A DNA stretch of 64,000 nucleotides, taken from positions 1 through 64,000 of the forward strand of contig CACMNK010000003.1 in the NCBI GenBank assembly GCA_902615145.1, in the 5' to 3' direction. Origin of the DNA: an uncultured Pelagibacteraceae bacterium. GTDB taxonomy: Bacteria > Pseudomonadota > Alphaproteobacteria > Pelagibacterales > Pelagibacteraceae. This document shows positions 1-64,000 of this stretch, in pieces (the first letter of the stretch is position 1; every line of letters starts with the position of its first letter). The notes beneath the pieces are model-generated. The model worked only from the letters and a program-made list of their open reading frames with translations, was not told the DNA's origin and made no database searches. Both the position numbers and the translations under genes were made by a program.

Positions 1-401
1 TGGCGGAAGATGAAAATATAAAGATATCAACATATAATATAATTTATGAGGTATTGGATTTTGTCAAAAAAAGTATGTCAGGACTATTGGCTCCAGAAGT
101 TCAAGAAAGTATAACGGGCACAGCTCAAATTTTAGAAATATTTAAAGTATCTGGCGCAGGCAAAGTTGCAGGTTCTAAAGTAACTGAGGGTGAAATCCTT
201 GCTAACTCTAGTGTAAGGATTATTAGAGATGGTACGATTATCTATACTGGTAAAATAGCAACTTTATTTAGAGAAAAAAATCAAGTAAAACAGGTAGATA
301 TTGGTCAGGAGTGTGGTATCGCTCTCAAGGACTACATGGATTTTCAAAAAAATGATACAATTGAAGCTTTTAATGTTACATCTACAGAAAGGTCAATATA
401 A
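1..401 (+). CDS. infB: Translation initiation factor IF-2, C-terminal part (5' end outside window)
   Basis: The reading frame is open from base 3 and has no start in the window, so this is the 3' end of a longer gene. The visible part is about 132 residues. It matches the C-terminal domains of IF-2 (end of domain III and the fMet-tRNA-binding beta-barrel): a YNIIYEVLD-type segment, then SGLLAPE, and G-x-VAGSKVTEG with a later RDGTIIYTGKI strand. IF-2 is the GTPase that places initiator tRNA on the 30S subunit; its G domain lies upstream. The stop overlaps the rbfA start by one base (TAATG), so the two genes are translationally coupled. An internal ATG at 54 is not the real start. Confidence 0.95.
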   Translation, partial: AEDENIKISTYNIIYEVLDFVKKSMSGLLAPEVQESITGTAQILEIFKVSGAGKVAGSKVTEGEILANSSVRIIRDGTIIYTGKIATLFREKNQVKQVDIGQECGIALKDYMDFQKNDTIEAFNVTSTERSI

Positions 402-769
402 TGGCTGATAGAATAGGAAAACAGTTTACTCAAAGACAATTAAGAGTTGGTGAAATGATCAAACAATCTTTGAGTATGATTTTTATAAGGAATGAGGCAA
501 AAATTCCAAATTTAGAAACAAATAATATAACAGTGACAGAAGTTAGAATGAGTCAAGATTTGAAAATAGCTAAAGCGTATGTATTACCATTAGGTGGTAA
601 AGATGCTGATAAAACGATCGAAAAATTAAAAGAATATTCTTTTTTAATAAGAAAAATTTTGTCTCAAAAAATTATCGCAAAGTTTTTACCAAAAATTCTT
701 TTTCGTAAGGATGAATCTTTTGAATATGCAGAAAAAATTGAAAATTTAATTAAACAAACAAATAAGTAG
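401..769 (+). CDS. rbfA: Ribosome-binding factor A
   Basis: A 122-residue protein of normal RbfA length. It has the KH-like fold signature: N-terminal RQLRVGEMIKQSL, central ITVTEVRMSQDLKIAKAYV and a late RKILSQKIIAKFLPKILFRKDESFEYAEKIE segment. RbfA binds the 30S subunit and helps mature the 5' end of 16S rRNA. It follows infB with a one-base overlap and is followed 10 bases later by rpsO, the classical infB-rbfA-(truB)-rpsO-pnp order. No truB lies between rbfA and rpsO here. Confidence 0.95.
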   Translation: MADRIGKQFTQRQLRVGEMIKQSLSMIFIRNEAKIPNLETNNITVTEVRMSQDLKIAKAYVLPLGGKDADKTIEKLKEYSFLIRKILSQKIIAKFLPKILFRKDESFEYAEKIENLIKQTNK

Positions 770-779
770 GAAAGCAAAT

Positions 780-1028
780 ATGAGTAAAAAATCAGCAGAA
801 ATGGCTATTCATGATAAGGATACAGGATCGTCCGAGATTCAAATAGCTTTATTGACAGAAAAAATTGAGAATTTATCTAAACATATAAAACAGTTTAAAA
901 AAGATAAACATTCTTCAGTTGGCTTACTGAAAGCAGTTAATAAGAGAAAAAAATTGTTGGATTACCTTAAAAGAAATAAGGTTGATTCTTACAAAAATGT
1001 ACTGTCGAAATTGAAATTGAGAAAGTAA
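780..1028 (+). CDS. rpsO: 30S ribosomal protein S15
   Basis: An 82-residue protein, slightly shorter than the usual 88-89. It carries the S15 signatures DTGSSEIQIALLTEKI and LSKHIKQFKKDKHSSVGLLKAVNKRKKLLDYL. S15 binds 16S rRNA helices 20-22 and organises the 30S platform. Its N-terminus lacks a few residues found in other S15 proteins. It sits 10 bases after rbfA and is followed by a purine-rich leader and pnp, so one transcript is likely. Confidence 0.95.
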   Translation: MSKKSAEMAIHDKDTGSSEIQIALLTEKIENLSKHIKQFKKDKHSSVGLLKAVNKRKKLLDYLKRNKVDSYKNVLSKLKLRK

Positions 1029-1043
1029 AAATCAAAATAGATA

Positions 1044-1085
1044 GAACGGAATGAAACGAAACGAACGAAACGAAATGGAAATGAA
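1044..1085 (+). repeat. Purine-rich CGAAA/GAAAC repeat leader before pnp
   Basis: The spacer between rpsO and pnp is almost pure purine and made of near-tandem GAAAC / CGAA / ATGGAA units running up to the pnp ATG. No hairpin of the kind that controls enterobacterial pnp mRNA is visible. Three out-of-frame ATGs (1051, 1075, 1081) share one frame and would give a 22-codon upstream ORF ending at 1119, inside pnp. Whether it is translated is unknown. The tract may act as an unstructured ribosome-loading region. Confidence 0.5.
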
Positions 1086-3158
1086 ATGTTTAAAGTTTAT
1101 AAGAAGGAAATTGAAGTAGCAGGAAAGAAGATAAGTTTAGAAACAGGAAAAGTAGCAAGACAAGCAGACGGTGCAATAATCGCAACATGTGGAGAAACAG
1201 TTGTTTTAGCAACAGTGGTGGGAGCAAAAAGAGTAAATCCTGATGTTGATTATTTTCCACTATCCGTAAATTATCAGGAAAAATACTATGCTGCAGGAAA
1301 AATTCCAGGTGGGTATTTTAAAAGAGAGGCAAGACCAACTGAGAGTGAAACATTAATCTCTAGATTAATTGATAGACCAATCAGACCGTTATTTCCTGAT
1401 GAATTTAAAAATGAAGTTCAGTTGTTACCAACTGTAATTTCTTATGATAAAGAAAATGAAGCAGATATTTTATCAATTACAGCATCATCAGCAGCTTTAG
1501 CTATATCAGGAATGCCATTCATGGGTCCTGTTGGAGCTTCTAGGGTTGGTTTTATTGATGGAAAATATGTTTTGAATCCATCAAAAGCTGAGCTTGAAAA
1601 ATCAAAATTAGATTTAGTTGTAGCGGGTACTAAAGATGCAGTGCTTATGGTTGAGTCTGAAGCGAACGGATTAAAAGAGGATGAGATGTTAAATGCAGTT
1701 AAATTTGGTCATGAAGGTTTTGTTCCTGTGATTGAAATGATTGAGGAACTTGCAAAAGAATGTAGAAAACCTGAATGGATCGTTGAAAAGAAAGACCTAT
1801 CAGAAGTTAAGAAAAAACTTGAGGGATCTTTCACAGAAGATCTTAAAAAAGCTTTTGCGACAAGAGATAAACAAGATAGATCAAATCAAATTTCAGAAAT
1901 TACTGACAAAGCTAAAAAACTTTATGAGGAAGATGAAAATTACACAGATCTTGATGTTAATTCTGAACTTAAAAAAATTGAAAAATCAATAGTTCGAACA
2001 GACATTTTAAAAAATAAAAACAGAATTGATGGTAGAGGATTATCTGATGTAAGGCCTATATCTTGTGAAGTTGGTGTTCTACCACGAACCCATGGTTCTG
2101 CATTATTTACTCGAGGTGAAACACAGGCAATTGTGACAGCTACTTTAGGTACATCGGATGATGAGCAAAGAATTGAAAGTTTAGATGGATTACAAAGAGA
2201 AAGATTCATGCTTCACTATAATTTTCCACCTTTTTCAGTTGGAGAAACAGGAAGAATTGGAACTGGTAGAAGAGAAATAGGACATGGTAAATTAGCGTGG
2301 AGAGCAATCCATTCTTCATTGCCATCAAAAGAAGCATTCCCTTATACTTTTAGAGTAGTTTCGGAGATTACTGAATCTAATGGTTCATCTTCAATGGCCA
2401 CAGTTTGTGGAACATCATTAGCACTAATGGATGCGGGTGTGCCTATCAAAGAACCAGTTGCAGGTATAGCAATGGGTTTGATCAAAGAAGGTGATGATTT
2501 TAGTGTATTATCAGATATCCTAGGTGATGAAGATCATTTAGGTGATATGGACTTTAAAGTTGCTGGAACTAAAGATGGAATTACTTCTCTTCAAATGGAT
2601 ATCAAAATTACAGGTATTACATTTGAAATCATGGAGCAGGCATTAAGTCAGGCTAAAGATGGAAGAATTCATATCTTAGGAGAGATGAATAAAGCATTAT
2701 CAGCCTCAAGAGCTGATGTTGGAAAACACACACCAAAAATGGAAAAGATTAATGTTGATAAAAAAGACATTGCGGCTGTAATTGGAAAAGGTGGTGCTAC
2801 GATCAGAGAGATAGTTGAAAAATCAGGTGCAAAAGTTGATGTAAATGATGAAGGTGTAGTTACAGTTGCTGCTCCTGATGAAGAATCTAGAAACATTGCA
2901 ATGCAAATGATCAAAGATATCACTGCAAAAGCTGAGTTAAATAAAATTTACTCAGGTAAAGTTATGAAGATTATGGAGTTTGGTGCATTTGTTAATTTCC
3001 TAGGAAAACAAGATGGACTTGTTCATATTTCTGAACTAGCAGACAAAAGAGTTGCTAAAGTAACTGATGTTGTCAAAGAAGGCGATGAGGTAAAAGTAAA
3101 AGTGATTGGATTTGATAGAGGAAAGGTAAAACTTTCGATCAAACAAGCTTTAGTTTAA
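1086..3158 (+). CDS. pnp: Polyribonucleotide nucleotidyltransferase (PNPase)
   Basis: A 690-residue protein, normal for PNPase. Domains in order: first RNase PH domain (about 1-230), alpha-helical linker, second RNase PH domain (about 310-540, with [14 protein letters not shown] and the [19 protein letters not shown] active-site region carrying catalytic Asp residues), KH domain (about 555-615, [11 protein letters not shown]) and C-terminal S1 domain (about 620-690, [16 protein letters not shown]). It degrades RNA 3' to 5' by phosphorolysis. It is the last gene of the infB-rbfA-rpsO-pnp block; the next gene is 42 bases on and unrelated. Confidence 0.97.
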
Positions 3159-3200
3159 TAAGTAAAATCTAATAATAAGTAGAATAATTAAAATTATTTT

Positions 3201-5432
3201 ATGAGAGTTACTGTTCTAAGTTTGATAATTTTATTATTTTTCTTTAACAGTAATAAAGCTTATTCAGGCACACTTACAATGCCTACAACTTTAACGACTG
3301 ATACAACTGATTTTGTTTTATTATCAAGTTCAGGAACAACACCTAGTATTAGTGGTTACACAGGAACTCTTCTCGTTTCAGCAGTAGCATCGGATGGAAA
3401 TATAAAGGTAACATCTGTTAATAATTTAATGCAGGCGGCAGGATATTGTACTTATACAAGTGACAGTTCAAGTGCACCTATTGCTTGTACAGGTAATTCT
3501 CTTACAGAAATAGGTTTTAGAGGTACCCAAGATGATATTAATAATGCACTTGCAACATTGTCATTTAAAGGCGATGGTGTTGCTGGATCTCCTACTATTA
3601 CTGTTGCTGTAACTCCAGCTGGTACAAATTATTTTTCAGGCAATGGTCATTATTATCAACTTGTAACTGGAACGATTAATTGGGAAGATGCAAAAACTGC
3701 TGCAGAAGCCTCAACTTACCTAGGTCTAACAGGTTATCTTGTAACAATTACAAGTGCAGCTGAAAATAATTTTATTAAAAATAAAATTAGTACCGCTACT
3801 TGGATTGGTGCATCTGATGATGCAACACATACATCTAATACCCATCCAGCAATAACTAGTGGTGGTGCAGGATCTGATCCCACAAAGGGACTAGCTGGTG
3901 AGGGTACTTGGGAGTGGGTTTCAGGACCTGATAATGGAAAAACTTTTCACTGCCAGGAAAAAATTGAACCCAAAGCTGATCCTGCTCATCCAGATTGCAC
4001 GGTAGCATCAGGATATGAATATGTGAATTGGAAAAGTGGTGAACCTAACGACCATAATAGTGATCATGATGGAGAAGAAAATTGTGCTCATATGTATGGT
4101 TCTCCAGCTGCCGTAAAAGGTCAGTGGAATGATTTACATTGTACAGAAGATACAACTACAGGATATGTAATTGAATATGGCGGAACAGCTGGTGAAAGTG
4201 CAACAGTAAGTGGTCAAACAACATTAACAATTAATTCAACAGAGGCTAGCGGCAGTACTTACACTGCGTTCAATGATAAACAAGTAAGTGGAATGGTAAA
4301 CGCACAAACAGAGCATGCTAAGAGATTTATGTTTAATACTACCAATCAAGTCATGCGTAGAATGGAACAGTTTAGAAGAGTTGGAATTAATAAATCAACT
4401 CGAATTAAAGATATGAAATTGACTCTTTCTAATCAAAATAATTACAAAGAACAAATACCTCCAGAATTCTTTGATCATTACATTGATGAATATAAGAATT
4501 TATCTGCAAAAAATATTGATGATTTAATTAGTGAACTACCATTAACAAAATATTTAAAAGAAAATTATAATATGACGCCAAAAGATTGGGCGTTTTGGAC
4601 AGCTGGATCAATTAATAAAGGTAGACTTAATCTTACCTCAGGCGGTGATTTAGGAATAATTAATAGAACTGAAAGTTTTTTAGTAGGTGCAGACGTTAAC
4701 TATGATAAAGGTTCTTTATTTGGACTTGTTTTAAAGCATGAAGATGATCGATCTAATATAGGCACCAAGAATAGTACTAAGTTTTTAGCAAGATCTGATA
4801 ATTTTTCATTATACAATACCTGGCAAGGATCTGAAAAAAATTATATTGATTCTTTCTTGGGATTTGGAAAAACTACTTACGCTACAACACGTGTTGTCGA
4901 TACCTCAAATCCTTCTAACGTTGTTAAAGGTAAATTTAGTGCAAATCAAGTTTTTGGTTCTGTTAAATATAATTTTAAGAATGTCCATAAAAATTATAAA
5001 TTTCACAATTATTCCAAATTTGATTTTGGTTTTGTAAATTTTGATGGATATTCTGAGACAGGTAGCAGTAGTTCAAAGCTAAAATTTAATAAAAGAGAAC
5101 TTGAAACATCATCAATTTCTTTAGGATCTGCTGTTGAGAAAGAAATTTACCTTACCGACTCATTATTTATACCTTATTTTAAGTTAGATTTTAATAAAGA
5201 CCTTACAGATGGATCAGATATACGAGCCAACTATGTTGGAAATACAACCATATATAACACTACTATTGATAAAAACTTTAGCTCAATGATTATCTTGGAA
5301 ACTGGATTTGATTGGTTTTTAGATAATGGCTGGAATATTAAATCTGTATTTAGTAGAATTGATAAAGATGGTGTTGGACACGAAAACTTAATAGAGTTAA
5401 GAGCTGTTAAATCAAGACAAAACTTATATTAA
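3201..5432 (+). CDS. Secreted autotransporter with a C-type lectin-like passenger domain
   Basis: A 743-residue protein in three visible parts. First, an N-terminal signal peptide (about 1-22, hydrophobic LSLIILLFFF then AYS). Second, a passenger with a C-type lectin-like domain at about 148-328: it starts with HYYQLVTGTINWEDAK, has WIGASDD, EGTWEWVSGP, the EPN triplet at 281-283, the WND triplet at 309-311 and conserved Cys at 251, 266, 295 and 314. In animal lectins EPN plus WND are the Ca2+ and mannose-type sugar ligands. Third, a Tyr/Phe/Gly-rich alternating-strand region from about 464 to the end that looks like an outer-membrane autotransporter beta-barrel. The last residues (RQNLY) end in an aromatic. 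The inferred role is surface adhesion or glycan binding; the ligand is unknown. It is convergent with fabI, 2 bases away. Confidence 0.8.
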   Translation: MRVTVLSLIILLFFFNSNKAYSGTLTMPTTLTTDTTDFVLLSSSGTTPSISGYTGTLLVSAVASDGNIKVTSVNNLMQAAGYCTYTSDSSSAPIACTGNSLTEIGFRGTQDDINNALATLSFKGDGVAGSPTITVAVTPAGTNYFSGNGHYYQLVTGTINWEDAKTAAEASTYLGLTGYLVTITSAAENNFIKNKISTATWIGASDDATHTSNTHPAITSGGAGSDPTKGLAGEGTWEWVSGPDNGKTFHCQEKIEPKADPAHPDCTVASGYEYVNWKSGEPNDHNSDHDGEENCAHMYGSPAAVKGQWNDLHCTEDTTTGYVIEYGGTAGESATVSGQTTLTINSTEASGSTYTAFNDKQVSGMVNAQTEHAKRFMFNTTNQVMRRMEQFRRVGINKSTRIKDMKLTLSNQNNYKEQIPPEFFDHYIDEYKNLSAKNIDDLISELPLTKYLKENYNMTPKDWAFWTAGSINKGRLNLTSGGDLGIINRTESFLVGADVNYDKGSLFGLVLKHEDDRSNIGTKNSTKFLARSDNFSLYNTWQGSEKNYIDSFLGFGKTTYATTRVVDTSNPSNVVKGKFSANQVFGSVKYNFKNVHKNYKFHNYSKFDFGFVNFDGYSETGSSSSKLKFNKRELETSSISLGSAVEKEIYLTDSLFIPYFKLDFNKDLTDGSDIRANYVGNTTIYNTTIDKNFSSMIILETGFDWFLDNGWNIKSVFSRIDKDGVGHENLIELRAVKSRQNLY

Positions 5433-5434
5433 AA

Positions 5435-6220
5435 TTAAGTTATATTTTTTGGATCAGGCATTCCTACTTTATTGTAGCCAGCATCAACATAGTGAATTTC
5501 ACCAGTAACACCATTTGCAAGATCGCTTAAAAGATATAATGCTGAATTCCCAACATCATAAATATCAACATTTCTTTTTAGGAATGAATGGTCTTCATTC
5601 CATTTATATAAAAATTTCGCATCTCCAATAGCAGAAGCTGCTAAGGTTTTGATGGGTCCAGCACTTATCGCATTAACTCTCAGGCCTTTGGCACCCAAAT
5701 CTCTAGCTAAGTATTTTACACTAGCCTCAAGAGCTGATTTACACACACCCATCACGTTATAATTCGGAATAGCTTTAGTAGACTCGTAAGTTAAAGTTAG
5801 TAAACTTCCACCTTGTTTCATCACTTTTGATGCTTCTTTTGCAACTTCTGTAAATGAAAAACACGAGATTAACATGCTTCTTAAAAAGTTTTCCCTAGTT
5901 GTATTTAAATATTCACCTGATAATTCTGACTTATCTGAAAATGCAACCGCATGAACTACAAAATCAATTTCTCCCCATTGAGATTTAATATCCTCAAATA
6001 ATTTTACTACCTCTTCTTTTTTTTCAACATCACAGCTAAAAGTTGCTTTTGAATTTAATTTGTCTGCTAAAGGAACTACTCTTTTTTTAAGAGCATCACC
6101 TAAATATGTAAATGCTAATTCAGCGCCAGCCTCTGAAAGTTTTTGAGAGATACCCCAAGCAATAGATCTTTCATTAGCAACTCCCATGATTAATCCTTTT
6201 TTACCTTTCATCAAGCTCAT
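5435..6220 (-). CDS. fabI: Enoyl-[acyl-carrier-protein] reductase (NADH)
   Basis: A 261-residue short-chain-dehydrogenase-fold protein of FabI length. The N-terminus GKKGLIMGVANERSIAWGI is the FabI nucleotide-binding signature. VHAVAFSDKSEL follows, then a YNVMGVCKSALEASVKYLA region with the catalytic Tyr-x6-Lys spacing, and the PIKTLAAS substrate-loop segment. It performs the last reduction of each fatty-acid elongation cycle. It starts 2 bases after fabB in the fabA-fabB-fabI operon. A second Met at codon 4 is an alternative start. Confidence 0.95.
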   Translation of the reverse strand: MSLMKGKKGLIMGVANERSIAWGISQKLSEAGAELAFTYLGDALKKRVVPLADKLNSKATFSCDVEKKEEVVKLFEDIKSQWGEIDFVVHAVAFSDKSELSGEYLNTTRENFLRSMLISCFSFTEVAKEASKVMKQGGSLLTLTYESTKAIPNYNVMGVCKSALEASVKYLARDLGAKGLRVNAISAGPIKTLAASAIGDAKFLYKWNEDHSFLKRNVDIYDVGNSALYLLSDLANGVTGEIHYVDAGYNKVGMPDPKNIT

Positions 6221-6222
6221 GA

Positions 6223-7434
6223 TTAAACCTTTTCAAAAATAAGTGCCGCATTGGTTCCACCAAAACCAAAACTGTTAGACATTACTGCATTCAAAGAAAC
6301 ATTTTTCTCTGATTTTGCAACAATTGGAAACTTCTTAGCTTCTTCGTCCATTTCATTGATATTAGCTGAACCAGCAATAAAATTATTTTTCATCATAATT
6401 AAACAATATATTGCTTCGTGCACTGACGCAGCTCCCAAAGGGTGACCTGATAAAGATTTTGTCGAGCTAATTTTTGGAATTTGTTCACCAAAAGTCTCTT
6501 TTACAGCATTTAATTCTGTTATGTCTCCAACAGGAGTAGATGTTCCATGGGTATTAATATAATCAATTTTATTTTTTGCTGTTGCCATCGCCATTTTCAT
6601 ACACCTTACAGCCCCTTCACCAGATGGAGCCACCATATCATAACCATCAGAGGTTGCCCCATATCCAGTAAGTTCAGCATATATTTTGGCACCTCTTGCC
6701 TTAGCATGCTCATATTCCTCGAGCACTAATACTCCGCCACCACCAGCAATAACAAAACCATCTCTTGTTTTATCATAGGCTCTTGAGGCAGTTTCGGGCG
6801 TATCATTATATTTTGAGGACAAAGCAGTCATTGCATCAAACATAGCTGTCATGGCCCAATGAATTTCTTCGCTTCCACCAGCGAAAACAATATCTTGCTT
6901 GCCCATTTGAATTAACTCCATTGAGTTTCCTATACAATGCCCACTAGTTGCACATGCTGAACTCATTGTATAATTAGTACCTTTTATCTTAAAAGGTACA
7001 GCCAAAGTTGCTGAAGCAGTGCTTGCCATTGTTCTTGGAACAATAAACGGTCCCATTAATTTTGGAGTTTTAGCTCTAGTTTTATCTGCAGCTAAAATTA
7101 CATTTTCAATTGATGGGCCACCTGAGCCCATTACTATTCCAGTTTTAAAGTTACTTACCTCTTTCTCCTCAAGTCCGGAGTCCGCAATAGCTTCTTTCAT
7201 CGCAATATAATTATATGCTGAACCAGATCCCATAAACCTTATTGTTTTTCTATCAATAAAATCTTCAAGTTTTATATTTGGTTTACCGTGAATATGACTT
7301 TTAAGATTATGTTCTTTATACTCTGGACTAAAAGATATACCAGACTTTGAGTTTAAAAGAGAATGATATACCTCATCTTGGTTGTTTCCAAGACATGAAA
7401 CAACTCCTAAACCTGTAATTACTACTCTTTTCAT
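6223..7434 (-). CDS. fabB: 3-oxoacyl-[acyl-carrier-protein] synthase I
   Basis: A 403-residue condensing enzyme. The catalytic Cys lies in [14 protein letters not shown]; the two His are in [11 protein letters not shown] and [12 protein letters not shown]; the C-terminal [11 protein letters not shown] is also typical. Either FabB or FabF could fit the motifs. The FabB assignment rests on the adjacent fabA (one-base overlap) and the SSACAT-type active site, so it probably extends the cis-3-decenoyl product of FabA into unsaturated fatty acids. Confidence 0.92.
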
Positions 7435-7934
7435 TATTTAAATAATCCTACTTTTAAATTGTCTGCTGAATAAATTTTTTTATCATCGGCTAAAACTATA
7501 CCATTAGCAAGACCTACAGTGGTGCCCCCAGGAGACATGATTTTTTTCATATCAATTTCATATTTTACCAATTTTATATTCTGTAAAACTTCTCCCGTAA
7601 ATTTAACAGTTCCCACACCCAAAGCTCTACCTTTTCCAGGATTCCCAATCCAACCCAAGAAAAAACCTACTAACTGCCACATAGCATCAAGACCAAGACA
7701 GCCAGGCATAACAGGATCCTCTTTAAAGTGACAATCAAAAAACCAAAGATTTTTTTTAATATCTAATTCAGCTTTTAAAGAACCTTTTTTAAATGCTCCT
7801 TTGTCATCATTAATTTCTGTAATTCTATCAAACATCAGCATTGGTGGAAGTGGTAATTTAGCATTTCCTGGACCAAATAATTTTCCTTCTCCACAATTTA
7901 TAAGTTCATCATACGAGTATGAGTTTTTTTTCAT
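7434..7934 (-). CDS. fabA: 3-hydroxydecanoyl-[acyl-carrier-protein] dehydratase/isomerase
   Basis: A 166-residue hotdog-fold protein. The FabA active site is visible as [18 protein letters not shown] (catalytic His) followed by [14 protein letters not shown] (catalytic Asp). It dehydrates 3-hydroxydecanoyl-ACP and isomerises the product to cis-3-decenoyl-ACP, the branch point to unsaturated lipids. It is the first gene of the minus-strand fabA-fabB-fabI operon and diverges from the irr-like gene across a 94-bp spacer. An AAGGAT ribosome-binding site lies upstream of the ATG, and the spacer holds an Irr-type box at 7994-8010. Confidence 0.95.
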
Positions 7935-7993
7935 AAAATTGAGTATCCTTATTTACTTGATTTTACCATTATATAATATAAATTAAATTTTAA

Positions 7994-8010
7994 TTTAGAA
8001 TAATTTTAAA
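7994..8010. promoter_or_regulatory. Putative Irr box (ICE) in the irr/fabA divergent spacer
   Basis: The sequence reads TTTAGAA-TAA-TTTTAAA, matching the alphaproteobacterial iron-control element TTTAGAA-N3-TTCTAAA at 13 of 14 fixed positions. It lies 19 bases before the GTG of the Fur-family gene and about 60 bases before fabA, so it could serve autoregulation, fabA, or both. The match is visible directly; binding by the neighbouring regulator is inferred. Confidence 0.6.
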
Positions 8011-8028
8011 TAACAATACGGTTAAACA

Positions 8029-8427
8029 GTGAAATATATCGATAAATTAAGAAATTCTGGATTACGACCAACTAAACAAAGACTTCAAATATGTGAGGTT
8101 TTATTTGATACAGAAAAGACATTTCATTTCACGATTAATGAGCTAGATCAGAAAATCAAGAAGCAAAAAAATAACAAAATTTCATTAGCAACGATTTATA
8201 ATACTGTTCATGCTTTCGAAAAAAAAGGATACCTTAAACAGATTCCGATTAATTCAAACCAAACTTATTTTGATACAAATATTACCGATCATCATCATTT
8301 TTATGATTTAAAAGATGAAAAGTTGATTGATTTAGAAAATTCTGATGTAGGCCCAATAAACATCTTGAAAAAAATAAACGGCAAAAAGATTAAATCTGTT
8401 GAAGTTCTTGTTAAGCTAGAAGACTAA
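8029..8427 (+). CDS. irr: Fur-family regulator, Irr-like (iron/heme response)
   Basis: A 132-residue Fur-superfamily protein with a GTG start. The N-terminal winged helix spans about 1-75 (LRNSGLRPTKQRLQICEVLF, then LATIYNTVHAFEKKGYL with the recognition helix). The C-terminal dimer domain contains a triple-His DHHHFYDL at 88-90, where Irr proteins bind heme and Fur proteins bind metal. It lacks the paired C-terminal Cys motifs of Fur, Zur and PerR (the only Cys is at 22), which favours Irr. Its position next to fabA-fabB-fabI also matches the irr locus of many alphaproteobacteria. Irr controls heme and iron genes under iron limitation. Irr-type boxes lie at 7994 and 8473. Confidence 0.82.
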   Translation: MKYIDKLRNSGLRPTKQRLQICEVLFDTEKTFHFTINELDQKIKKQKNNKISLATIYNTVHAFEKKGYLKQIPINSNQTYFDTNITDHHHFYDLKDEKLIDLENSDVGPINILKKINGKKIKSVEVLVKLED

Positions 8428-8462
8428 TTATTTGTTTTTACATTAGCGTCATTTTAAACCAA

Positions 8463-8491
8463 TTGACAGCTTTTTAGAATCATTATAAACT
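8463..8491 (+). promoter_or_regulatory. katG sigma70-type promoter
   Basis: A perfect -35 TTGACA (8463-8468) is followed after 17 bases by TAAACT (8486-8491) as -10. Transcription would start near 8498, leaving a leader of about 27 bases that contains a clear AGAGGA ribosome-binding site at 8515-8520 before the ATG at 8525. Confidence 0.6.
8473..8489. promoter_or_regulatory. Putative Irr box (ICE) inside the katG promoter
   Basis: TTTAGAA-TCA-TTATAAA matches TTTAGAA-N3-TTCTAAA at 13 of 14 fixed positions. It fills the space between the -35 and -10 elements of the katG promoter, so a bound protein would block RNA polymerase. This fits a heme enzyme placed under iron/heme control by the adjacent Irr-like regulator; the binding itself is inferred. 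Confidence 0.55.
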
Positions 8492-8524
8492 ACAATTAAT
8501 AACGAAATAATCTAGAGGAAAATA

Positions 8525-10762
8525 ATGAGTACTGAAAATTTTAAAGATAAATCTTTTAAAGCAAATCAAATGAGCAAATGTCCTTTTACGGGTGCAGGAA
8601 CACCTGCAAAATTTTCTGCAGGACGGGGACAAACGGTGAGAGATTTTTGGCCTAATAGCCTAAATCTTAAAATTCTTAGTCAGCACTCAAATTTATCTAA
8701 CCCTATGGATAAAAAATTTAGTTACGCTAAAGAGTTTAAAAAACTTAATTATAAAGCACTGAAAAAAGATTTAAAAAAATTAATGACTGACTCACAAGAG
8801 TGGTGGCCAGCTGATTACGGTCATTATGGACCACTTTTTATTAGGCTTGCTTGGCACGCTGCAGGAACTTACAGAACTGGTGATGGTAGAGGTGGAGCTG
8901 GAACAGGTAATCAAAGATTTGCTCCTCTTAATTCTTGGCCAGATAATGTGAATTTGGATAAAGCTAGATTGCTTTTATGGCCGATCAAAAAGAAATACGG
9001 AAGAAAAATTTCATGGGCTGATTTATTTATACTTGTTGGTAATGTTGCATTAGACTCAATGGGTTTCAAAACTTTTGGTTTTGGAGCTGGTAGAACAGAC
9101 ATTTGGGAGCCAGAAGATGATATCTATTGGGGCTCGGAAAAAGAAATGTTAGGTGTTGAGAGATATAGTGGAAAAAGAGATTTAGAACAACCATTGGGTG
9201 CTTCACATATGGGTTTAATTTATGTTAACCCCCAAGGTCCTGATGCTAATCCAGATCCAAAACTTGCAGCACATGATATTAGAGAGACATTTGGCAGAAT
9301 GGCTATGAATGATTATGAGACTGCCGCATTAGTTGCTGGAGGACATACGTTTGGAAAATCGCATGGTGCAGCATCTGAGTCATTTAAGGGTCCTGATCCT
9401 GAGGCTTCAAAACTTCAAGACCAGTCCACCGGATGGAATAGTGGTTACAAATCTGGAAAAGGTGTTGATACAATAAGCAGTGGTATAGAGGGCGCCTGGA
9501 CTCAAAATCCCATTAGATGGGACATGGGCTATTTAGATTGTTTATATGGGCATGAATGGGAGCTTACAAAAAGCCCTGCTGGTGCTCACCAATGGACGCC
9601 TAAGAAAAATGGTCAAGAAATTAAAATGGTTCCTGATGCACATAAGAAAGGTGTGCTACACCCACCAATGATGCAAACAACTGATATCTCAATGAAAGTT
9701 GATCCAAGTTATGGCCCTATCACAAAACATTTTCATCAAAATCCAAAAGAGTTTCATGATGCTTTTGCAAGAGCTTGGTTTAAATTAACTCACAGAGATA
9801 TGGGTCCTAGAGTTTGTTATCTTGGTAGTGAAGTTCCAAAAGAACAGTTAATTTGGCAAGACCCAATAGATAAACCAAAATATAAACTCAAGTCAAAAGA
9901 TATTAAAGATTTGAAAAATAAAATTTCTAAATCAAAAATATCAATTTCAGATTTAGTATCAACTGCTTGGGCGTCAGCGTCAACTTTTAGAGGATCAGAC
10001 AAGAGAGGTGGTGCTAATGGTGCAAGGATAATGTTAGAGCCCCAAAAAAATTGGAAAGTTAACAATCCTAAGAAGTTATCAAATGTGATTAAAGCCTTGA
10101 GTAAAATCAAAAGTAAATTTGACAATAATAAAAAAAATGTTTCAATGGCTGACTTAATTGTACTAGCAGGTGGTGTTGGAGTCGAAATGGCCGCAAAAAA
10201 AGCTGGTTATAAAGTTAAAGTTCCATTTTCAGCAGGAAGAGGAGATGCGAGACAAGACCAAACTGATATTAATTCATTTGGCCTTCTAGAACCACAAGCA
10301 GATGGCTTTAGGAATTACTTGAATGGCGGAGCTTCAAATGTTTCTGCAGAAGAAAAATTAGTAGATAAGGCTCAGTTGATGGGTTTAACAGCGCCTGAAA
10401 TGACAGCTCTAATAGGTGGAATGAGAGTTTTAGATACTAATTATGACAATTCAGAACATGGTGTTTTTACAAAAAGACCTGGTAGTCTTACAAATGATTA
10501 TTTCATAAACTTATTAGATATGAATACCACTTGGAAAGAAGAAGATAAATCAGAGCAGACTTTTGTCGGGAAAGACAGAAAGACACAAGAAATTAAATGG
10601 AAAGCGACGAGAGTTGATTTAATTTTCGGTTCAAATTCTCAATTAAGAGCCCTAGCAGAGGTTTATGCATGTGAAGATTCAGGGGATAAATTTATTAATG
10701 ATTTTATCGCAGCGTGGGTTAAAGTAATGAATTCGGACAGATTTGACTTGAAATTAAATTAA
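8525..10762 (+). CDS. katG: Catalase-peroxidase
   Basis: A 745-residue, two-domain heme enzyme of normal KatG length. The N-terminal catalytic domain has the distal [12 protein letters not shown] (Arg107, Trp110, His111), proximal His274 in [12 protein letters not shown], and the three residues that form the KatG Trp-Tyr-Met crosslink: Trp110, Tyr233 (LIYVNPQGP) and Met259 ([10 protein letters not shown]). The C-terminal half is the inactive duplicated peroxidase domain. It removes hydrogen peroxide in the cytoplasm. A strong ribosome-binding site AGAGGA precedes the ATG. It lies 97 bases after the irr-like gene, with an Irr box inside its promoter. Many streamlined marine bacteria lack a catalase, so its presence here is notable. 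Confidence 0.97.
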
Positions 10763-10782
10763 CAAAAACTAATGATAATTTT

Positions 10783-11394
10783 ATGCCATCAGTAACTTTC
10801 GATGATTTTTATGAGGTCCCAGACCTTAATTTTGATATCACAAGATTAAGAGAAGATTTAGATAAAATTTTAAAAGCTAAAAAATTTAATTCTCCTGGAG
10901 TAACACACTTTGGTGCAATATCATTAAACCAAATTCCAAATGACAAAAGCTCTATTGAAGGAAATAATATACGAGGAAAATATTGGACTATAGCAGATGA
11001 AACTGGAAAAGAAGTTTCTAGAGATGTTGATATAGATGAGTCTAAATATACTCAATTAATCCCTGAATTTGAGAATACTTATTTTAAAGAAGTTTATAAC
11101 ACTTTAAGTAAAAGATTTAAACTGGGTAGAGTAAGACTTTTGTTAAAAGAGCCAAGGTCCACACTCAGCTGGCATAAAGACCCAGAGTGTAGGCTGCACG
11201 TACCAATTATTACTAACAAGGGCTGTTCGATGGTAATCGAGAATGTTGCAAAACACCTCCCTGCTGATGGAAAAGTTTGGATAACAAATAACACAAAATA
11301 TCACAATTTCTTCAATGGTGGGGAACAAGCAAGAATACATCTAGTAGCTTGCGTGCTAGAAAGCCCTTTTAAGGAAAAAAATGGAAATAACTAG
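10783..11394 (+). CDS. Aspartyl/asparaginyl beta-hydroxylase-like 2-oxoglutarate/Fe(II) oxygenase
   Basis: A 203-residue protein with a double-stranded beta-helix oxygenase pattern: STLSWHKDPECRLHVPI (candidate iron ligands His131 and Asp133) and YHNFFNGGEQARIHLV (His174, with Arg184 as likely 2-oxoglutarate anchor). This resembles the AspH-type catalytic domain. The substrate is unknown: it could be a protein side chain or a small molecule. It starts 20 bases after katG, so it probably shares its transcript and perhaps its iron-linked control. Its stop overlaps the next gene by 14 bases. Confidence 0.7.
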   Translation: MPSVTFDDFYEVPDLNFDITRLREDLDKILKAKKFNSPGVTHFGAISLNQIPNDKSSIEGNNIRGKYWTIADETGKEVSRDVDIDESKYTQLIPEFENTYFKEVYNTLSKRFKLGRVRLLLKEPRSTLSWHKDPECRLHVPIITNKGCSMVIENVAKHLPADGKVWITNNTKYHNFFNGGEQARIHLVACVLESPFKEKNGNN

Positions 11395-11620
11395 CGGGAT
11401 ATTTAAGGCAGCAGGTAATATCTATCAAAATAACAAAGGTTCTATTCTTAGGACAATAATCTATACAATCGGACACTTTGCAATAGCTATAACTGTTCTA
11501 ATGTTAGTTGCTGACGTTTCTTTCATGATTGCATTGACTGACGCGATTGTTGAACCAATAGCCAACTCCGTTTGGTATTTTATTTTGGACAAATGGTGGG
11601 CCAGTAGGTCGAAAAACTAA
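11381..11620 (+). CDS. Small DUF2061-type membrane protein
   Basis: A 79-residue protein with two hydrophobic segments (about 27-45 and 47-65). The RTIIYTIGHFAIAITVLMLVADVSFMIALTDAIVEPIANSVWYF pattern resembles DUF2061 small inner-membrane proteins, ending in a basic tail with KWWASRSKN. No function is established for the family. It overlaps the oxygenase gene by 14 bases, which implies coupled translation in a katG-oxygenase-DUF2061 unit. Confidence 0.6.
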   Translation: MEITSGIFKAAGNIYQNNKGSILRTIIYTIGHFAIAITVLMLVADVSFMIALTDAIVEPIANSVWYFILDKWWASRSKN

Positions 11621-11666
11621 AAAAAATTTAAATTAAATCATAATTCTTTTTTTCGAGATAAATCTT

Positions 11667-11685
11667 GATAATAATTATCATTATC
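11667..11685. promoter_or_regulatory. Fur-type box 1
   Basis: GATAATAATTATCATTATC matches the classical 19-bp Fur box GATAATGATAATCATTATC at 17 of 19 positions. With two more bases on each side it forms perfect TTGATAAT / ATTATCAA arms (11665-11687). It lies 76 bases before the ATG of the Cys-rich micro-gene at 11761. Confidence 0.55.
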
Positions 11686-11696
11686 AAAAAAAATGC

Positions 11697-11715
11697 GCTA
11701 ATGATAATTATTTTC
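11697..11715. promoter_or_regulatory. Fur-type box 2
   Basis: GCTAATGATAATTATTTTC matches the 19-bp Fur box at 16 of 19 positions. It starts exactly 30 bases after box 1, about three helical turns, so two dimers would sit on the same face of the DNA. The only close downstream gene on the plus strand is the Cys-rich micro-gene. Confidence 0.45.
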
Positions 11716-11760
11716 ACAGATTTTTCTTGAAAGCATTTTTCATAATATTATTTTAACTAC

Positions 11761-11940
11761 ATGCAAATTGAAAACTATAATTGTAAAAAATGCGGGCTTA
11801 CGATTTCTTCAACTTGTTCTAAATGTGATAAAGTAGTTGATGTTGAAGTTCTAGATGATGGTTGTATTGTGCAGAAAACAAAATGTGGAGATTGTGCAAA
11901 TACACCAGTAATCAAAGACGTTTGCGCGCAACAAAAGTAA
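11761..11940 (+). CDS. Cys-rich 59-residue protein of unknown function
   Basis: An open frame of 59 codons, ATG to TAA. The product has eight Cys: three CxxC pairs (8/11 CKKC, 19/22 CSKC, 42/45 CGDC) plus Cys35 and Cys55. The first two pairs, 7 residues apart, look like a small zinc-ribbon or Fe-S knuckle; the middle is acidic and beta-prone (VVDVEVLDDG). It has no signal peptide or membrane segment. I do not recognise the family. Two Fur-type boxes lie immediately upstream, suggesting a metal-responsive gene, possibly metal binding or storage. It is convergent with the SH3 gene. Confidence 0.6.
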   Translation: MQIENYNCKKCGLTISSTCSKCDKVVDVEVLDDGCIVQKTKCGDCANTPVIKDVCAQQK

Positions 11941-11955
11941 CTGAATATTTAAAAG

Positions 11956-12402
11956 TTATTTAATTTTTCCCCAAATATTGGTGTTTTTAATCCATCCCTT
12001 AAACTTGGATGTTTTAATTTGACACCAATTTTCATTACATCTTTTAACAATTAATATTCTACCTTTTTTAATTTTTGCCAGCGGTTTTGAAAAATTAGAT
12101 GGTCTTTGAAATAAAATTTTATCCTTAAGTGGTATAATTGAATTTACCTGTTTTAGTTGTGAAACATGTATCCAGCCACTATTATTTTTTACATCAATAA
12201 TCCTTCGAAAGTTTTCATTTTTATCAATTTGTTTTATTGGGAGATTTATTTTCATATATACATATTTTATGGGAGATTCTAAGCTAGGTCCATATCTGAC
12301 ATTAACCTTATCTTTTTTCAAAGACAGAAAAACTTCATTTGCAAAACAATTGGATAAATAAAAAAAAATTAAAATAAGTGATAGTATTATTTTTTGAAAC
12401 AT
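11956..12402 (-). CDS. Exported bacterial SH3-domain protein
   Basis: A 148-residue protein with an N-terminal signal peptide (about 1-21, IILSLILIFFYLSNCFA). Two SH3-like repeats follow: KKDKVNVRYGPSLESPI (about 30-90) and ILFQRPSNFSKPLAKIKKGRILIVKRCNENWCQIKTSKFKGWI (about 92-145). Such proteins sit in the periplasm and often bind peptidoglycan or partner proteins; the exact role is unknown. It directly follows the ThiF/MoeB-like gene with a one-base overlap. Confidence 0.8.
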   Translation of the reverse strand: MFQKIILSLILIFFYLSNCFANEVFLSLKKDKVNVRYGPSLESPIKYVYMKINLPIKQIDKNENFRRIIDVKNNSGWIHVSQLKQVNSIIPLKDKILFQRPSNFSKPLAKIKKGRILIVKRCNENWCQIKTSKFKGWIKNTNIWGKIK

Positions 12403-13151
12403 TATTTAGATACTTTTAATTTTTTTAATTTAACTTTTCTAAAACTTAGATTTAGTAAATCAAGTATAAGGATATATCCATTTAAATTTTTTCCGATGTT
12501 TAAAATTTTTTTTAATATCTCATTAGCCTGAATTGTACCAATGATACCAGCAACTGTTCCTAAAACACCTTCATATTCACAGTTTAAAATATCATCTGAG
12601 ATTTCTTTTTCTTGGAAAAAAGATCTTATGCATGGTGTGTTTTTATTTTTAAAATTAAAAGTAAAAATATGTCCATCAAATTTACTTATAGCTCCTACCA
12701 CTAAAAATTTTTTTGTTTTTTTACAATAATCATTTACCAAGAATTTAGTTTTGAAGTTATCTGATCCATCTATAATATAATCATATTTACTAGTAATATT
12801 TTTGATATTAATCTCATTAAGTTTAACTTTGTAACAATTAACTTTTGTGCTTGAATTAATTTTACGCAATTTTTTTTTTGCCGCTATAACTTTTGATTTT
12901 TTGATATCTTTTACATCATAAAGGCTTTGTCGATGAATATTAGTTATATCTACATTGTCGAAATCAATTATACCAAGACTACCTACACCTGCTCTAGTAA
13001 GAAATTCTGCTACAGAACAACCTAAACCACCCATTCCAATGATAAGAACTTTAGATTGAATTATTTTTTTTTGACCTAAAGCACCAATATTCTTTAAGAT
13101 TATTTGTCTTGAGAATCTCGCAACCTGGCTTTTATTCAAATTTTGACTCAT
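12402..13151 (-). CDS. ThiF/MoeB/HesA-family adenylyltransferase (E1-like)
   Basis: A 249-residue E1-like protein. The Rossmann nucleotide site is IIGMGGLGCSVAEFL, followed by IDFDNVDITNIHRQSLY and DGSDNFKTKFLVND, all standard for enzymes that adenylate the C-terminal Gly of ThiS or MoaD-type sulfur carriers. A Cys at NCEYEGVLGTVAG matches the usual reactive Cys. The two CxxC zinc pairs of E. coli MoeB appear degraded: only PCIRS remains of the first, and the second is absent. Whether it serves thiamine or molybdopterin synthesis cannot be decided from this window. It overlaps dut by 4 bases. Confidence 0.85.
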   Translation of the reverse strand: MSQNLNKSQVARFSRQIILKNIGALGQKKIIQSKVLIIGMGGLGCSVAEFLTRAGVGSLGIIDFDNVDITNIHRQSLYDVKDIKKSKVIAAKKKLRKINSSTKVNCYKVKLNEINIKNITSKYDYIIDGSDNFKTKFLVNDYCKKTKKFLVVGAISKFDGHIFTFNFKNKNTPCIRSFFQEKEISDDILNCEYEGVLGTVAGIIGTIQANEILKKILNIGKNLNGYILILDLLNLSFRKVKLKKLKVSK

Positions 13152-13585
13152 TTACCTGTTGAGCCAAATCCACCCTCTCCTCTTAAAGTTTTGGGTAATT
13201 CATTTGCTTCCTCTAATTCTATCTTTGCAATAGGGGTTAAAACCATTTGTGCGACTCTATCATTATTATTAACAACAAAATCGTGTTTACTATGATTAAA
13301 TATTATAATTTTTAATTCACCTCTGTAGTCACTGTCAATAGTTCCAGGGGTATTTAAAACACTAATGTTATTTTTAGCTGCTAAGCCAGAACGTGGCCTT
13401 ATTTGTATCTCATAATCTTCAGAGAAAGCGACAGATAATCCTGTTGGAATTAAAGCTGAGGTTTGTGGTTTGATTACTACTTTTTCCTTCACGAAGGCCA
13501 TTAGGTCCATGCCCGAAGCTCCTTTGGTCTTATAAGATGGAATGGCAACTTTAGGATCAAGTTTTTTAATTAGTACTCTGACCAT
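13148..13585 (-). CDS. dut: Deoxyuridine 5'-triphosphate nucleotidohydrolase
   Basis: A 145-residue trimeric dUTPase with all five motifs in order: GASGMDLMA, PRSGLAAK, GTIDSDYRGELK (catalytic Asp), RVAQMVL and the C-terminal P-loop-like GEGGFGSTGK. It hydrolyses dUTP to dUMP and pyrophosphate, keeping uracil out of DNA and supplying dTMP synthesis. It abuts coaBC with a one-base overlap, the common coaBC-dut pairing. Confidence 0.96.
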   Translation of the reverse strand: MVRVLIKKLDPKVAIPSYKTKGASGMDLMAFVKEKVVIKPQTSALIPTGLSVAFSEDYEIQIRPRSGLAAKNNISVLNTPGTIDSDYRGELKIIIFNHSKHDFVVNNNDRVAQMVLTPIAKIELEEANELPKTLRGEGGFGSTGK

Positions 13586-14790
13586 TAATTCATCTGAGTA
13601 ACAATTCTATCAACAATCTCTTCGGAGATTTCAGATTTTTTTTTGTATGAAAGTGTCTCTTTTTTCTTTTTAAAATCATTATAATGAATTGTAACCTCAT
13701 TAAAATCACTATCAAAACCAATATTTTTTTTAGACACATCATTTGCAACAATCCAATCACAGTTTTTGTTTTTAAGTTTTTTTATGGCATTTAAGTCTAA
13801 ATTATTTGTTTCGGCCGCAAAACCAATAACTAGTTTTGGTCTCATTGAATTATGATTTGAAATATAATTTAAGATATCAATATTTTTTTCTAACTTGATA
13901 TTTAGGTTTTCCTTCTTTTTTATTTTGTCTTTACTTTTTATATTGATCTTAAAATCAGAAACCGCGGCAGAAAATACCGCAATATCTGTTGGTAAATTCT
14001 GTTGAGCAGCTTTAAACATTTCATCTGCCGTTTCAACTTTTATAAGTTTGATTTCTTGATCTATATCTAGATTAGTTGGACCTGATATTAAAGTCGTATC
14101 GAAACCTCTTTTATGTAAGGATTTTGCAATTTCATAACCTTGTTTACCACTTGATTTATTTGAAATAAATCTTACTGGATCTATGTATTCATTTGTTGGG
14201 CCCGCAGTAACTAAAGCTCTAATTTTTTTATTTTTTTCTCCGACTGTGAGAAAATTTCGGATTTCATTAAATATATCAATTGGATCAGACATTTTGCCAT
14301 CACCATATTCTCCACATGCCATATCGCCAGCAACAGGACCTATAAATTTATAACCATAACTTCTCAAATTTTTCAAATTATCTCTAGTAGATTTGTGTTC
14401 CCACATTCTAACATTCATTGCAGGAGCCAAGTAAACTTGTTTATTAGATGCTAGAATAACAGTCGAAGCTAAATCTTCAGCGTTTCCAGTGGCGAGTTTT
14501 GAAATAGTATTTGCGGTTACGGGAGCAACAATAATTACATCAGCCCATCTTGATAAAGCAATATGTTCCATTTCTAACTCATTTTCTATACTGAATAGGT
14601 CCTCGTAAACTTTCCCCTGTGATAATGAAGCGATTGATAAGGGAGTTACAAATTTTTTAGCACTCTTTGTTAAAATTGTTCTTATAGTAGCTTTATTTTT
14701 CCTAAATAATCTGATCAATTCTAAACTTTTATATGCGGCAATTCCTCCACAAATTATAAATAAAATTTTTTTATCAGCTAAATTTCTCAT
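13585..14790 (-). CDS. coaBC: Bifunctional phosphopantothenoylcysteine decarboxylase / phosphopantothenate-cysteine ligase
   Basis: A 401-residue two-domain CoA-biosynthesis enzyme. The N-terminal flavoprotein CoaC part (about 1-180) has ICGGIAAYKSLELIR, the PAMNVRMWEH motif and the flexible-flap Cys in GDMACGEYGDGKMSDP. The C-terminal CoaB part (about 190-401) has VTAGPTNEYIDPVRFISN and SSGKQGYEIAKSL. Together they convert 4'-phosphopantothenate and cysteine to 4'-phosphopantetheine. It lies 8 bases after ubiB, in the run ubiE-ubiB-coaBC-dut. Confidence 0.96.
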   Translation of the reverse strand: MRNLADKKILFIICGGIAAYKSLELIRLFRKNKATIRTILTKSAKKFVTPLSIASLSQGKVYEDLFSIENELEMEHIALSRWADVIIVAPVTANTISKLATGNAEDLASTVILASNKQVYLAPAMNVRMWEHKSTRDNLKNLRSYGYKFIGPVAGDMACGEYGDGKMSDPIDIFNEIRNFLTVGEKNKKIRALVTAGPTNEYIDPVRFISNKSSGKQGYEIAKSLHKRGFDTTLISGPTNLDIDQEIKLIKVETADEMFKAAQQNLPTDIAVFSAAVSDFKINIKSKDKIKKKENLNIKLEKNIDILNYISNHNSMRPKLVIGFAAETNNLDLNAIKKLKNKNCDWIVANDVSKKNIGFDSDFNEVTIHYNDFKKKKETLSYKKKSEISEEIVDRIVTQMN

Positions 14791-14798
14791 TTTATGAA

Positions 14799-16367
14799 TT
14801 AAAATACTAGTAGGCCAAGAATTACAAGCAATAAAAAACCTATTATAGATTGATTTCTGAAAGCTACCATTTCAGATCTTTTATCACTTAATGCATTATA
14901 AGAATTTGAGTTTTGAGGAATTTGTCCACTAGCCAAAAAAGTAAGAGCCTGATTAGCTTTATCCATTATTTCTGGAAATTCTGGTAATCTTTTTATTACT
15001 TCCGATGTGCTATTAATTGTTTCATTAATTGTAGTCATAGGGTTTTTTGTCTCTTTCAACCAGTTTTCAAGAATAGGTTTAGATGTAGTCCAAATGTTTG
15101 TTTCAGGATTCAATTTTCTTGCTACTCCTTCAACTACCACCATTGTTTTTTGTAACATTAATAACTGGGGTTGTGTCTGCATATTAAATTTTTCTGTGAC
15201 ATCAAAAAGTTGTTTTAACAATTTTCCACCGGATATATCTTTAACTGCTTGACCAAAAATAGGCTCACCTATAGATCTTAAAGCTTGAGCTAGATCATTT
15301 ATGGGGACATCTTTTGGTACTAGACCCGCGATTAAATGAACTTCAGCAACTTTTTTGTAGTCTCTTTGAATAAAACCAAAGAGTATTTCAGCTAAAAATC
15401 TTTTACTCATTTTATCGAGCCTGCCCATAATTCCAAAATCAATAGGAACAATATAGCCATCATTATCTATCAAAATATTTCCTTGATGCATATCAGCATG
15501 AAAAAAACCATCTCTAACGGCATGTCTAAGAAAATTTTGGATAATATCCTCTGCTAATTTCTTTGTATTTATATCTCTTTTTTTTAACTCACTAGTTTCT
15601 CTAATCGAGATACCCTCTACCCAGTCTAGTGTCATTACATTTTCACTAGTATAATTCCAGTAAATTTTTGGAACATTAAAACCAATATCATTTTTTGTGT
15701 TTTCTGCATATTCATTTGCAGCAGCAGCCTCAAACCTTAGATCCATTTCAAGATTAGTAATTTCTTTGAGTAAAAAAACTACTTCTACAAGTTTTAATCT
15801 TTTTGTTTTTTTTATTAAAGACTCAACTAAGAATGCAAATAACATAATAGCATCAATTTCATCGTTGAAAATTTTTTTAATATCAGGCCGCAAAATTTTT
15901 ATTGCAACATCTTTTATTATTCCATTGTCGTCTATTTTAGCTTTATGAACTTGAGCTATAGATGCAGCTGCAACAGGTTCGCTTAAATCAATAATTGAGT
16001 TATAGGTATCAATTCCTAAATCATCATTAATAATTTTTTTGGCTTGATCTTGGGAAAAAGGAGGCAATCTATCTTGAAGATTTTCAAGTTCCTTTGATAA
16101 ACCTTCTCCAATAATGTCTGGTCTTGTTGCTAAGAACTGACCTAGTTTTATAAAGGTTGTACCCATTGACTCTAAAGATTTAGATAACCTTTCTCCTTCA
16201 TTATTGGTTACACTTGTGTTATTTTTTGATGAAAAAGAGAAAGATAAAATTTTAAATAAAACTTTAATAGACAAAGGTGGCTCTTGAAATTTTGAGGTTA
16301 TATTTAAAATATCTGATTTTGCGATTTTTCTTCCAAGTTTAAATAATGTTATTAATTTTTTAATCAT
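14799..16367 (-). CDS. ubiB: UbiB/ABC1 atypical kinase for ubiquinone biosynthesis
   Basis: A 522-residue protein with the UbiB signatures: the KxGQ region TFIKLGQFLATRPDII (about 70-90), Ala-rich AAASIAQVHKA, invariant Lys in VAIKILRP, catalytic loop HADMHQGNILID and metal-binding DFGIMGRL. A C-terminal hydrophobic stretch (IIGFLLLVILGLLVF) anchors it to the membrane. I chose the ATG at 16367, because it overlaps the ubiE stop by one base (TAATG) and gives the typical N-terminus. An ATG four codons upstream (16379) is also in frame. It supports coenzyme Q assembly as an ATPase-like factor. Confidence 0.93.
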   Translation of the reverse strand: MIKKLITLFKLGRKIAKSDILNITSKFQEPPLSIKVLFKILSFSFSSKNNTSVTNNEGERLSKSLESMGTTFIKLGQFLATRPDIIGEGLSKELENLQDRLPPFSQDQAKKIINDDLGIDTYNSIIDLSEPVAAASIAQVHKAKIDDNGIIKDVAIKILRPDIKKIFNDEIDAIMLFAFLVESLIKKTKRLKLVEVVFLLKEITNLEMDLRFEAAAANEYAENTKNDIGFNVPKIYWNYTSENVMTLDWVEGISIRETSELKKRDINTKKLAEDIIQNFLRHAVRDGFFHADMHQGNILIDNDGYIVPIDFGIMGRLDKMSKRFLAEILFGFIQRDYKKVAEVHLIAGLVPKDVPINDLAQALRSIGEPIFGQAVKDISGGKLLKQLFDVTEKFNMQTQPQLLMLQKTMVVVEGVARKLNPETNIWTTSKPILENWLKETKNPMTTINETINSTSEVIKRLPEFPEIMDKANQALTFLASGQIPQNSNSYNALSDKRSEMVAFRNQSIIGFLLLVILGLLVF

Positions 16368-17072
16368 TATATTTTCCAACCACTATGAATTGAAACTATA
16401 CCACCAGATAAATTTGTATAATTACACTTATCAAATTTACTCTCATGCATTAAGTCTATGAGTTCATCTTGATTAACAAAATTTTCAATACTTTTAATTA
16501 AATACTGGTAAGGTTCTTTTTTTCCTACAACTATTTTTCCAATTTCTGGAATTAGCTTAGAATATTTTTCATAAAGATTATTTAAATTAGTGTTTTGAAT
16601 TTTTGAAAATTCAAGACATAAAAACCGACCACCTGGTTTTAAAACTCTGTATGCTTCTTTCAATGATTTTTTTATATTTTTTGTATTTCTTAATCCAAAA
16701 CTAATTGTATAAAAATCAAATGTATTACTTGAAACAGGCAAACTTTCAGCTGAGGATATATACCATTTTAGATTTTTACATTTAGGCAATTTTTTTTTAG
16801 CAATATTTATCATTCCCTTATTTGGATCAACACAAGTTACCTCGGCATTTTTTCCTACATTTTTTTAAGTAAATTTTAGCTATATCTCCTGTTCCACAAG
16901 CTACATCTATTAACTTTTGGTTTGTAGAAGGGTTCATCATATTTAAAAGGTTTTTTTTCCATATTCTATGCACACCTAGTGACATTAAATCGTTCATTAG
17001 GTCGTATTGATCGTAAACCTGGTTAAAGACATTTTGTACCAGTCCTTTTTTATTTTGAAGATACTGTTGCAT
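16367..17072 (-). pseudogene. ubiE: ubiE demethylmenaquinone/ubiquinone C-methyltransferase, interrupted by a +1 frameshift
   Basis: Two minus-strand frames together encode a UbiE of about 235 residues. The 5' part (from 17072) has the family start VYDQYDLMNDLMSLGVHRIWKK and the SAM site VACGTGDIAKIYLKK. The frame then runs into a stop at 16827. The 3' part continues with VTCVDPNKGM in the other frame, then AESLPVSSNTFDFYTISFGLRN, VLKPGGRFLCLEFSK and a normal C-terminus. The frames join if one base is removed from a run of seven A (plus-strand T run 16860-16866). All other parts are intact and the downstream ubiB is whole, so this is more likely a sequencing error or slippage site than a dead gene. 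Confidence 0.85.
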
Positions 17073-17104
17073 AAAATTTAATTATACAAATAATATAGTA
17101 GGAA

Positions 17105-17968
17105 ATGCCAGAATTACCAGAAGTAGAAATTGTAAGACAATCATTGAGTAAAAAAATAATAAGAAAAACTATAAAAAAAGTAATAGTAAGGAATAGAAAT
17201 TTAAGGGTTAAGGTACCTATAAATTTCAAAAAATTTTTAGAAAACCAAAAAATTTTAAATGTTGATAGATTTTCTAAATATCTAATCCTTTTTTTATCTG
17301 GAAGGAATATATTGTTAATTCATCTCGGCATGAGTGGTACAATACACTTTTTGGAACAAAATAAAAAAAATATTTTTACAAATACAAGCTTTTATAATTC
17401 TCCAGAATTACCTACCAACCATAATCACATTGAAATTTTTTTTGATAAATTTAAATTAGTATATAACGACCCTAGAAGATTTGGTTTTTTTGAAATTATT
17501 AAAGATAAAAAGTCTTTTGAAAAAAGATTTGAAAAACTAGGCCCTGAACCTTTTAATTCAAAGTTTAGCACAAATTATATTTATAATAATTTAAAAAATA
17601 AAAAAAAAAATATTAAAAATTTTCTATTAGATCAGAATTTTATATCAGGAATTGGAAATATTTATGCTAGTGAAATTCTTTATCTAAGCAAGATAAATCC
17701 TGTTAAAAAGGGAAAATCTGTCAATAAAACAGAGTGTAAAAAAATTTTTAAAAATACAAAGTTGGTGCTACTAAATGCTATAAAAAGAGGAGGGTCATCA
17801 ATAAGAGACTTTAAAGACCTCTCAGGAAAAAAAGGATCATTTCAAAAAAATTTCAAGGTTTATCAAAGAGAAGGACTAAAATGTAAAAGAATAAATTGTA
17901 AAGGTATTATTCAGAAAAAAAATATTTTAAATAGATCAACATTCTTTTGTGCATTCTGCCAAAAATAA
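17105..17968 (+). CDS. mutM: Formamidopyrimidine-DNA glycosylase
   Basis: A 287-residue Fpg protein. Catalytic Pro2 and Glu3 begin the MPELPEVEIVRQSL signature; a HLGMSG motif lies at about 78, the helix-two-turn-helix at about 175-230 (ISGIGNIYASEILYLSKINP), and a C-terminal Cys4 zinc finger (C-KRIN-C ... CAFCQK). It removes 8-oxoguanine and other oxidised purines and nicks the abasic site. It diverges from ubiE with 32 bases between the starts and precedes rpsT and dnaA. Confidence 0.95.
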   Translation: MPELPEVEIVRQSLSKKIIRKTIKKVIVRNRNLRVKVPINFKKFLENQKILNVDRFSKYLILFLSGRNILLIHLGMSGTIHFLEQNKKNIFTNTSFYNSPELPTNHNHIEIFFDKFKLVYNDPRRFGFFEIIKDKKSFEKRFEKLGPEPFNSKFSTNYIYNNLKNKKKNIKNFLLDQNFISGIGNIYASEILYLSKINPVKKGKSVNKTECKKIFKNTKLVLLNAIKRGGSSIRDFKDLSGKKGSFQKNFKVYQREGLKCKRINCKGIIQKKNILNRSTFFCAFCQK

Positions 17969-17981
17969 AAGAATTATTTGA

Positions 17982-18010
17982 TTGACCGATAGTATTTATC
18001 AAGCTATACC
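17982..18010 (+). promoter_or_regulatory. rpsT promoter giving a nearly leaderless mRNA
   Basis: TTGACC (17982-17987), a 17-base spacer, then TATACC (18005-18010). The ATG of rpsT is at 18020, only 9 bases after the -10, so a normal start point at +6 to +8 would leave a leader of about two or three bases. No ribosome-binding site is present. Confidence 0.5.
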
Positions 18011-18019
18011 CCTGCGCAA

Positions 18020-18280
18020 ATGGCTAATACAAAATCAGCAATCAAAAGAATAAGAAGAATATCAAAACAAACTTCTGTAAACAAAATCAGAAAGAGTAGA
18101 TATAAAAACGCAATAAAAAAAATGAATGTCCTATTGGAAAAAAAAGATAAATCAGAAGCTTTGAAATTCTTACCTAAGTTGAATTCTGAATTGATGAAGA
18201 TTGCTAAAACTGGGGTAATCAAAAAACAAAACGCTTCTAGAAATATTTCCAGAATAACGAAAAAAATTTCATCTATTTAA
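18020..18280 (+). CDS. rpsT: 30S ribosomal protein S20
   Basis: An 86-residue, very Lys-rich protein of S20 length. MANTKSAIKRIRRISKQ at the start and KTGVIKKQNASRNISRITKKI at the end are S20 signatures, with a long alpha-helical middle. It binds 16S rRNA at the base of the 30S body. It lies between mutM and dnaA, and its promoter appears to overlap the end of the mutM spacer. Confidence 0.95.
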   Translation: MANTKSAIKRIRRISKQTSVNKIRKSRYKNAIKKMNVLLEKKDKSEALKFLPKLNSELMKIAKTGVIKKQNASRNISRITKKISSI

Positions 18281-18632
18281 TCTATATTAACGGTTGTTAA
18301 GAGATACAACCTCAGGATCTACAAAATCTGTAATTAAAAGAAATTGTTATACAATATTTAGATTTAGTAAATAACCTGAACTCTTTTGATTCAATTAAAA
18401 ATTTTATTAACTAATTTATAAATAAAAAACGATACAAAAAAATTTCAATTAAAAAAATTCACACAATCCTAGATTTTAATTTTTTTAGAATTTTTTTATA
18501 TTACACAATCCTAGATTTTAATTTTTTTTTTAAACTTGTTTGTATTACACAATCCTAGATTTTATTTTTTTTTAAATTTATAAAATATTTTCTTGCAAAA
18601 ATTTTTATTATAGCTCTTACTGAACTCTCTTC
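18281..18632. other. 352-bp AT-rich spacer before dnaA
   Basis: No gene is visible. The spacer holds a GGTTGT-N8-ACAACC inverted repeat (18292-18311), a perfect 13-bp palindrome ATTGTTATACAAT (18343-18355), an AT-rich stretch and three direct repeats (18461-18572). I see no exact TTATCCACA DnaA box. The spacer is long for this genome and sits directly upstream of dnaA, so a regulatory or origin role is possible, but this is inferred from position only. Confidence 0.6.
18461..18572 (+). repeat. Three direct repeats upstream of dnaA, 42 and 44 bases apart
   Basis: The unit ACACAATCCTAGATTTTA followed by a T tract begins at 18461, 18503 and 18547; copy 3 differs only at the end of the unit. Its core AATC-CTA-GATT is a near-palindrome. 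The spacing of 42 and 44 bases equals about four helical turns, so the sites and their T tracts lie on one face of the DNA. The last copy ends about 60 bases before the dnaA ATG. They look like binding sites for a dnaA regulator or iteron-like elements. Confidence 0.75.
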
Positions 18633-20057
18633 ATGAATATGGAAAATAGCTACAAGAATCCAGAATTAAATAAATCTATTTCAAATAAATTAGATTGGCA
18701 ATTAATCCAAAACGAGATGAAAAAAAAATTGGGATCGGAAGTTTATGAAAGTTGGTTAAAAAAAATTAATTTTATTGAGGAATTCAATAATTATATACTG
18801 ATATCGGTGCCAACCAGATTTATTAGAGATTGGATAACATCAAGATATTTGGACCAAATCTTACAAATCGTCAAAATTTTTAAAAAAGATCTAATTAGGA
18901 TAGAATTTAAAATTGTAGAAAATAGTATTAATTTAGAAAATCAAAAAAATAGTGAAAGTTTATTGAAAAAAAATGAAAATATTTCATTTTTAAAGGACTC
19001 TTTTTTACAATACAATCGAGTTGATCATAATAAAAGATTTGAAAATTTTGTAACTGGTAGCAGTAATAAGCTTGCGTATGAGGCTTCATTAAAAGTTACC
19101 GAAAATCTGTCCCAATATAATCCTTTGTATATTTATGGAGGTGTAGGGATGGGTAAAACACATCTTTTAAATTCTATAGGTTTTGAATTAAAAAAAAGAA
19201 AAAAAGTAATGTTTATTCCAGCAGAACGTTTTATGTATCAATTTATTAAATCAATAAAAGCAAACGATATGGTAAGATTTAAAGAATATTTTCGAAACAC
19301 TGATATATTATTGATAGATGATATCCAATTTATGAACGGAAAAGAAGCTATGCAGGAGGAATTTTTTCATACCTTTAATGCTTTACTTGATAAAGGGAGT
19401 CAAATTATAGTATCTGCAGATAGATCTCCAAATAAATTATCTAGAATTCAAGAAAGAATAAAATCTAGATTCTCTGGAGGATTAGTTGTTGATATACAAA
19501 AACCTGATCTAGAATTAAGAAGGAATATAATTGAAAAAAAGATTAACGAATTAAATAAGCTTTATACAGATAAGATTGAAATTTCAAAGGAAATTAAAGA
19601 TTTTATAAGCCTTGAAATTTCTAACAGTATAAGAGAATTAGTTGGTGCTGTTAACCGTTTAATATCTTTCTCAAGAATTTATAATAAATTACCTAATTTG
19701 GCTGAAACTAAGGTAGTCTTAAAAGACTTACTAAATATTAATGAAAATAAAGTTACTATTGATTTAATACAGACTTTGGTGTGCAAATTTTTCAAAATTA
19801 GCAAAAATGAGATGTTGTCCTCAAGAAGATCAAGGTATCTGGTAAGACCTAGACAAACCGCTATATATCTCACTAAAATTCTTACACCAAAATCTTTACC
19901 GGAAATAGGTCGAGAATTTTCAAATAGAGATCATACAACTATAATTCATTCAGTCAAAACTATAGAAAGATTAAAAGAGAATGATAAGGATATGGCAGAA
20001 AATATAAATAATTTAAAGAACCAAATATTATATAATACAAAAGAAAATGAAGTTTAG
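18633..20057 (+). CDS. dnaA: Chromosomal replication initiator protein DnaA
   Basis: A 474-residue protein with the four DnaA domains. The N-terminal helicase-interaction domain has LGSEVYESWLKKINF and a variable linker follows. The AAA+ domain from about 135 has Walker A GGVGMGKTHLL, Walker B LLIDDIQF and SRIQERIKSRFSGGL. The C-terminal DnaA-box-binding domain carries the signature RDHTTIIHSVKTI. It overlaps dnaN by 11 bases. A second in-frame ATG two codons in is an alternative start. The upstream spacer has three direct repeats that may control it. Confidence 0.97.
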   Translation: MNMENSYKNPELNKSISNKLDWQLIQNEMKKKLGSEVYESWLKKINFIEEFNNYILISVPTRFIRDWITSRYLDQILQIVKIFKKDLIRIEFKIVENSINLENQKNSESLLKKNENISFLKDSFLQYNRVDHNKRFENFVTGSSNKLAYEASLKVTENLSQYNPLYIYGGVGMGKTHLLNSIGFELKKRKKVMFIPAERFMYQFIKSIKANDMVRFKEYFRNTDILLIDDIQFMNGKEAMQEEFFHTFNALLDKGSQIIVSADRSPNKLSRIQERIKSRFSGGLVVDIQKPDLELRRNIIEKKINELNKLYTDKIEISKEIKDFISLEISNSIRELVGAVNRLISFSRIYNKLPNLAETKVVLKDLLNINENKVTIDLIQTLVCKFFKISKNEMLSSRRSRYLVRPRQTAIYLTKILTPKSLPEIGREFSNRDHTTIIHSVKTIERLKENDKDMAENINNLKNQILYNTKENEV

Positions 20058-21159
20058 TGTAAACCAACAGGATTTACAGCAAGCATTAAATTACTGTCAG
20101 GGAGTTATAGAAAAAAGAGGAACATTACCAATCTTATCAAATATTCTTTTGAATGCTAATAATTCAAAACTAATTTTAACCGCAACTGATCTAGACATTA
20201 TTTTTATTCACCAAATTAATAATATCGAAGTGTTTGAGGAGGGCAAAACTACTACAACTTCTTCTATAATGTATGACATAGTAAGAAAAATTTCCTCTGG
20301 AAAAAAAATTAATTTAACTTTAAATGACAAGAATAAGTTACATCTTGAGTCAGACAAATCCACTTTCAATCTTAATTGCATAAGTGATTCGGAGTTTCCT
20401 GTAACTGATGAAAATTTTAATCAAAATGAATTTTCGATTAAATCTAAAAAATTCTTAAAATTATTAAATAAGTGTAAGTTTTCAGTTTCAAATGATGAAA
20501 CAAGGCATTATTTAAGTGGCATATACTTACACCAAACCGAGGTTGATGAAAAAAAATATTTGACAGCTGTAGCAACCGATAGCCACAGAATGTCAATTTC
20601 AAAAATAAGACTAGAAAAACAAATTGATTTTGAACCTATAATTTTACCAAAAAAGACCATTTTTCAATTATGTGCTATTTTAGATAACTATGATGGTGAA
20701 GTAAAAATTTCAAATATGAAGTCAAAAATAAAATTTGAATTAAGTAATAGCATTCTTATTTCAAAACTTATTGATGGAAAATTCCCAAATTATATACAAG
20801 TGATACCTAAAAATAATCAAAAAAAATTAGAGATCGATTTAAAATTATTTTTAAATTCAGTAGATAGAGTTGCATCAGTTTCTTTAGACAAAAAGGATGG
20901 TGTAAAATTTAGTCTAAAAAAAGATACCTTAAATCTTTCTGTTAACAATACAAACAGTGGAGATGGCAATGAGACTATTGCAACAAAATTTGAGCATGAT
21001 CTAGAAATTAGTTTCAATTCAAGGTATTTGATTGATGTAGCCTCTCAGTTAGATGGTGATAAAATTGAATTGCACTTTAATGATACCGGTTCACCTGTAC
21101 TAATTAAAGATCCAAGTGATTTTGATAGTATTTTTATTGTAATGCCAATGAAAGGCTAG
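20047..21159 (+). CDS. dnaN: DNA polymerase III sliding clamp, beta subunit
   Basis: A 370-residue protein of normal beta-clamp length with three repeated clamp domains. Characteristic pieces are KRGTLPILSNILLNA, LTATDLDI, FPVTDENFNQ, HYLSGIYLHQTE, ATDSHRMSISKI and the C-terminal VMPMKG. It encircles DNA and tethers polymerase III. The start lies inside the end of dnaA (11-base overlap), so translation is coupled. recF does not follow: the next gene, plsC, is convergent and overlaps the stop by four bases. Confidence 0.97.
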   Translation: MKFSVNQQDLQQALNYCQGVIEKRGTLPILSNILLNANNSKLILTATDLDIIFIHQINNIEVFEEGKTTTTSSIMYDIVRKISSGKKINLTLNDKNKLHLESDKSTFNLNCISDSEFPVTDENFNQNEFSIKSKKFLKLLNKCKFSVSNDETRHYLSGIYLHQTEVDEKKYLTAVATDSHRMSISKIRLEKQIDFEPIILPKKTIFQLCAILDNYDGEVKISNMKSKIKFELSNSILISKLIDGKFPNYIQVIPKNNQKKLEIDLKLFLNSVDRVASVSLDKKDGVKFSLKKDTLNLSVNNTNSGDGNETIATKFEHDLEISFNSRYLIDVASQLDGDKIELHFNDTGSPVLIKDPSDFDSIFIVMPMKG

Positions 21160-21857
21160 CAAATTATGTCTAGTTCATCATAAATTTTTTTTTGGAGGAC
21201 TCGTAAAAATTCCTCTTTTTGTAATCCAGGACCAATTGGCTTAAGTATTGATATAGTAATTACCTTATTAGTTTTTTTGATACCGTCTTTAGGCCATACA
21301 TAACCTGAATTAATTGCAACCGGTTGGCAGAGAATATTTAATTTTTCGTAAATTCGTGATGCTCCTTTTTTAAAGGGTGGCCGATCTTCTGGTAATACTC
21401 TTGTGGCCTGGGGAAAAATAACTATCGGTCTTTTAGAATTTTGAATTGTTTCTGAAATATCTTCAAAAAAATTAATATTATCTTTCGTAATCTTATCTCG
21501 TTTTATTGAAATAGAGCCTATTTTTTTTAAATACCATCCGAAAATAGGAATTCTCATGAGTTCATTTTTCAAAATAAACACTGGTGAATTAAAAATGGTT
21601 TGAAAAAAAAAAGTTTCAAACATTGATTGATGTGAAGAAGCGATGAAAAACTTTTCGTTACTTATCATATTATCTTTTCCTTTGATAATTATCTTGGTTG
21701 ACAGAATGATTTTCAGACAAAATTGAGACCAATAACCCATAAGTTTCCCACCAAACAAAGTAATTTTTTGTGGCAACAAAAGTGAGGGTAAAAAAATTAA
21801 TGATATAAATACAATTCCTGAAAAAAAAGAAAATGAAAATAAAAAGTTTCTTATCAT
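21156..21857 (-). CDS. plsC: 1-acyl-sn-glycerol-3-phosphate acyltransferase
   Basis: A 233-residue membrane-associated acyltransferase. A hydrophobic N-terminal segment (about 3-30) precedes catalytic motif SSHQSMFETFF, in which Glu replaces the more common Asp of HX4D, as in other alphaproteobacterial-type PlsC proteins. Motif III reads FPQATRVLPEDRPPFKKG. It makes phosphatidate from lysophosphatidate. It ends convergently against dnaN and starts 12 bases after lysA, so it is the last gene of argH-lptM-lysA-plsC. Confidence 0.88.
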   Translation of the reverse strand: MIRNFLFSFSFFSGIVFISLIFLPSLLLPQKITLFGGKLMGYWSQFCLKIILSTKIIIKGKDNMISNEKFFIASSHQSMFETFFFQTIFNSPVFILKNELMRIPIFGWYLKKIGSISIKRDKITKDNINFFEDISETIQNSKRPIVIFPQATRVLPEDRPPFKKGASRIYEKLNILCQPVAINSGYVWPKDGIKKTNKVITISILKPIGPGLQKEEFLRVLQKKIYDELDIIC

Positions 21858-21869
21858 ATTTAGATAACT

Positions 21870-23084
21870 TTATATTATTTCAATAAGTTTTTGTCTTTTT
21901 GAGATCACACTAGCTTTTGATTTTTTAATTAATATTTCTGCTGGTTTGGGTCTTAAATTATAATTTGAACTTAAGGATACCCCATAAGCTCCAACATCAC
22001 AAATAATTATTAAATCATTCTCCTTCAATTTTTGAAACTTTTTGTATGATCCAAATTTATCAGTGCTCTCACAAATTGGACCAACAAATTCATAAACTTT
22101 ATTTGTATAGCTATTATTCTTTATAGCTGGTTTAATTTGATGTTTTGCATCATACAAAGCTGGACGCATAAGATCATTCATAGCTGCGTCTAATATTATG
22201 AAATTTTTTTTATGTCCTTCTTTATTGTAAATTACTTTTGATATTAAAATACCTGTATTACCAATTATAGATCTACCTGGTTCTAGTATAATTTTAGATT
22301 TATTTTTTTTTAAAAAATTTTTTATACTATTGGAATATTTATCTAGATTTAAAGTTTTCTTATCATTATTGTAACTAATTCCCATTCCACCACCTAAATC
22401 AATATATTCAAAATTGAACTTGGTTTTTTTTATAATCTTATCAAGTATCTTGAGCATTTTTTCATATGGTTTTGAGTCTAAGATTTGACTTCCTATATGA
22501 ACACTTAAACACTTCAAATTTAAATTTTTTGATTTTTTTACATATCTGACAAGTGTCAGAAACTCTTTATCGGAAACTCCAAATTTATTTTCTTTTTTAC
22601 CTGTCGATATCTGGCTTAAAGTCTTTGCGTCAGTGTTTGGATTTAATCTAATTCCTACATTAACTTTAGTTTTGTACTTCCTAGCAATTTTTTCTATTTG
22701 CAAAATTTCATTCTTAGACTCTGCATTTATAAGTAAAATTTTTTTTTTAATAGCGTATTCAATTTCAACTTTAGTTTTACCAACTCCTGAAAAAACAATA
22801 TTTTTTGGTTTTATACCTGCTTTGAGGGCTTTCATTAGTTCACCAATTGAAACAACATCAGCACCCAAACCTTGTTTATTAATTTCGCGTAAGAGATTTG
22901 TATTGGGATTTGATTTTACAGAAAAGCATATAATCGGATCAATTTTTTTAAAATTATTTTTCAAATTCCTTATGTTATTCGTTAGTTTATTTAATGAATA
23001 ACAATAAAGTGGAGTTCCAAATTTCTCCGCTAAATATGATGCTTTAATATCCTCAACAAAAAAATTTTTATTTACATATTTCAT
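21870..23084 (-). CDS. lysA: Diaminopimelate decarboxylase
   Basis: A 404-residue PLP enzyme of the alanine-racemase-fold decarboxylase family. The PLP lysine is in CFSVKSNPN. Other marks are the glycine-rich LGGGMGISY, the EPGRSIIGNTG phosphate-binding loop and the substrate motif GPICESTDKFG with reactive Cys. It converts meso-diaminopimelate to lysine. It follows lptM with an ATGA overlap, the usual argH-lptM-lysA order. Confidence 0.95.
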   Translation of the reverse strand: MKYVNKNFFVEDIKASYLAEKFGTPLYCYSLNKLTNNIRNLKNNFKKIDPIICFSVKSNPNTNLLREINKQGLGADVVSIGELMKALKAGIKPKNIVFSGVGKTKVEIEYAIKKKILLINAESKNEILQIEKIARKYKTKVNVGIRLNPNTDAKTLSQISTGKKENKFGVSDKEFLTLVRYVKKSKNLNLKCLSVHIGSQILDSKPYEKMLKILDKIIKKTKFNFEYIDLGGGMGISYNNDKKTLNLDKYSNSIKNFLKKNKSKIILEPGRSIIGNTGILISKVIYNKEGHKKNFIILDAAMNDLMRPALYDAKHQIKPAIKNNSYTNKVYEFVGPICESTDKFGSYKKFQKLKENDLIIICDVGAYGVSLSSNYNLRPKPAEILIKKSKASVISKRQKLIEII

Positions 23085-23206
23085 GAATATTTTGTAACAT
23101 AATAAGGTATTTTGGAATTTGGTTCTTTATAGGTAGGATCTCCCCGTTTTCCACAAGACATTACTAGTAGGCAAAGTATCAATAAAAGATAAAATTTTTT
23201 CATCAT
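23081..23206 (-). CDS. lptM: Small LptM/YifL-type lipoprotein
   Basis: A 41-residue gene. The product begins MMKKFYLLLILCLLVMSC, a lipoprotein signal with the lipobox Cys at 18, followed by GKRGDPTYKEP, the CG-K-G-P pattern of LptM proteins that help assemble the LptD/E outer-membrane translocon. It fits exactly between its neighbours: its ATG overlaps the argH TGA (ATGA) and its TGA overlaps the lysA ATG (ATGA). The same gene order in other proteobacteria supports the call. Confidence 0.85.
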   Translation of the reverse strand: MMKKFYLLLILCLLVMSCGKRGDPTYKEPNSKIPYYVTKYS

Positions 23207-24594
23207 AATTGTTTCTTATATTTTATTATCATTTTTTTAATATTATCAAAAGCAGTTCCTCCATAAGATTTCTTTGAATTTACAGAATTTTTTAAATCGA
23301 ATACTTTTAAAACATCTTCTGTCAAATTTGGCTCAATTTTTTTTAAATCATATAATGTTAACTCATCTAATTTTTTTTTTCTTTTCTCGGCCATATTTAT
23401 GATTGCAGCTGTTTTTTGATAAGCTTCTCTAAAAGATTTAGAATGATTTTTAACAATATAGTCAGCTAAATCAGTCGCAGTAATATAACCATTGTTAGCC
23501 AACTCTAACATTTTTTTTTTATTTGGACTAAAATTATTTAAAATTTCGTCAAGAATTTTTAAACAGCTTTCTAAAGTATCATTTGTTTTAAAGATTATCT
23601 CTTTATCTTCTTGAAGATCTTTATAATAAGATAGTGGTAAACCTTTAAGCACAGTTAACATTGAAAATAAATTGCCGTACATCCCTCCTGTCTTGCCTCT
23701 CAAAAATTCTAGCATGTCTGGATTTTTTTTCTGAGGCATTATGGAAGATCCTGTTACAACTTTATCTGATAGATTTATTAAGTTAAAACCTTCAGAGTTC
23801 CAAATTATTAATTCCTCAGCTATTCTGGATATATGCATTGCACATACAGAACAACTATATAAAAAGTCTAAGACAAAATCTCTGTCCGATACCGTATCTA
23901 CTGAATTGTTAGTAGGGTTTTTAAAACCTAATTTTTTGGTCGTAAGTTTTCTATCTATGTTAAAGGAAGTCCCCGTTAATGCGCATACACCAAGAGGGTT
24001 TTCATTAAGACTTTCCAAATTATTTAAAAATCTTTTTCTATCCCTTGTAAACATTTCAACATAAGACATTAAGTAATGACCTAAAGATAAAGCTTGAGCG
24101 TTTTTAAGGTGAGTGAAACCTGGCATAATAGTTTTAATATTTTTTTCTGCAATCTTAAGATTGGTTTTAATTAATTTTTTTAAATTTAAGTCTATATTTT
24201 GAGTTGCTGATTTCATCCATATCTTTAAATCTGTAATAACTTGATCATTTCTAGATCTGGCAGTATGAATGTAGCCTGCATCGTCACCTATCAGTTGTGT
24301 GAGTCTTTTTTCTATATTCATATGAATATCCTCAAATTCTTTATTAAATTCAAATTTTTTATTCAGTATTTCTTTTTCAATTTTATTAAGTCCATAAATA
24401 ATTTTGTTTTTAATTTTAAAAGAGATAATTTTTTGTTTAAAAAGCATTTCTACGTGAGCGATAGATCCGATTATATCTTCTTTGAAAAGTTTTTTATCAA
24501 TGTTAATTGAGCCCCCATATCTTTTATACAGAGCAGATGTCTTTGCTTTTATTCTGCTATCCCAAATTGCCTTATTGTTTTTATTTTTTACCAT
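23203..24594 (-). CDS. argH: Argininosuccinate lyase
   Basis: A 463-residue member of the fumarase/aspartase superfamily. The family signature GSSIMPQKKNPD is present at about 280, with HTARSRNDQV (about 110), TGTSFNIDR and SYYKDLQEDKE. It splits argininosuccinate into arginine and fumarate in the cytoplasm. It is the first gene of the minus-strand argH-lptM-lysA-plsC operon and diverges from the thioredoxin-like gene, with 24 bases between starts. Confidence 0.96.
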   Translation of the reverse strand: MVKNKNNKAIWDSRIKAKTSALYKRYGGSINIDKKLFKEDIIGSIAHVEMLFKQKIISFKIKNKIIYGLNKIEKEILNKKFEFNKEFEDIHMNIEKRLTQLIGDDAGYIHTARSRNDQVITDLKIWMKSATQNIDLNLKKLIKTNLKIAEKNIKTIMPGFTHLKNAQALSLGHYLMSYVEMFTRDRKRFLNNLESLNENPLGVCALTGTSFNIDRKLTTKKLGFKNPTNNSVDTVSDRDFVLDFLYSCSVCAMHISRIAEELIIWNSEGFNLINLSDKVVTGSSIMPQKKNPDMLEFLRGKTGGMYGNLFSMLTVLKGLPLSYYKDLQEDKEIIFKTNDTLESCLKILDEILNNFSPNKKKMLELANNGYITATDLADYIVKNHSKSFREAYQKTAAIINMAEKRKKKLDELTLYDLKKIEPNLTEDVLKVFDLKNSVNSKKSYGGTAFDNIKKMIIKYKKQL

Positions 24595-24618
24595 GCTAAT
24601 TATTTATACCTTTTTAAT

Positions 24619-25128
24619 ATGAGATTTTTAGTAATATTTATATTTTTAATTTCAAATACATTTGCAAATGAAACTCCGAATATTAAAAACCTTATAATTA
24701 ATAAAGAATTAAAAGATTATACAAATTTAACCGTTTTAGATGATCAAAATAATCAACTGAATTTAAGTGATTATAAAGGAAACATTTTATTGCTTAATTT
24801 TTGGGCAACCTGGTGTGCTCCTTGCAAAGAAGAAATGCCATCGTTAGATTTATTGAAATCAAACAAAGATTTAAATAACCTTAAAATATTTCCTGTAAAT
24901 GTCGGACAGGATAATGTTAAAAAAGCTGAAAAATTTTTTGATGATATGAATATTAAAAATTTAAATTTATATTTTGACGAAAATATAAATTTAACAAAAA
25001 AGTTTGCTTTAAGAGGAATTCCAACTACAATTTTATTAAATAAAAACGGAAAAGAATTTGCTAGAGTTATTGGTTCATTAGATTTTAATGAAAAGAATTT
25101 TATTGAGTGGCTAAAACTTTATAATTAG
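24619..25128 (+). CDS. TlpA/ResA-like thioredoxin-fold lipoprotein-free exported protein
   Basis: A 169-residue protein with a short N-terminal signal sequence (about 1-16, FLVIFIFLISNTFA) and a thioredoxin domain with active site NFWATWCAPCKEEMPSL (Cys-Ala-Pro-Cys). The cis-Pro region RGIPTTILLNKNG is typical of TlpA/ResA. It probably reduces disulfides in the periplasm, for example of cytochrome c or oxidase-assembly partners. The adjacent gene encodes a HIG1-domain protein, which is also oxidase-linked in other organisms. Confidence 0.85.
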   Translation: MRFLVIFIFLISNTFANETPNIKNLIINKELKDYTNLTVLDDQNNQLNLSDYKGNILLLNFWATWCAPCKEEMPSLDLLKSNKDLNNLKIFPVNVGQDNVKKAEKFFDDMNIKNLNLYFDENINLTKKFALRGIPTTILLNKNGKEFARVIGSLDFNEKNFIEWLKLYN

Positions 25129-25328
25129 TTTTTAAAAAAATACGCAAAGCCCACTAATACGATAATAGCAATAAATTGTAATATTACTCTCAACTGCATT
25201 AATTTATTTGAGTATTTTTTACTAGTCTCTCCTCCTTTAAACAAAGTTCCAATTCCAAGTATAAGGACTATTCCTACAACTATTAGTAGCGCTATTGAGA
25301 GCACTTTTAAAATTATTCCAGAAATCAT
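25125..25328 (-). CDS. Twin-transmembrane HIG1-domain protein
   Basis: A 67-residue protein with two hydrophobic helices (about 5-28 and 46-65) joined by a loop GTLFKGGETSKKYSNKLMQLRV. The KxxNKLMxxRVxxQ pattern is the HIG1 domain signature. HIG1 proteins associate with cytochrome c oxidase in mitochondria; in alphaproteobacteria the role is less clear. It is convergent with the thioredoxin-like gene, overlapping by 4 bases. Confidence 0.85.
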   Translation of the reverse strand: MISGIILKVLSIALLIVVGIVLILGIGTLFKGGETSKKYSNKLMQLRVILQFIAIIVLVGFAYFFKN

Positions 25329-25377
25329 TTACTTATTGTAGGGTGTTTTTAAAATAAAAAAACATTAATTATAAACT

Positions 25378-26037
25378 ATGACATTTTGTCTTGACGCCAT
25401 AATATTGAAACCTGAAAAGGGTTTAGAAATTGAGAATGCAATAATTTTACTTCATGGGTATGGGGGTGATGGTCAAGATATTAGTATGCTATCTTTAGGC
25501 TGGAAACGTCATTTGCCAAATACAGTTTTTATTTGTCCAAACGGTCATGAAAAATGTGCAATAAATCCTACAGGTTATCAGTGGTTTGATTTGTCAAAGG
25601 ACGACCCAGAATATATTTTAAATGAGTCCAAAAAAGCAGAAACTAAACTAAATAAATTTATAAATGAAATAAAAAATGAGTTTAACTTACAGAATAATAA
25701 AATTTGTTTATCCGGTTTTAGCCAAGGGTGTATGATGTCATTAAACTTAGGCTTAATTTCTGATCAAAGATATAGATGTATAGTAGGTTTTTCAGGAAAA
25801 ATAATTAATCAAGAATATTTGATGAGAAAAAAAAATGTTGAAGCGGATATTTTGATGATTCATGGTGACGCAGATGAAATAGTTCCACCTAACTTTCTGC
25901 TTGAAGCTGAGGATTTTTTTATTAGGAATAGTGTTAATGTTGAAACACGACTTATAAAAAATTGTGGGCATCATATCCCAGTAGAAGCTTCAAGCATAGG
26001 ATTAAAGTATATTTTAGAAAAATTTAATAATCGCTAA
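25378..26037 (+). CDS. Phospholipase/carboxylesterase-family alpha/beta hydrolase
   Basis: A 219-residue alpha/beta hydrolase. The oxyanion loop is LLHGYGGDGQD, the nucleophile Ser is in SGFSQGCMMSL, the Asp is in IHGDADEIVPP and the His in NCGHHIPVE. This order and length match the abhydrolase_2 carboxylesterase/acyl-protein thioesterase family. The substrate is unknown. It stands alone, 37 bases before the HNH gene. Confidence 0.88.
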   Translation: MTFCLDAIILKPEKGLEIENAIILLHGYGGDGQDISMLSLGWKRHLPNTVFICPNGHEKCAINPTGYQWFDLSKDDPEYILNESKKAETKLNKFINEIKNEFNLQNNKICLSGFSQGCMMSLNLGLISDQRYRCIVGFSGKIINQEYLMRKKNVEADILMIHGDADEIVPPNFLLEAEDFFIRNSVNVETRLIKNCGHHIPVEASSIGLKYILEKFNNR

Positions 26038-26074
26038 TTATTGAAATAATTTTTAATTAAGTTACTATTATTTT

Positions 26075-26644
26075 ATGAATGATTTTATTGAACAAAATGC
26101 TTCATTAGAAAAATGCCCTGCATTAGTTTTAAATGCAGATTATAGGCCGCTAAGCTACTATCCTTTATCACTGTGGTCTTGGCAAGATACTGTTAAATCG
26201 GTATTTTTAGATAGAGTTATTATAGTAAGTAGTTATGATAGAATAATTAGGAGCCCATCTTTCAATATGCAGCTTCCAAGTGTTATTGCTTTAAAAAATT
26301 ATATTGTACCCCAAACTAAACCAAGTTTTACAAGATTTAACGTTTTTTTAAGAGATAAATTTTCTTGTCAATATTGTGGTAGTGGTGAGGAGCTAACCTT
26401 TGATCATTTATTGCCAAGATCTAAAGGGGGAGAAACAAATTGGGATAATGTTGTAACAGCTTGTTCAGAATGTAATGTCAAAAAGGGTGGTAAACTTTTA
26501 AAAACATCAGGAATGAAGTTAAGTCAGTACCCTTATCAGCCCTCAACAGAAGATCTACATCGCAATGGAAAAAATTTTCCTCCAAATTATTTACATAAAA
26601 GTTGGATGGATTATTTGTATTGGGATGTTGAGCTTGAGGCTTGA
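26075..26644 (+). CDS. HNH endonuclease-family protein
   Basis: A 189-residue protein. The C-terminal half has the HNH domain: CQYCG and CSECN zinc-binding pairs around the DHLLPRSKGGETNWDNVVTAC core. The N-terminal half (LVLNADYRPLSYYPLSLWSWQDTVKSVFLDR) is the conserved pattern of housekeeping HNH proteins found in many alphaproteobacteria. No restriction partner is nearby, so it is not evidently a defence enzyme; the role is unknown. It is convergent with coq7, 3 bases away. Confidence 0.85.
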   Translation: MNDFIEQNASLEKCPALVLNADYRPLSYYPLSLWSWQDTVKSVFLDRVIIVSSYDRIIRSPSFNMQLPSVIALKNYIVPQTKPSFTRFNVFLRDKFSCQYCGSGEELTFDHLLPRSKGGETNWDNVVTACSECNVKKGGKLLKTSGMKLSQYPYQPSTEDLHRNGKNFPPNYLHKSWMDYLYWDVELEA

Positions 26645-26647
26645 TCT

Positions 26648-27178
26648 CTAAACTTTTTCTGAAATACGAATAGCTATTTTCGAACCTGTTTTAATTATTT
26701 TGTCCATAATTGAGTAAAAACCTTTTTTTGATGCACCCTCCTCATAAGCTATATCTTTATGATCTAGCTCATCTTGTCTAAATTTAGTTATTTTTTTTTT
26801 CAACTCTTTTTCTTCTGGACCTAATTGATTAATTTGATCTAAATAATGTTTGTCGATTACTTCTTCAACTGATGCAGTACATAACATTGCTGCTTTTTTT
26901 CCTAATAGAGTTGAACCAAATCCTAAACCTATACCTAATAAGTCCCACAAAGGTAAAAATTTGGTAGGTCTAATATTTCTTTTTCTTATTTCATTTTCAA
27001 AAAATTGACAATGTTCTATCTCATGCTCTTTCATGTCTTCTATTGTCTTTTTCAGATTCTCGTTTTTGACAATAGTATTTAGAGCTAACAGCTGACCTTC
27101 ATAAATTTTGACAGCCCCTCTTTCACCTGCATGGTCAACTCTTATAAACTCTTCAACTTTATTACTTGTTTTTTTCAT
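26648..27178 (-). CDS. coq7: Demethoxyubiquinone hydroxylase Coq7
   Basis: A 176-residue di-iron protein of Coq7/UbiF-replacement type. It opens IRVDHAGERGAVKIYEGQLLA; the carboxylate-bridged iron ligands appear in EHEIEHCQFFE and DELDHKDIAYEEGA (two ExxH motifs), with SVEEVIDKHY between. It hydroxylates demethoxyubiquinone in coenzyme Q biosynthesis. It overlaps dsbB by 17 bases. UbiE and UbiB of the same pathway lie at 14.8-17.1 kb. Confidence 0.95.
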   Translation of the reverse strand: MKKTSNKVEEFIRVDHAGERGAVKIYEGQLLALNTIVKNENLKKTIEDMKEHEIEHCQFFENEIRKRNIRPTKFLPLWDLLGIGLGFGSTLLGKKAAMLCTASVEEVIDKHYLDQINQLGPEEKELKKKITKFRQDELDHKDIAYEEGASKKGFYSIMDKIIKTGSKIAIRISEKV

Positions 27179-27647
27179 ATTTAATAAAAATTTTAATGAG
27201 GGTTATAATAAATAACAAATTTAATACAACATTAATACTTGTTAAAGAAAGCCCAAAAACCCTAAATGTCACATCCTTACAGCTTATGGTTTTTTTACTC
27301 AACTCTTTAAGTAAATCTTCTTTAGTTATATTTTCTGTAAAACTCCTCGCGTTACATACAGTTGATTCCTCAAAAAAACCTTGCTCAATCCCATAATGGT
27401 AAATAGAAATTGTAAATGAAAAGGCAAAGGTAAGAATTAACAACAAAGTTAAAAATTTTTGATTTTTCTTTATGATAAAAATTATTGCAATTAAGATTAT
27501 ACTTATCCCATAAGGAATTCTTTCAATAATGCATAAATTACATGGTTGATGTCCTAAAATATGTTCTACGAAATACGCAAAAATTAATGCAGTAAAGCTA
27601 ATAATTAAAATAATTTTTAGGTAGAATTCATTTTTTAAATCAAACAT
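27162..27647 (-). CDS. dsbB: Disulfide bond formation protein B
   Basis: A 161-residue inner-membrane protein with four hydrophobic helices. The first periplasmic Cys pair is in GHQPCNLCIIERIPYG (CxxC); the second pair is VCNARSFTENI and ISCKDVTF in the second periplasmic loop. DsbB reoxidises DsbA and passes electrons to ubiquinone, which fits its position next to coq7. It overlaps both neighbours (8 and 17 bases). Confidence 0.92.
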   Translation of the reverse strand: MFDLKNEFYLKIILIISFTALIFAYFVEHILGHQPCNLCIIERIPYGISIILIAIIFIIKKNQKFLTLLLILTFAFSFTISIYHYGIEQGFFEESTVCNARSFTENITKEDLLKELSKKTISCKDVTFRVFGLSLTSINVVLNLLFIITLIKIFIKYEKNK

Positions 27648-28245
27648 AAAATTTTATAATTAGATAAATCAATAAGCCAATTATGACAATTAATAATCCA
27701 ATTATTGTAAACCATTTTGACCCGTGCTTTTCCATAAATTCAGTAAATAAATTCCCAAATTTATAAGAGAGGTATGAGACTATAAAAAATCTCAACCCTC
27801 TTGAAACCAAACTAATAAAGATGAATATAAAAAAATTAAAACTTATTAGGCCACTTGCAATGGTAAAAACTTTATAGGGAAGAGGTGTAAATCCTGCTAA
27901 AAAAAGTATACCTAGCCAAGCATAAAAACCATCACTATTAACTAAATTTTCTTTGATATTTGATAATTTATTTTCATATCCATAAAAACTCATAATTTGT
28001 GATCCAAAATCAAAAAAGAAAGCACCAATTAAATAACCTAACATACCACCCATAACAGAAAAAATCGTTGTTATAAGAAAGATTTTGATAAAATCATTCT
28101 TTTTTGAGATCACCATTGGTATGACCATAATGTCAGGAGGAATTGGAAAAAAAGAACTTTCAACAAAAGATACAATTGCTAAGTAATATTTTGAACTTTT
28201 GTGTGCCGCTAAATCTAAACACTTTTTATAAAGATTATTAAACAT
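27640..28245 (-). CDS. YqaA/DedA-family membrane protein
   Basis: A 201-residue polytopic membrane protein. The N-terminal YLAIVSFVESSFFPIPPDIMVIP motif and the central GYLIGAFFFDFG are typical of the YqaA branch of the SNARE-associated (DedA) superfamily. FTPLPYKVFTIASGL is the second conserved re-entrant segment. DedA proteins act in lipid carrier or membrane homeostasis; the substrate is not known here. It is the first gene of the yqaA-dsbB-coq7 minus-strand operon. Confidence 0.9.
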   Translation of the reverse strand: MFNNLYKKCLDLAAHKSSKYYLAIVSFVESSFFPIPPDIMVIPMVISKKNDFIKIFLITTIFSVMGGMLGYLIGAFFFDFGSQIMSFYGYENKLSNIKENLVNSDGFYAWLGILFLAGFTPLPYKVFTIASGLISFNFFIFIFISLVSRGLRFFIVSYLSYKFGNLFTEFMEKHGSKWFTIIGLLIVIIGLLIYLIIKFYV

Positions 28246-28304
28246 TTTTTGGTTTTAATATAATTTTAGTTCTTATACTATTTAATAAATTATTAAACAA
28301 TTAC

Positions 28305-28389
28305 GGGCGAATGGCGGAACTGGTAGACGCGCACGACTCAAAATCGTGTTTCGCAAGAAGTGAGAGTTCGATTCTCTCTTCGCCCACCA
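28305..28389 (+). tRNA. tRNA-Leu (anticodon CAA)
   Basis: An 85-base cloverleaf. Acceptor stem GGGCGAA pairs with TTCGCCC; the anticodon stem is CACGA / TCGTG with loop CTCAAAA giving anticodon CAA; a long variable arm (class II) follows; the T arm is GAGAG-TTCGATTC-TCTC. The 3' CCA is encoded. It ends 4 bases before the ATG of the acyl-CoA synthetase gene, so the two may be co-transcribed. Confidence 0.97.
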
Positions 28390-28393
28390 TGTT

Positions 28394-30139
28394 ATGGAAC
28401 TAAAACATATAAATAGTTTAGTAGAACTTTTTTTTAGAAAATCAGAGGAAAATATTCCAAAAAAATACAGTTTAAACGAGCCAGCGTTTTTAACAAATCT
28501 CAAACCTAAAGACCATGAATTAGTTAAATTAAGAGAGCCAACTTCGTATTCTTGGAGATTGATAGACGGGTATATAAGAATATTATCTAATTATCTAAAA
28601 AAAAAAATTTCTAAAGGTGATAGATGTATATTACTTTCAGAAAATAGACCAGAATGGTTAGTTTCTGATTTATCAATTATGAATGCAGGTGGAGTAACAG
28701 TACCTTTATTTACTACTTACTCTGATAAAGATTATGAATATATAATTAAAGACTGTTCGCCAAAAGTTTGTATTGTTTCTAATCAAGAACAATTTGATAA
28801 GATCAAGAAATATATTACTAAAGAAATAAAACTTATATCAATAGATGGAATTAATGAAGAGGCAGATCTTTTTCATAATATCTTTACTAATTATCAAAAT
28901 AATTTGATCGATGAAAACTTTAAGACTCTACATTCTGTTAATTCTGATTTAAAACGAAATGATCTTGCATGTATTATCTATACATCTGGAACGACTGGAA
29001 ACCCAAAAGGAGTAATGTTGAGTCATGGAGGAATTTTATCCAATTGCGAAGGAGCATTAGATATTTTAGTACCTTTATTTAAAAATGAAAAACCAGTCTT
29101 TCTAACGTGGTTACCATTATCTCATTCATATGAACATACGGTTCAATTTGTTCAAATTTCACTTGGAGCAAAAGTTTATTATGCTGAAAGTCTGGAAAAA
29201 TTATTATCTAATATGTCAGTTGCAAAACCAACAATAATGACAGCAGTCCCTAGATTTTATCAAAATTTATACAGTAAAATTTATATGAATTTCACAAAAC
29301 AAAAAGGTCTTAAGAAGAAGCTGATTTCATCTACTATTTCACTTGGGATTAAAAAACTAAATAAAAGTAAATTTAGTTTGAAAGAAAATTTTATTAATTT
29401 TTTGTGTGAAAAATTGGTAAGAAGAAAAATTAAGAATCAATTTGGGGGTAAATTAAAGGCTTTTGTTTCTGGAGGGGGTGCCTTAGATCAAAAAATTGGT
29501 GAATTTTTGAATTCTATAGGATTACCAACTTTGCAAGGATATGGATTAACTGAAGCCTCTCCTGTTGTTAGTTGTAATATTCCTGAAAAAATTAAGATCG
29601 AAACAGTGGGTCCCCCTTTCAAAACTAATCAAGTAAAAATTGCTGAAGATGGTGAGATCCTAGTTAAAGGTGAAAACATTATGCTAGGTTACTGGAATAA
29701 AAAGAAAGAAACAGATGAAGTAATTAAAGATGGCTGGTTACATACTGGGGACATAGGTGAAATTACAAAAGAAGGAAATTTAAAAATAACAGATAGAAAA
29801 AAAGAAATAATCGTCAATCTTGGTGGAGATAACATATCACCTTCCAAGATTGAAAATTTATTATGTTTAAATGAAAAAATTAAACAAAGTTTTGTATATG
29901 GAGATAAAAAAACATATCTAGTTGCATTGATTGTGAGTGAAAGTAGTGAAAATAAGAAAGAAATTGAAATTTATTTGGAAGATTTAAATAAAACTTTATC
30001 ATTAGTAGAAAAAGTAAAAAAATTCACATTAATAAAAGAAGAATTTACAATTGAAAATGGAATGTTAACACCAACTTTGAAATTAAAAAGAAAAAAAATT
30101 TTAGAAAGATATAAAGAAGATTTAGAAAAACTTTATTAA
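28394..30139 (+). CDS. Long-chain acyl-CoA synthetase (AMP-forming)
   Basis: A 581-residue member of the adenylate-forming superfamily. P-loop YTSGTTGNPKGV (about 198), GYGLTEASPV (about 378), HTGDIGE (about 450) and the hinge ITDRKKEIIVNLGG (about 460) are all present. The KEIIVNLGGDNISPSKIE stretch is typical of long-chain FadD15/FAA-type enzymes. It activates fatty acids to acyl-CoA via acyl-AMP. The start lies 4 bases downstream of the tRNA-Leu CCA. The final residues are Lys-rich, without the usual catalytic-Lys context being obvious to me. Confidence 0.9.
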   Translation: MELKHINSLVELFFRKSEENIPKKYSLNEPAFLTNLKPKDHELVKLREPTSYSWRLIDGYIRILSNYLKKKISKGDRCILLSENRPEWLVSDLSIMNAGGVTVPLFTTYSDKDYEYIIKDCSPKVCIVSNQEQFDKIKKYITKEIKLISIDGINEEADLFHNIFTNYQNNLIDENFKTLHSVNSDLKRNDLACIIYTSGTTGNPKGVMLSHGGILSNCEGALDILVPLFKNEKPVFLTWLPLSHSYEHTVQFVQISLGAKVYYAESLEKLLSNMSVAKPTIMTAVPRFYQNLYSKIYMNFTKQKGLKKKLISSTISLGIKKLNKSKFSLKENFINFLCEKLVRRKIKNQFGGKLKAFVSGGGALDQKIGEFLNSIGLPTLQGYGLTEASPVVSCNIPEKIKIETVGPPFKTNQVKIAEDGEILVKGENIMLGYWNKKKETDEVIKDGWLHTGDIGEITKEGNLKITDRKKEIIVNLGGDNISPSKIENLLCLNEKIKQSFVYGDKKTYLVALIVSESSENKKEIEIYLEDLNKTLSLVEKVKKFTLIKEEFTIENGMLTPTLKLKRKKILERYKEDLEKLY

Positions 30140-30257
30140 TTAAAGTAAAAAATTTGATTATTAAGCGCATAAACATTAACTTTTTTATACATTAAAATTA
30201 TAAAAATATTTTTGAATTTAAAAAATTTTTATAAAAATTTTAACTTCAATTAAAGAA

Positions 30258-30286
30258 TTGACATAACGTGTATAAAAAAATAAAAA
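30258..30286 (+). promoter_or_regulatory. Near-consensus sigma70 promoter of the basic micro-gene
   Basis: A perfect TTGACA (30258-30263), exactly 17 bases, then TAAAAT (30281-30286). The expected start is near 30293, giving a leader of about 45 bases with an AGGGAGC ribosome-binding site before the ATG at 30338. It is among the best promoters visible in the window and serves only a 25-codon gene. Confidence 0.7.
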
Positions 30287-30337
30287 TAAGTAATTACGAA
30301 TCAATTTTGATTCGTTTAACTAAAAAGGGAGCTAAAG

Positions 30338-30415
30338 ATGGCTAAAAGAAGAAAAAAAGCAAAGAAGGCTAAGAAAAAAGCTAAGAAAAAAGCTAAAAAA
30401 AGAAGAAGAAGATAA
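30338..30415 (+). CDS. Very basic 25-residue peptide (Lys/Arg/Ala only after Met)
   Basis: A 25-codon ORF, ATG to TAA, encoding a peptide built of K-K-A-K repeats and ending in four Arg. After the start it contains only Ala, Lys and Arg, with a net charge near +20. It has its own strong promoter (30258), a Shine-Dalgarno-like AGGGAGC about 6 bases before the ATG and a terminator at 30439, so it is an independent, probably highly expressed unit. Histone-H1-like nucleic-acid binding is plausible but inferred from composition. Alternatively the short transcript itself is the functional product. It is convergent with carD, whose product has a similar Lys-rich tail at its N-terminus. Confidence 0.6.
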   Translation: MAKRRKKAKKAKKKAKKKAKKRRRR

Positions 30416-30438
30416 TACCTTAGTATTCTTTATTAAAA

Positions 30439-30477
30439 ACGCTTCTCATAACGTTATGTGTGAGAGGCGTTTTTTTT
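30439..30477 (+). terminator. Rho-independent terminator after the basic micro-gene
   Basis: Stem ACGCTTCTCA (30439-30448) pairs with TGAGAGGCGT (30461-30470), 10 pairs with one G-T, around a 12-base loop, followed by eight T (30470-30477). On the other strand a run of five T follows the stem, so it may also end carD transcription. Confidence 0.85.
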
Positions 30478-31345
30478 AGTCTTCAACAGGTTCGTCATTA
30501 TCGCTTTCTGAAATTGGCTCTTCATCTTGTATTTCAGGTGCTTGACCTTTAATAGTAGTAGTCTCTTGTTTATTTTGGACATCGAGGTTTCTCTTTAGTG
30601 CTTTATCCAATTTTTTTTGAGTATCTTCTAAAGATATATTCAAAATTATTTTAAATTCAGATAAAATTCTTTCATAGGCTTTTTCAAAAAGTTGTCTTTC
30701 ACTATAGGATTGGTCGACCATTAAATCGTCTCCTTTATTTAAATCTCTTACTACTTCTGCCAATTCATAAATTTTACCTGAAGAAATTTTAGCCTCATAT
30801 TCTTGCGCTCTCCTACTCCACATTGATCTTTTAATTTTTGGTTTACTTTTTAAAATTGAAATACATTTGTTAACTTGATTGATGGTAGCTAATGGACGAA
30901 GGTGAGACTGTTTATTAACTGGAACCATACCATTAGCTTTATCTTTCTCAAATTTTATTACATATGTTTCAACATCAATTCCACCAATACTAATTTTTTT
31001 AACTTCAGATATTTGTCCAACACCATGTTTAGGATAGACAACGTAATCTTTTATTTTATAATCTCTTTTTTCAGTTGCTTGTTTACTAATCTTTTTTATC
31101 TCAGGTTTAATTTCAGTTCCCTTTGAAATCCTTAAGTTTTCCGGTTTTAACTCTACTTTTTTTTGAGTGCCTTTATTTTGTTTTTTTTGAATAATTTTTT
31201 TTAATTTTGGTTTTACTGATTTTTTAATCTTTTTGACTGGTTTTTTTATACTTTTAGCAACTTTTGTTTTAGTCACCTTTTTTGTTTTTTTAGATTTATT
31301 TTTAAATGTTCTCTTTAAAATATTTTTCAAACTTATTTTGTTCAT
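30476..31345 (-). CDS. carD: CarD/CdnL-family transcription regulator with a Lys-rich N-terminal extension
   Basis: A 289-residue protein. The CarD RNA-polymerase-interacting domain begins at about 98 ([17 protein letters not shown] ... [16 protein letters not shown]), and the C-terminal helical DNA-binding part contains [28 protein letters not shown]. CarD stabilises open promoter complexes, especially at rRNA promoters. The first 95 or so residues are unusual: almost all Lys, Thr, Val and Pro ([14 protein letters not shown]), like a histone H1 tail, and absent from the usual family members of about 170 residues. The C-terminus is acidic. The start overlaps fdxA by 44 bases. Confidence 0.88.
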
Positions 31346-31628
31346 CTTTATAATCTTCGTGATCCGAAGGTGGATCTTTTTTTTCGCTTATATTTGGCCA
31401 GATCTCGGAATATTTTTTGTTGATCTCTAACCATTTGTCGCTACCTGGCTCTGTGTCTGCTTGAATTGCATTCACTGGACATTCAGGTTCACAAACGCCA
31501 CAATCTATACACTCATCGGGTTTAATTACAAGCATATTTTTACCTTCATAAAAGCAATCAACTGGGCAAACATCAACACAATCAGTCAGCTTACATTTAA
31601 TACATTTATCATTGACTAAATATGTCAT
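31302..31628 (-). CDS. fdxA: Ferredoxin, [3Fe-4S][4Fe-4S] type
   Basis: A 108-residue FdxA. The N-terminal cluster region is [21 protein letters not shown] and the second is [16 protein letters not shown], the pattern of Azotobacter-type seven-iron ferredoxins; the rest of the protein is the usual charged C-terminal extension. It carries electrons in the cytoplasm; the partner is unknown. It abuts the TerB-like gene with a one-base overlap and overlaps carD by 44 bases; fdxA next to carD is a common alphaproteobacterial arrangement. Confidence 0.95.
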
Positions 31629-32041
31629 TATAAATTCTCACTTTTTATTTTTTCTTTAATGTCTCCCATTACTTTATTGTCGACATATAACAATCCTCCA
31701 AGCCTTCTCATTAAACTTGTTTCGTAGATGTCCGCCTCTTTATTAGAGTAAATAATTCTCCACAATGCCTCAATAATTTGAATTTTATTTTGTTCATTCA
31801 TATTTTTGACCTCTTTTGTAAAATTAAGAATTTGATTAGAATTATCCTCAATTTTTATTGCTTCGTTAAATAATTTATCTAAATGATCTTTTTTCACTCC
31901 AATTTTAAGCATTGTTTGTTTAATAATTTTTTCCTCTTTTTCAGAGAAATGTTCATCAATTTTTGCTGCATGAATTAAAAGAGCACATATTTCAATTAAA
32001 TTACTATTAATGTCTACTTTTTCTTTTTTTTTAAAAAACAT
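31628..32041 (-). CDS. TerB-domain protein
   Basis: A 137-residue, mostly helical protein. The pattern [30 protein letters not shown], then [26 protein letters not shown], is that of the TerB tellurite-resistance-type domain, with conserved acidic residues after each helix pair that may bind metal. The biochemical role is unknown and no other ter genes are nearby. It lies between the helicase gene (3 bases) and fdxA (1-base overlap). Confidence 0.8.
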
Positions 32042-32044
32042 CTA

Positions 32045-34528
32045 TCAGTTTAAATTGAGATTTTTAAGAACCATAAAGGGGCTTTCTTTATTAGATTTTT
32101 TTAAAAAAATCTTTTTGTTCTTTTTAGGGGGATTGTATTTAAAAAAAAGTTCATTATTTTTTTCAAAAATTTTATAGTTCATCATACTAATTAACCTTTT
32201 AAAATTTTCTTTAGTACAACCTAGTAGATTAATCATCTCAGGGACCATTTTGATCATTTTTTCATTTTCTTTATTATGGGAATTGAATATTTGTATAAAT
32301 AATCTCTCTAGAATGTCAATTCTAACAAAAAAAGTATCAAATTTTTCAAATCCACATAACAACATAAAATTTTTATTTTTAAAATTCTTATCATTTAAAA
32401 AGTTCAAACCAAATGTTGGAGGTCTTAAATTGAAATATTTTTGATGATAGTTTTTCCATAATAGTGTCCTTAAGGAAACAGCATCAGGTTTTATTAATTT
32501 ATATAAAAAAACGTGATATCTTCCAAATTTCACTCCTATGTTGCGTAAAGTTTTTCTTTCATTTTGATTTAACTTTTCTAAATATTCAGAAACTTGTTCT
32601 CTTTTAATTACACCATTATTTTCATAAAGCTGATATGCTAAAGCTTTTGTTGATGGATTTTTTTCTTTTATATTCTTTAAATCGATTAAACTTTTTAAAA
32701 CTGTGCCAATTTTATTTTTTAACCATTTACTAATAAATTCCAATAATTTTTGCTTTTGATTTTGTTCTAAAATATCATCAACTATTAATTCTAAATTAGG
32801 GTTTAGATAATCTTTACCAGCAGTCAACTTTCCAATTGCTGATTTATTCCAATAAATTTTAGAGTCATCTCTAAGTTCAACAAGACCAGTATCAATTATA
32901 ATTTTAACTCTTTTTTCGAGTTCAGGACCAACAGATTGTCTGGCGGCTTTTTTTAGTGATTTAATGTCAGTTTCTAAGGCTCCTTTTTTTAAATCCAATT
33001 CTAGTTTGAGACCATTTATTTTACCGATAAACTGATTGTCAATTATTACATCATTATTTTCTAAAATTTTCGTATTAAACTCCATATCTTGCTTCAAACC
33101 TCTCGCAAGAATACTTGCACGTTTATCAATAAAAGTTTTTGTAAGTTCCTCATGCAATCTGTCAGAAAGTCTGTCCTCTAATAATTTTGTTTTTTCTATC
33201 CAATATTTTTGGTTTTCTACCCAATTATTTTTGTTTGAAACATATGACCAAGTTCTTACATTTGCAATTCTATTTGACAAGGAATCTACATTTCCATCTA
33301 ATTTATCAAGTTTCATCAGCTGTAATCGCATATAATCGTTAGAAATTTTGCCTTTTTTACTGTTTAAATATTTGAAAACATTTTCAATTACCTCATAATG
33401 GTTACCATATGTTTTTTTAACAAAATCTGGTATTTGACAACATTCCCACAAAAGTTTTAATTTTTCTTGATTAGACTTGATATTTTCAAAGTTTTTTTCA
33501 TTTAAAAAAAACTTTAAAGCTTTTTCATCTTCACATTCATATATTTTTCTCAACCAGTCTTTATGGGGTTTTTCATCCAGCGATTTTATTAATAAAGCGG
33601 AGCTATTAAAATTCAAATTTGAATTTCTCCAAAATAAATAGTTAACATCTTCAAATTTATGGTTTTCGAGTAATTCAACATTCTCAGGACTAATTATTCC
33701 ACATTGACCAGTTATTCCAAAGCTTCCATCATTCATATATCTACCTGCTCTACCAGCAATTTGACCAATTTCAGATAGGTTTAATCGTCTTAATTTTTTT
33801 CCATCAAATTTTTTTAAATTTGAAAAATACACATGATTGAGATCCATATTTATACCCATCCCAATTGCATCTGTTGCAACCAAAAAATCTACATCGCCAG
33901 ATTGATACAATTCAACTTGAGCATTTCTTGTCTTTGGACTGAGCGACCCCATAACAATTGAAGCTCCACCTTTTTGTCTTCTTATAAGCTCAGCTATTGC
34001 GTATACTTCTTCCGCAGAAAATGCAATTATAGCAGTTTTTCGATCTATTCTTGAAATTTTCTTGTGGCCTGAATAAGAGAGTTTTGACAAACGATTTCTA
34101 TTAATAAATTCTACATCGTCGTCTAGTTTGGCAACAATATTCCTAATTGTATTTGAACCCATAAACATTGTTAATTTTTCACCTCTCATATTTAAAAGTC
34201 TATCCGTAAAAATATGGCCTCTTTCATGATCTGAGCACATTTGAATTTCATCAACAGCAACAAAATCTAATCGTTTATCAATTGGCATAGACTCAACAGT
34301 ACATAGAAAATATTTAGCATTTGATGGAATAATTTTTTCCTCGCCAGTTATTAATGCTACACTGTCTGTATTTAGCTTTTTTAGTACTTTGTCGTAAACC
34401 TCACGCGCTAGTAGTCTTAAAGGAAAACCAATCATACCACTTTCAAAAGACAACATTGTCTCTATTGCGAGATGGGTTTTTCCAGTATTAGTTGGACCAA
34501 GAATTGCAGATATTTTATTTTTAGACAT
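32045..34528 (-). CDS. SUV3-type DExH RNA helicase
   Basis: An 827-residue superfamily-2 helicase. Motif I is GPTNTGKTHLAIE at residue 11, motif II VDEIQMCSD, motif III-like GSNTIRNI, then SLSPKTRNAQVELYQSG, motif V ATDAIGMGINMDLN and motif VI QIAGRAGR. The order and the long C-terminal region resemble the mitochondrial SUV3 helicase, whose bacterial homologues are alphaproteobacterial. SUV3 unwinds RNA with PNPase in mitochondria; pnp is elsewhere in this window, but a functional link is inferred only. It is the first gene of helicase-terB-fdxA-carD. Confidence 0.9.
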   Translation of the reverse strand: MSKNKISAILGPTNTGKTHLAIETMLSFESGMIGFPLRLLAREVYDKVLKKLNTDSVALITGEEKIIPSNAKYFLCTVESMPIDKRLDFVAVDEIQMCSDHERGHIFTDRLLNMRGEKLTMFMGSNTIRNIVAKLDDDVEFINRNRLSKLSYSGHKKISRIDRKTAIIAFSAEEVYAIAELIRRQKGGASIVMGSLSPKTRNAQVELYQSGDVDFLVATDAIGMGINMDLNHVYFSNLKKFDGKKLRRLNLSEIGQIAGRAGRYMNDGSFGITGQCGIISPENVELLENHKFEDVNYLFWRNSNLNFNSSALLIKSLDEKPHKDWLRKIYECEDEKALKFFLNEKNFENIKSNQEKLKLLWECCQIPDFVKKTYGNHYEVIENVFKYLNSKKGKISNDYMRLQLMKLDKLDGNVDSLSNRIANVRTWSYVSNKNNWVENQKYWIEKTKLLEDRLSDRLHEELTKTFIDKRASILARGLKQDMEFNTKILENNDVIIDNQFIGKINGLKLELDLKKGALETDIKSLKKAARQSVGPELEKRVKIIIDTGLVELRDDSKIYWNKSAIGKLTAGKDYLNPNLELIVDDILEQNQKQKLLEFISKWLKNKIGTVLKSLIDLKNIKEKNPSTKALAYQLYENNGVIKREQVSEYLEKLNQNERKTLRNIGVKFGRYHVFLYKLIKPDAVSLRTLLWKNYHQKYFNLRPPTFGLNFLNDKNFKNKNFMLLCGFEKFDTFFVRIDILERLFIQIFNSHNKENEKMIKMVPEMINLLGCTKENFKRLISMMNYKIFEKNNELFFKYNPPKKNKKIFLKKSNKESPFMVLKNLNLN

Positions 34529-34773
34529 TCTATGTTTGGTATGCTTTTTTCTTACCCTACCAGATATTGTTAGTCCTAAAGAACAAAAATAGACTAAAAC
34601 AAGACCGAATCGGAAGTTAAAAAGTTCTCATTTCAAAAATAATCAAGTTTATTTTAGCACATATATGAAGTTTATATAACAATTAATATTTATTCTTCAG
34701 GTATATTTAATTTTTTATTCAATTTATTTCATCTTTAACTAATTAGTCAAATATATACTAGATATTAGCGGGT

Positions 34774-35172
34774 TTATTTTTTTAAGATTTTCCAAATACC
34801 GTTTGCTGTAGTTATTATTTTATCGTTACACTTAAGTTCACAAAATAAAAACACGAGTGTTTTGGTTTTTTTTAAAATTCTTACATGACCTATAATTTCA
34901 TCATCAACTTTAGATGTACCAATAAATTTTAAATCTAATGAAATTGTTACACATGGCGAAGGTTCAGCTGATCTGTGAGCAGCTGAACCAGAGCCAGCAT
35001 CAATTAAAGCTGCAAGGTAACCACCGTGAGTGATACCAGCTGAATTTAGATGGTTTTTTGTTATTGTAGTTTTAAACTCATAATGATTTTCAGAAATTTG
35101 TCTAAATAAAACTCCACCATTATGTTTCATAAATCCTGTTTTTAGACTAATTTGCTCAAATTTATCTGTCAT
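34774..35172 (-). CDS. PaaI-type hotdog thioesterase
   Basis: A 132-residue single-hotdog protein. The motif AGITHGGYLAALIDAGSGSAAH is the PaaI/YbgC-like acyl-CoA thioesterase signature (HGG-x7-D), followed by VTISLDLKFIGTSKVDDEIIG. It probably hydrolyses a small-molecule or aromatic acyl-CoA; the substrate is unknown. The tRNA-Arg gene and a possible tiny membrane ORF lie just upstream on the same strand. Confidence 0.88.
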   Translation of the reverse strand: MTDKFEQISLKTGFMKHNGGVLFRQISENHYEFKTTITKNHLNSAGITHGGYLAALIDAGSGSAAHRSAEPSPCVTISLDLKFIGTSKVDDEIIGHVRILKKTKTLVFLFCELKCNDKIITTANGIWKILKK

Positions 35173-35179
35173 AGAATTT

Positions 35180-35278
35180 TTATAATATAAAAGTTAAGAT
35201 TAATAAAATAATAAAGATTATTATGAAAAAATAAATTACGGACATTTGCAAGGAAGATTTAAGAAGCCAATCAAACAT
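35180..35278 (-). CDS. Possible 32-residue single-pass membrane peptide
   Basis: An ORF from ATG 35278 to TAA 35180 encodes a short polar start (MFDWLLKSSLQMSV) and one long Ile/Leu/Phe helix to the C-terminus. Its ATG lies 6 bases after the tRNA-Arg 3' end and its stop 7 bases before the thioesterase ATG, so it fits neatly between two same-strand genes. AT-rich DNA favours hydrophobic codons by chance, so support is weak. Confidence 0.3.
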   Translation of the reverse strand: MFDWLLKSSLQMSVIYFFIIIFIILLILTFIL

Positions 35279-35284
35279 TTTTTT

Positions 35285-35361
35285 TGGTGCGCCTGCTAGG
35301 AGTCGAACCCAGAACCTCCTGGTCCGTAGCCAAGCGCTCTATCCAGTTGAGCTACAGGCGC
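35285..35361 (-). tRNA. tRNA-Arg (anticodon ACG)
   Basis: A 77-base cloverleaf on the minus strand. Acceptor GCGCCTG pairs with CAGGCGC; the anticodon stem CTTGG / CCAGG encloses loop CTACGGA, giving anticodon ACG (read as ICG after deamination). The T arm is CTGGG-TTCGACT-CCTAG. The CCA end is encoded. The thioesterase gene follows on the same strand. Confidence 0.97.
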
Positions 35362-35433
35362 ATTTATAAATTTATTTAAATACAATATATTAATTTTTAG
35401 TATATTTTAATTATAAGATAAATTTAAAAATTA

Positions 35434-36609
35434 ATGATAGATAAATCAAAGGAAGTGGTGATAGTTAGCGCTGTTAGGACACCTATAGGATCTTATAGAG
35501 GTTCATTAAAAAAAATGAGATCTGATCAGCTTGGATCTTTAGTGATCAAAGAAGCTTTAAAATTAACTAAATTTAGTCCAGATGAGGTAGATGAAGTAAT
35601 AATGGGCCAAGTATTGACTGCTGGGGCTGGACAGAACCCTGCTAGACAAGCTGCAATAAACGCTGGTATACCAATTTCAAAACCAGCTCATATAATTAAT
35701 CAAGTTTGTGGGTCTGGATTAAGAGCAGTAATATCGGGATATCAGTCTATCAGATTAGGAGAGTCATTAAATGTTATTTCTGGTGGACAAGAGAATATGT
35801 CAATAGCACCACATTCAATTTTTTTTAGAGATGAAAGAAAAGTTTCAGAGGATAAACTAATAGATACAATGATTAATGATGGATTAATGGATGCTTTTAA
35901 TAACTATCACATGGGAGTTACAGCAGAAAATATTGCAAAAAAATTTGACATATCTAAAATGGAACAAGATGAGTTTGCTCTAAATTCTCAAAAAAAAACA
36001 GAAGAAGCAATCAAAAATAGTAAATTTGATGATGAATTAGTTAAGATCAATCAAGGTAATAACATGCTAAACTTAGATGAGCATCCACGAATAGGTCTAA
36101 AAATTTCTGATCTAGAAAAACTTAAAACAGTTTTTAAAGAAAATGGAACAGTCACACCTGGAAATTCTTCTGGGATAAATGATGGTGCTGCAGCTTTATT
36201 TTTAACCACTATTGAAGAAGCAAAAAAAAAATCTATCAATCCCCTTGCAAAAATAGTCTCATGGGCATCAGTTGGAGTAGATCCAACTTTAATGGGTCTA
36301 GGGCCAATAGAAGCTGTTCGTAAGGCAATTAATATAGCTGGATGGAATTTAGATGAGGTTGATTTATTTGAAATTAATGAAGCTTTTGCAGCTCAAAGCA
36401 TAGCTGTAATTCGTGAGTTGGGTGTTGACCCAAACAAAGTTAATGTAAATGGTGGTGCAATCGCGCTAGGTCATCCTATTGGTGCATCAGGAGCAAGAAT
36501 ACTTGTAACTTTATTACATGAAATGAAGAGACAAAAAAAAAGTAAGGGTTGTGCAACTCTCTGTATTGGAGGTGGAATGGGTATAGCTTTATGTGTTGAA
36601 AGATTTTAG
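35434..36609 (+). CDS. Acetyl-CoA C-acetyltransferase (thiolase)
   Basis: A 391-residue thiolase of biosynthetic type. The acylated Cys is in NQVCGSGLRAVISG, the His in NVNGGAIALGHPIGASG, and the second Cys in TLCIGGGMGIAL. The size and the GGQENMS motif match PhaA/AtoB enzymes that condense two acetyl-CoA to acetoacetyl-CoA or run the reverse. No polyhydroxybutyrate or ketone-body genes are adjacent, so the pathway is open. Confidence 0.93.
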   Translation: MIDKSKEVVIVSAVRTPIGSYRGSLKKMRSDQLGSLVIKEALKLTKFSPDEVDEVIMGQVLTAGAGQNPARQAAINAGIPISKPAHIINQVCGSGLRAVISGYQSIRLGESLNVISGGQENMSIAPHSIFFRDERKVSEDKLIDTMINDGLMDAFNNYHMGVTAENIAKKFDISKMEQDEFALNSQKKTEEAIKNSKFDDELVKINQGNNMLNLDEHPRIGLKISDLEKLKTVFKENGTVTPGNSSGINDGAAALFLTTIEEAKKKSINPLAKIVSWASVGVDPTLMGLGPIEAVRKAINIAGWNLDEVDLFEINEAFAAQSIAVIRELGVDPNKVNVNGGAIALGHPIGASGARILVTLLHEMKRQKKSKGCATLCIGGGMGIALCVERF

Positions 36610-36722
36610 GAATTTATCTTTCCGTATTTCTCATCTAGTAATATTTTTTGTATCCACATTTTAGCGTCTACGTGTGTATTATAATTTGAATGAATAAGTA
36701 ATTTTAGTATCTTTTTAATCAT
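36606..36722 (-). CDS. Possible 38-residue protein opposite the thiolase end
   Basis: An ORF from ATG 36722 to TAA 36606 encodes a basic peptide with MIKKILKLLIHSNYNTHVDAKMWIQ as its first part, more like a coding sequence than the AT-rich background (it contains Trp, His and several charged residues). It fills the only spacer between the thiolase and aceE. No ribosome-binding site is visible. Not recognised; low confidence. Confidence 0.25.
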   Translation of the reverse strand: MIKKILKLLIHSNYNTHVDAKMWIQKILLDEKYGKINS

Positions 36723-36792
36723 TTTTGCATTTAAGAGTAAAAGAGTGTCAAAAAATAGGACAGAATGTGTTAAAATTTGCAATTAACTATAT

Positions 36793-36809
36793 TTTTATAG
36801 TGTATAAAA
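36793..36809. promoter_or_regulatory. Perfect 17-bp palindrome just before aceE
   Basis: TTTTATA-GTG-TATAAAA is a perfect 7-3-7 inverted repeat ending 7 bases before the aceE ATG. It could be an operator controlling pyruvate dehydrogenase, though AT-only arms in AT-rich DNA can arise by chance. It does not resemble the E. coli PdhR site. Confidence 0.4.
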
Positions 36810-36816
36810 CATTAAA

Positions 36817-39800
36817 ATGACTGAAAAATTATTAGTTCCTGATATTGGCGATTTTGAAAATGTTGAGGTAATTGAATTACTTGTTGCAGAAGGTCAAGAA
36901 GTTAAAATAAATGATCCAGTGGTCACTATTGAAAGTGATAAATCTAGTGTTGAAATTCCATCAACTTTTTCAGGGAAAGTTGAAAACATTGAGGTAAAAG
37001 TTGGTGATAAAGTTTCAAAAGGGGACTTGCTTCTCAATATATCAAGCCCTAGTAAAAAATTGTCTAAATTAGAAGAGGTTCCAAAAAATACTGAAAATTT
37101 AATTTTAGAGGCGGAAAATTCTTTAAATAAAAATAAAGAACAAGAAAAGCAAATTCCAGAATTAGAGAAAGAAAAACCTAGCAAAATTGAAGTTATAAAT
37201 GAGGGTGATATTGATCCATTAGAGACACGTGAATGGATAGAATCTCTATCAGATGTCATCGAAAAAGATGGTAATAACAGAGCTCACTATTTGATTAAGG
37301 AATTAATTAATAAAGCTTATATGGAGGGCGCTAATATTCCATACACGCAAAATACCCCTTATATAAATACGATTCCTGTGAGTGAGGAGAAGAAATCAAA
37401 TGGTGATCAGAATATAGAAAGAAGGATTAGGTCATTAATTAGATGGAATGCTGCTGCAATGGTAGTAAGAGCAAATAAAAAATTTCCTGAACTTGGAGGT
37501 CATATTGGAACTTTTGCATCTGCGGCTACTTTATATGATGTTGGAATGAATCATTTTTGGAGAGCTAAAAATAATAAATTCGGTGGAGATCTTATTTACT
37601 TTCAAGGTCATAGTGCACCTGGTATGTATGCTAGAGCATTCCTTGAAGGAAGGCTTAATGAAAAACAATTAGACAGTTTTAGACAGGAAGTTAAGCCTGG
37701 CGGTTTATCTTCATATCCACATCCTTGGTTAATGCCAAACTTTTGGCAATTTCCAACAGTCTCTATGGGTTTAGGACCAATGTTAGCGATTTATCAAGCG
37801 AGATATATGAAATACTTGATTAATAGAGGCCTAATTAAGGATGAGGGTAGAAAAGTTTGGTCATTTTTAGGTGATGGAGAAATGGATGAGCCAGAGTCTT
37901 TAGGAGCAATTGGTTTAGCAGCTAGGGAAAATTTAGATAATCTTATATTTGTTATAAATTGTAACCTTCAAAGATTAGACGGTCCAGTGCGAGGTAATGG
38001 AAAAATTATACAAGAATTAGAGGGAATTTTTAGAGGAGCCGGATGGAATGTTATTAAGGTAATTTGGGGTTCTTATTGGGATTCACTGTTAGCGAATGAT
38101 AAAACAGGCCACCTTATTAAGACAATGAATGAAACAGTTGATGGAGAATATCAAGCAATGAAAGCAAAAAATGGAGCTTATGTTAGAGAAAAATTTTTTG
38201 GAAAATATCCAGAAACTTTGGAACTTGTCGCAAGTCTTTCAGATAAGGATATTTGGAGATTAAATAGAGGTGGGCATGATCCCCATAAAGTTTTTGCAGC
38301 ATATGACAAAGCATCTAAAAATGTCGGTAGTCCCACTGTAGTAATTGCTAAGACTATAAAAGGTTATGGCATGGGTAAAAGTGGTGAGAGCGTAAATACA
38401 ACTCATCAGACTAAAAAATTAGATGTTGAAGACTTAATGTATTATAGAGATAGATTTGATGTTCCATTAACAGACCAGCAGGTCAAAAATATTGAGTATT
38501 ATAAGCCAGATCAAAATTCTCCTGAAATAAAATACATTAAAGAAAGAAGACTTCAGTTGGGTGGCTTTATTCCTGAGAGAACTACTTATGCAAAACCTAT
38601 TAAAGCACCTCCAAAAGACATTTTTGATAATATGAAAGTTTCAACTGGTGAAAAAGAAATGTCGACCACAATGGCATTAGTTAGAATGTTGACAAATCTT
38701 TTGAGAGATAAAAATGTTGCACCGAGACTGGTCCCAATCATTCCTGACGAAGCTAGAACATTTGGAATGGAAGGTTTTTTTCAAAAGATTGGAATTTATG
38801 CACATGAAGGTCAAAAATATGAGCCAGAGGACTCTGCTCAACTAAGTTCGTATAAAGAGGAAAAGAGCGGTCAAGTTTTAGAGGAAGGTATTAACGAAGC
38901 TGGAGCAATGTCATCGTGGATAGCTGCTGGAACTTCATATACCAATCATGATATTGAAATGATCCCAATTTATCTTTTCTACTCAATGTTTGGCTTTCAG
39001 AGAATTGGGGATTTTGCTTGGGCAGGTGCAGATAGTCAGTCTAGAGGATTTTTAATTGGAGCTACTGCTGGAAGAACAACTCTTGCTGGAGAGGGTTTAC
39101 AACATCAAGATGGTCATAGTCATTTAATGGCTTCAACTATTCCTAATTGTAGATCATATGATCCAACATTTCATTACGAGCTTGCAGTCATTTTCCGAGA
39201 AGGTTTAAGAAGAATGCATGAGAAAAAAGAAAATATTTTTTATTATATTACAACTATGAATGAAAATTATCCTCATCCAGAAATGCCAAAAGATAAATCA
39301 TGTGAGGAGGGTATTTTAAAAGGAATGTATAAAATAAAGGAGTTTAATAAGTATAAAAAAACTAAAATTCAATTTCTTGGATCTGGCACAATATTAAGAG
39401 AAATGATAGCTGGTGCAGAAATATTACAAAATGAATATCAAATCGATAGTGAGATTTGGAGTGTGACAAGCTTTAACGAATTAAGAAGGGACGGTCTTGA
39501 AGTAGAGAGATATAATCTTCTAAACCCTGATAAAGAACCTAAAAAAAGCTATGTAGAAAAATGTTTAGGTAACACTGAAGGACCAATTTTAGCAGCCTCT
39601 GATTATATGAGAATGAACTCCGATCAGATAAGACCTTATGTAAACAAAAGTTTTTATTCACTAGGAACAGATGGATTTGGACGAAGTGATACAAGAAAAG
39701 AGTTAAGAAAGTTTTTTGAGGTTGATAAGGAACATATCACAACATATGGATTGAGCATTTTAGCTAAGGAACAGCTTATTGCATCAAAATATGCTAAAGA

Positions 39801-39855
39801 AGCAATTAAAAAGTATAAGATTGACACTGACAAACCTATGCCAACAAAACTATAG
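36817..39855 (+). CDS. aceE: Pyruvate dehydrogenase E1 (homodimeric type) with an N-terminal lipoyl domain
   Basis: A 1012-residue protein. Residues 1-76 form a complete lipoyl domain with the lipoylation Lys42 in IESDKSSVEIPS; a charged, Glu/Lys-rich linker follows to about 128. From about 129 (DIDPLETREWIESLSDVIEKDGNNRAHYLI) it is the full AceE of about 885 residues, with the thiamine-diphosphate motif GDGEMDEPESLGA and INCNLQRLDGP. It decarboxylates pyruvate and acetylates the lipoyl group of E2. A lipoyl domain on E1 is not the usual arrangement, since it normally sits on E2. It is followed by aceF one base after the stop. No E3 (lpd) is in the window. Confidence 0.94.
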   Translation: MTEKLLVPDIGDFENVEVIELLVAEGQEVKINDPVVTIESDKSSVEIPSTFSGKVENIEVKVGDKVSKGDLLLNISSPSKKLSKLEEVPKNTENLILEAENSLNKNKEQEKQIPELEKEKPSKIEVINEGDIDPLETREWIESLSDVIEKDGNNRAHYLIKELINKAYMEGANIPYTQNTPYINTIPVSEEKKSNGDQNIERRIRSLIRWNAAAMVVRANKKFPELGGHIGTFASAATLYDVGMNHFWRAKNNKFGGDLIYFQGHSAPGMYARAFLEGRLNEKQLDSFRQEVKPGGLSSYPHPWLMPNFWQFPTVSMGLGPMLAIYQARYMKYLINRGLIKDEGRKVWSFLGDGEMDEPESLGAIGLAARENLDNLIFVINCNLQRLDGPVRGNGKIIQELEGIFRGAGWNVIKVIWGSYWDSLLANDKTGHLIKTMNETVDGEYQAMKAKNGAYVREKFFGKYPETLELVASLSDKDIWRLNRGGHDPHKVFAAYDKASKNVGSPTVVIAKTIKGYGMGKSGESVNTTHQTKKLDVEDLMYYRDRFDVPLTDQQVKNIEYYKPDQNSPEIKYIKERRLQLGGFIPERTTYAKPIKAPPKDIFDNMKVSTGEKEMSTTMALVRMLTNLLRDKNVAPRLVPIIPDEARTFGMEGFFQKIGIYAHEGQKYEPEDSAQLSSYKEEKSGQVLEEGINEAGAMSSWIAAGTSYTNHDIEMIPIYLFYSMFGFQRIGDFAWAGADSQSRGFLIGATAGRTTLAGEGLQHQDGHSHLMASTIPNCRSYDPTFHYELAVIFREGLRRMHEKKENIFYYITTMNENYPHPEMPKDKSCEEGILKGMYKIKEFNKYKKTKIQFLGSGTILREMIAGAEILQNEYQIDSEIWSVTSFNELRRDGLEVERYNLLNPDKEPKKSYVEKCLGNTEGPILAASDYMRMNSDQIRPYVNKSFYSLGTDGFGRSDTRKELRKFFEVDKEHITTYGLSILAKEQLIASKYAKEAIKKYKIDTDKPMPTKL

Positions 39856-39856
39856 A

Positions 39857-41119
39857 ATGCCTAAAAAAGATATAAAAGTTCCAAATATTGGTGAATTCAA
39901 AGATGTAGAGGTTATTGAAATTTTAATCAAAAAAGGTCAAGAGATTAAAAAAAATGATCCTTTAATCACAATTGAAAGTGATAAATCGAGTGTTGAAATT
40001 CCCTCATTACACGATGGACTAGTTACAGAATTAAACTTAAATGTTGGTGATAAGGTTTCTGAGGGTAGTAAGATTTTAGAAATTGAATTAAAAGACAACA
40101 ATGTAGAAACTAAAGTAATACAATCAACTAAAAAAGAATACATCAAAAAAAACAAAATAGAAATTGAAAAAGAAGTTAAACCAAAAAATATTATCGTAAA
40201 AGATTTTTCAAAAAAAACTTCAGCCTCACCAAAAGTCAGAAAATTTGCTAGAGAACTTGGTGTTGATATTAGTAAAGTTGAAGGTAGTGAAAGATTAGGA
40301 AGAGTAACTGAAAGTGATGTTAAGTCATTTGTTGCAAAAACCCCTGAGAGAAATATTGAAAAAGAATTCAAAAAAGATGAAATGATAGAACTAGAGTATC
40401 CTCACTCTGAATTTGGAAAAACGGAAATAAAGGATATCCCAAGAGTAAAAAAACTTTCGTCTAAATATCTTATGAATTCTTGGTCCAATATTCCTCATGT
40501 GACCAATCATGACGAAGCAGATATAACCGAATTAGAGGAATTTAGAACTTCTCTAACAGATATTTACACTGGAGAAAAAAAAAAAATTACTCCTTTAGCT
40601 TTTATTGTCAAAGCTTTAACTGCATCACTTAAAAAATTTCCAAATTTTAATTCATCTATCGATGAAATTGATAAAGGAAAAATGACTCTAAAAAAGTATT
40701 ATCACATTGGAATAGCTGTGGATACGAAACATGGGCTTATGGTACCAAAACTAAGAAATGCTGATAACAAGAACATAACTTTAATAGGAACTGAGCTTAA
40801 AAAATTAAGTGATCAATGCAGAAATCTTAAAATTGATAAAAAAGAATTATTTGGTGGTTCTATGACTATAACAAGTCTAGGAGGTATTGGTGGTTCTTTT
40901 TTTACACCTATTATTAATTACCCTGAAGTCGCAATTTTAGGAGTTGGTAAATCTCAAAAAAAACAAATTTTTATTGATGGAAAGTTCATAACACGAACAA
41001 TTCTACCTTTATCTTTATCATATGATCATAGAATAATTGATGGAGCTGAAGCTGCTCGATTTAACAACGATTTGAAAGATAATCTTGGAAAAAATTTTGC
41101 TTATAAATTAGCTGTATAA
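39857..41119 (+). CDS. aceF: Dihydrolipoamide acetyltransferase, E2 of pyruvate dehydrogenase
   Basis: A 420-residue protein with one lipoyl domain (Lys43 in ESDKSSVEIPS), a Lys-rich linker, a peripheral-subunit-binding domain (about 116-152, ASPKVRKFARELGVDISKV) and the catalytic domain ending DHRIIDGAEAARF with the active His. It transfers acetyl from lipoyl to CoA. I chose the ATG at 39857, one base after the aceE stop, because it gives the normal start; an ORF from 39779 would overlap aceE by 77 bases with an unrelated extension. Its single lipoyl domain is closely similar to that on E1. Confidence 0.95.
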   Translation: MPKKDIKVPNIGEFKDVEVIEILIKKGQEIKKNDPLITIESDKSSVEIPSLHDGLVTELNLNVGDKVSEGSKILEIELKDNNVETKVIQSTKKEYIKKNKIEIEKEVKPKNIIVKDFSKKTSASPKVRKFARELGVDISKVEGSERLGRVTESDVKSFVAKTPERNIEKEFKKDEMIELEYPHSEFGKTEIKDIPRVKKLSSKYLMNSWSNIPHVTNHDEADITELEEFRTSLTDIYTGEKKKITPLAFIVKALTASLKKFPNFNSSIDEIDKGKMTLKKYYHIGIAVDTKHGLMVPKLRNADNKNITLIGTELKKLSDQCRNLKIDKKELFGGSMTITSLGGIGGSFFTPIINYPEVAILGVGKSQKKQIFIDGKFITRTILPLSLSYDHRIIDGAEAARFNNDLKDNLGKNFAYKLAV

Positions 41120-41124
41120 AAAAT

Positions 41125-42015
41125 ATGTCAAAAACTCTATCGTTATTTAGTGCATTACTGTGCACTTTCATTTGGGGGACTACATTTGTTGCACAGGATA
41201 CAGGTATGGATGACATCGGTCCATTCACTTTTAATTCTGTAAGATTTTTTGTAGGCTTTTTAGCAATTATTCCTTTAGCATTATTTTTTGAAGCAAAAAA
41301 ACTAAAAAAGGAATTTAGATTTGATACGAAAAAATTCATTATTCTGTCCCTTTTAATTGGAGTGTCATTATTTCTAGGCTCAGCATTACAACAGGTTGCG
41401 TTGCTTTACACCGATGTAGCTAATGCTGCTTTTTTTACAATTTTTTATGTGCCAATGGTCCCCATAATTATTTTCATCTTTAGAAAAGATTTTTTACATT
41501 GGAGTGTATGGCCATCAGTAATTTTATGTTTGATCGGTGGGTATTTATTAACAAATTTTCAAGATGCAACTGTAAGACTAGGTGACACTCTTGTAATATT
41601 GGGAGCTTTATTTTGGAGTACGCATATTATCTTTACTGGTATGATTATTAAAAAGTACAATCTACCATTAACGATTGGCGCGATTCAAACTCTACTAGTT
41701 GCTCTATTTTCATTTGTTATAGGTTTATTTTCTGAAGAATTTGTAATTGAAAATATTTTGAATGAAATAGATTCAATTTTATATGCTGGAATTTTGTCAG
41801 GTGGTTTTGCATTTGTTTTACAAATTTATGCCCAAAGAAATATAACACCAGCACCAGCAGCAATAATTTTTTCCTTGGAAGGTGTATTCGCAACGATCGC
41901 TGCTTGGTTTCTTTTAAATCAAATATTAGGTATTAATAATCTGCTGGGTTGTTTTTTCATATTAAGTGGAGTCCTATTATCTCAATTAGTTCCATTGATT
42001 AAGAAAACGACCTAA
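41125..42015 (+). CDS. EamA/DMT-family permease
   Basis: A 296-residue membrane protein with ten predicted helices in two EamA repeats. The first opens LLCTFIWGTTFVAQDTGMDDIGPFTFNSVRFFVG; the second begins near LVILGALFWSTHIIFTG and has APAAIIFSLEGVFATIAAWFLL. Such proteins export or take up small metabolites; no substrate can be assigned. It starts 5 bases after aceF and is convergent with uppP, overlapping by 4 bases. Confidence 0.9.
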   Translation: MSKTLSLFSALLCTFIWGTTFVAQDTGMDDIGPFTFNSVRFFVGFLAIIPLALFFEAKKLKKEFRFDTKKFIILSLLIGVSLFLGSALQQVALLYTDVANAAFFTIFYVPMVPIIIFIFRKDFLHWSVWPSVILCLIGGYLLTNFQDATVRLGDTLVILGALFWSTHIIFTGMIIKKYNLPLTIGAIQTLLVALFSFVIGLFSEEFVIENILNEIDSILYAGILSGGFAFVLQIYAQRNITPAPAAIIFSLEGVFATIAAWFLLNQILGINNLLGCFFILSGVLLSQLVPLIKKTT

Positions 42016-42779
42016 GTATATATTATTAAAAATAAAATTAAGCCAAGAATTATTCGATATACTACAAATATATTGAAGGAAATTTTATTTATAAATTTAA
42101 GAAAATATTTAATTGTAAAAAATGAAAACATAAATGATAAGAGAGTAGCAATCAATAATAAATAATTTATTTCTATTGATTGTTCAAAAGCCTCCCTCAA
42201 ACCTAGGAAGCTTGCTCCTGCTAAAGCAGGTATAGATAATAAAAAAGAAATTTTACTAGAGTCAATTCTATTAAAATTTAAAAATCTTGCTGCAGTAATT
42301 GTTATTCCAGCCCTACTAACTCCTGGTATTAATGCCAATATTTGAAATAAACCTATTAATAAAACTGACTTAATATTCAAATCAGTAGAGATATTTCGAT
42401 CAGTTTTTCTTTGATCAGCAAAAAAAAGTATGAATCCAAAAAATAATGTTGTTGATGCAATTATTTTTGTGTTTCTTAAAAGATTAATAAACTCAGTGGT
42501 ATATAAAATATATCCAAATATAATTAAAGGCAAAGAACCAATAATTATTAAACTTAATAATTTATTATTATTTCTTAGATCAAATAACTCTTTTCTAAAA
42601 TAAAAAATTACCGCAATTAATGAGCCTAAATGTAAACTTATATCTATCAACAAAGAACTTGTCTCTAAATCGTAAAAGTTTGATACTAATATTAAATGAG
42701 CTGATGAGCTTATGGGTAAAAACTCTGAAATTCCTTGAATAGAAGAAAGAATTAAAATTTCTATAAAATCTCTAAACAT
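42012..42779 (-). CDS. uppP: Undecaprenyl-diphosphatase
   Basis: A 255-residue polytopic membrane protein of the BacA/UppP family. The two catalytic segments are QGISEFLPISSSAHLIL near the N-terminus and ALIPGVSRAGITITAARFL at about 150. It removes one phosphate from undecaprenyl pyrophosphate so that the lipid carrier can be reused for peptidoglycan and surface polysaccharides. It ends against the permease gene and diverges from gltD. Confidence 0.94.
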   Translation of the reverse strand: MFRDFIEILILSSIQGISEFLPISSSAHLILVSNFYDLETSSLLIDISLHLGSLIAVIFYFRKELFDLRNNNKLLSLIIIGSLPLIIFGYILYTTEFINLLRNTKIIASTTLFFGFILFFADQRKTDRNISTDLNIKSVLLIGLFQILALIPGVSRAGITITAARFLNFNRIDSSKISFLLSIPALAGASFLGLREAFEQSIEINYLLLIATLLSFMFSFFTIKYFLKFINKISFNIFVVYRIILGLILFLIIYT

Positions 42780-42880
42780 ATAAGTGTCGTAACTTAAAAA
42801 ATATTCATTTTAAACAATTCGATTTAATCATAGTAGATATGCAAAAATCAGATTAAGTAGGTTTTAAGCTAAATATTGCT

Positions 42881-42911
42881 ATATTTAGGTCAAAATTATT
42901 GACCTATATAT
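42881..42911. promoter_or_regulatory. Long imperfect palindrome and promoter upstream of gltD
   Basis: TAGGTCAA (42886-42893) and TTGACCTA (42899-42906) are perfect arms around 5 bases. The pairing continues to 42881 and 42911 with one mismatch, so 12 of 13 arm positions match. The right arm contains a -35-like TTGACC (42899-42904), followed after 16 bases by TAATAA (42921-42926) as -10. A protein bound here would cover the gltDB promoter. The regulator is unknown. Confidence 0.55.
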
Positions 42912-42961
42912 TTCTTTTACTAATAAAAACAATGTATATCTTGCCATAAAATTTAAAAAAA

Positions 42962-44401
42962 ATGACTGATAAAATGCTAAAATTCGTCAAAATAGGTCAA
43001 CAAACTCCACCTAAAAGAGGAGTAGATAATAGAAAAGATGATTTTAATGAAATCTATGACGAATTTATAACTCAAAAAGCACAAGAGCAGTCAAGTAGAT
43101 GCTCTCAATGTGGTGTTCCCTTTTGCCAAGTCCATTGTCCGCTAAGTAACAATATTCCAGACTGGCTCAAATTGACTGCTGAGGGCAGATTAAAGGAAGC
43201 TTATGAATTATCTCAGAGCACAAACAACATGCCCGAGGTTTGTGGTAGAATATGTCCACAAGACAGATTATGTGAGGGTAACTGTGTTATTGAGCAGTCA
43301 GGCCATGGCACTGTTACTATTGGATCAGTCGAAAAATATATTACAGATAGTGCATGGGAAAATGGATGGGTAAAACCAATTTCAGTTAAACACGAAAAAG
43401 ATCAAAGTGTTGGAATAATTGGCGCTGGACCTGCTGGACTTGCAGCTGCTGAGCAACTTAGGAAAAATGGATATCAAATAACTGTTTATGATAGATATGA
43501 CAGAGCAGGTGGTTTGTTAATTTATGGTATACCAAATTTTAAATTAGAAAAACATGTAGTCGAGAGAAGAACCAAATTGTTGAAAGATGGTGGGATTAAA
43601 TTTGAACAAAATTTTGAAGTTGGTAAGGATGCAACTTTAGAGCAACTGAGAAAAAGACATGATGCAATTTTAATTGCTACCGGGGTTTATAAATCAAGAG
43701 AGATAAATCTACCAGGGAATGACTTAGATAATATTTTTCCTGCTATGGAGTTTTTAACAGCATCAAATAAAAAGGGATTAGGAGACAAAGTTGATTTATT
43801 TGATAAAGGTATATTAAATGCTGAAGGTAAAGATGTTGTAGTTATTGGAGGTGGAGACACAGCAATGGATTGTGTTCGAACCTCAGTAAGACAAAAAGCT
43901 AACTCGGTTAAATGCTTATATAGAAGAGATAAAGATAATATGCCTGGATCTGCAAGAGAAGTAGCTAACGCAGAAGAAGAAGGTGTTGAATTTGTTTGGT
44001 TGTCTAGTCCAAAAGAATTTAAAGGAAAAAATAAAATCGAAAAATTAATTGTAGATCAAATCCAACTTGGAGATCCAGACGACTCAGGTAGAAGAAGACC
44101 AGAAATTAAACAAGGATCTGATTTTGAAATTAAAGCAGATATGGTAATAAAAGCTTTAGGATTTGATCCAGAAAACTTGCCATTATTATTTGAAGCACAA
44201 GAGTTACAAGTTACAAAATGGGGAACAATAAAAGCTGATTTTGATACCATGGAGACAAATATCAAAGGTGTTTTTGCTGCTGGAGATATTGTAAGAGGTG
44301 CATCTTTAGTGGTATGGGCAATAAAAGATGGAAGAGATGCTGCGTCATCAATCAAGTCTTATCTTGAAAATATAGAATTAAAAAAATCAAAAGTTGCATA
44401 A
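42962..44401 (+). CDS. gltD: Glutamate synthase small subunit
   Basis: A 479-residue FAD/NADPH protein. The N-terminal Cys-rich Fe-S region has CSQCGVPFCQVHCPL and CGRICPQDRLCEGNC; two Rossmann motifs follow (IIGAGPAGLAAAEQL and VIGGGDTAMDC). The C-terminus has GVFAAGDIVRGASLVVWAI. It feeds NADPH electrons to GltB. Its stop overlaps the gltB ATG by one base, so the subunits are made together. The usual order gltB-gltD is reversed. A palindrome in the promoter may control both. Confidence 0.96.
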   Translation: MTDKMLKFVKIGQQTPPKRGVDNRKDDFNEIYDEFITQKAQEQSSRCSQCGVPFCQVHCPLSNNIPDWLKLTAEGRLKEAYELSQSTNNMPEVCGRICPQDRLCEGNCVIEQSGHGTVTIGSVEKYITDSAWENGWVKPISVKHEKDQSVGIIGAGPAGLAAAEQLRKNGYQITVYDRYDRAGGLLIYGIPNFKLEKHVVERRTKLLKDGGIKFEQNFEVGKDATLEQLRKRHDAILIATGVYKSREINLPGNDLDNIFPAMEFLTASNKKGLGDKVDLFDKGILNAEGKDVVVIGGGDTAMDCVRTSVRQKANSVKCLYRRDKDNMPGSAREVANAEEEGVEFVWLSSPKEFKGKNKIEKLIVDQIQLGDPDDSGRRRPEIKQGSDFEIKADMVIKALGFDPENLPLLFEAQELQVTKWGTIKADFDTMETNIKGVFAAGDIVRGASLVVWAIKDGRDAASSIKSYLENIELKKSKVA

Positions 44402-47400
44402 TGAGGACTTATAAAAAAAATTTAGAATTACTTACTAAAAATAATGTTTATTCTAAAGAAATGGAACATGATGCATGTGGAGTAGGGTTAATTGCATCGA
44501 CAGAGGGAAAAAAATCAAGAGAAGTTGTAGAATATGGAATTGAAGCTTTGAAAGCTGTTTGGCATAGAGGGGCTGTTGATGCTGATGGAAAAACGGGTGA
44601 TGGGGCAGGAATACATTTAGAAATACCCAAAGATTTTTTTGTTGAAAAAATAGAGGTTACAGGTCACACACATGATGGTTCTGATATTTGTGTTGGGATG
44701 ATTTTTTTACCCAGGAATGATTATGCTGCACAGGAAAGCTGTAAAACGATTGTAGAAAGTGAGTTAACCAAAAATGATTTTAGTATTTATGGTTGGAGGC
44801 AGGTGCCTGTTAATCCAAAAGTTTTAGGAGAAAAGGCTCTTCAAACAATGCCAGAGATAATTCAAGTACTTTTCAAAGCAAATAATAAAAATCTACTTGA
44901 TAAAGATCTTGAGAGAAAAATTTATGAAACAAGAAAAAAAATAGAGAATAAAGCGTTCAATTTATCATTAAATAATTTTTATATTTGTTCAATAAGCGCC
45001 AAATCAATTATCTATAAAGGCATGTTTTTAGCTGAAGCTATTTCAGATTTTTTCTTGGATTTAAGGGATGTGAGATTTATTTCAAGATTTGCAATTTTTC
45101 ATCAGAGATTTTCAACCAACACCGCTCCGAGCTGGAGTTTGGCTCAACCGTTTAGAGCGGTCGCCCATAATGGTGAAATTAATACTTATAAAGGAAACAA
45201 AAACTGGATGAGAGTTCACGAACAAGAGATGAGTAGTCCTTTTTTTGAAAATATTGAAAATTTAAAGCCAGTTATTCAAAAAGGTGTTTCAGACTCTGCG
45301 GCCCTAGATAATGTTTTTGAGTTATTAAATAAATCAGGTCAACCCGCCCCTTTAGCAAAATTAATGATGATCCCTGATGCTTGGTCAAAAAGAAATAAAA
45401 CTCTACCAAAAAACCATCAACAACTGTTTAATTTTTTAAATAGCACTATGGAACCTTGGGATGGTCCTGCAGCAATTGCTGCAACAGATAATGAGTGGGT
45501 TATTGCAGCAAATGACCGTAATGGTTTAAGACCCTTAAGATACGCAATAACAAAAGATAAATTTCTCTTTGCTGGATCTGAAACTGGAATGATTGAGTTA
45601 AATGAAAAAAGAATTTTATCAAAAGGTAGATTAGGCCCTGGTGAGATAATTGGGGTTAGAATTGAAAAAGGTAAATTATTTACGAATAACCAAATTAAAG
45701 ACTATTTAGCGAAAGAATATAAACATTTTAATTCTCAGATAATAGATTTAGATGAAAAATTATTCATTTCTAATGAGAAACATAATTTTGATGGCGAGGA
45801 TCTAAGGAGACGACAACACACTTTTGGAATAAGCTTAGAAGACTTAGAGTTAATCTTACATCCAATGGCAGAAGACGCTAAAGAGGCAACGGGTTCTATG
45901 GGTGATGATACACCTTTAGCAGTTTTATCAGATAAATACAGACCACTTTATCATTTTTTTAGACAAAACTTTAGCCAAGTGACTAATCCACCGATTGACT
46001 CTCTAAGAGAAAATAAAGTTATGAGTTTGAAAACTAGATTTGGTAATCTTGGGAATATTTTAGATTTTGATACCTTAACAAAAGAAAATATTTATGTTTT
46101 GAATAGCCCGGTATTATCGAATTCACAATTTAATAAATTTATTAATTTTTTTGGCAAAAACTCAGTTTCTATAGATTGTACTTTTTCGAATGAGCAAAAT
46201 TTATTTGACTCTATTAAAAGGATTCAAAAAGAGTCAGAAATTGCTGTTAGGCAGGGTGTGACACAATTAGTTTTAAGTGACAAAGATATTTCAAATAAGA
46301 GAATGCCTATGCCAATGTTGTTATGCGTTGGAGCGATTAATACTTTTTTAATTGATAAAAAATTGAGAGGATATGTTTCAATCAATGTTCAATCTGGTGA
46401 GGCGTTAGATACCCACTCTTTTGCAACATTGATAGGAGTTGGAGCAACTACAGTTAATCCATATATAGCTTTTGATAGTTTATACCAAAGACATGAGAAA
46501 AAGTTATTTGGTCAGTATAGTTTTGATGAATGTGTCGAAAGGTATATCAAATCAGTGAATGCAGGATTGTTAAAAATCATGTCAAAAATGGGTATCTCTG
46601 TTTTAAGTTCTTATAGGGGTGGATGTAATTTTGAAACTGTTGGTCTAAGCAGATCAATAGTTGATGATTATTTTCCAGGAGTTACCTCAAAAATTTCTGG
46701 TATTGGATTGTCAGGAATTGAAAAAAAAATACGTGCAATACACAAAGAAGCATTTGAGAGTACTGATACGGTTTTGCCTATTGGTGGTATCTATAGATAC
46801 AGAAAGAATGGAGAAACACATCAATATCAAGGTAGATTAATCCACTTATTGCAGAGTGCAGTGGGGTCAAATTCTTATTCAGCATATAAAAAATATGCTG
46901 AGGGAATATATAACTTGCCACCAATTAATTTAAGGGATTTGATTGATTTTAGAAAAAAAAAATTAGGTCCTTCTATTCAAATTTCTGAGGTTGAACCGAT
47001 AGAAAAAATATTAAAGAGATTTGGTAGTGGAAGTATGTCTCATGGAGCATTATCTAAGGAGGCACATGAAACTTTGGCTATTGGGATGAATAGGATTAAA
47101 GGTGCATCCTGTAGCGGAGAAGGCGGTGAAGATGCCAATAGATTCAAAATCATGGACTCTGGTGATAGTGCGAATTCGAGGGTAAAGCAAATCGCATCTG
47201 CTAGATTTGGCGTAACAGTTAATTACTTGAACAATTGTAATGAAATTGAGATCAAAATTGCTCAAGGTGCAAAACCTGGTGAAGGTGGCCAATTACCAGG
47301 ATTTAAAGTAACAGATGAAATTGCTAAGCTAAGGCATTCAACACCAGGCGTTACATTAATTTCTCCACCTCCACATCATGATATTTATTCAATTGAGGAC

Positions 47401-48906
47401 TTAGCTCAGCTTATTTATGATTTAAAACAAATCAACCCTAGGGCAAGAATTGGTGTCAAATTAGTTGCGTCATCTGGTGTAGGTACTATTGCAGCTGGTG
47501 TGGCAAAAGCTAAAGCTGATATAATTTTAATTTCAGGACATAATGGAGGAACTGGAGCTACACCACAGACGAGTGTAAAATATGTAGGCATTCCTTGGGA
47601 GATGGGACTTACAGAGGCAAATCAAGTTTTGACATTAAATAATCTAAGACACAAAGTTACCTTAAGAACTGATGGAGGCATTAAAACGGGAAGAGACGTT
47701 GTTATTGCAGCTATGATGGGTGCAGAGGAATATGGTGTAGCAACTACTGCTTTAGTGGCTATGGGTTGCATTATGGTAAGGCAGTGTCATTCAAATACTT
47801 GTCCTGTAGGAGTATGTACACAAGATGAAAAACTAAGAGAAAAATTTACTGGAACTCCTGATAAAGTAGTAAATTTATTTACGTTTATCGCTACAGAGGT
47901 AAGAGAAATTTTAGCTTCACTTGGTTTTAAATCTTTAAATGAAGTTATCGGTCGAACAGATTTATTGATGCAAGTAAGTAAAGCCTCGCCTAATCTAGAT
48001 GATTTAGATCTTAATCCTCTATTTGTACAAGCAGACCCTGGTAATAATAAGAGGTACTGTGAGATATCGGAAATTAACGAAGTTCCAGATACGCTGGATC
48101 AAGAGATTTGGCCTCAAATAGAAAAGGCTTTAGATAACTCTGAGAAAATAAATAATGAGTTTTTAATCCAAAATACTAATAGAGCTGTGGGTACTAGAAT
48201 TTCACATCACTTGTATAAAAAATATGGTTATGAAAAATTAGAGGAAAATTTTTTAACTCTTGATTTTAAAGGTTCAGCTGGACAATCTTTTGGGGCATTT
48301 ACAGCAAAAGGACTTAAACTTAATTTAAAAGGTGATGCAAATGATTACGTTGGTAAAGGTTTATCAGGAGCTACCATTTCAATAAAACTTCCTGATGAAA
48401 GTAATTTAATTTCAAATGAGAATACTATTATTGGTAACACGGTTCTTTATGGTGCAACTTCAGGTAAACTTTTTGCAGCTGGTCAAGCTGGCGATAGGTT
48501 TGCAGTAAGAAATTCTGGTGCAATAACTGTTGTCGAGGGTTGTGACTCAAATGGTTGTGAATATATGACAGGTGGAACGGCAGTAATTCTTGGAGATGTT
48601 GGTGATAATTTTGCAGCTGGTATGACAGGGGGTATGGCTTTTATTTATGACAAATCAAAAGAATTTGAAAAAAAAGTAAACCCTGACTCAGTCGTATGGC
48701 AAAATGTAGAGACCGAATATTGGTCAAAATTTTTAAAAGAATTAGTACTCGAACACAGTAATGAAACTGGATCTAATTTGTCAAAAAAAATAATTGATGA
48801 TTTTGACAACGAGTTAAAGAATTTTGTACAGGTTTGTCCAAAAGAAATGATAGATAAGCTTAAAAATCCAATTTCTGCAAAAACAAAAAAACAAAAAGTT
48901 AGCTAA
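44401..48906 (+). CDS. gltB: Glutamate synthase large subunit
   Basis: A 1501-residue protein. After a propeptide of about 25 residues the class-II glutamine amidotransferase domain starts at Cys26 (ACGVGLIAS). The FMN-binding central domain has SGHNGGTGATPQTSVKYVG; the 3Fe-4S cluster is bound by CIMVRQCHSNTCPVGVC. The C-terminal GXGXG repeat domain (about 1280-1440) contains GCDSNGCEYMTGGTAVILGDVGDNFAAGMTGG. It makes two glutamates from glutamine and 2-oxoglutarate, the main nitrogen entry with GltD. The stop overlaps the convergent hydrolase by 8 bases. Confidence 0.97.
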   Translation: MRTYKKNLELLTKNNVYSKEMEHDACGVGLIASTEGKKSREVVEYGIEALKAVWHRGAVDADGKTGDGAGIHLEIPKDFFVEKIEVTGHTHDGSDICVGMIFLPRNDYAAQESCKTIVESELTKNDFSIYGWRQVPVNPKVLGEKALQTMPEIIQVLFKANNKNLLDKDLERKIYETRKKIENKAFNLSLNNFYICSISAKSIIYKGMFLAEAISDFFLDLRDVRFISRFAIFHQRFSTNTAPSWSLAQPFRAVAHNGEINTYKGNKNWMRVHEQEMSSPFFENIENLKPVIQKGVSDSAALDNVFELLNKSGQPAPLAKLMMIPDAWSKRNKTLPKNHQQLFNFLNSTMEPWDGPAAIAATDNEWVIAANDRNGLRPLRYAITKDKFLFAGSETGMIELNEKRILSKGRLGPGEIIGVRIEKGKLFTNNQIKDYLAKEYKHFNSQIIDLDEKLFISNEKHNFDGEDLRRRQHTFGISLEDLELILHPMAEDAKEATGSMGDDTPLAVLSDKYRPLYHFFRQNFSQVTNPPIDSLRENKVMSLKTRFGNLGNILDFDTLTKENIYVLNSPVLSNSQFNKFINFFGKNSVSIDCTFSNEQNLFDSIKRIQKESEIAVRQGVTQLVLSDKDISNKRMPMPMLLCVGAINTFLIDKKLRGYVSINVQSGEALDTHSFATLIGVGATTVNPYIAFDSLYQRHEKKLFGQYSFDECVERYIKSVNAGLLKIMSKMGISVLSSYRGGCNFETVGLSRSIVDDYFPGVTSKISGIGLSGIEKKIRAIHKEAFESTDTVLPIGGIYRYRKNGETHQYQGRLIHLLQSAVGSNSYSAYKKYAEGIYNLPPINLRDLIDFRKKKLGPSIQISEVEPIEKILKRFGSGSMSHGALSKEAHETLAIGMNRIKGASCSGEGGEDANRFKIMDSGDSANSRVKQIASARFGVTVNYLNNCNEIEIKIAQGAKPGEGGQLPGFKVTDEIAKLRHSTPGVTLISPPPHHDIYSIEDLAQLIYDLKQINPRARIGVKLVASSGVGTIAAGVAKAKADIILISGHNGGTGATPQTSVKYVGIPWEMGLTEANQVLTLNNLRHKVTLRTDGGIKTGRDVVIAAMMGAEEYGVATTALVAMGCIMVRQCHSNTCPVGVCTQDEKLREKFTGTPDKVVNLFTFIATEVREILASLGFKSLNEVIGRTDLLMQVSKASPNLDDLDLNPLFVQADPGNNKRYCEISEINEVPDTLDQEIWPQIEKALDNSEKINNEFLIQNTNRAVGTRISHHLYKKYGYEKLEENFLTLDFKGSAGQSFGAFTAKGLKLNLKGDANDYVGKGLSGATISIKLPDESNLISNENTIIGNTVLYGATSGKLFAAGQAGDRFAVRNSGAITVVEGCDSNGCEYMTGGTAVILGDVGDNFAAGMTGGMAFIYDKSKEFEKKVNPDSVVWQNVETEYWSKFLKELVLEHSNETGSNLSKKIIDDFDNELKNFVQVCPKEMIDKLKNPISAKTKKQKVS

Positions 48907-49645
48907 TCATTAATTTTAACTCTCTTTTCAATATTTTAAGCCATTTAGATGAAGACAAACTATGATCACCGTTTTTTACAATTACTAATTTCTTTTTTTT
49001 CGATTTAAACATTTTCAAAATCTTTTTTGAGTAAATTACGGGGACAGACTCATCTTTACTCCCATGAACCATTGTTACATTTACATTTTGATTTATTTTT
49101 TTGTTTAAAACTTTGTTCTTTTTCCCATCTTTTAATAATTGATGAGTAATTGGATAAGTGTAGTCACCATATTTAAGAGAATATATACCATTTTTAATAA
49201 TTTCCGATTTAATTTTTTTTGTAAATTTCTTCCACATTAAGTGTTCTAGAAATTCGGGTGCTGACCCAATTCCTAAAAAACCTACGATTTGTTTCTTAAA
49301 ATATTTAAATTGATTTAATGAAATCCAAGAACCCATGCTTGACCCAATTAATATTATTTTATTTTTTTTGACAATTTTTCTAATTAGTTGATAAGTTTCA
49401 TTTGTCCATTTGGTTATATTCCCATTAATAAATTTTCCTGATGATTTTCCATGGCCGGAATATTCTAAAGCTAAAAAACCTAAATTATTTTTCTTTGCAA
49501 ATCTTAAAAAAGTTTTGGGTTTTTGACCCTCTAGGTCTGATTTAAAACCATGAAGAAAAACAAGATAAGTGTTTTTCCTCTTAAAATTCGTCAAATATCT
49601 TATTCTTTTAGTTTTTGTCAGTTTTAAGTATTTAAACTTAGTCAT
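48899..49645 (-). CDS. Alpha/beta hydrolase, acyl-thioesterase-like
   Basis: A 248-residue hydrolase. The oxyanion motif is LVFLHGFKSDLEGQKP, the nucleophile elbow IGSSMGSWISL, the Asp in VHGSKDESVPV and the His in VKNGDHSLSS. This looks like the ABHD10/YqiA-like branch that hydrolyses fatty acyl or carboxyl esters; the substrate is unknown. The coding region is very Lys/Ile-rich. It diverges from the glycosyltransferase gene. Confidence 0.85.
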   Translation of the reverse strand: MTKFKYLKLTKTKRIRYLTNFKRKNTYLVFLHGFKSDLEGQKPKTFLRFAKKNNLGFLALEYSGHGKSSGKFINGNITKWTNETYQLIRKIVKKNKIILIGSSMGSWISLNQFKYFKKQIVGFLGIGSAPEFLEHLMWKKFTKKIKSEIIKNGIYSLKYGDYTYPITHQLLKDGKKNKVLNKKINQNVNVTMVHGSKDESVPVIYSKKILKMFKSKKKKLVIVKNGDHSLSSSKWLKILKRELKLMIS

Positions 49646-49687
49646 AAAAGTTTATTAGTTATTTCGATTATTATATAATTAATTCTA

Positions 49688-50842
49688 ATGTCATTTAATT
49701 TAAAAGTTTTACAAGTTATCCCCAAACTAGGCTATGGGGGAGCTGAAACTGGTTGTTATGATATTGCTCATTATCTTCCAGAAAATAACTGTAAATCTTT
49801 CATAGTTACGAGTGGTGGCGAGCTGACAAAATTTATAGATAGGAAAAAAGTAAAATTAATTAGATTACCTGTTCATAGCAAAAATCCTTTTATAATTTTA
49901 TTAAACTCAATAATTTTAGTTTTTATTATTTTATTTTACAATATATCCATAGTTCACGCTCGAAGTAGAGCGCCAGCTTGGTCCTGTTTAATTGCAACTA
50001 AATTAACAGGAAGAAAATTCGTAACAACTTTCCATGGCACATATAATTTCAATGGAAAAATCAAAAAATTTTATAATTCGGTTATGGTTAGGTCAGATCT
50101 TATCATAGCTGGATCTAATTTTATTTTTTCCCACATTAAAGAAAATTATTCAAATCTTATTGATGTAAAAAAAAAATTACTTGTAATATTTAGAGGCATA
50201 AATGTTGATTATTTTGACTCCAGTACATTGTTAGAAAAGGACGAAAAAAAATTATTAAACGAATGGGGCATATTAGAAAATAAAAAAATTATTTTGTTAC
50301 CTGGTAGATTAACTTCCTGGAAAGGTCAGGAACTATTTATTGAGGCGATTAATTTGGTTAACATTGAATTAGGTTATGAGGCATTTTATGCAGTAGTCTT
50401 AGGTAATGATCAAGGACGAGATGCGTATAAAAAAAAGTTACATCATCTTTGTGAACAATTCAAAATTTCTAATCAAGTAAAATTTATTGATTCGTGTAAA
50501 AATATGGCTTTGGCTTATAAAGTTTCAGATATAATTGTTTCAGCATCAATTGAACCGGAAGCATTTGGACGAGTTGCAGTAGAAGCCCAATCAATGGAAA
50601 AGCTGATAATTGCTAGTAATATTGGTGGATCAAATGAAACTGTGATTGACGATAAAACAGGATTGTTGTTTGAGTCTGGAGATCCGAAATCTTTAAGTAA
50701 AAAAATAATGCAATCTTTAACCATGGACGAAAGCTTATTGAAAACTATGGGTATTGAAGGTAGAAAAAACATTGTAAAAAAATTTAATGTTGAAAAAATG
50801 TGTTTTTCTACTTATTCAGAGTATAAAAGATTGTTAAATTAA
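49688..50842 (+). CDS. GT4-family glycosyltransferase
   Basis: A 384-residue GT-B-fold enzyme. The N-terminal domain opens VLQVIPKLGYGGAETGCYDIAHYL and includes a hydrophobic stretch that may touch the membrane. The donor domain has LLPGRLTSWKGQELFIEA and the EX7E-type site SIEPEAFGRVAVEAQSMEKLIIASNIGGSNETV. It likely adds a sugar to a lipid-linked surface glycan. Its stop is directly followed by the thrS ATG, an unusual pairing with a translation gene. Confidence 0.9.
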   Translation: MSFNLKVLQVIPKLGYGGAETGCYDIAHYLPENNCKSFIVTSGGELTKFIDRKKVKLIRLPVHSKNPFIILLNSIILVFIILFYNISIVHARSRAPAWSCLIATKLTGRKFVTTFHGTYNFNGKIKKFYNSVMVRSDLIIAGSNFIFSHIKENYSNLIDVKKKLLVIFRGINVDYFDSSTLLEKDEKKLLNEWGILENKKIILLPGRLTSWKGQELFIEAINLVNIELGYEAFYAVVLGNDQGRDAYKKKLHHLCEQFKISNQVKFIDSCKNMALAYKVSDIIVSASIEPEAFGRVAVEAQSMEKLIIASNIGGSNETVIDDKTGLLFESGDPKSLSKKIMQSLTMDESLLKTMGIEGRKNIVKKFNVEKMCFSTYSEYKRLLN

Positions 50843-52756
50843 ATGCCTATAATTTCATTACCTGACGGAAAAACTTTAAATTTTCAAAAAGAAGTTACTG
50901 GATTGGAAATTGCAGATAGGATTAGTAAATCTCTCTCAAAACAAGCACTAATTATGAGCGTAGATGGTCAATTAAAAGATTTGTATTTTTCTATTGATAA
51001 AGATTGCTCAGTTAAAATTTTCACCTCAAAAGATCCTGAGGGGTTAGAAGTTATTCGACATGATACTGCACATATAATGGCCATGGCTGTTCAAGAATTG
51101 TATCCAGGAACTCAAGTAACTATTGGGCCAGTAATTGAAAATGGCTTTTATTACGATTTTGCCCGAAAGGAACCTTTTACAAAGGATGATTTAAAAAAAA
51201 TAGAGAAAAGGATGTCAGAAATTATTGATAAAGATTTTAAAACAAGAAGAGAGGTTTGGGAAAGAGATAAAGCAATAAGCCATTTTAAAAAAATTGGTGA
51301 GAAATATAAGGCTGAAATAATTGAAAGTATTCCAGAAAATGAGGAGCTTTCTGTTTATTATCATGGTGAAACATGGCATGATTTATGCAGAGGTCCTCAT
51401 TTAGTATCGTCTGGCAAAATTGGTAAAGCATTTAAACTAACAAAAGTCTCGGGAGCCTATTGGCGTGGAGACTCAAATAATGAAATGCTCCAAAGAATTT
51501 ACGGAACAGGCTGGGCTAATCAAAAAGACTTGGATGATCACTTAAATAGAATTGAAGAAGCAGAAAAAAGAGATCACAGAAAAATAGGAAAAGAAATGGA
51601 TTTATTTCATTTTAGAGAGGAAAGTCCTGGCTCGGTTTTTTGGCACGAAAAAGGTTGGAGCTTATTTCAAAAATTAATCGATTATATGAGAATGAAACAA
51701 AATATTGCTGGTTATAAAGAGATAAATACTCCAGAAGTTTTAGATAGAAGTTTATGGGAAAAATCTGGACACTGGGAAAAATTTGGGGCAAATATGTATA
51801 CTACAACTACTCCAGATGAAAAAATTTTTGCCGTAAAGCCTATGAATTGCCCAGGTTGCATTGAAGTTTTTAATCAAGGCCTTAAGAGCTATAAAGATTT
51901 ACCTTTAAAGATGTCAGAGTTTGGAAAAGTTCACCGTTATGAGCCTTCAGGGGCATTACATGGTTTGTTAAGGGTAAGAGCCTTCACGCAAGACGATGCT
52001 CATATATTTTGTACCGAAGATCAAATTACTCAAGAGTGCTTGATAGTAACAAATCTTATTTTAGAAATTTATAAAGATTTAGGTTTTGAAAATGTCATTT
52101 TAAAATATTCTGATAGACCTGAATTAAGAGTTGGAGATGATAGTGTATGGGATAAAGCAGAATCTGCTTTATTAGAAGCAGTTAAAGCAACTAAATTAGA
52201 ATATAGTATAAATAAAGGTGAAGGTGCTTTCTATGGACCTAAAATCGAATTTGTTTTGAGAGATGCAATTGGAAGAGATTGGCAGTGTGGAACTTTACAA
52301 GTCGACTTTAATTTGCCAGGTAGACTAGGTGCCTCATATGTAGATAGAGATGGAACAAAAAAAGTGCCGGTCATGATTCATAGAGCTTTGTTCGGTTCTT
52401 TAGAAAGATTTATAGGTATATTAATTGAAAATTATGCAGGAAAGTTTCCTTTCTGGATATCTCCATCACAAACAATGGTAATTCCGATTTCCGAGGAATT
52501 CAATGACTATGCTATTAAAGTTTGCGAAAAAATTAAGAATTCAGGCATGAGTTCTTCAGTAGATTTAAAAAATAACAATCTAAATTATAAAATTAGAGAT
52601 CATTCTTTAGCTAAGATACCAATTCTATTGATTTGTGGTAAAAAAGAAGTTGACAGTAAGAGTGTAACCATTAGAAGATTGGACTCTAATAAACAAGAAA
52701 ATATGAAACTAGATTTATTTTTAAAAAGTTTTTCTGCACTAAACAAAGTATCTTAA
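50843..52756 (+). CDS. thrS: Threonyl-tRNA synthetase
   Basis: A 637-residue class-II synthetase. Domains in order: N-terminal TGS-like domain (about 1-60), editing domain (IRHDTAHIMAMAVQELYPG), then the catalytic core with the zinc Cys in KPMNCPGCIEVF and motif 3 HRALFGSLERFIGI; the C-terminal anticodon domain has MVIPISEEFNDYA. It charges tRNA-Thr. The ATG follows the glycosyltransferase stop without spacing and lacks a ribosome-binding site. It begins the thrS-infC-rpmI-rplT-pheS-pheT-lepA run. Confidence 0.97.
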   Translation: MPIISLPDGKTLNFQKEVTGLEIADRISKSLSKQALIMSVDGQLKDLYFSIDKDCSVKIFTSKDPEGLEVIRHDTAHIMAMAVQELYPGTQVTIGPVIENGFYYDFARKEPFTKDDLKKIEKRMSEIIDKDFKTRREVWERDKAISHFKKIGEKYKAEIIESIPENEELSVYYHGETWHDLCRGPHLVSSGKIGKAFKLTKVSGAYWRGDSNNEMLQRIYGTGWANQKDLDDHLNRIEEAEKRDHRKIGKEMDLFHFREESPGSVFWHEKGWSLFQKLIDYMRMKQNIAGYKEINTPEVLDRSLWEKSGHWEKFGANMYTTTTPDEKIFAVKPMNCPGCIEVFNQGLKSYKDLPLKMSEFGKVHRYEPSGALHGLLRVRAFTQDDAHIFCTEDQITQECLIVTNLILEIYKDLGFENVILKYSDRPELRVGDDSVWDKAESALLEAVKATKLEYSINKGEGAFYGPKIEFVLRDAIGRDWQCGTLQVDFNLPGRLGASYVDRDGTKKVPVMIHRALFGSLERFIGILIENYAGKFPFWISPSQTMVIPISEEFNDYAIKVCEKIKNSGMSSSVDLKNNNLNYKIRDHSLAKIPILLICGKKEVDSKSVTIRRLDSNKQENMKLDLFLKSFSALNKVS

Positions 52757-52762
52757 AATTTA

Positions 52763-53308
52763 GTGGCAGACATCAAACAAAATTACTTCCAAAAAAGAAC
52801 TAAAGATCGTGGCCCGAGATCTAATAATAGAATTTCATCACCCGAAGTTCAGGTTATTGCAAATGATGGAAATAATTTAGGAATTTTGAATACAAATGAG
52901 GCAATTACAATCGCTAAGAGAGAGGGATTAGATCTTATAGAAATATCTCCAAATGCTAATCCACCTGTCTGTAAAATTATGGATATGGGAAAGTTTAAAT
53001 ATGATGCTCAAAAAAAAGCAAACCTTGCAAAGAAAAAGCAAAAAATAGTCTCATTGAAAGAAATAAAGATGCGACCTGTTACAGAGACCCATGATTATGA
53101 ATTCAAAGTAAAAAATGCAAAAAAATTTATTGCTAAAGGTGATAAAGTAAAATTTACAATAAGGTTCAAAGGTAGAGAGCTTCAACATTCTCACCTTGGG
53201 AACGAACTTATGGCTAAAATTAAAGAGGATATGAAAGATATTGGCAAAATAGAATTACATCCGAAGTTTGACGGTAAACAAATGATTATGGTAATCCAGC
53301 CTTTATAA
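52763..53308 (+). CDS. infC: Translation initiation factor IF-3
   Basis: A 181-residue protein starting with GTG. The N domain has VQVIANDGNNLGILNTNEAITIAKREGLDLIEISPNANPPVCKIMDMGKFKYDAQKK, the linker is Lys-rich, and the C domain has LKEIKMRPVTETHDYEFKVKNAKKFI and VKFTIRFKGRE. IF-3 keeps 30S subunits free and checks the initiator tRNA. Start-codon control is known in infC of other bacteria (AUU in E. coli); GTG here may serve the same purpose. It lies 6 bases after thrS. Confidence 0.96.
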   Translation: MADIKQNYFQKRTKDRGPRSNNRISSPEVQVIANDGNNLGILNTNEAITIAKREGLDLIEISPNANPPVCKIMDMGKFKYDAQKKANLAKKKQKIVSLKEIKMRPVTETHDYEFKVKNAKKFIAKGDKVKFTIRFKGRELQHSHLGNELMAKIKEDMKDIGKIELHPKFDGKQMIMVIQPL

Positions 53309-53361
53309 GCTTTAATATAGGTTGTAAATTTATTTCTTTGTATGTATAACCTCGCTCAATT

Positions 53362-53568
53362 ATGCCAAAATTAAAAACTAAAAGCTCAGCAAAAAAAAGA
53401 TTTAAGATATCGGCCAGAGGAAAAGTTATAATGGCCCAGGCTGGCAAAAGGCATGGAATGATTAAAAGGACTAATTCACAAATAAGAAAACTAAGAGGCA
53501 CTACCACAATGTCAAAACAAGATGGAAAAATTGTTAAGTCGTACATGCCTTATAGTTTACGAGGTTAA
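53362..53568 (+). CDS. rpmI: 50S ribosomal protein L35
   Basis: A 68-residue basic protein. [22 protein letters not shown] and [19 protein letters not shown] are the L35 signature. It is in the usual infC-rpmI-rplT order, 53 bases after infC and one base before rplT. L35 sits deep in the 50S subunit near L15. Confidence 0.96.
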
Positions 53569-53569
53569 A

Positions 53570-53926
53570 ATGGCTAGAGTAAAAAGAGGTGTTACAAGTA
53601 GAGCAAAACATAAAAAAGTTTTAAAAGCTGTTAAAGGTCAGTGGGGTCGAAGAAAAAATACTATTAGAGTTGCAAAACAAGCCATGGATAAGGCAATGCA
53701 ATATGCTTACAGAGATAGAAGAAATAAAAAAAGAGATTTTAAATCTTTGTGGATTCAAAGAATTAATGCAGGTGTAAGAGCTGAAGGATTAACTTATTCC
53801 AAATTTATTAATGGCCTAAATAAATGTGGAATTAAAATTGATAGAAAAATACTTGCTGAGATAGCTTATGATAGTCCAGAAGCCTTCAAAACTATTGTCC
53901 AAAAAGCACAATCTGCACTAAATTAA
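53570..53926 (+). CDS. rplT: 50S ribosomal protein L20
   Basis: A 118-residue L20 with [38 protein letters not shown] at the N-terminus and the globular RNA-binding C domain ([26 protein letters not shown]). I used the ATG at 53570, one base after the rpmI stop; a longer in-frame ORF from 53522 would overlap L35 with a non-conserved extension. L20 is needed early in 50S assembly and, in some bacteria, represses its own operon. Confidence 0.96.
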
Positions 53927-53969
53927 TCTTCACTATTGTTTTATTTCACTGAAGAAATAATCTGTAAAA

Positions 53970-55037
53970 ATGTCAGATCTTAAAAAAATAAAAGATGAAC
54001 TTCTTTTGAAACTGAAAGGTAAATTAAACTTGTCAGAGGTAAATAAAATGAAATCCGATTTATTTGGTAAGAATGGATTAGTTTCATCGCAATTTAAAAA
54101 GATAGGAACCATAGCAGAAACCGAGAGAAAAAAATTTGCCTCAGAACTGAATGTTATTAAAGATGAATTACAAGATTTAATTAATTTGAAAATAAAGGAA
54201 ATTGAAAATGAGGAAATTAGAGAGAAGTTACAAAAAGAAAAAATTGATATTACTCTGCCTGAGAGACCATTTGTAAGAGGCAAAATTCATCCTGTGTCAC
54301 AAACAATAGATGAAATATCCTCGATTTTTTCTGAAATTGGTTTTAGCGTTGAAGAAGGTCCAGACGTTGAGAGTGAATATAATAATTTTACCGCACTTAA
54401 CACGCCGGAAAATCATCCAGCTAGAGATATGCATGACACATTTTATCTTGATGAAAAAAAAGAAAGATTATTACGCACTCATACTTCTCCAGTTCAAATT
54501 AGAACAATGTTAAAAGACAAACCACCGTTTAAAATAATAGCTCCTGGCAGAACATATAGGTCAGATAGCGATCAGACACACGCACCTATGTTTCACCAGG
54601 TTGAAGGTCTTCATATAGACAAAGATATTAATATGGGACATTTAAAAGGATGTCTAAATTATTTTATTAAGGAATTTTTTGAATTGGATAAAATTAAAAT
54701 GAGATTTAGACCAAGTCATTTTCCTTTCACAGAGCCGTCTGCTGAAGTTGACATAGGATACGAGATGAAGGATGGCAAAATAGTAATTGGTGAAGGCGAT
54801 CAATGGCTAGAGATTTTGGGATGTGGGATGGTACATCCAAATGTTTTAAGAAATGTTAAAGTAGATCCAATAAAGTTTCAAGGATATGCATTTGGGATGG
54901 GTATTGATAGGTTGGCAATGTTAAAGTATGGAATTAACGATTTAAGAGCTTTTTTCGATTGTGACTATAGATGGTTAAATCATTTTGGATTTGATCCTTT
55001 GGATGTACCAACAAATTATAGAGGCCTGAGTAGATGA
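53970..55037 (+). CDS. pheS: Phenylalanyl-tRNA synthetase alpha subunit
   Basis: A 355-residue class-II synthetase subunit. The N-terminal coiled coil (about 1-85) is followed by the catalytic core: motif 1 [17 protein letters not shown], motif 2 around [28 protein letters not shown], and motif 3 [22 protein letters not shown]. It charges tRNA-Phe as an alpha2-beta2 tetramer with PheT, whose start overlaps by 4 bases. Confidence 0.97.
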
Positions 55038-57439
55038 AAATCACATTTGACTGGCTTAAAGATCATTTAAAAACAAATTTAAAAGAAAAAAATCTTTTAG
55101 AACAACTTACCAATGTTGGATTAGAGGTAGAAGGAGTACAAAATCTTTCTTCAGATAAAGAACTTTTTACAGTCGCTAAAATTATTAAAACAATAAAGCA
55201 TCCAAATGCTGATCGGCTAAAAGTTTGCGATGTTGATGTCGGAGAAAAAAAATTTAAAAAAGTTGTATGTGGGGCTGCTAATGCAGTTGAGGGACTAATT
55301 ACAGTATATGCACCTCCAGGATCAATTATCCCGAAAACTAAAACAAAATTAGTTGTGGCTAAAATAAGAGGAGTTACCTCTTATGGAATGCTTTGTTCAG
55401 AGTCTGAATTAAATTTATCTGATGAGAGTGATGGTATAATTGAACTATCATCAGGATACAAAAAAATTATTGGCAAGAGTTATTTTTCAAAATCAAAATC
55501 TAACTTGATTGATTTATCTATAACACCTAATAGACCAGATTGTCTTGGCATAAGAGGAATTGCAAGAGATCTTGCTGCTTCAGGCTTTGGAATATTGATT
55601 GATTTTAAGAAAAAAAAAATTAAATCTAATAATAGACATTCTTTAAAAGTCAAAATAAAAAAAGAAAAAAATCAGGGATGTAGCATATTTGGTAGTTGCG
55701 TTATTACTGATGTAAAGAATACTGAAAGTCCTCAATGGCTTAAAGACAAATTGATTTCAATAGGCCAAAAACCAATTTCTGCAATAGTTGATATTACAAA
55801 TTATGTAATGTTCGATCTTAATCGTCCATTGCATGCTTATGATGCTGATAAAATCGAAAAGGGTATTATTGTTCGTAATTCAAAATTGGGAGAGAAATTT
55901 ACTGCTTTAGATAATAAGGATTATAAGCTTGAAGATGGAATGTGTGTAATCAGTGACCATAAAGGTGTTTTAGGACTGGGCGGAATTATTGGTGGAACAA
56001 GATCAGGAACAGAATTAGATACAAAGAATATATTATTAGAGTCAGCTTATTTTAAACCTGGATCAATAAGAACCACGGCAAAAAAATTGAATCTTGATAC
56101 TGATGCAAAGTTTAGATTTGAAAGAGGCATTGATCCATTATCAATTGAGGATGGATTAAATAAAGCCGCAATATTAATTAAAGAAATTTGTGGCGGTAAA
56201 ATCAGTAAAATTGATGTTCAAAAAATTGAAACTCATAAAACAAAAATAATTAAATTTGACATAAATTTAGTTGAAAAAGTAGCAGGTTTTAAAATTTCTA
56301 CTAAAGAAATTTTTAAAATTTTAGAAAATCTTGGTTTCACATTGAAAAAGAAAAAAAATTTTTTTGAATTAACTGTTCCATCATGGAGACCTGATATCAC
56401 GCAAGAAATAGATATTGTTGAAGAATTGGTTAGAATAAGTGGTTATGATAAAATAAGTATTATAGATCCAATCAAGAAAAGAAAGAAGTCTACTTTAAAC
56501 AAATCCCAAAAATTATTTCATTTTTTACAGAGATCAATTGCTTCTAAAGGTTATCTAGAAGCAATAACTTGGTCATTTACAGACTCAAATTACAATGATT
56601 ATTTCAGAGACACTAAAAAAGAAATTAAGATTGTAAATCCAATAAGTACGGAATTAGATGTTTTAAGAAATTCAATATTCTCAAACTTGATAATATATAT
56701 GAATAAAAATCTTGATAGAGGTTTTAAGGATTTATCGATTTATGAAATTGGGCCAACTTTCACTGGTTCTAAGCCAGGTGAACAAAATACTGTGGTATGT
56801 GGTTTGTCATCAGGAAAAAAATCAAGATTATCTTGGATTGAAAAAGAGAGAAATGTTGATGTCTTTGATGTCAAAAAAGATGTAGTCCAAACTTTAATTG
56901 AGGCAGGGTATAAATCAGAAGAATTTTTTATAGACAACAAAACTCCAAATTATTATCATCCTGGTAAATCTGGTAGATTATTTTTAAAAAAAGACGAAGA
57001 CTTAGTAGCAGCTTATTTTGGAGAAATTCATCCAAACATAATTAAAAAGATTGATATGAGAACAGAATCTCTAGTAGGTTTTGAAATTTTTTTAGATAAT
57101 TTGAAATTATCAGTAAAAACCTTAAATGATCAAAAAAATAAATTTAATGTTTCAGATTATCAAAAGTCTGAAAGAGATTTTGCATTTATCATAAACAAAG
57201 ATGTTAATGCACAAGACTTAATTAATGCTATCGCAAGTGTAGACAAGAATTTGATAAGTAATATTAAAGTTTTTGATGTTTATGAAGGTGACAATATTCC
57301 TGAGAATCAAAAATCGATAGCAATAAGTGTTACTATACAATCTATAGAGAAAACATTAAATGACAATGAATTAGAAAGTATTAATAAATTAATTATTGAA
57401 ACAGTAGAAAATAAAACTGGCGCAAAGATCCGTTCTTAA
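55034..57439 (+). CDS. pheT: Phenylalanyl-tRNA synthetase beta subunit
   Basis: An 801-residue protein of normal length. It has the N-terminal tRNA-binding (EMAP-like) domain (about 38-150, [25 protein letters not shown]), the editing/B3-B4 region, B5 domains and the C-terminal ferredoxin-fold anticodon-binding domain (about 710-801, [22 protein letters not shown]). It holds tRNA-Phe and edits mischarged Tyr. It overlaps pheS by 4 bases (ATGA) and lepA follows after 5 bases. Confidence 0.96.
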
Positions 57440-57444
57440 TAAAA

Positions 57445-59253
57445 ATGACAACAATTGATCATATAAGAAATTTTGCAATAATTGCACATATAGATCATGG
57501 CAAATCTACAATAGCAGATAGAATAATTCACAAATGTGGAGGATTGACCGAAAGAGAGATGAAAGCTCAAGTTTTAGACTCAATGGAAATTGAGCGAGAA
57601 AGAGGAATTACTATCAAAGCTCAAACGGTAAAACTTAATTACAAATCTAAAAACGGTAAAGAATATATTTTCAACATAATCGATACACCAGGTCATGTAG
57701 ACTTTAGTTATGAGGTTAGTAGATCTTTATATGCTTGTGAAGGCTCTATACTTATTGTTGACAGTACGCAGGGTGTAGAGGCACAGACATTAGCAAATGT
57801 CTATCAAGCTATGGATATAAACCACGAAATTATACCAGTTTTAAATAAGATTGATTTACCAGCATCAGATTTGGACAGAACAAAAAAACAAATAGAGGAT
57901 GTGATTGGTATTGAAACTGAAAATGCTATTCCTTGTTCTGGCAAAACAGGTGAAGGTATAGATGAAATATTGGAACAAATAGTCAATCAGCTACCTGGAC
58001 CAAATGGTAATTCAAATCAAGATTTGAAGTGTCTGCTGGTGGATAGTTGGTATGACACTTATCTTGGGGTTGTGATTTTAGTTAGAGTTATGGATGGAAA
58101 AATTATTAAAAATATGAAAATAAAAATGCTTTCAACCAATCAAGATTATATTGTTGAAAAAGTAGGTTTATTTACGCCTAAACCAAAAGATGTAAGTGAA
58201 CTAAATTCTGGAGAAATTGGATTCATAACCACTGGAATTAAAGTTTTATCAGATACGAAAGTTGGAGATACAATCTGTGATGCCTCAAAACCAATTGTCG
58301 AGCCTTTGCCAGGTTTTAAACCAAGTAAACCAGTAGTCTTTTGTGGCTTATTTCCTGTTGATAGCTCTGAGTATCAAAAATTAAAAGATGGTTTAGCAAA
58401 ACTACAACTAAATGATGCTAGCTTTTCTTATGAGGCAGAATCTTCATCGGCTCTAGGTTTGGGTTTCAGATGTGGTTTTCTTGGATTATTGCATCTTGAA
58501 ATAATAACAGAGAGGTTAGAGAGAGAATTCGACGTTAACTTATTAACAACCACGCCAGGTGTTGTCTATAAATTAAAACTTAACAATGGAGAAATTAAAG
58601 ATTTACAAAATCCTTCGAGTTTACCTGATCCAACATATATTCAATCGATAGAGGAACCATGGATTAAAGCTACTATAATTACACCAGATAATTATTTGGG
58701 TTCTATAATAAAATTGTGTCAGGATAAAAGAGGAATTCAAACAAATCTTAGCTACTCGGGCAATAGAGCTGTAATTTCTTATGAACTACCTTTAAATGAA
58801 GTAGTTTTTGATTTTAATGATCGAATTAAATCGATGACAAGTGGATATGCAAGTTTCGATTATGAAATACTTGAGCATAGAGAGGGTGACTTAGTAAAAC
58901 TTGGTATTTTAGTTAATAGTGAACCTGTTGATGCATTAGCTATGATGATACATAAAGACTTTGCACAAAAAACTGGAAGAGAGGTTTGTGAAAAATTAAA
59001 AGATTTAATCCCTAGACATAATTTCATGATACCAGTTCAGGCAGCTATTGGGGGAAAAATTATAGCGAGAGAAACCATAAAAGGTTTTAAAAAAGATGTC
59101 CTTACCAAAATCCATGGTGGTGGCGCTACTGATAGAAAAAGAAAGCTTTTAGAAAAACAAAAAAAAGGTAAGGCAAGATCAAAGCAGTTTGGTAGAGTCG
59201 AGATTCCACAAGAAGCATTTATAGGTGTACTTAAAATAAATAAGGAAAAATAA
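57445..59253 (+). CDS. lepA: Elongation factor 4 (LepA), ribosome back-translocation GTPase
   Basis: A 602-residue translational GTPase. The G domain has [33 protein letters not shown] and LNKIDLP; two further domains are EF-G-like, and the C-terminal LepA domain has [29 protein letters not shown]. It acts on stalled or mis-translocated ribosomes and in initiation. It is followed 4 bases later by a membrane-anchored methyltransferase. Confidence 0.97.
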
Positions 59254-59257
59254 ATTT

Positions 59258-60037
59258 GTGACTTATTTAGTTTTTATTTTGATAATATTGAATATTTTAA
59301 TATTAATTGCATATAATAAAAAAAAAATAAAAAAACACTTTTATAAAACAAAAATCCTAGAAAAAGATATTACAGATTTACACTCAATTTTTAATTTAAA
59401 AAAAGTTAGTAATGATTTAAAAGGGCCCACTAAAAATTCAATTGTTAAAAACTTTTGTATAACGCCTGAAAATCAAATAATTGGCATGACTTCAAACTAT
59501 GAGTCATGGATAATTTCTGTATTAAGTACAATCAGTAAAAATATCTTAGAATTTGGAACTTGTAGCGGAAAAACCACTTATTTAATGGCGTTAAATTCTG
59601 ACAAAGATTCTAAAATTTATACTATAACTTTGAATCCCTCTGATGCTGATAAGATTTATAAAAAAAATGGTGATAGTAAAATTGCACAAAAAAATATAAT
59701 TAATGAGACAATTTATAATAAATTTCTATTCTCAGGCGAACCCGAAGAGAAAAAAATAAAAGTATTTTTTATGAACTCTCTAACATTTGATGAGAGTAAT
59801 TTTTTAGATAAAATGGATCTAATATTTATTGATGGTGGACATACTTTTTCAGTAATTAAAAATGATAGTGAAAAGGCCTTTAAAATGATAAAATCAAAGG
59901 GCGTTGTACTTTGGCACGATTACAATCCAGGTAAAAATTCATCTAAAGACGTTGTTAGATATCTCAATTCTATCTCCAAAAATAAAGAAATTTTCAAAAT
60001 AAAGAATACCTCTTTGTGTTTTTATCAAAAAGATTAA
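59258..60037 (+). CDS. Membrane-anchored class-I methyltransferase-like protein
   Basis: A 259-residue protein with a GTG start. It begins with a transmembrane segment (about 1-19, LVFILIILNILILIAY) and has a Rossmann SAM-binding pattern: ILEFGTCSGKTTYLMAL, a DLIFIDGGHTFSVIKNDSEKAF motif typical of the Methyltransf_24 class, and LWHDYNPG. The DGGH-x-HD pattern fits cofactor and metal binding seen in cephalosporin/cell-surface methyltransferases. The substrate is unknown; surface glycan modification is plausible from the neighbours. It is 4 bases after lepA. Confidence 0.75.
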   Translation: MTYLVFILIILNILILIAYNKKKIKKHFYKTKILEKDITDLHSIFNLKKVSNDLKGPTKNSIVKNFCITPENQIIGMTSNYESWIISVLSTISKNILEFGTCSGKTTYLMALNSDKDSKIYTITLNPSDADKIYKKNGDSKIAQKNIINETIYNKFLFSGEPEEKKIKVFFMNSLTFDESNFLDKMDLIFIDGGHTFSVIKNDSEKAFKMIKSKGVVLWHDYNPGKNSSKDVVRYLNSISKNKEIFKIKNTSLCFYQKD

Positions 60038-60065
60038 ATTTTTATAATTAAGATTGAGAAATATT

Positions 60066-61436
60066 TTAGTCGAACTTCATTTTTTGAATAAAGTTATTCA
60101 AATCTTCAGGTGTTCCTAACCCCCACATTTTATCTACTTTATGAATTTTTATTTTTTTATTTTTCTTTAAAAATTCATTATAAACTGGACAGACATAAAA
60201 CTCATTATTCACTCTAATATTTTTTCTAATCATTTCTTCAGCAGATTTGACGTAATCAGAACCATGTTTCCAATAATAAACTCCAACAGTTGCGTTCCTC
60301 GAAATAACTTTTTTTTCTGCAACTTCTGTTACAAATCCCTCATTATTACATTTTGCATAAGACCATTTTGGATGGATTGCTTCAAAAGTTAAAATTGCAC
60401 CATCTAAATTTTTTGAGTTAAAGTCATAAAATGCTTTTGAACTATTCCAATTAATATATTGATCAGAGTTTGCAATTATTAGTGGATCATCATTGTTGAT
60501 ATACTCTTTAGCTAATAATGTTGTGCAAGCTGCTCCTTCAGTTAAGTGATCTAATTCAATAATTTTGCAATTGGGTTGTAAAATTTTTAAAACACTTTTA
60601 ATATTATATTTTTCCTGATGTTCTTTCTGAATAATAAATATGTAATTAGCTTGTAAATTTAAACTTTCAATTACCCATTGTATCATTGGTTTATTGTCAA
60701 TCTCAATTAAAGGTTTTGGGAATATATAACCAGCATCGAAAAATCTTTTACCTGCTCCAGCCATAGGAATTAAGATATTCATCTTATTATCTTCCCATGA
60801 TACATTTTTTTTATTAATCATTTTTTTAGACGTTAAGTTGAGCCTAATTTTTTTTAAATCTAATTCTTCAATTTTTTTAATCGGTAAAAGTTTAGCTCCA
60901 GAAGAAATGGCAGCTTCCCTACCGTAGTGAGAATCTTCAATTATTAGAGCTTCTGACGGATATATCCCAAACTTAATGAAAATTCTCAGATATATTTCTG
61001 GATTCGGTTTTGGTTTGTTAATGTCTTCATTCGATAATTTAAAGTCTACGTATTTTTCAATGCCAAGTTTATTTAAACAAATATTTAAAGTAGAATTTAC
61101 AGCGTTTGTAGCTACAACAATTTTATATTTATTGTGCAAATTCCTCATTATTTTTATTATTTTATTATTTTTTTTAATCTTTCTTTTAAGTATTTCTGAT
61201 GTTATTTTTTGTTTAAATTTCTGTATCTTTGAAAAAAATTTTTTAGGAAGTTTTTTAGTTTTTTGAAGAAGTTTTAATTTTTCAATTGTAGGTAAACCAT
61301 CAAAAATTTTTACATGATCATCAATAGAAATTTCATCAAAATTATATTTTTTTAATGCTGAATTTAAGGCTTCAAAATGTATTAATTTTGTATCAACTAA
61401 CACTCCATCCAGATCAAATATAATAACCTTTATCAT
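60066..61436 (-). CDS. HAD phosphatase fused to a sugar nucleotidyltransferase
   Basis: A 456-residue two-domain protein. Residues 1-200 are a HAD-type phosphatase/phosphomutase: DLDGVLVDT (Asp8, Asp10), ATNAVNS (about 110), KPKPNPEIY (Lys141) and EDSHYG (Asp168). From Met219 a nucleotidyltransferase domain follows with MAGAGKRFFDAGYIFPKPLIEI, WVIESL, ANSDQYINW and GTPEDLNNF near the end. Together they could dephosphorylate and then activate a sugar phosphate as an NDP-sugar for surface glycans. The sugar is not known. The internal ATG at codon 219 could allow a second product. The downstream gene is a GDPD-like enzyme. Confidence 0.85.
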   Translation of the reverse strand: MIKVIIFDLDGVLVDTKLIHFEALNSALKKYNFDEISIDDHVKIFDGLPTIEKLKLLQKTKKLPKKFFSKIQKFKQKITSEILKRKIKKNNKIIKIMRNLHNKYKIVVATNAVNSTLNICLNKLGIEKYVDFKLSNEDINKPKPNPEIYLRIFIKFGIYPSEALIIEDSHYGREAAISSGAKLLPIKKIEELDLKKIRLNLTSKKMINKKNVSWEDNKMNILIPMAGAGKRFFDAGYIFPKPLIEIDNKPMIQWVIESLNLQANYIFIIQKEHQEKYNIKSVLKILQPNCKIIELDHLTEGAACTTLLAKEYINNDDPLIIANSDQYINWNSSKAFYDFNSKNLDGAILTFEAIHPKWSYAKCNNEGFVTEVAEKKVISRNATVGVYYWKHGSDYVKSAEEMIRKNIRVNNEFYVCPVYNEFLKKNKKIKIHKVDKMWGLGTPEDLNNFIQKMKFD

Positions 61437-61439
61437 GAT

Positions 61440-61865
61440 TTACTTATATTTCCCTATAAAATCTGAGCAAATTCCCAAACAATCAATTTTTTTATAATTA
61501 ACTCTTTCTGGTAAAACACAAATACTTTTAGGTAATATTTTTTTACCTGGATATGTCCAAATATATCCTTTACTTGTTATAGTATAATCATCTTCTTGGT
61601 GCCAAAAATAATGCGCTTTAATTTGCTCTAAAGCCATTAATGCTTCATTTGTTTTTGCGTGGCACCATATCTTATCATTTTGGAGGAAATTTTTATCGAT
61701 TTCAAATTGATTGAAATCGTGACCTAAAAAAAATTTACCATTTTCAAATCTTACATCTACTTCAACGTCAAATCCATTTTCCAGAGCTTCATTAATATAA
61801 TCAGGACTATTTTCTCTATCCTTATCAATATTATTAATATTTCCTCTATGTGAAATTAAATACAT
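61440..61865 (-). CDS. GDPD/PI-PLC-like phosphodiesterase domain protein
   Basis: A 141-residue protein beginning MYLISHRGNINNIDK. The HRG motif, the later ENSPDYINEALENGFDVEVDVR and FLGHD are the metal-binding signature of glycerophosphodiester phosphodiesterases. It is much shorter than a normal GDPD (about 250), yet has a proper stop, and such short versions occur in polysaccharide loci. An ATG seven codons upstream (61886) is possible, but a start a few residues before HRG is typical. It lies 3 bases from the HAD-nucleotidyltransferase gene. Confidence 0.8.
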   Translation of the reverse strand: MYLISHRGNINNIDKDRENSPDYINEALENGFDVEVDVRFENGKFFLGHDFNQFEIDKNFLQNDKIWCHAKTNEALMALEQIKAHYFWHQEDDYTITSKGYIWTYPGKKILPKSICVLPERVNYKKIDCLGICSDFIGKYK

Positions 61866-61929
61866 ATATAACTTTAATATAATCAATTTTATTTTTAATA
61901 ACTATTAGATTATACATTTAGTATTACAT

Positions 61930-62019
61930 GGAGAGGTGGCCGAGTGGTTGAAGGCGCACGCTTGGAAAGCGTGTATAGGGGAAACTTTATCATGGGTTCG
62001 AATCCCATTCTCTCCGCCA
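61930..62019 (+). tRNA. tRNA-Ser (anticodon GGA)
   Basis: A 90-base class-II cloverleaf. Acceptor GGAGAGG pairs with the 3' CTCTCC region, with one G-T at the inner end. The anticodon stem CACGC / GCGTG has loop TTGGAAA, giving anticodon GGA (Ser). It has a long variable arm, and the T arm is ATGGG-TTCGAAT-CCCAT. The CCA is encoded. It precedes gyrB on the same strand. Confidence 0.97.
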
Positions 62020-62046
62020 CTAAAAAGATCACTATTTTCAACCCTA

Positions 62047-62071
62047 ATTAAGTCATTTTAATTGACTTAAT
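62047..62071. repeat. Perfect inverted repeat between tRNA-Ser and gyrB
   Basis: ATTAAGTCA (62047-62055) and TGACTTAAT (62063-62071) are perfect 9-base arms around a 7-base loop. It lies 11 bases upstream of the likely gyrB -35. It could be an operator or a weak hairpin after the tRNA; it lacks the G+C-rich stem and T run of a terminator. Confidence 0.45.
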
Positions 62072-62081
62072 GTATTATAAG

Positions 62082-62111
62082 TGAACAAATTTTTTGAAAA
62101 AATGTTATAAT
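62082..62111 (+). promoter_or_regulatory. gyrB promoter, extended -10 type
   Basis: A perfect TATAAT (62106-62111) preceded by TG at 62103-62104 (TGTTATAAT, extended -10). A weak -35 TGAACA lies at 62082-62087 with an 18-base spacer. Transcription would start near 62118, 16 bases before the ATG at 62134. Confidence 0.65.
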
Positions 62112-62130
62112 AATATTTTCCGATATATAA

Positions 62131-64000
<1,870 letters not shown>

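Follow-up and report, generated by a model that had tools for sequence, protein, structure and literature searches.

A conserved 59-residue cysteine-rich protein of Pelagibacterales, very probably controlled by Fur, and its possible part in iron sparing

The stretch of DNA analyzed here, 64,000 nucleotides on contig CACMNK010000003.1 of an uncultured Pelagibacteraceae bacterium (hereafter, the window), contains a short, unlisted open reading frame downstream of a catalase-peroxidase gene. This raises the question of whether the frame encodes a protein, what controls it, and what its product may do. An original prediction, made from the sequence without database searches, had proposed a 59-residue Cys-rich protein. 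The frame was found exactly at the predicted coordinates (Table 1) and its translation is MQIENYNCKKCGLTISSTCSKCDKVVDVEVLDDGCIVQKTKCGDCANTPVIKDVCAQQK. Eight Cys account for 13.6% of its residues (8/59); all of them had been described as lying in CxxC pairs, which holds for six (C8/C11, C19/C22, and C42/C45), while C35 and C55 stand alone. This protein and its direct homologs are referred to as type A.

Table 1. Features of the type A locus in the window, with the basis of each assignment.
Feature	Position	Strand	Basis
ICE-like site TTTAGAATAATTTTAAA between fabA and irr (divergent)	7994..8010		similarity to the ICE consensus
Irr-like Fur-family regulator	8029..8427	+	FUR 7.6e-20 (Pfam); IrrA 9.4e-37 but below NCBIfam cut-off
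ICE-like site TTTAGAATCATTATAAA upstream of katG	8473..8489		similarity to the ICE consensus
katG, catalase-peroxidase	8525..10762	+	NCBIfam search; co-occurrence with type A
Asp/Asn beta-hydroxylase-like 2-oxoglutarate oxygenase (AspH)	10783..11394	+	Pfam; katG operon member in close relatives
DUF2061 predicted membrane protein (PF09834)	11381..11620	+	Pfam; recurrent neighbor
Fur box 1, TGATAATAATTATCA, perfect 7-1-7 inverted repeat TGATAATnATTATCA	11666..11680		conserved upstream of homologs
Fur box 2, TGATAATTATTTTCA, one mismatch	11702..11716		conserved at approx. −59 in close relatives
59-residue Cys-rich protein (type A)	11761..11940	+	open reading frame with ATG start; homologs; dN/dS; Cys invariance

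Homologs were readily found. In a scan of a genome collection, the best 80 of 244 matching stretches all came from Pelagibacterales records, and 126 of the 297 Pelagibacterales genomes in our sample gave a match, 107 of them to type A and 19 to type B, its sister family. Within the same genus, several complete genomes do not carry the type A gene. Of the 133 type A loci, 131 could be parsed, and all of these have the Cys spacing 3-8-3-13-7-3-10; it was confirmed by eye in the remaining two, so that all eight Cys are invariant. Conservation reaches 90% or more in approx. 30 of the 59 columns, which argues against a loose Cys-rich tail. For other genera, and for the single genome from outside the order, identity to the window sequence drops to about 54–56%. 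Comparisons with the window sequence (n = 71) gave a median dN of 0.036 and a median dS of 1.28, with a ratio of 0.023; type A is under strong purifying selection. As dS is near saturation at this dN, no indels or frame-disrupting changes occur among the homologs, and the reading frames are intact, the alternative of a Fur-controlled small RNA or a chance reading frame making no protein is effectively refuted and its probability is negligible, even if strong Fur boxes alone would suit a RyhB-like RNA. The reading frame is almost certainly a real protein-coding gene. No relatives of type A or type B were found in the viral contigs searched, and thus nothing suggests a phage gene.

Both Fur boxes were assigned to the type A gene since they follow the DUF2061 gene, which ends at 11620, and precede the type A start codon; box 1 is lengthened to position 11686 by an overlapping TAATTATCATTATCA. 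A Fur box (at most two mismatches, within 200 bp upstream) was detected at 125 of the 133 type A loci, compared with approx. 1.7% of shuffled upstream regions used as a control. Among type A loci below 86% identity, 42 of 43 have a box despite many unrelated gene neighborhoods, and the sole type A homolog outside the order (L112) is without one. The Fur-type control region of the original prediction is thereby confirmed, and the boxes are kept in relatives although the neighborhoods vary. The source genome encodes a Fur protein (G000:C10:14441-14809) in addition to the Irr-like one, and carries a perfect or one-mismatch Fur box just before the gene of an iron(III)-binding ABC protein (C6:33847) and before iscR-sufB (C34:2335), where the genes were named by eye from the sequence and the regulon is based on pattern hits alone. 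The promoter-region box of type A is thus also that of iron genes in its own genome. Because of this common box type, the signal appears to be iron and not zinc, and a Zur reading was dropped; of the predicted iron- or zinc-responsive expression, the iron part is retained and the zinc part is unlikely. With up to two mismatches, the pattern matches 35 sites in the source genome vs. 16 for the control, and lone weaker hits are not taken as evidence because the pattern is also present elsewhere in the genome. A perfect Fur-box sequence (L119, G000:C7:12259-12273) was also seen with nuoA on one side, a TPR protein gene on the other, and no obvious iron gene close by. Judged from these patterns, type A is very probably under Fur control, with Fur presumably acting as a repressor rather than an activator. 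Candidatus Pelagibacter ubique has both Fur and Irr, and iron limitation induces its sfuC and suf genes; the type A gene is not listed in these data (PMC2864753).

The gene order fabB-fabA / irr-katG-AspH-DUF2061-Fur boxes-type A is found in 65 of 80 close loci, and the others are mostly interrupted by a contig end or have one gene missing. Type A lies directly 3′ of katG in L157, L158, and L163, past fabI on the opposite side of irr-katG in L107, and apart from katG in at least eight further neighborhoods. Of the 107 type A genomes, 105 contain katG, and the two without it are approx. 90% complete. The association has a Fisher value of 8e-32 (297 genomes), a statistic which ignores ancestry, and therefore the cases with unlinked type A and katG weigh more; part of the co-occurrence may be due to shared ancestry. 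KatG does not require type A, since 23 KatG-bearing genomes of the same genus are without type A and, with type B present in one of them, about 22 apparently have neither small protein. Most offshore SAR11 genera possess katG (PMC12636525). An MsrB-like protein (methionine sulfoxide reductase B, identified by eye) is encoded near type B in L099 and L100 and near type A in L161, a further hint of a link to oxidative stress. With the ICE (Irr box) consensus as the pattern, a site with one mismatch was found before katG in 74 of 78 loci and a site with at most two mismatches before irr in 70 of 76 loci. The conservation of these ICE-like sites suggests that Irr may control katG in SAR11. In Rhodobacter, katE expression and peroxide resistance both increase when irr is deleted (PMC3413700).

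The DUF2061 gene, upstream of type A in the katG arrangement, is located immediately downstream in L097, L148, L151, and more; L091, L092, and L173 have it close to type B. In Caulobacter, a DUF2061 gene is Fur-repressed: limiting iron raises its expression 13-fold and a fur mutation 6-fold (PMC3751524). In L091 (3939-5236) and L092 (3845-5131), type B forms a cluster with DUF2061 and with a gene in divergent orientation that seems to encode a winged-helix regulator, possibly of the MntR/DtxR type.

Some further features of the window were recorded. On the minus strand, a UbiE-like methyltransferase (16367-17072) is seemingly split into the frames 16367-16813 and 16827-17072, likely by a frameshift or an assembly error. 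A 1012-residue pyruvate dehydrogenase E1-like protein (36817-39855), apparently with its own N-terminal lipoyl-type domain, is followed by an E2-like protein (39779-41119), and an apparent fusion of a HAD-type phosphatase and a sugar nucleotidyltransferase is encoded at 60066-61436 on the minus strand.

Type B is an unnamed family of 61–64 residues; its 63-residue form follows the pattern MATYECSKCGMSVNATC.KC...CCGQDMSC. It shares with type A approx. 30–40% identity, the first CxxC-x7-CxxC half, a K-C motif and the total of eight Cys. In most members, C35 and C45 of type A are replaced by a CC pair and by a Cys at the C-terminus; some keep the equivalent of C45 and lack the last Cys, and at least eight Cys are always present. 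None of 20 type B loci scanned has a Fur box, and none of the 297 genomes contains both families (107 with type A, 26 with type B), an exclusion which may partly be explained by ancestry. Type B is not confined to SAR11; it also occurs in other Alphaproteobacteria and in a further class. The Cys swaps between the families suggest two four-ligand sites. C8/C11 would pair with C35/C55 (or the CC pair), and C19/C22 with C42/C45 (alternatively, a His or the last Cys). Two metal sites in type A are, in our estimate, somewhat probable.

No Pfam-A or NCBIfam model matched type A above its cut-off, in agreement with the original statement that the family is not a recognized one, and no significant match to a solved structure was obtained among PDB sequences. 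A model computed with AlphaFold2 from 26 close homologs, without metal, was of low confidence (pLDDT 65, pTM 0.42) and gave random-level matches only in Foldseek. Haloarchaeal C(P)XCG zinc-finger micro-proteins (HVO_2753, HVO_0758) resemble type A in standing alone, in their length below 70 residues and in having several CxxC motifs, but there is no significant sequence match (6ydh, E 0.85–3.3), which places type A outside this group; to our knowledge, they are not Fur-controlled. For such haloarchaeal zinc finger-like mini-proteins, it has been reported that they may be metal-free or bind other metals, and that their metal binding is not decided by sequence and AlphaFold2 (PMC11241148).

Several activities were weighed for the product. 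The best sub-threshold Pfam matches are the double zinc ribbon DZR (PF12773; 0.0012) and Zn_ribbon_3. DZR has two closely spaced CxxC knuckles like type A, but the match reaches 19.4 bits, far below the gathering cut-off of 27.3, and covers residues 5–29 only, so that type A does not belong to it. These matches would fit a zinc-ribbon adaptor or regulator, which would dock on the ribosome, on RNA polymerase or on some other protein to alter expression or activity in iron starvation, and small zinc-finger proteins in such roles are known, e.g., Brz in Halobacterium (PMC2253796). We consider this candidate unlikely. A rubredoxin-type or Fe-S redox helper with one Cys4 iron site, serving in electron transfer or Suf-dependent cluster repair as Bfd does for bacterioferritin, draws its case from the Fur box type common to type A and iscR-sufB and from type B. 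The CxxC...CCGxDM pattern and the YxCxxCG start of the latter resemble desulforedoxin, and its sub-threshold NCBIfam matches are an RCKP-type rubredoxin-like domain (E 0.004) and the DVU_1557 redox protein (0.026). Yet no rubredoxin, desulforedoxin or BFD model was matched above cut-off, by type B no more than by type A in the case of the first two; type A has no corresponding fold match, has an extra CxxC insert and lacks the CC pair, and CxxC-x7-CxxC differs from rubredoxin spacing. Moreover, an iron protein would be costly to induce without iron. Bfd itself is a small Cys protein under strong Fur repression (57-fold in Caulobacter; PMC3751524), but type A has another Cys layout and no match to Fer2_BFD (PF04324). 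Bfd was not found in 21 relatives, an absence which is compatible with a redox helper but neither favors nor disfavors replacement of Bfd by type A. Taken together, we rate the redox helper as a fairly doubtful possibility.

The original prediction had also considered a metallothionein-like store. The Cys content is high for a SAR11 protein, and the co-occurrence with katG would tie such a metal store or thiol sink to peroxide defense. However, eight Cys in 59 residues is a low proportion, their spacing is wholly fixed, and many non-Cys residues are conserved, so type A looks like a folded domain instead; further, no metallothionein family in Pfam or NCBIfam was matched, and an iron store would be of little sense if produced when iron is scarce. 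This suggestion thus lost ground and is now quite improbable, while the metal chaperone and the Fe-S helper that the original prediction also named stay among the candidates.

The reading we prefer is that of a folded protein with two Cys4 sites, induced via Fur on iron loss and belonging to an iron-sparing response that is connected with KatG; taken as a whole, we give it an even chance. The type A product would be a small folded cytoplasmic protein, whose eight Cys hold two tetrahedral Cys4 metal sites, with C8, C11, C35, and C55 forming the first and C19, C22, C42, and C45 the second; zinc would be the most likely metal. Iron-loaded Fur on both boxes would keep the gene off. When iron drops, Fur would be released and type A made alongside iron(III) uptake and Suf Fe-S assembly, and Irr, at its own boxes, would presumably lower heme-dependent katG in iron shortage. 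In KatG-reliant SAR11 lineages, type A could then be the Fur-induced side of iron sparing, where it might act as a metal-site adaptor or as a thiol/metal partner, protecting or replacing iron-dependent functions. An iron-sparing function linked to katG is put forward tentatively. Rather speculative is the broader idea of an eight-Cys, two-metal family with two branches, of which the type A branch was put under Fur and works with KatG, or replaces it, when Irr silences katG.

Iron limits life across much of the ocean, where SAR11 belong to the most abundant bacteria. For Candidatus P. ubique, few iron-responsive genes have been reported, with sfuC named as the iron-stress marker. Small Fur-controlled Cys proteins are already known as a class, whereas the type A family is undescribed in the libraries searched. 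Type A, found in a large KatG-bearing set but not in several complete genomes of the genus, is a candidate iron-stress marker and connects iron control with peroxide defense in a streamlined genome. If type A is indeed an iron-sparing protein with two metals, streamlined genomes would swap iron-costly functions for a protein of 59 residues; and if Fur acts on type A and Irr on katG as proposed, the most abundant bacteria of the ocean would possess a two-regulator iron switch.
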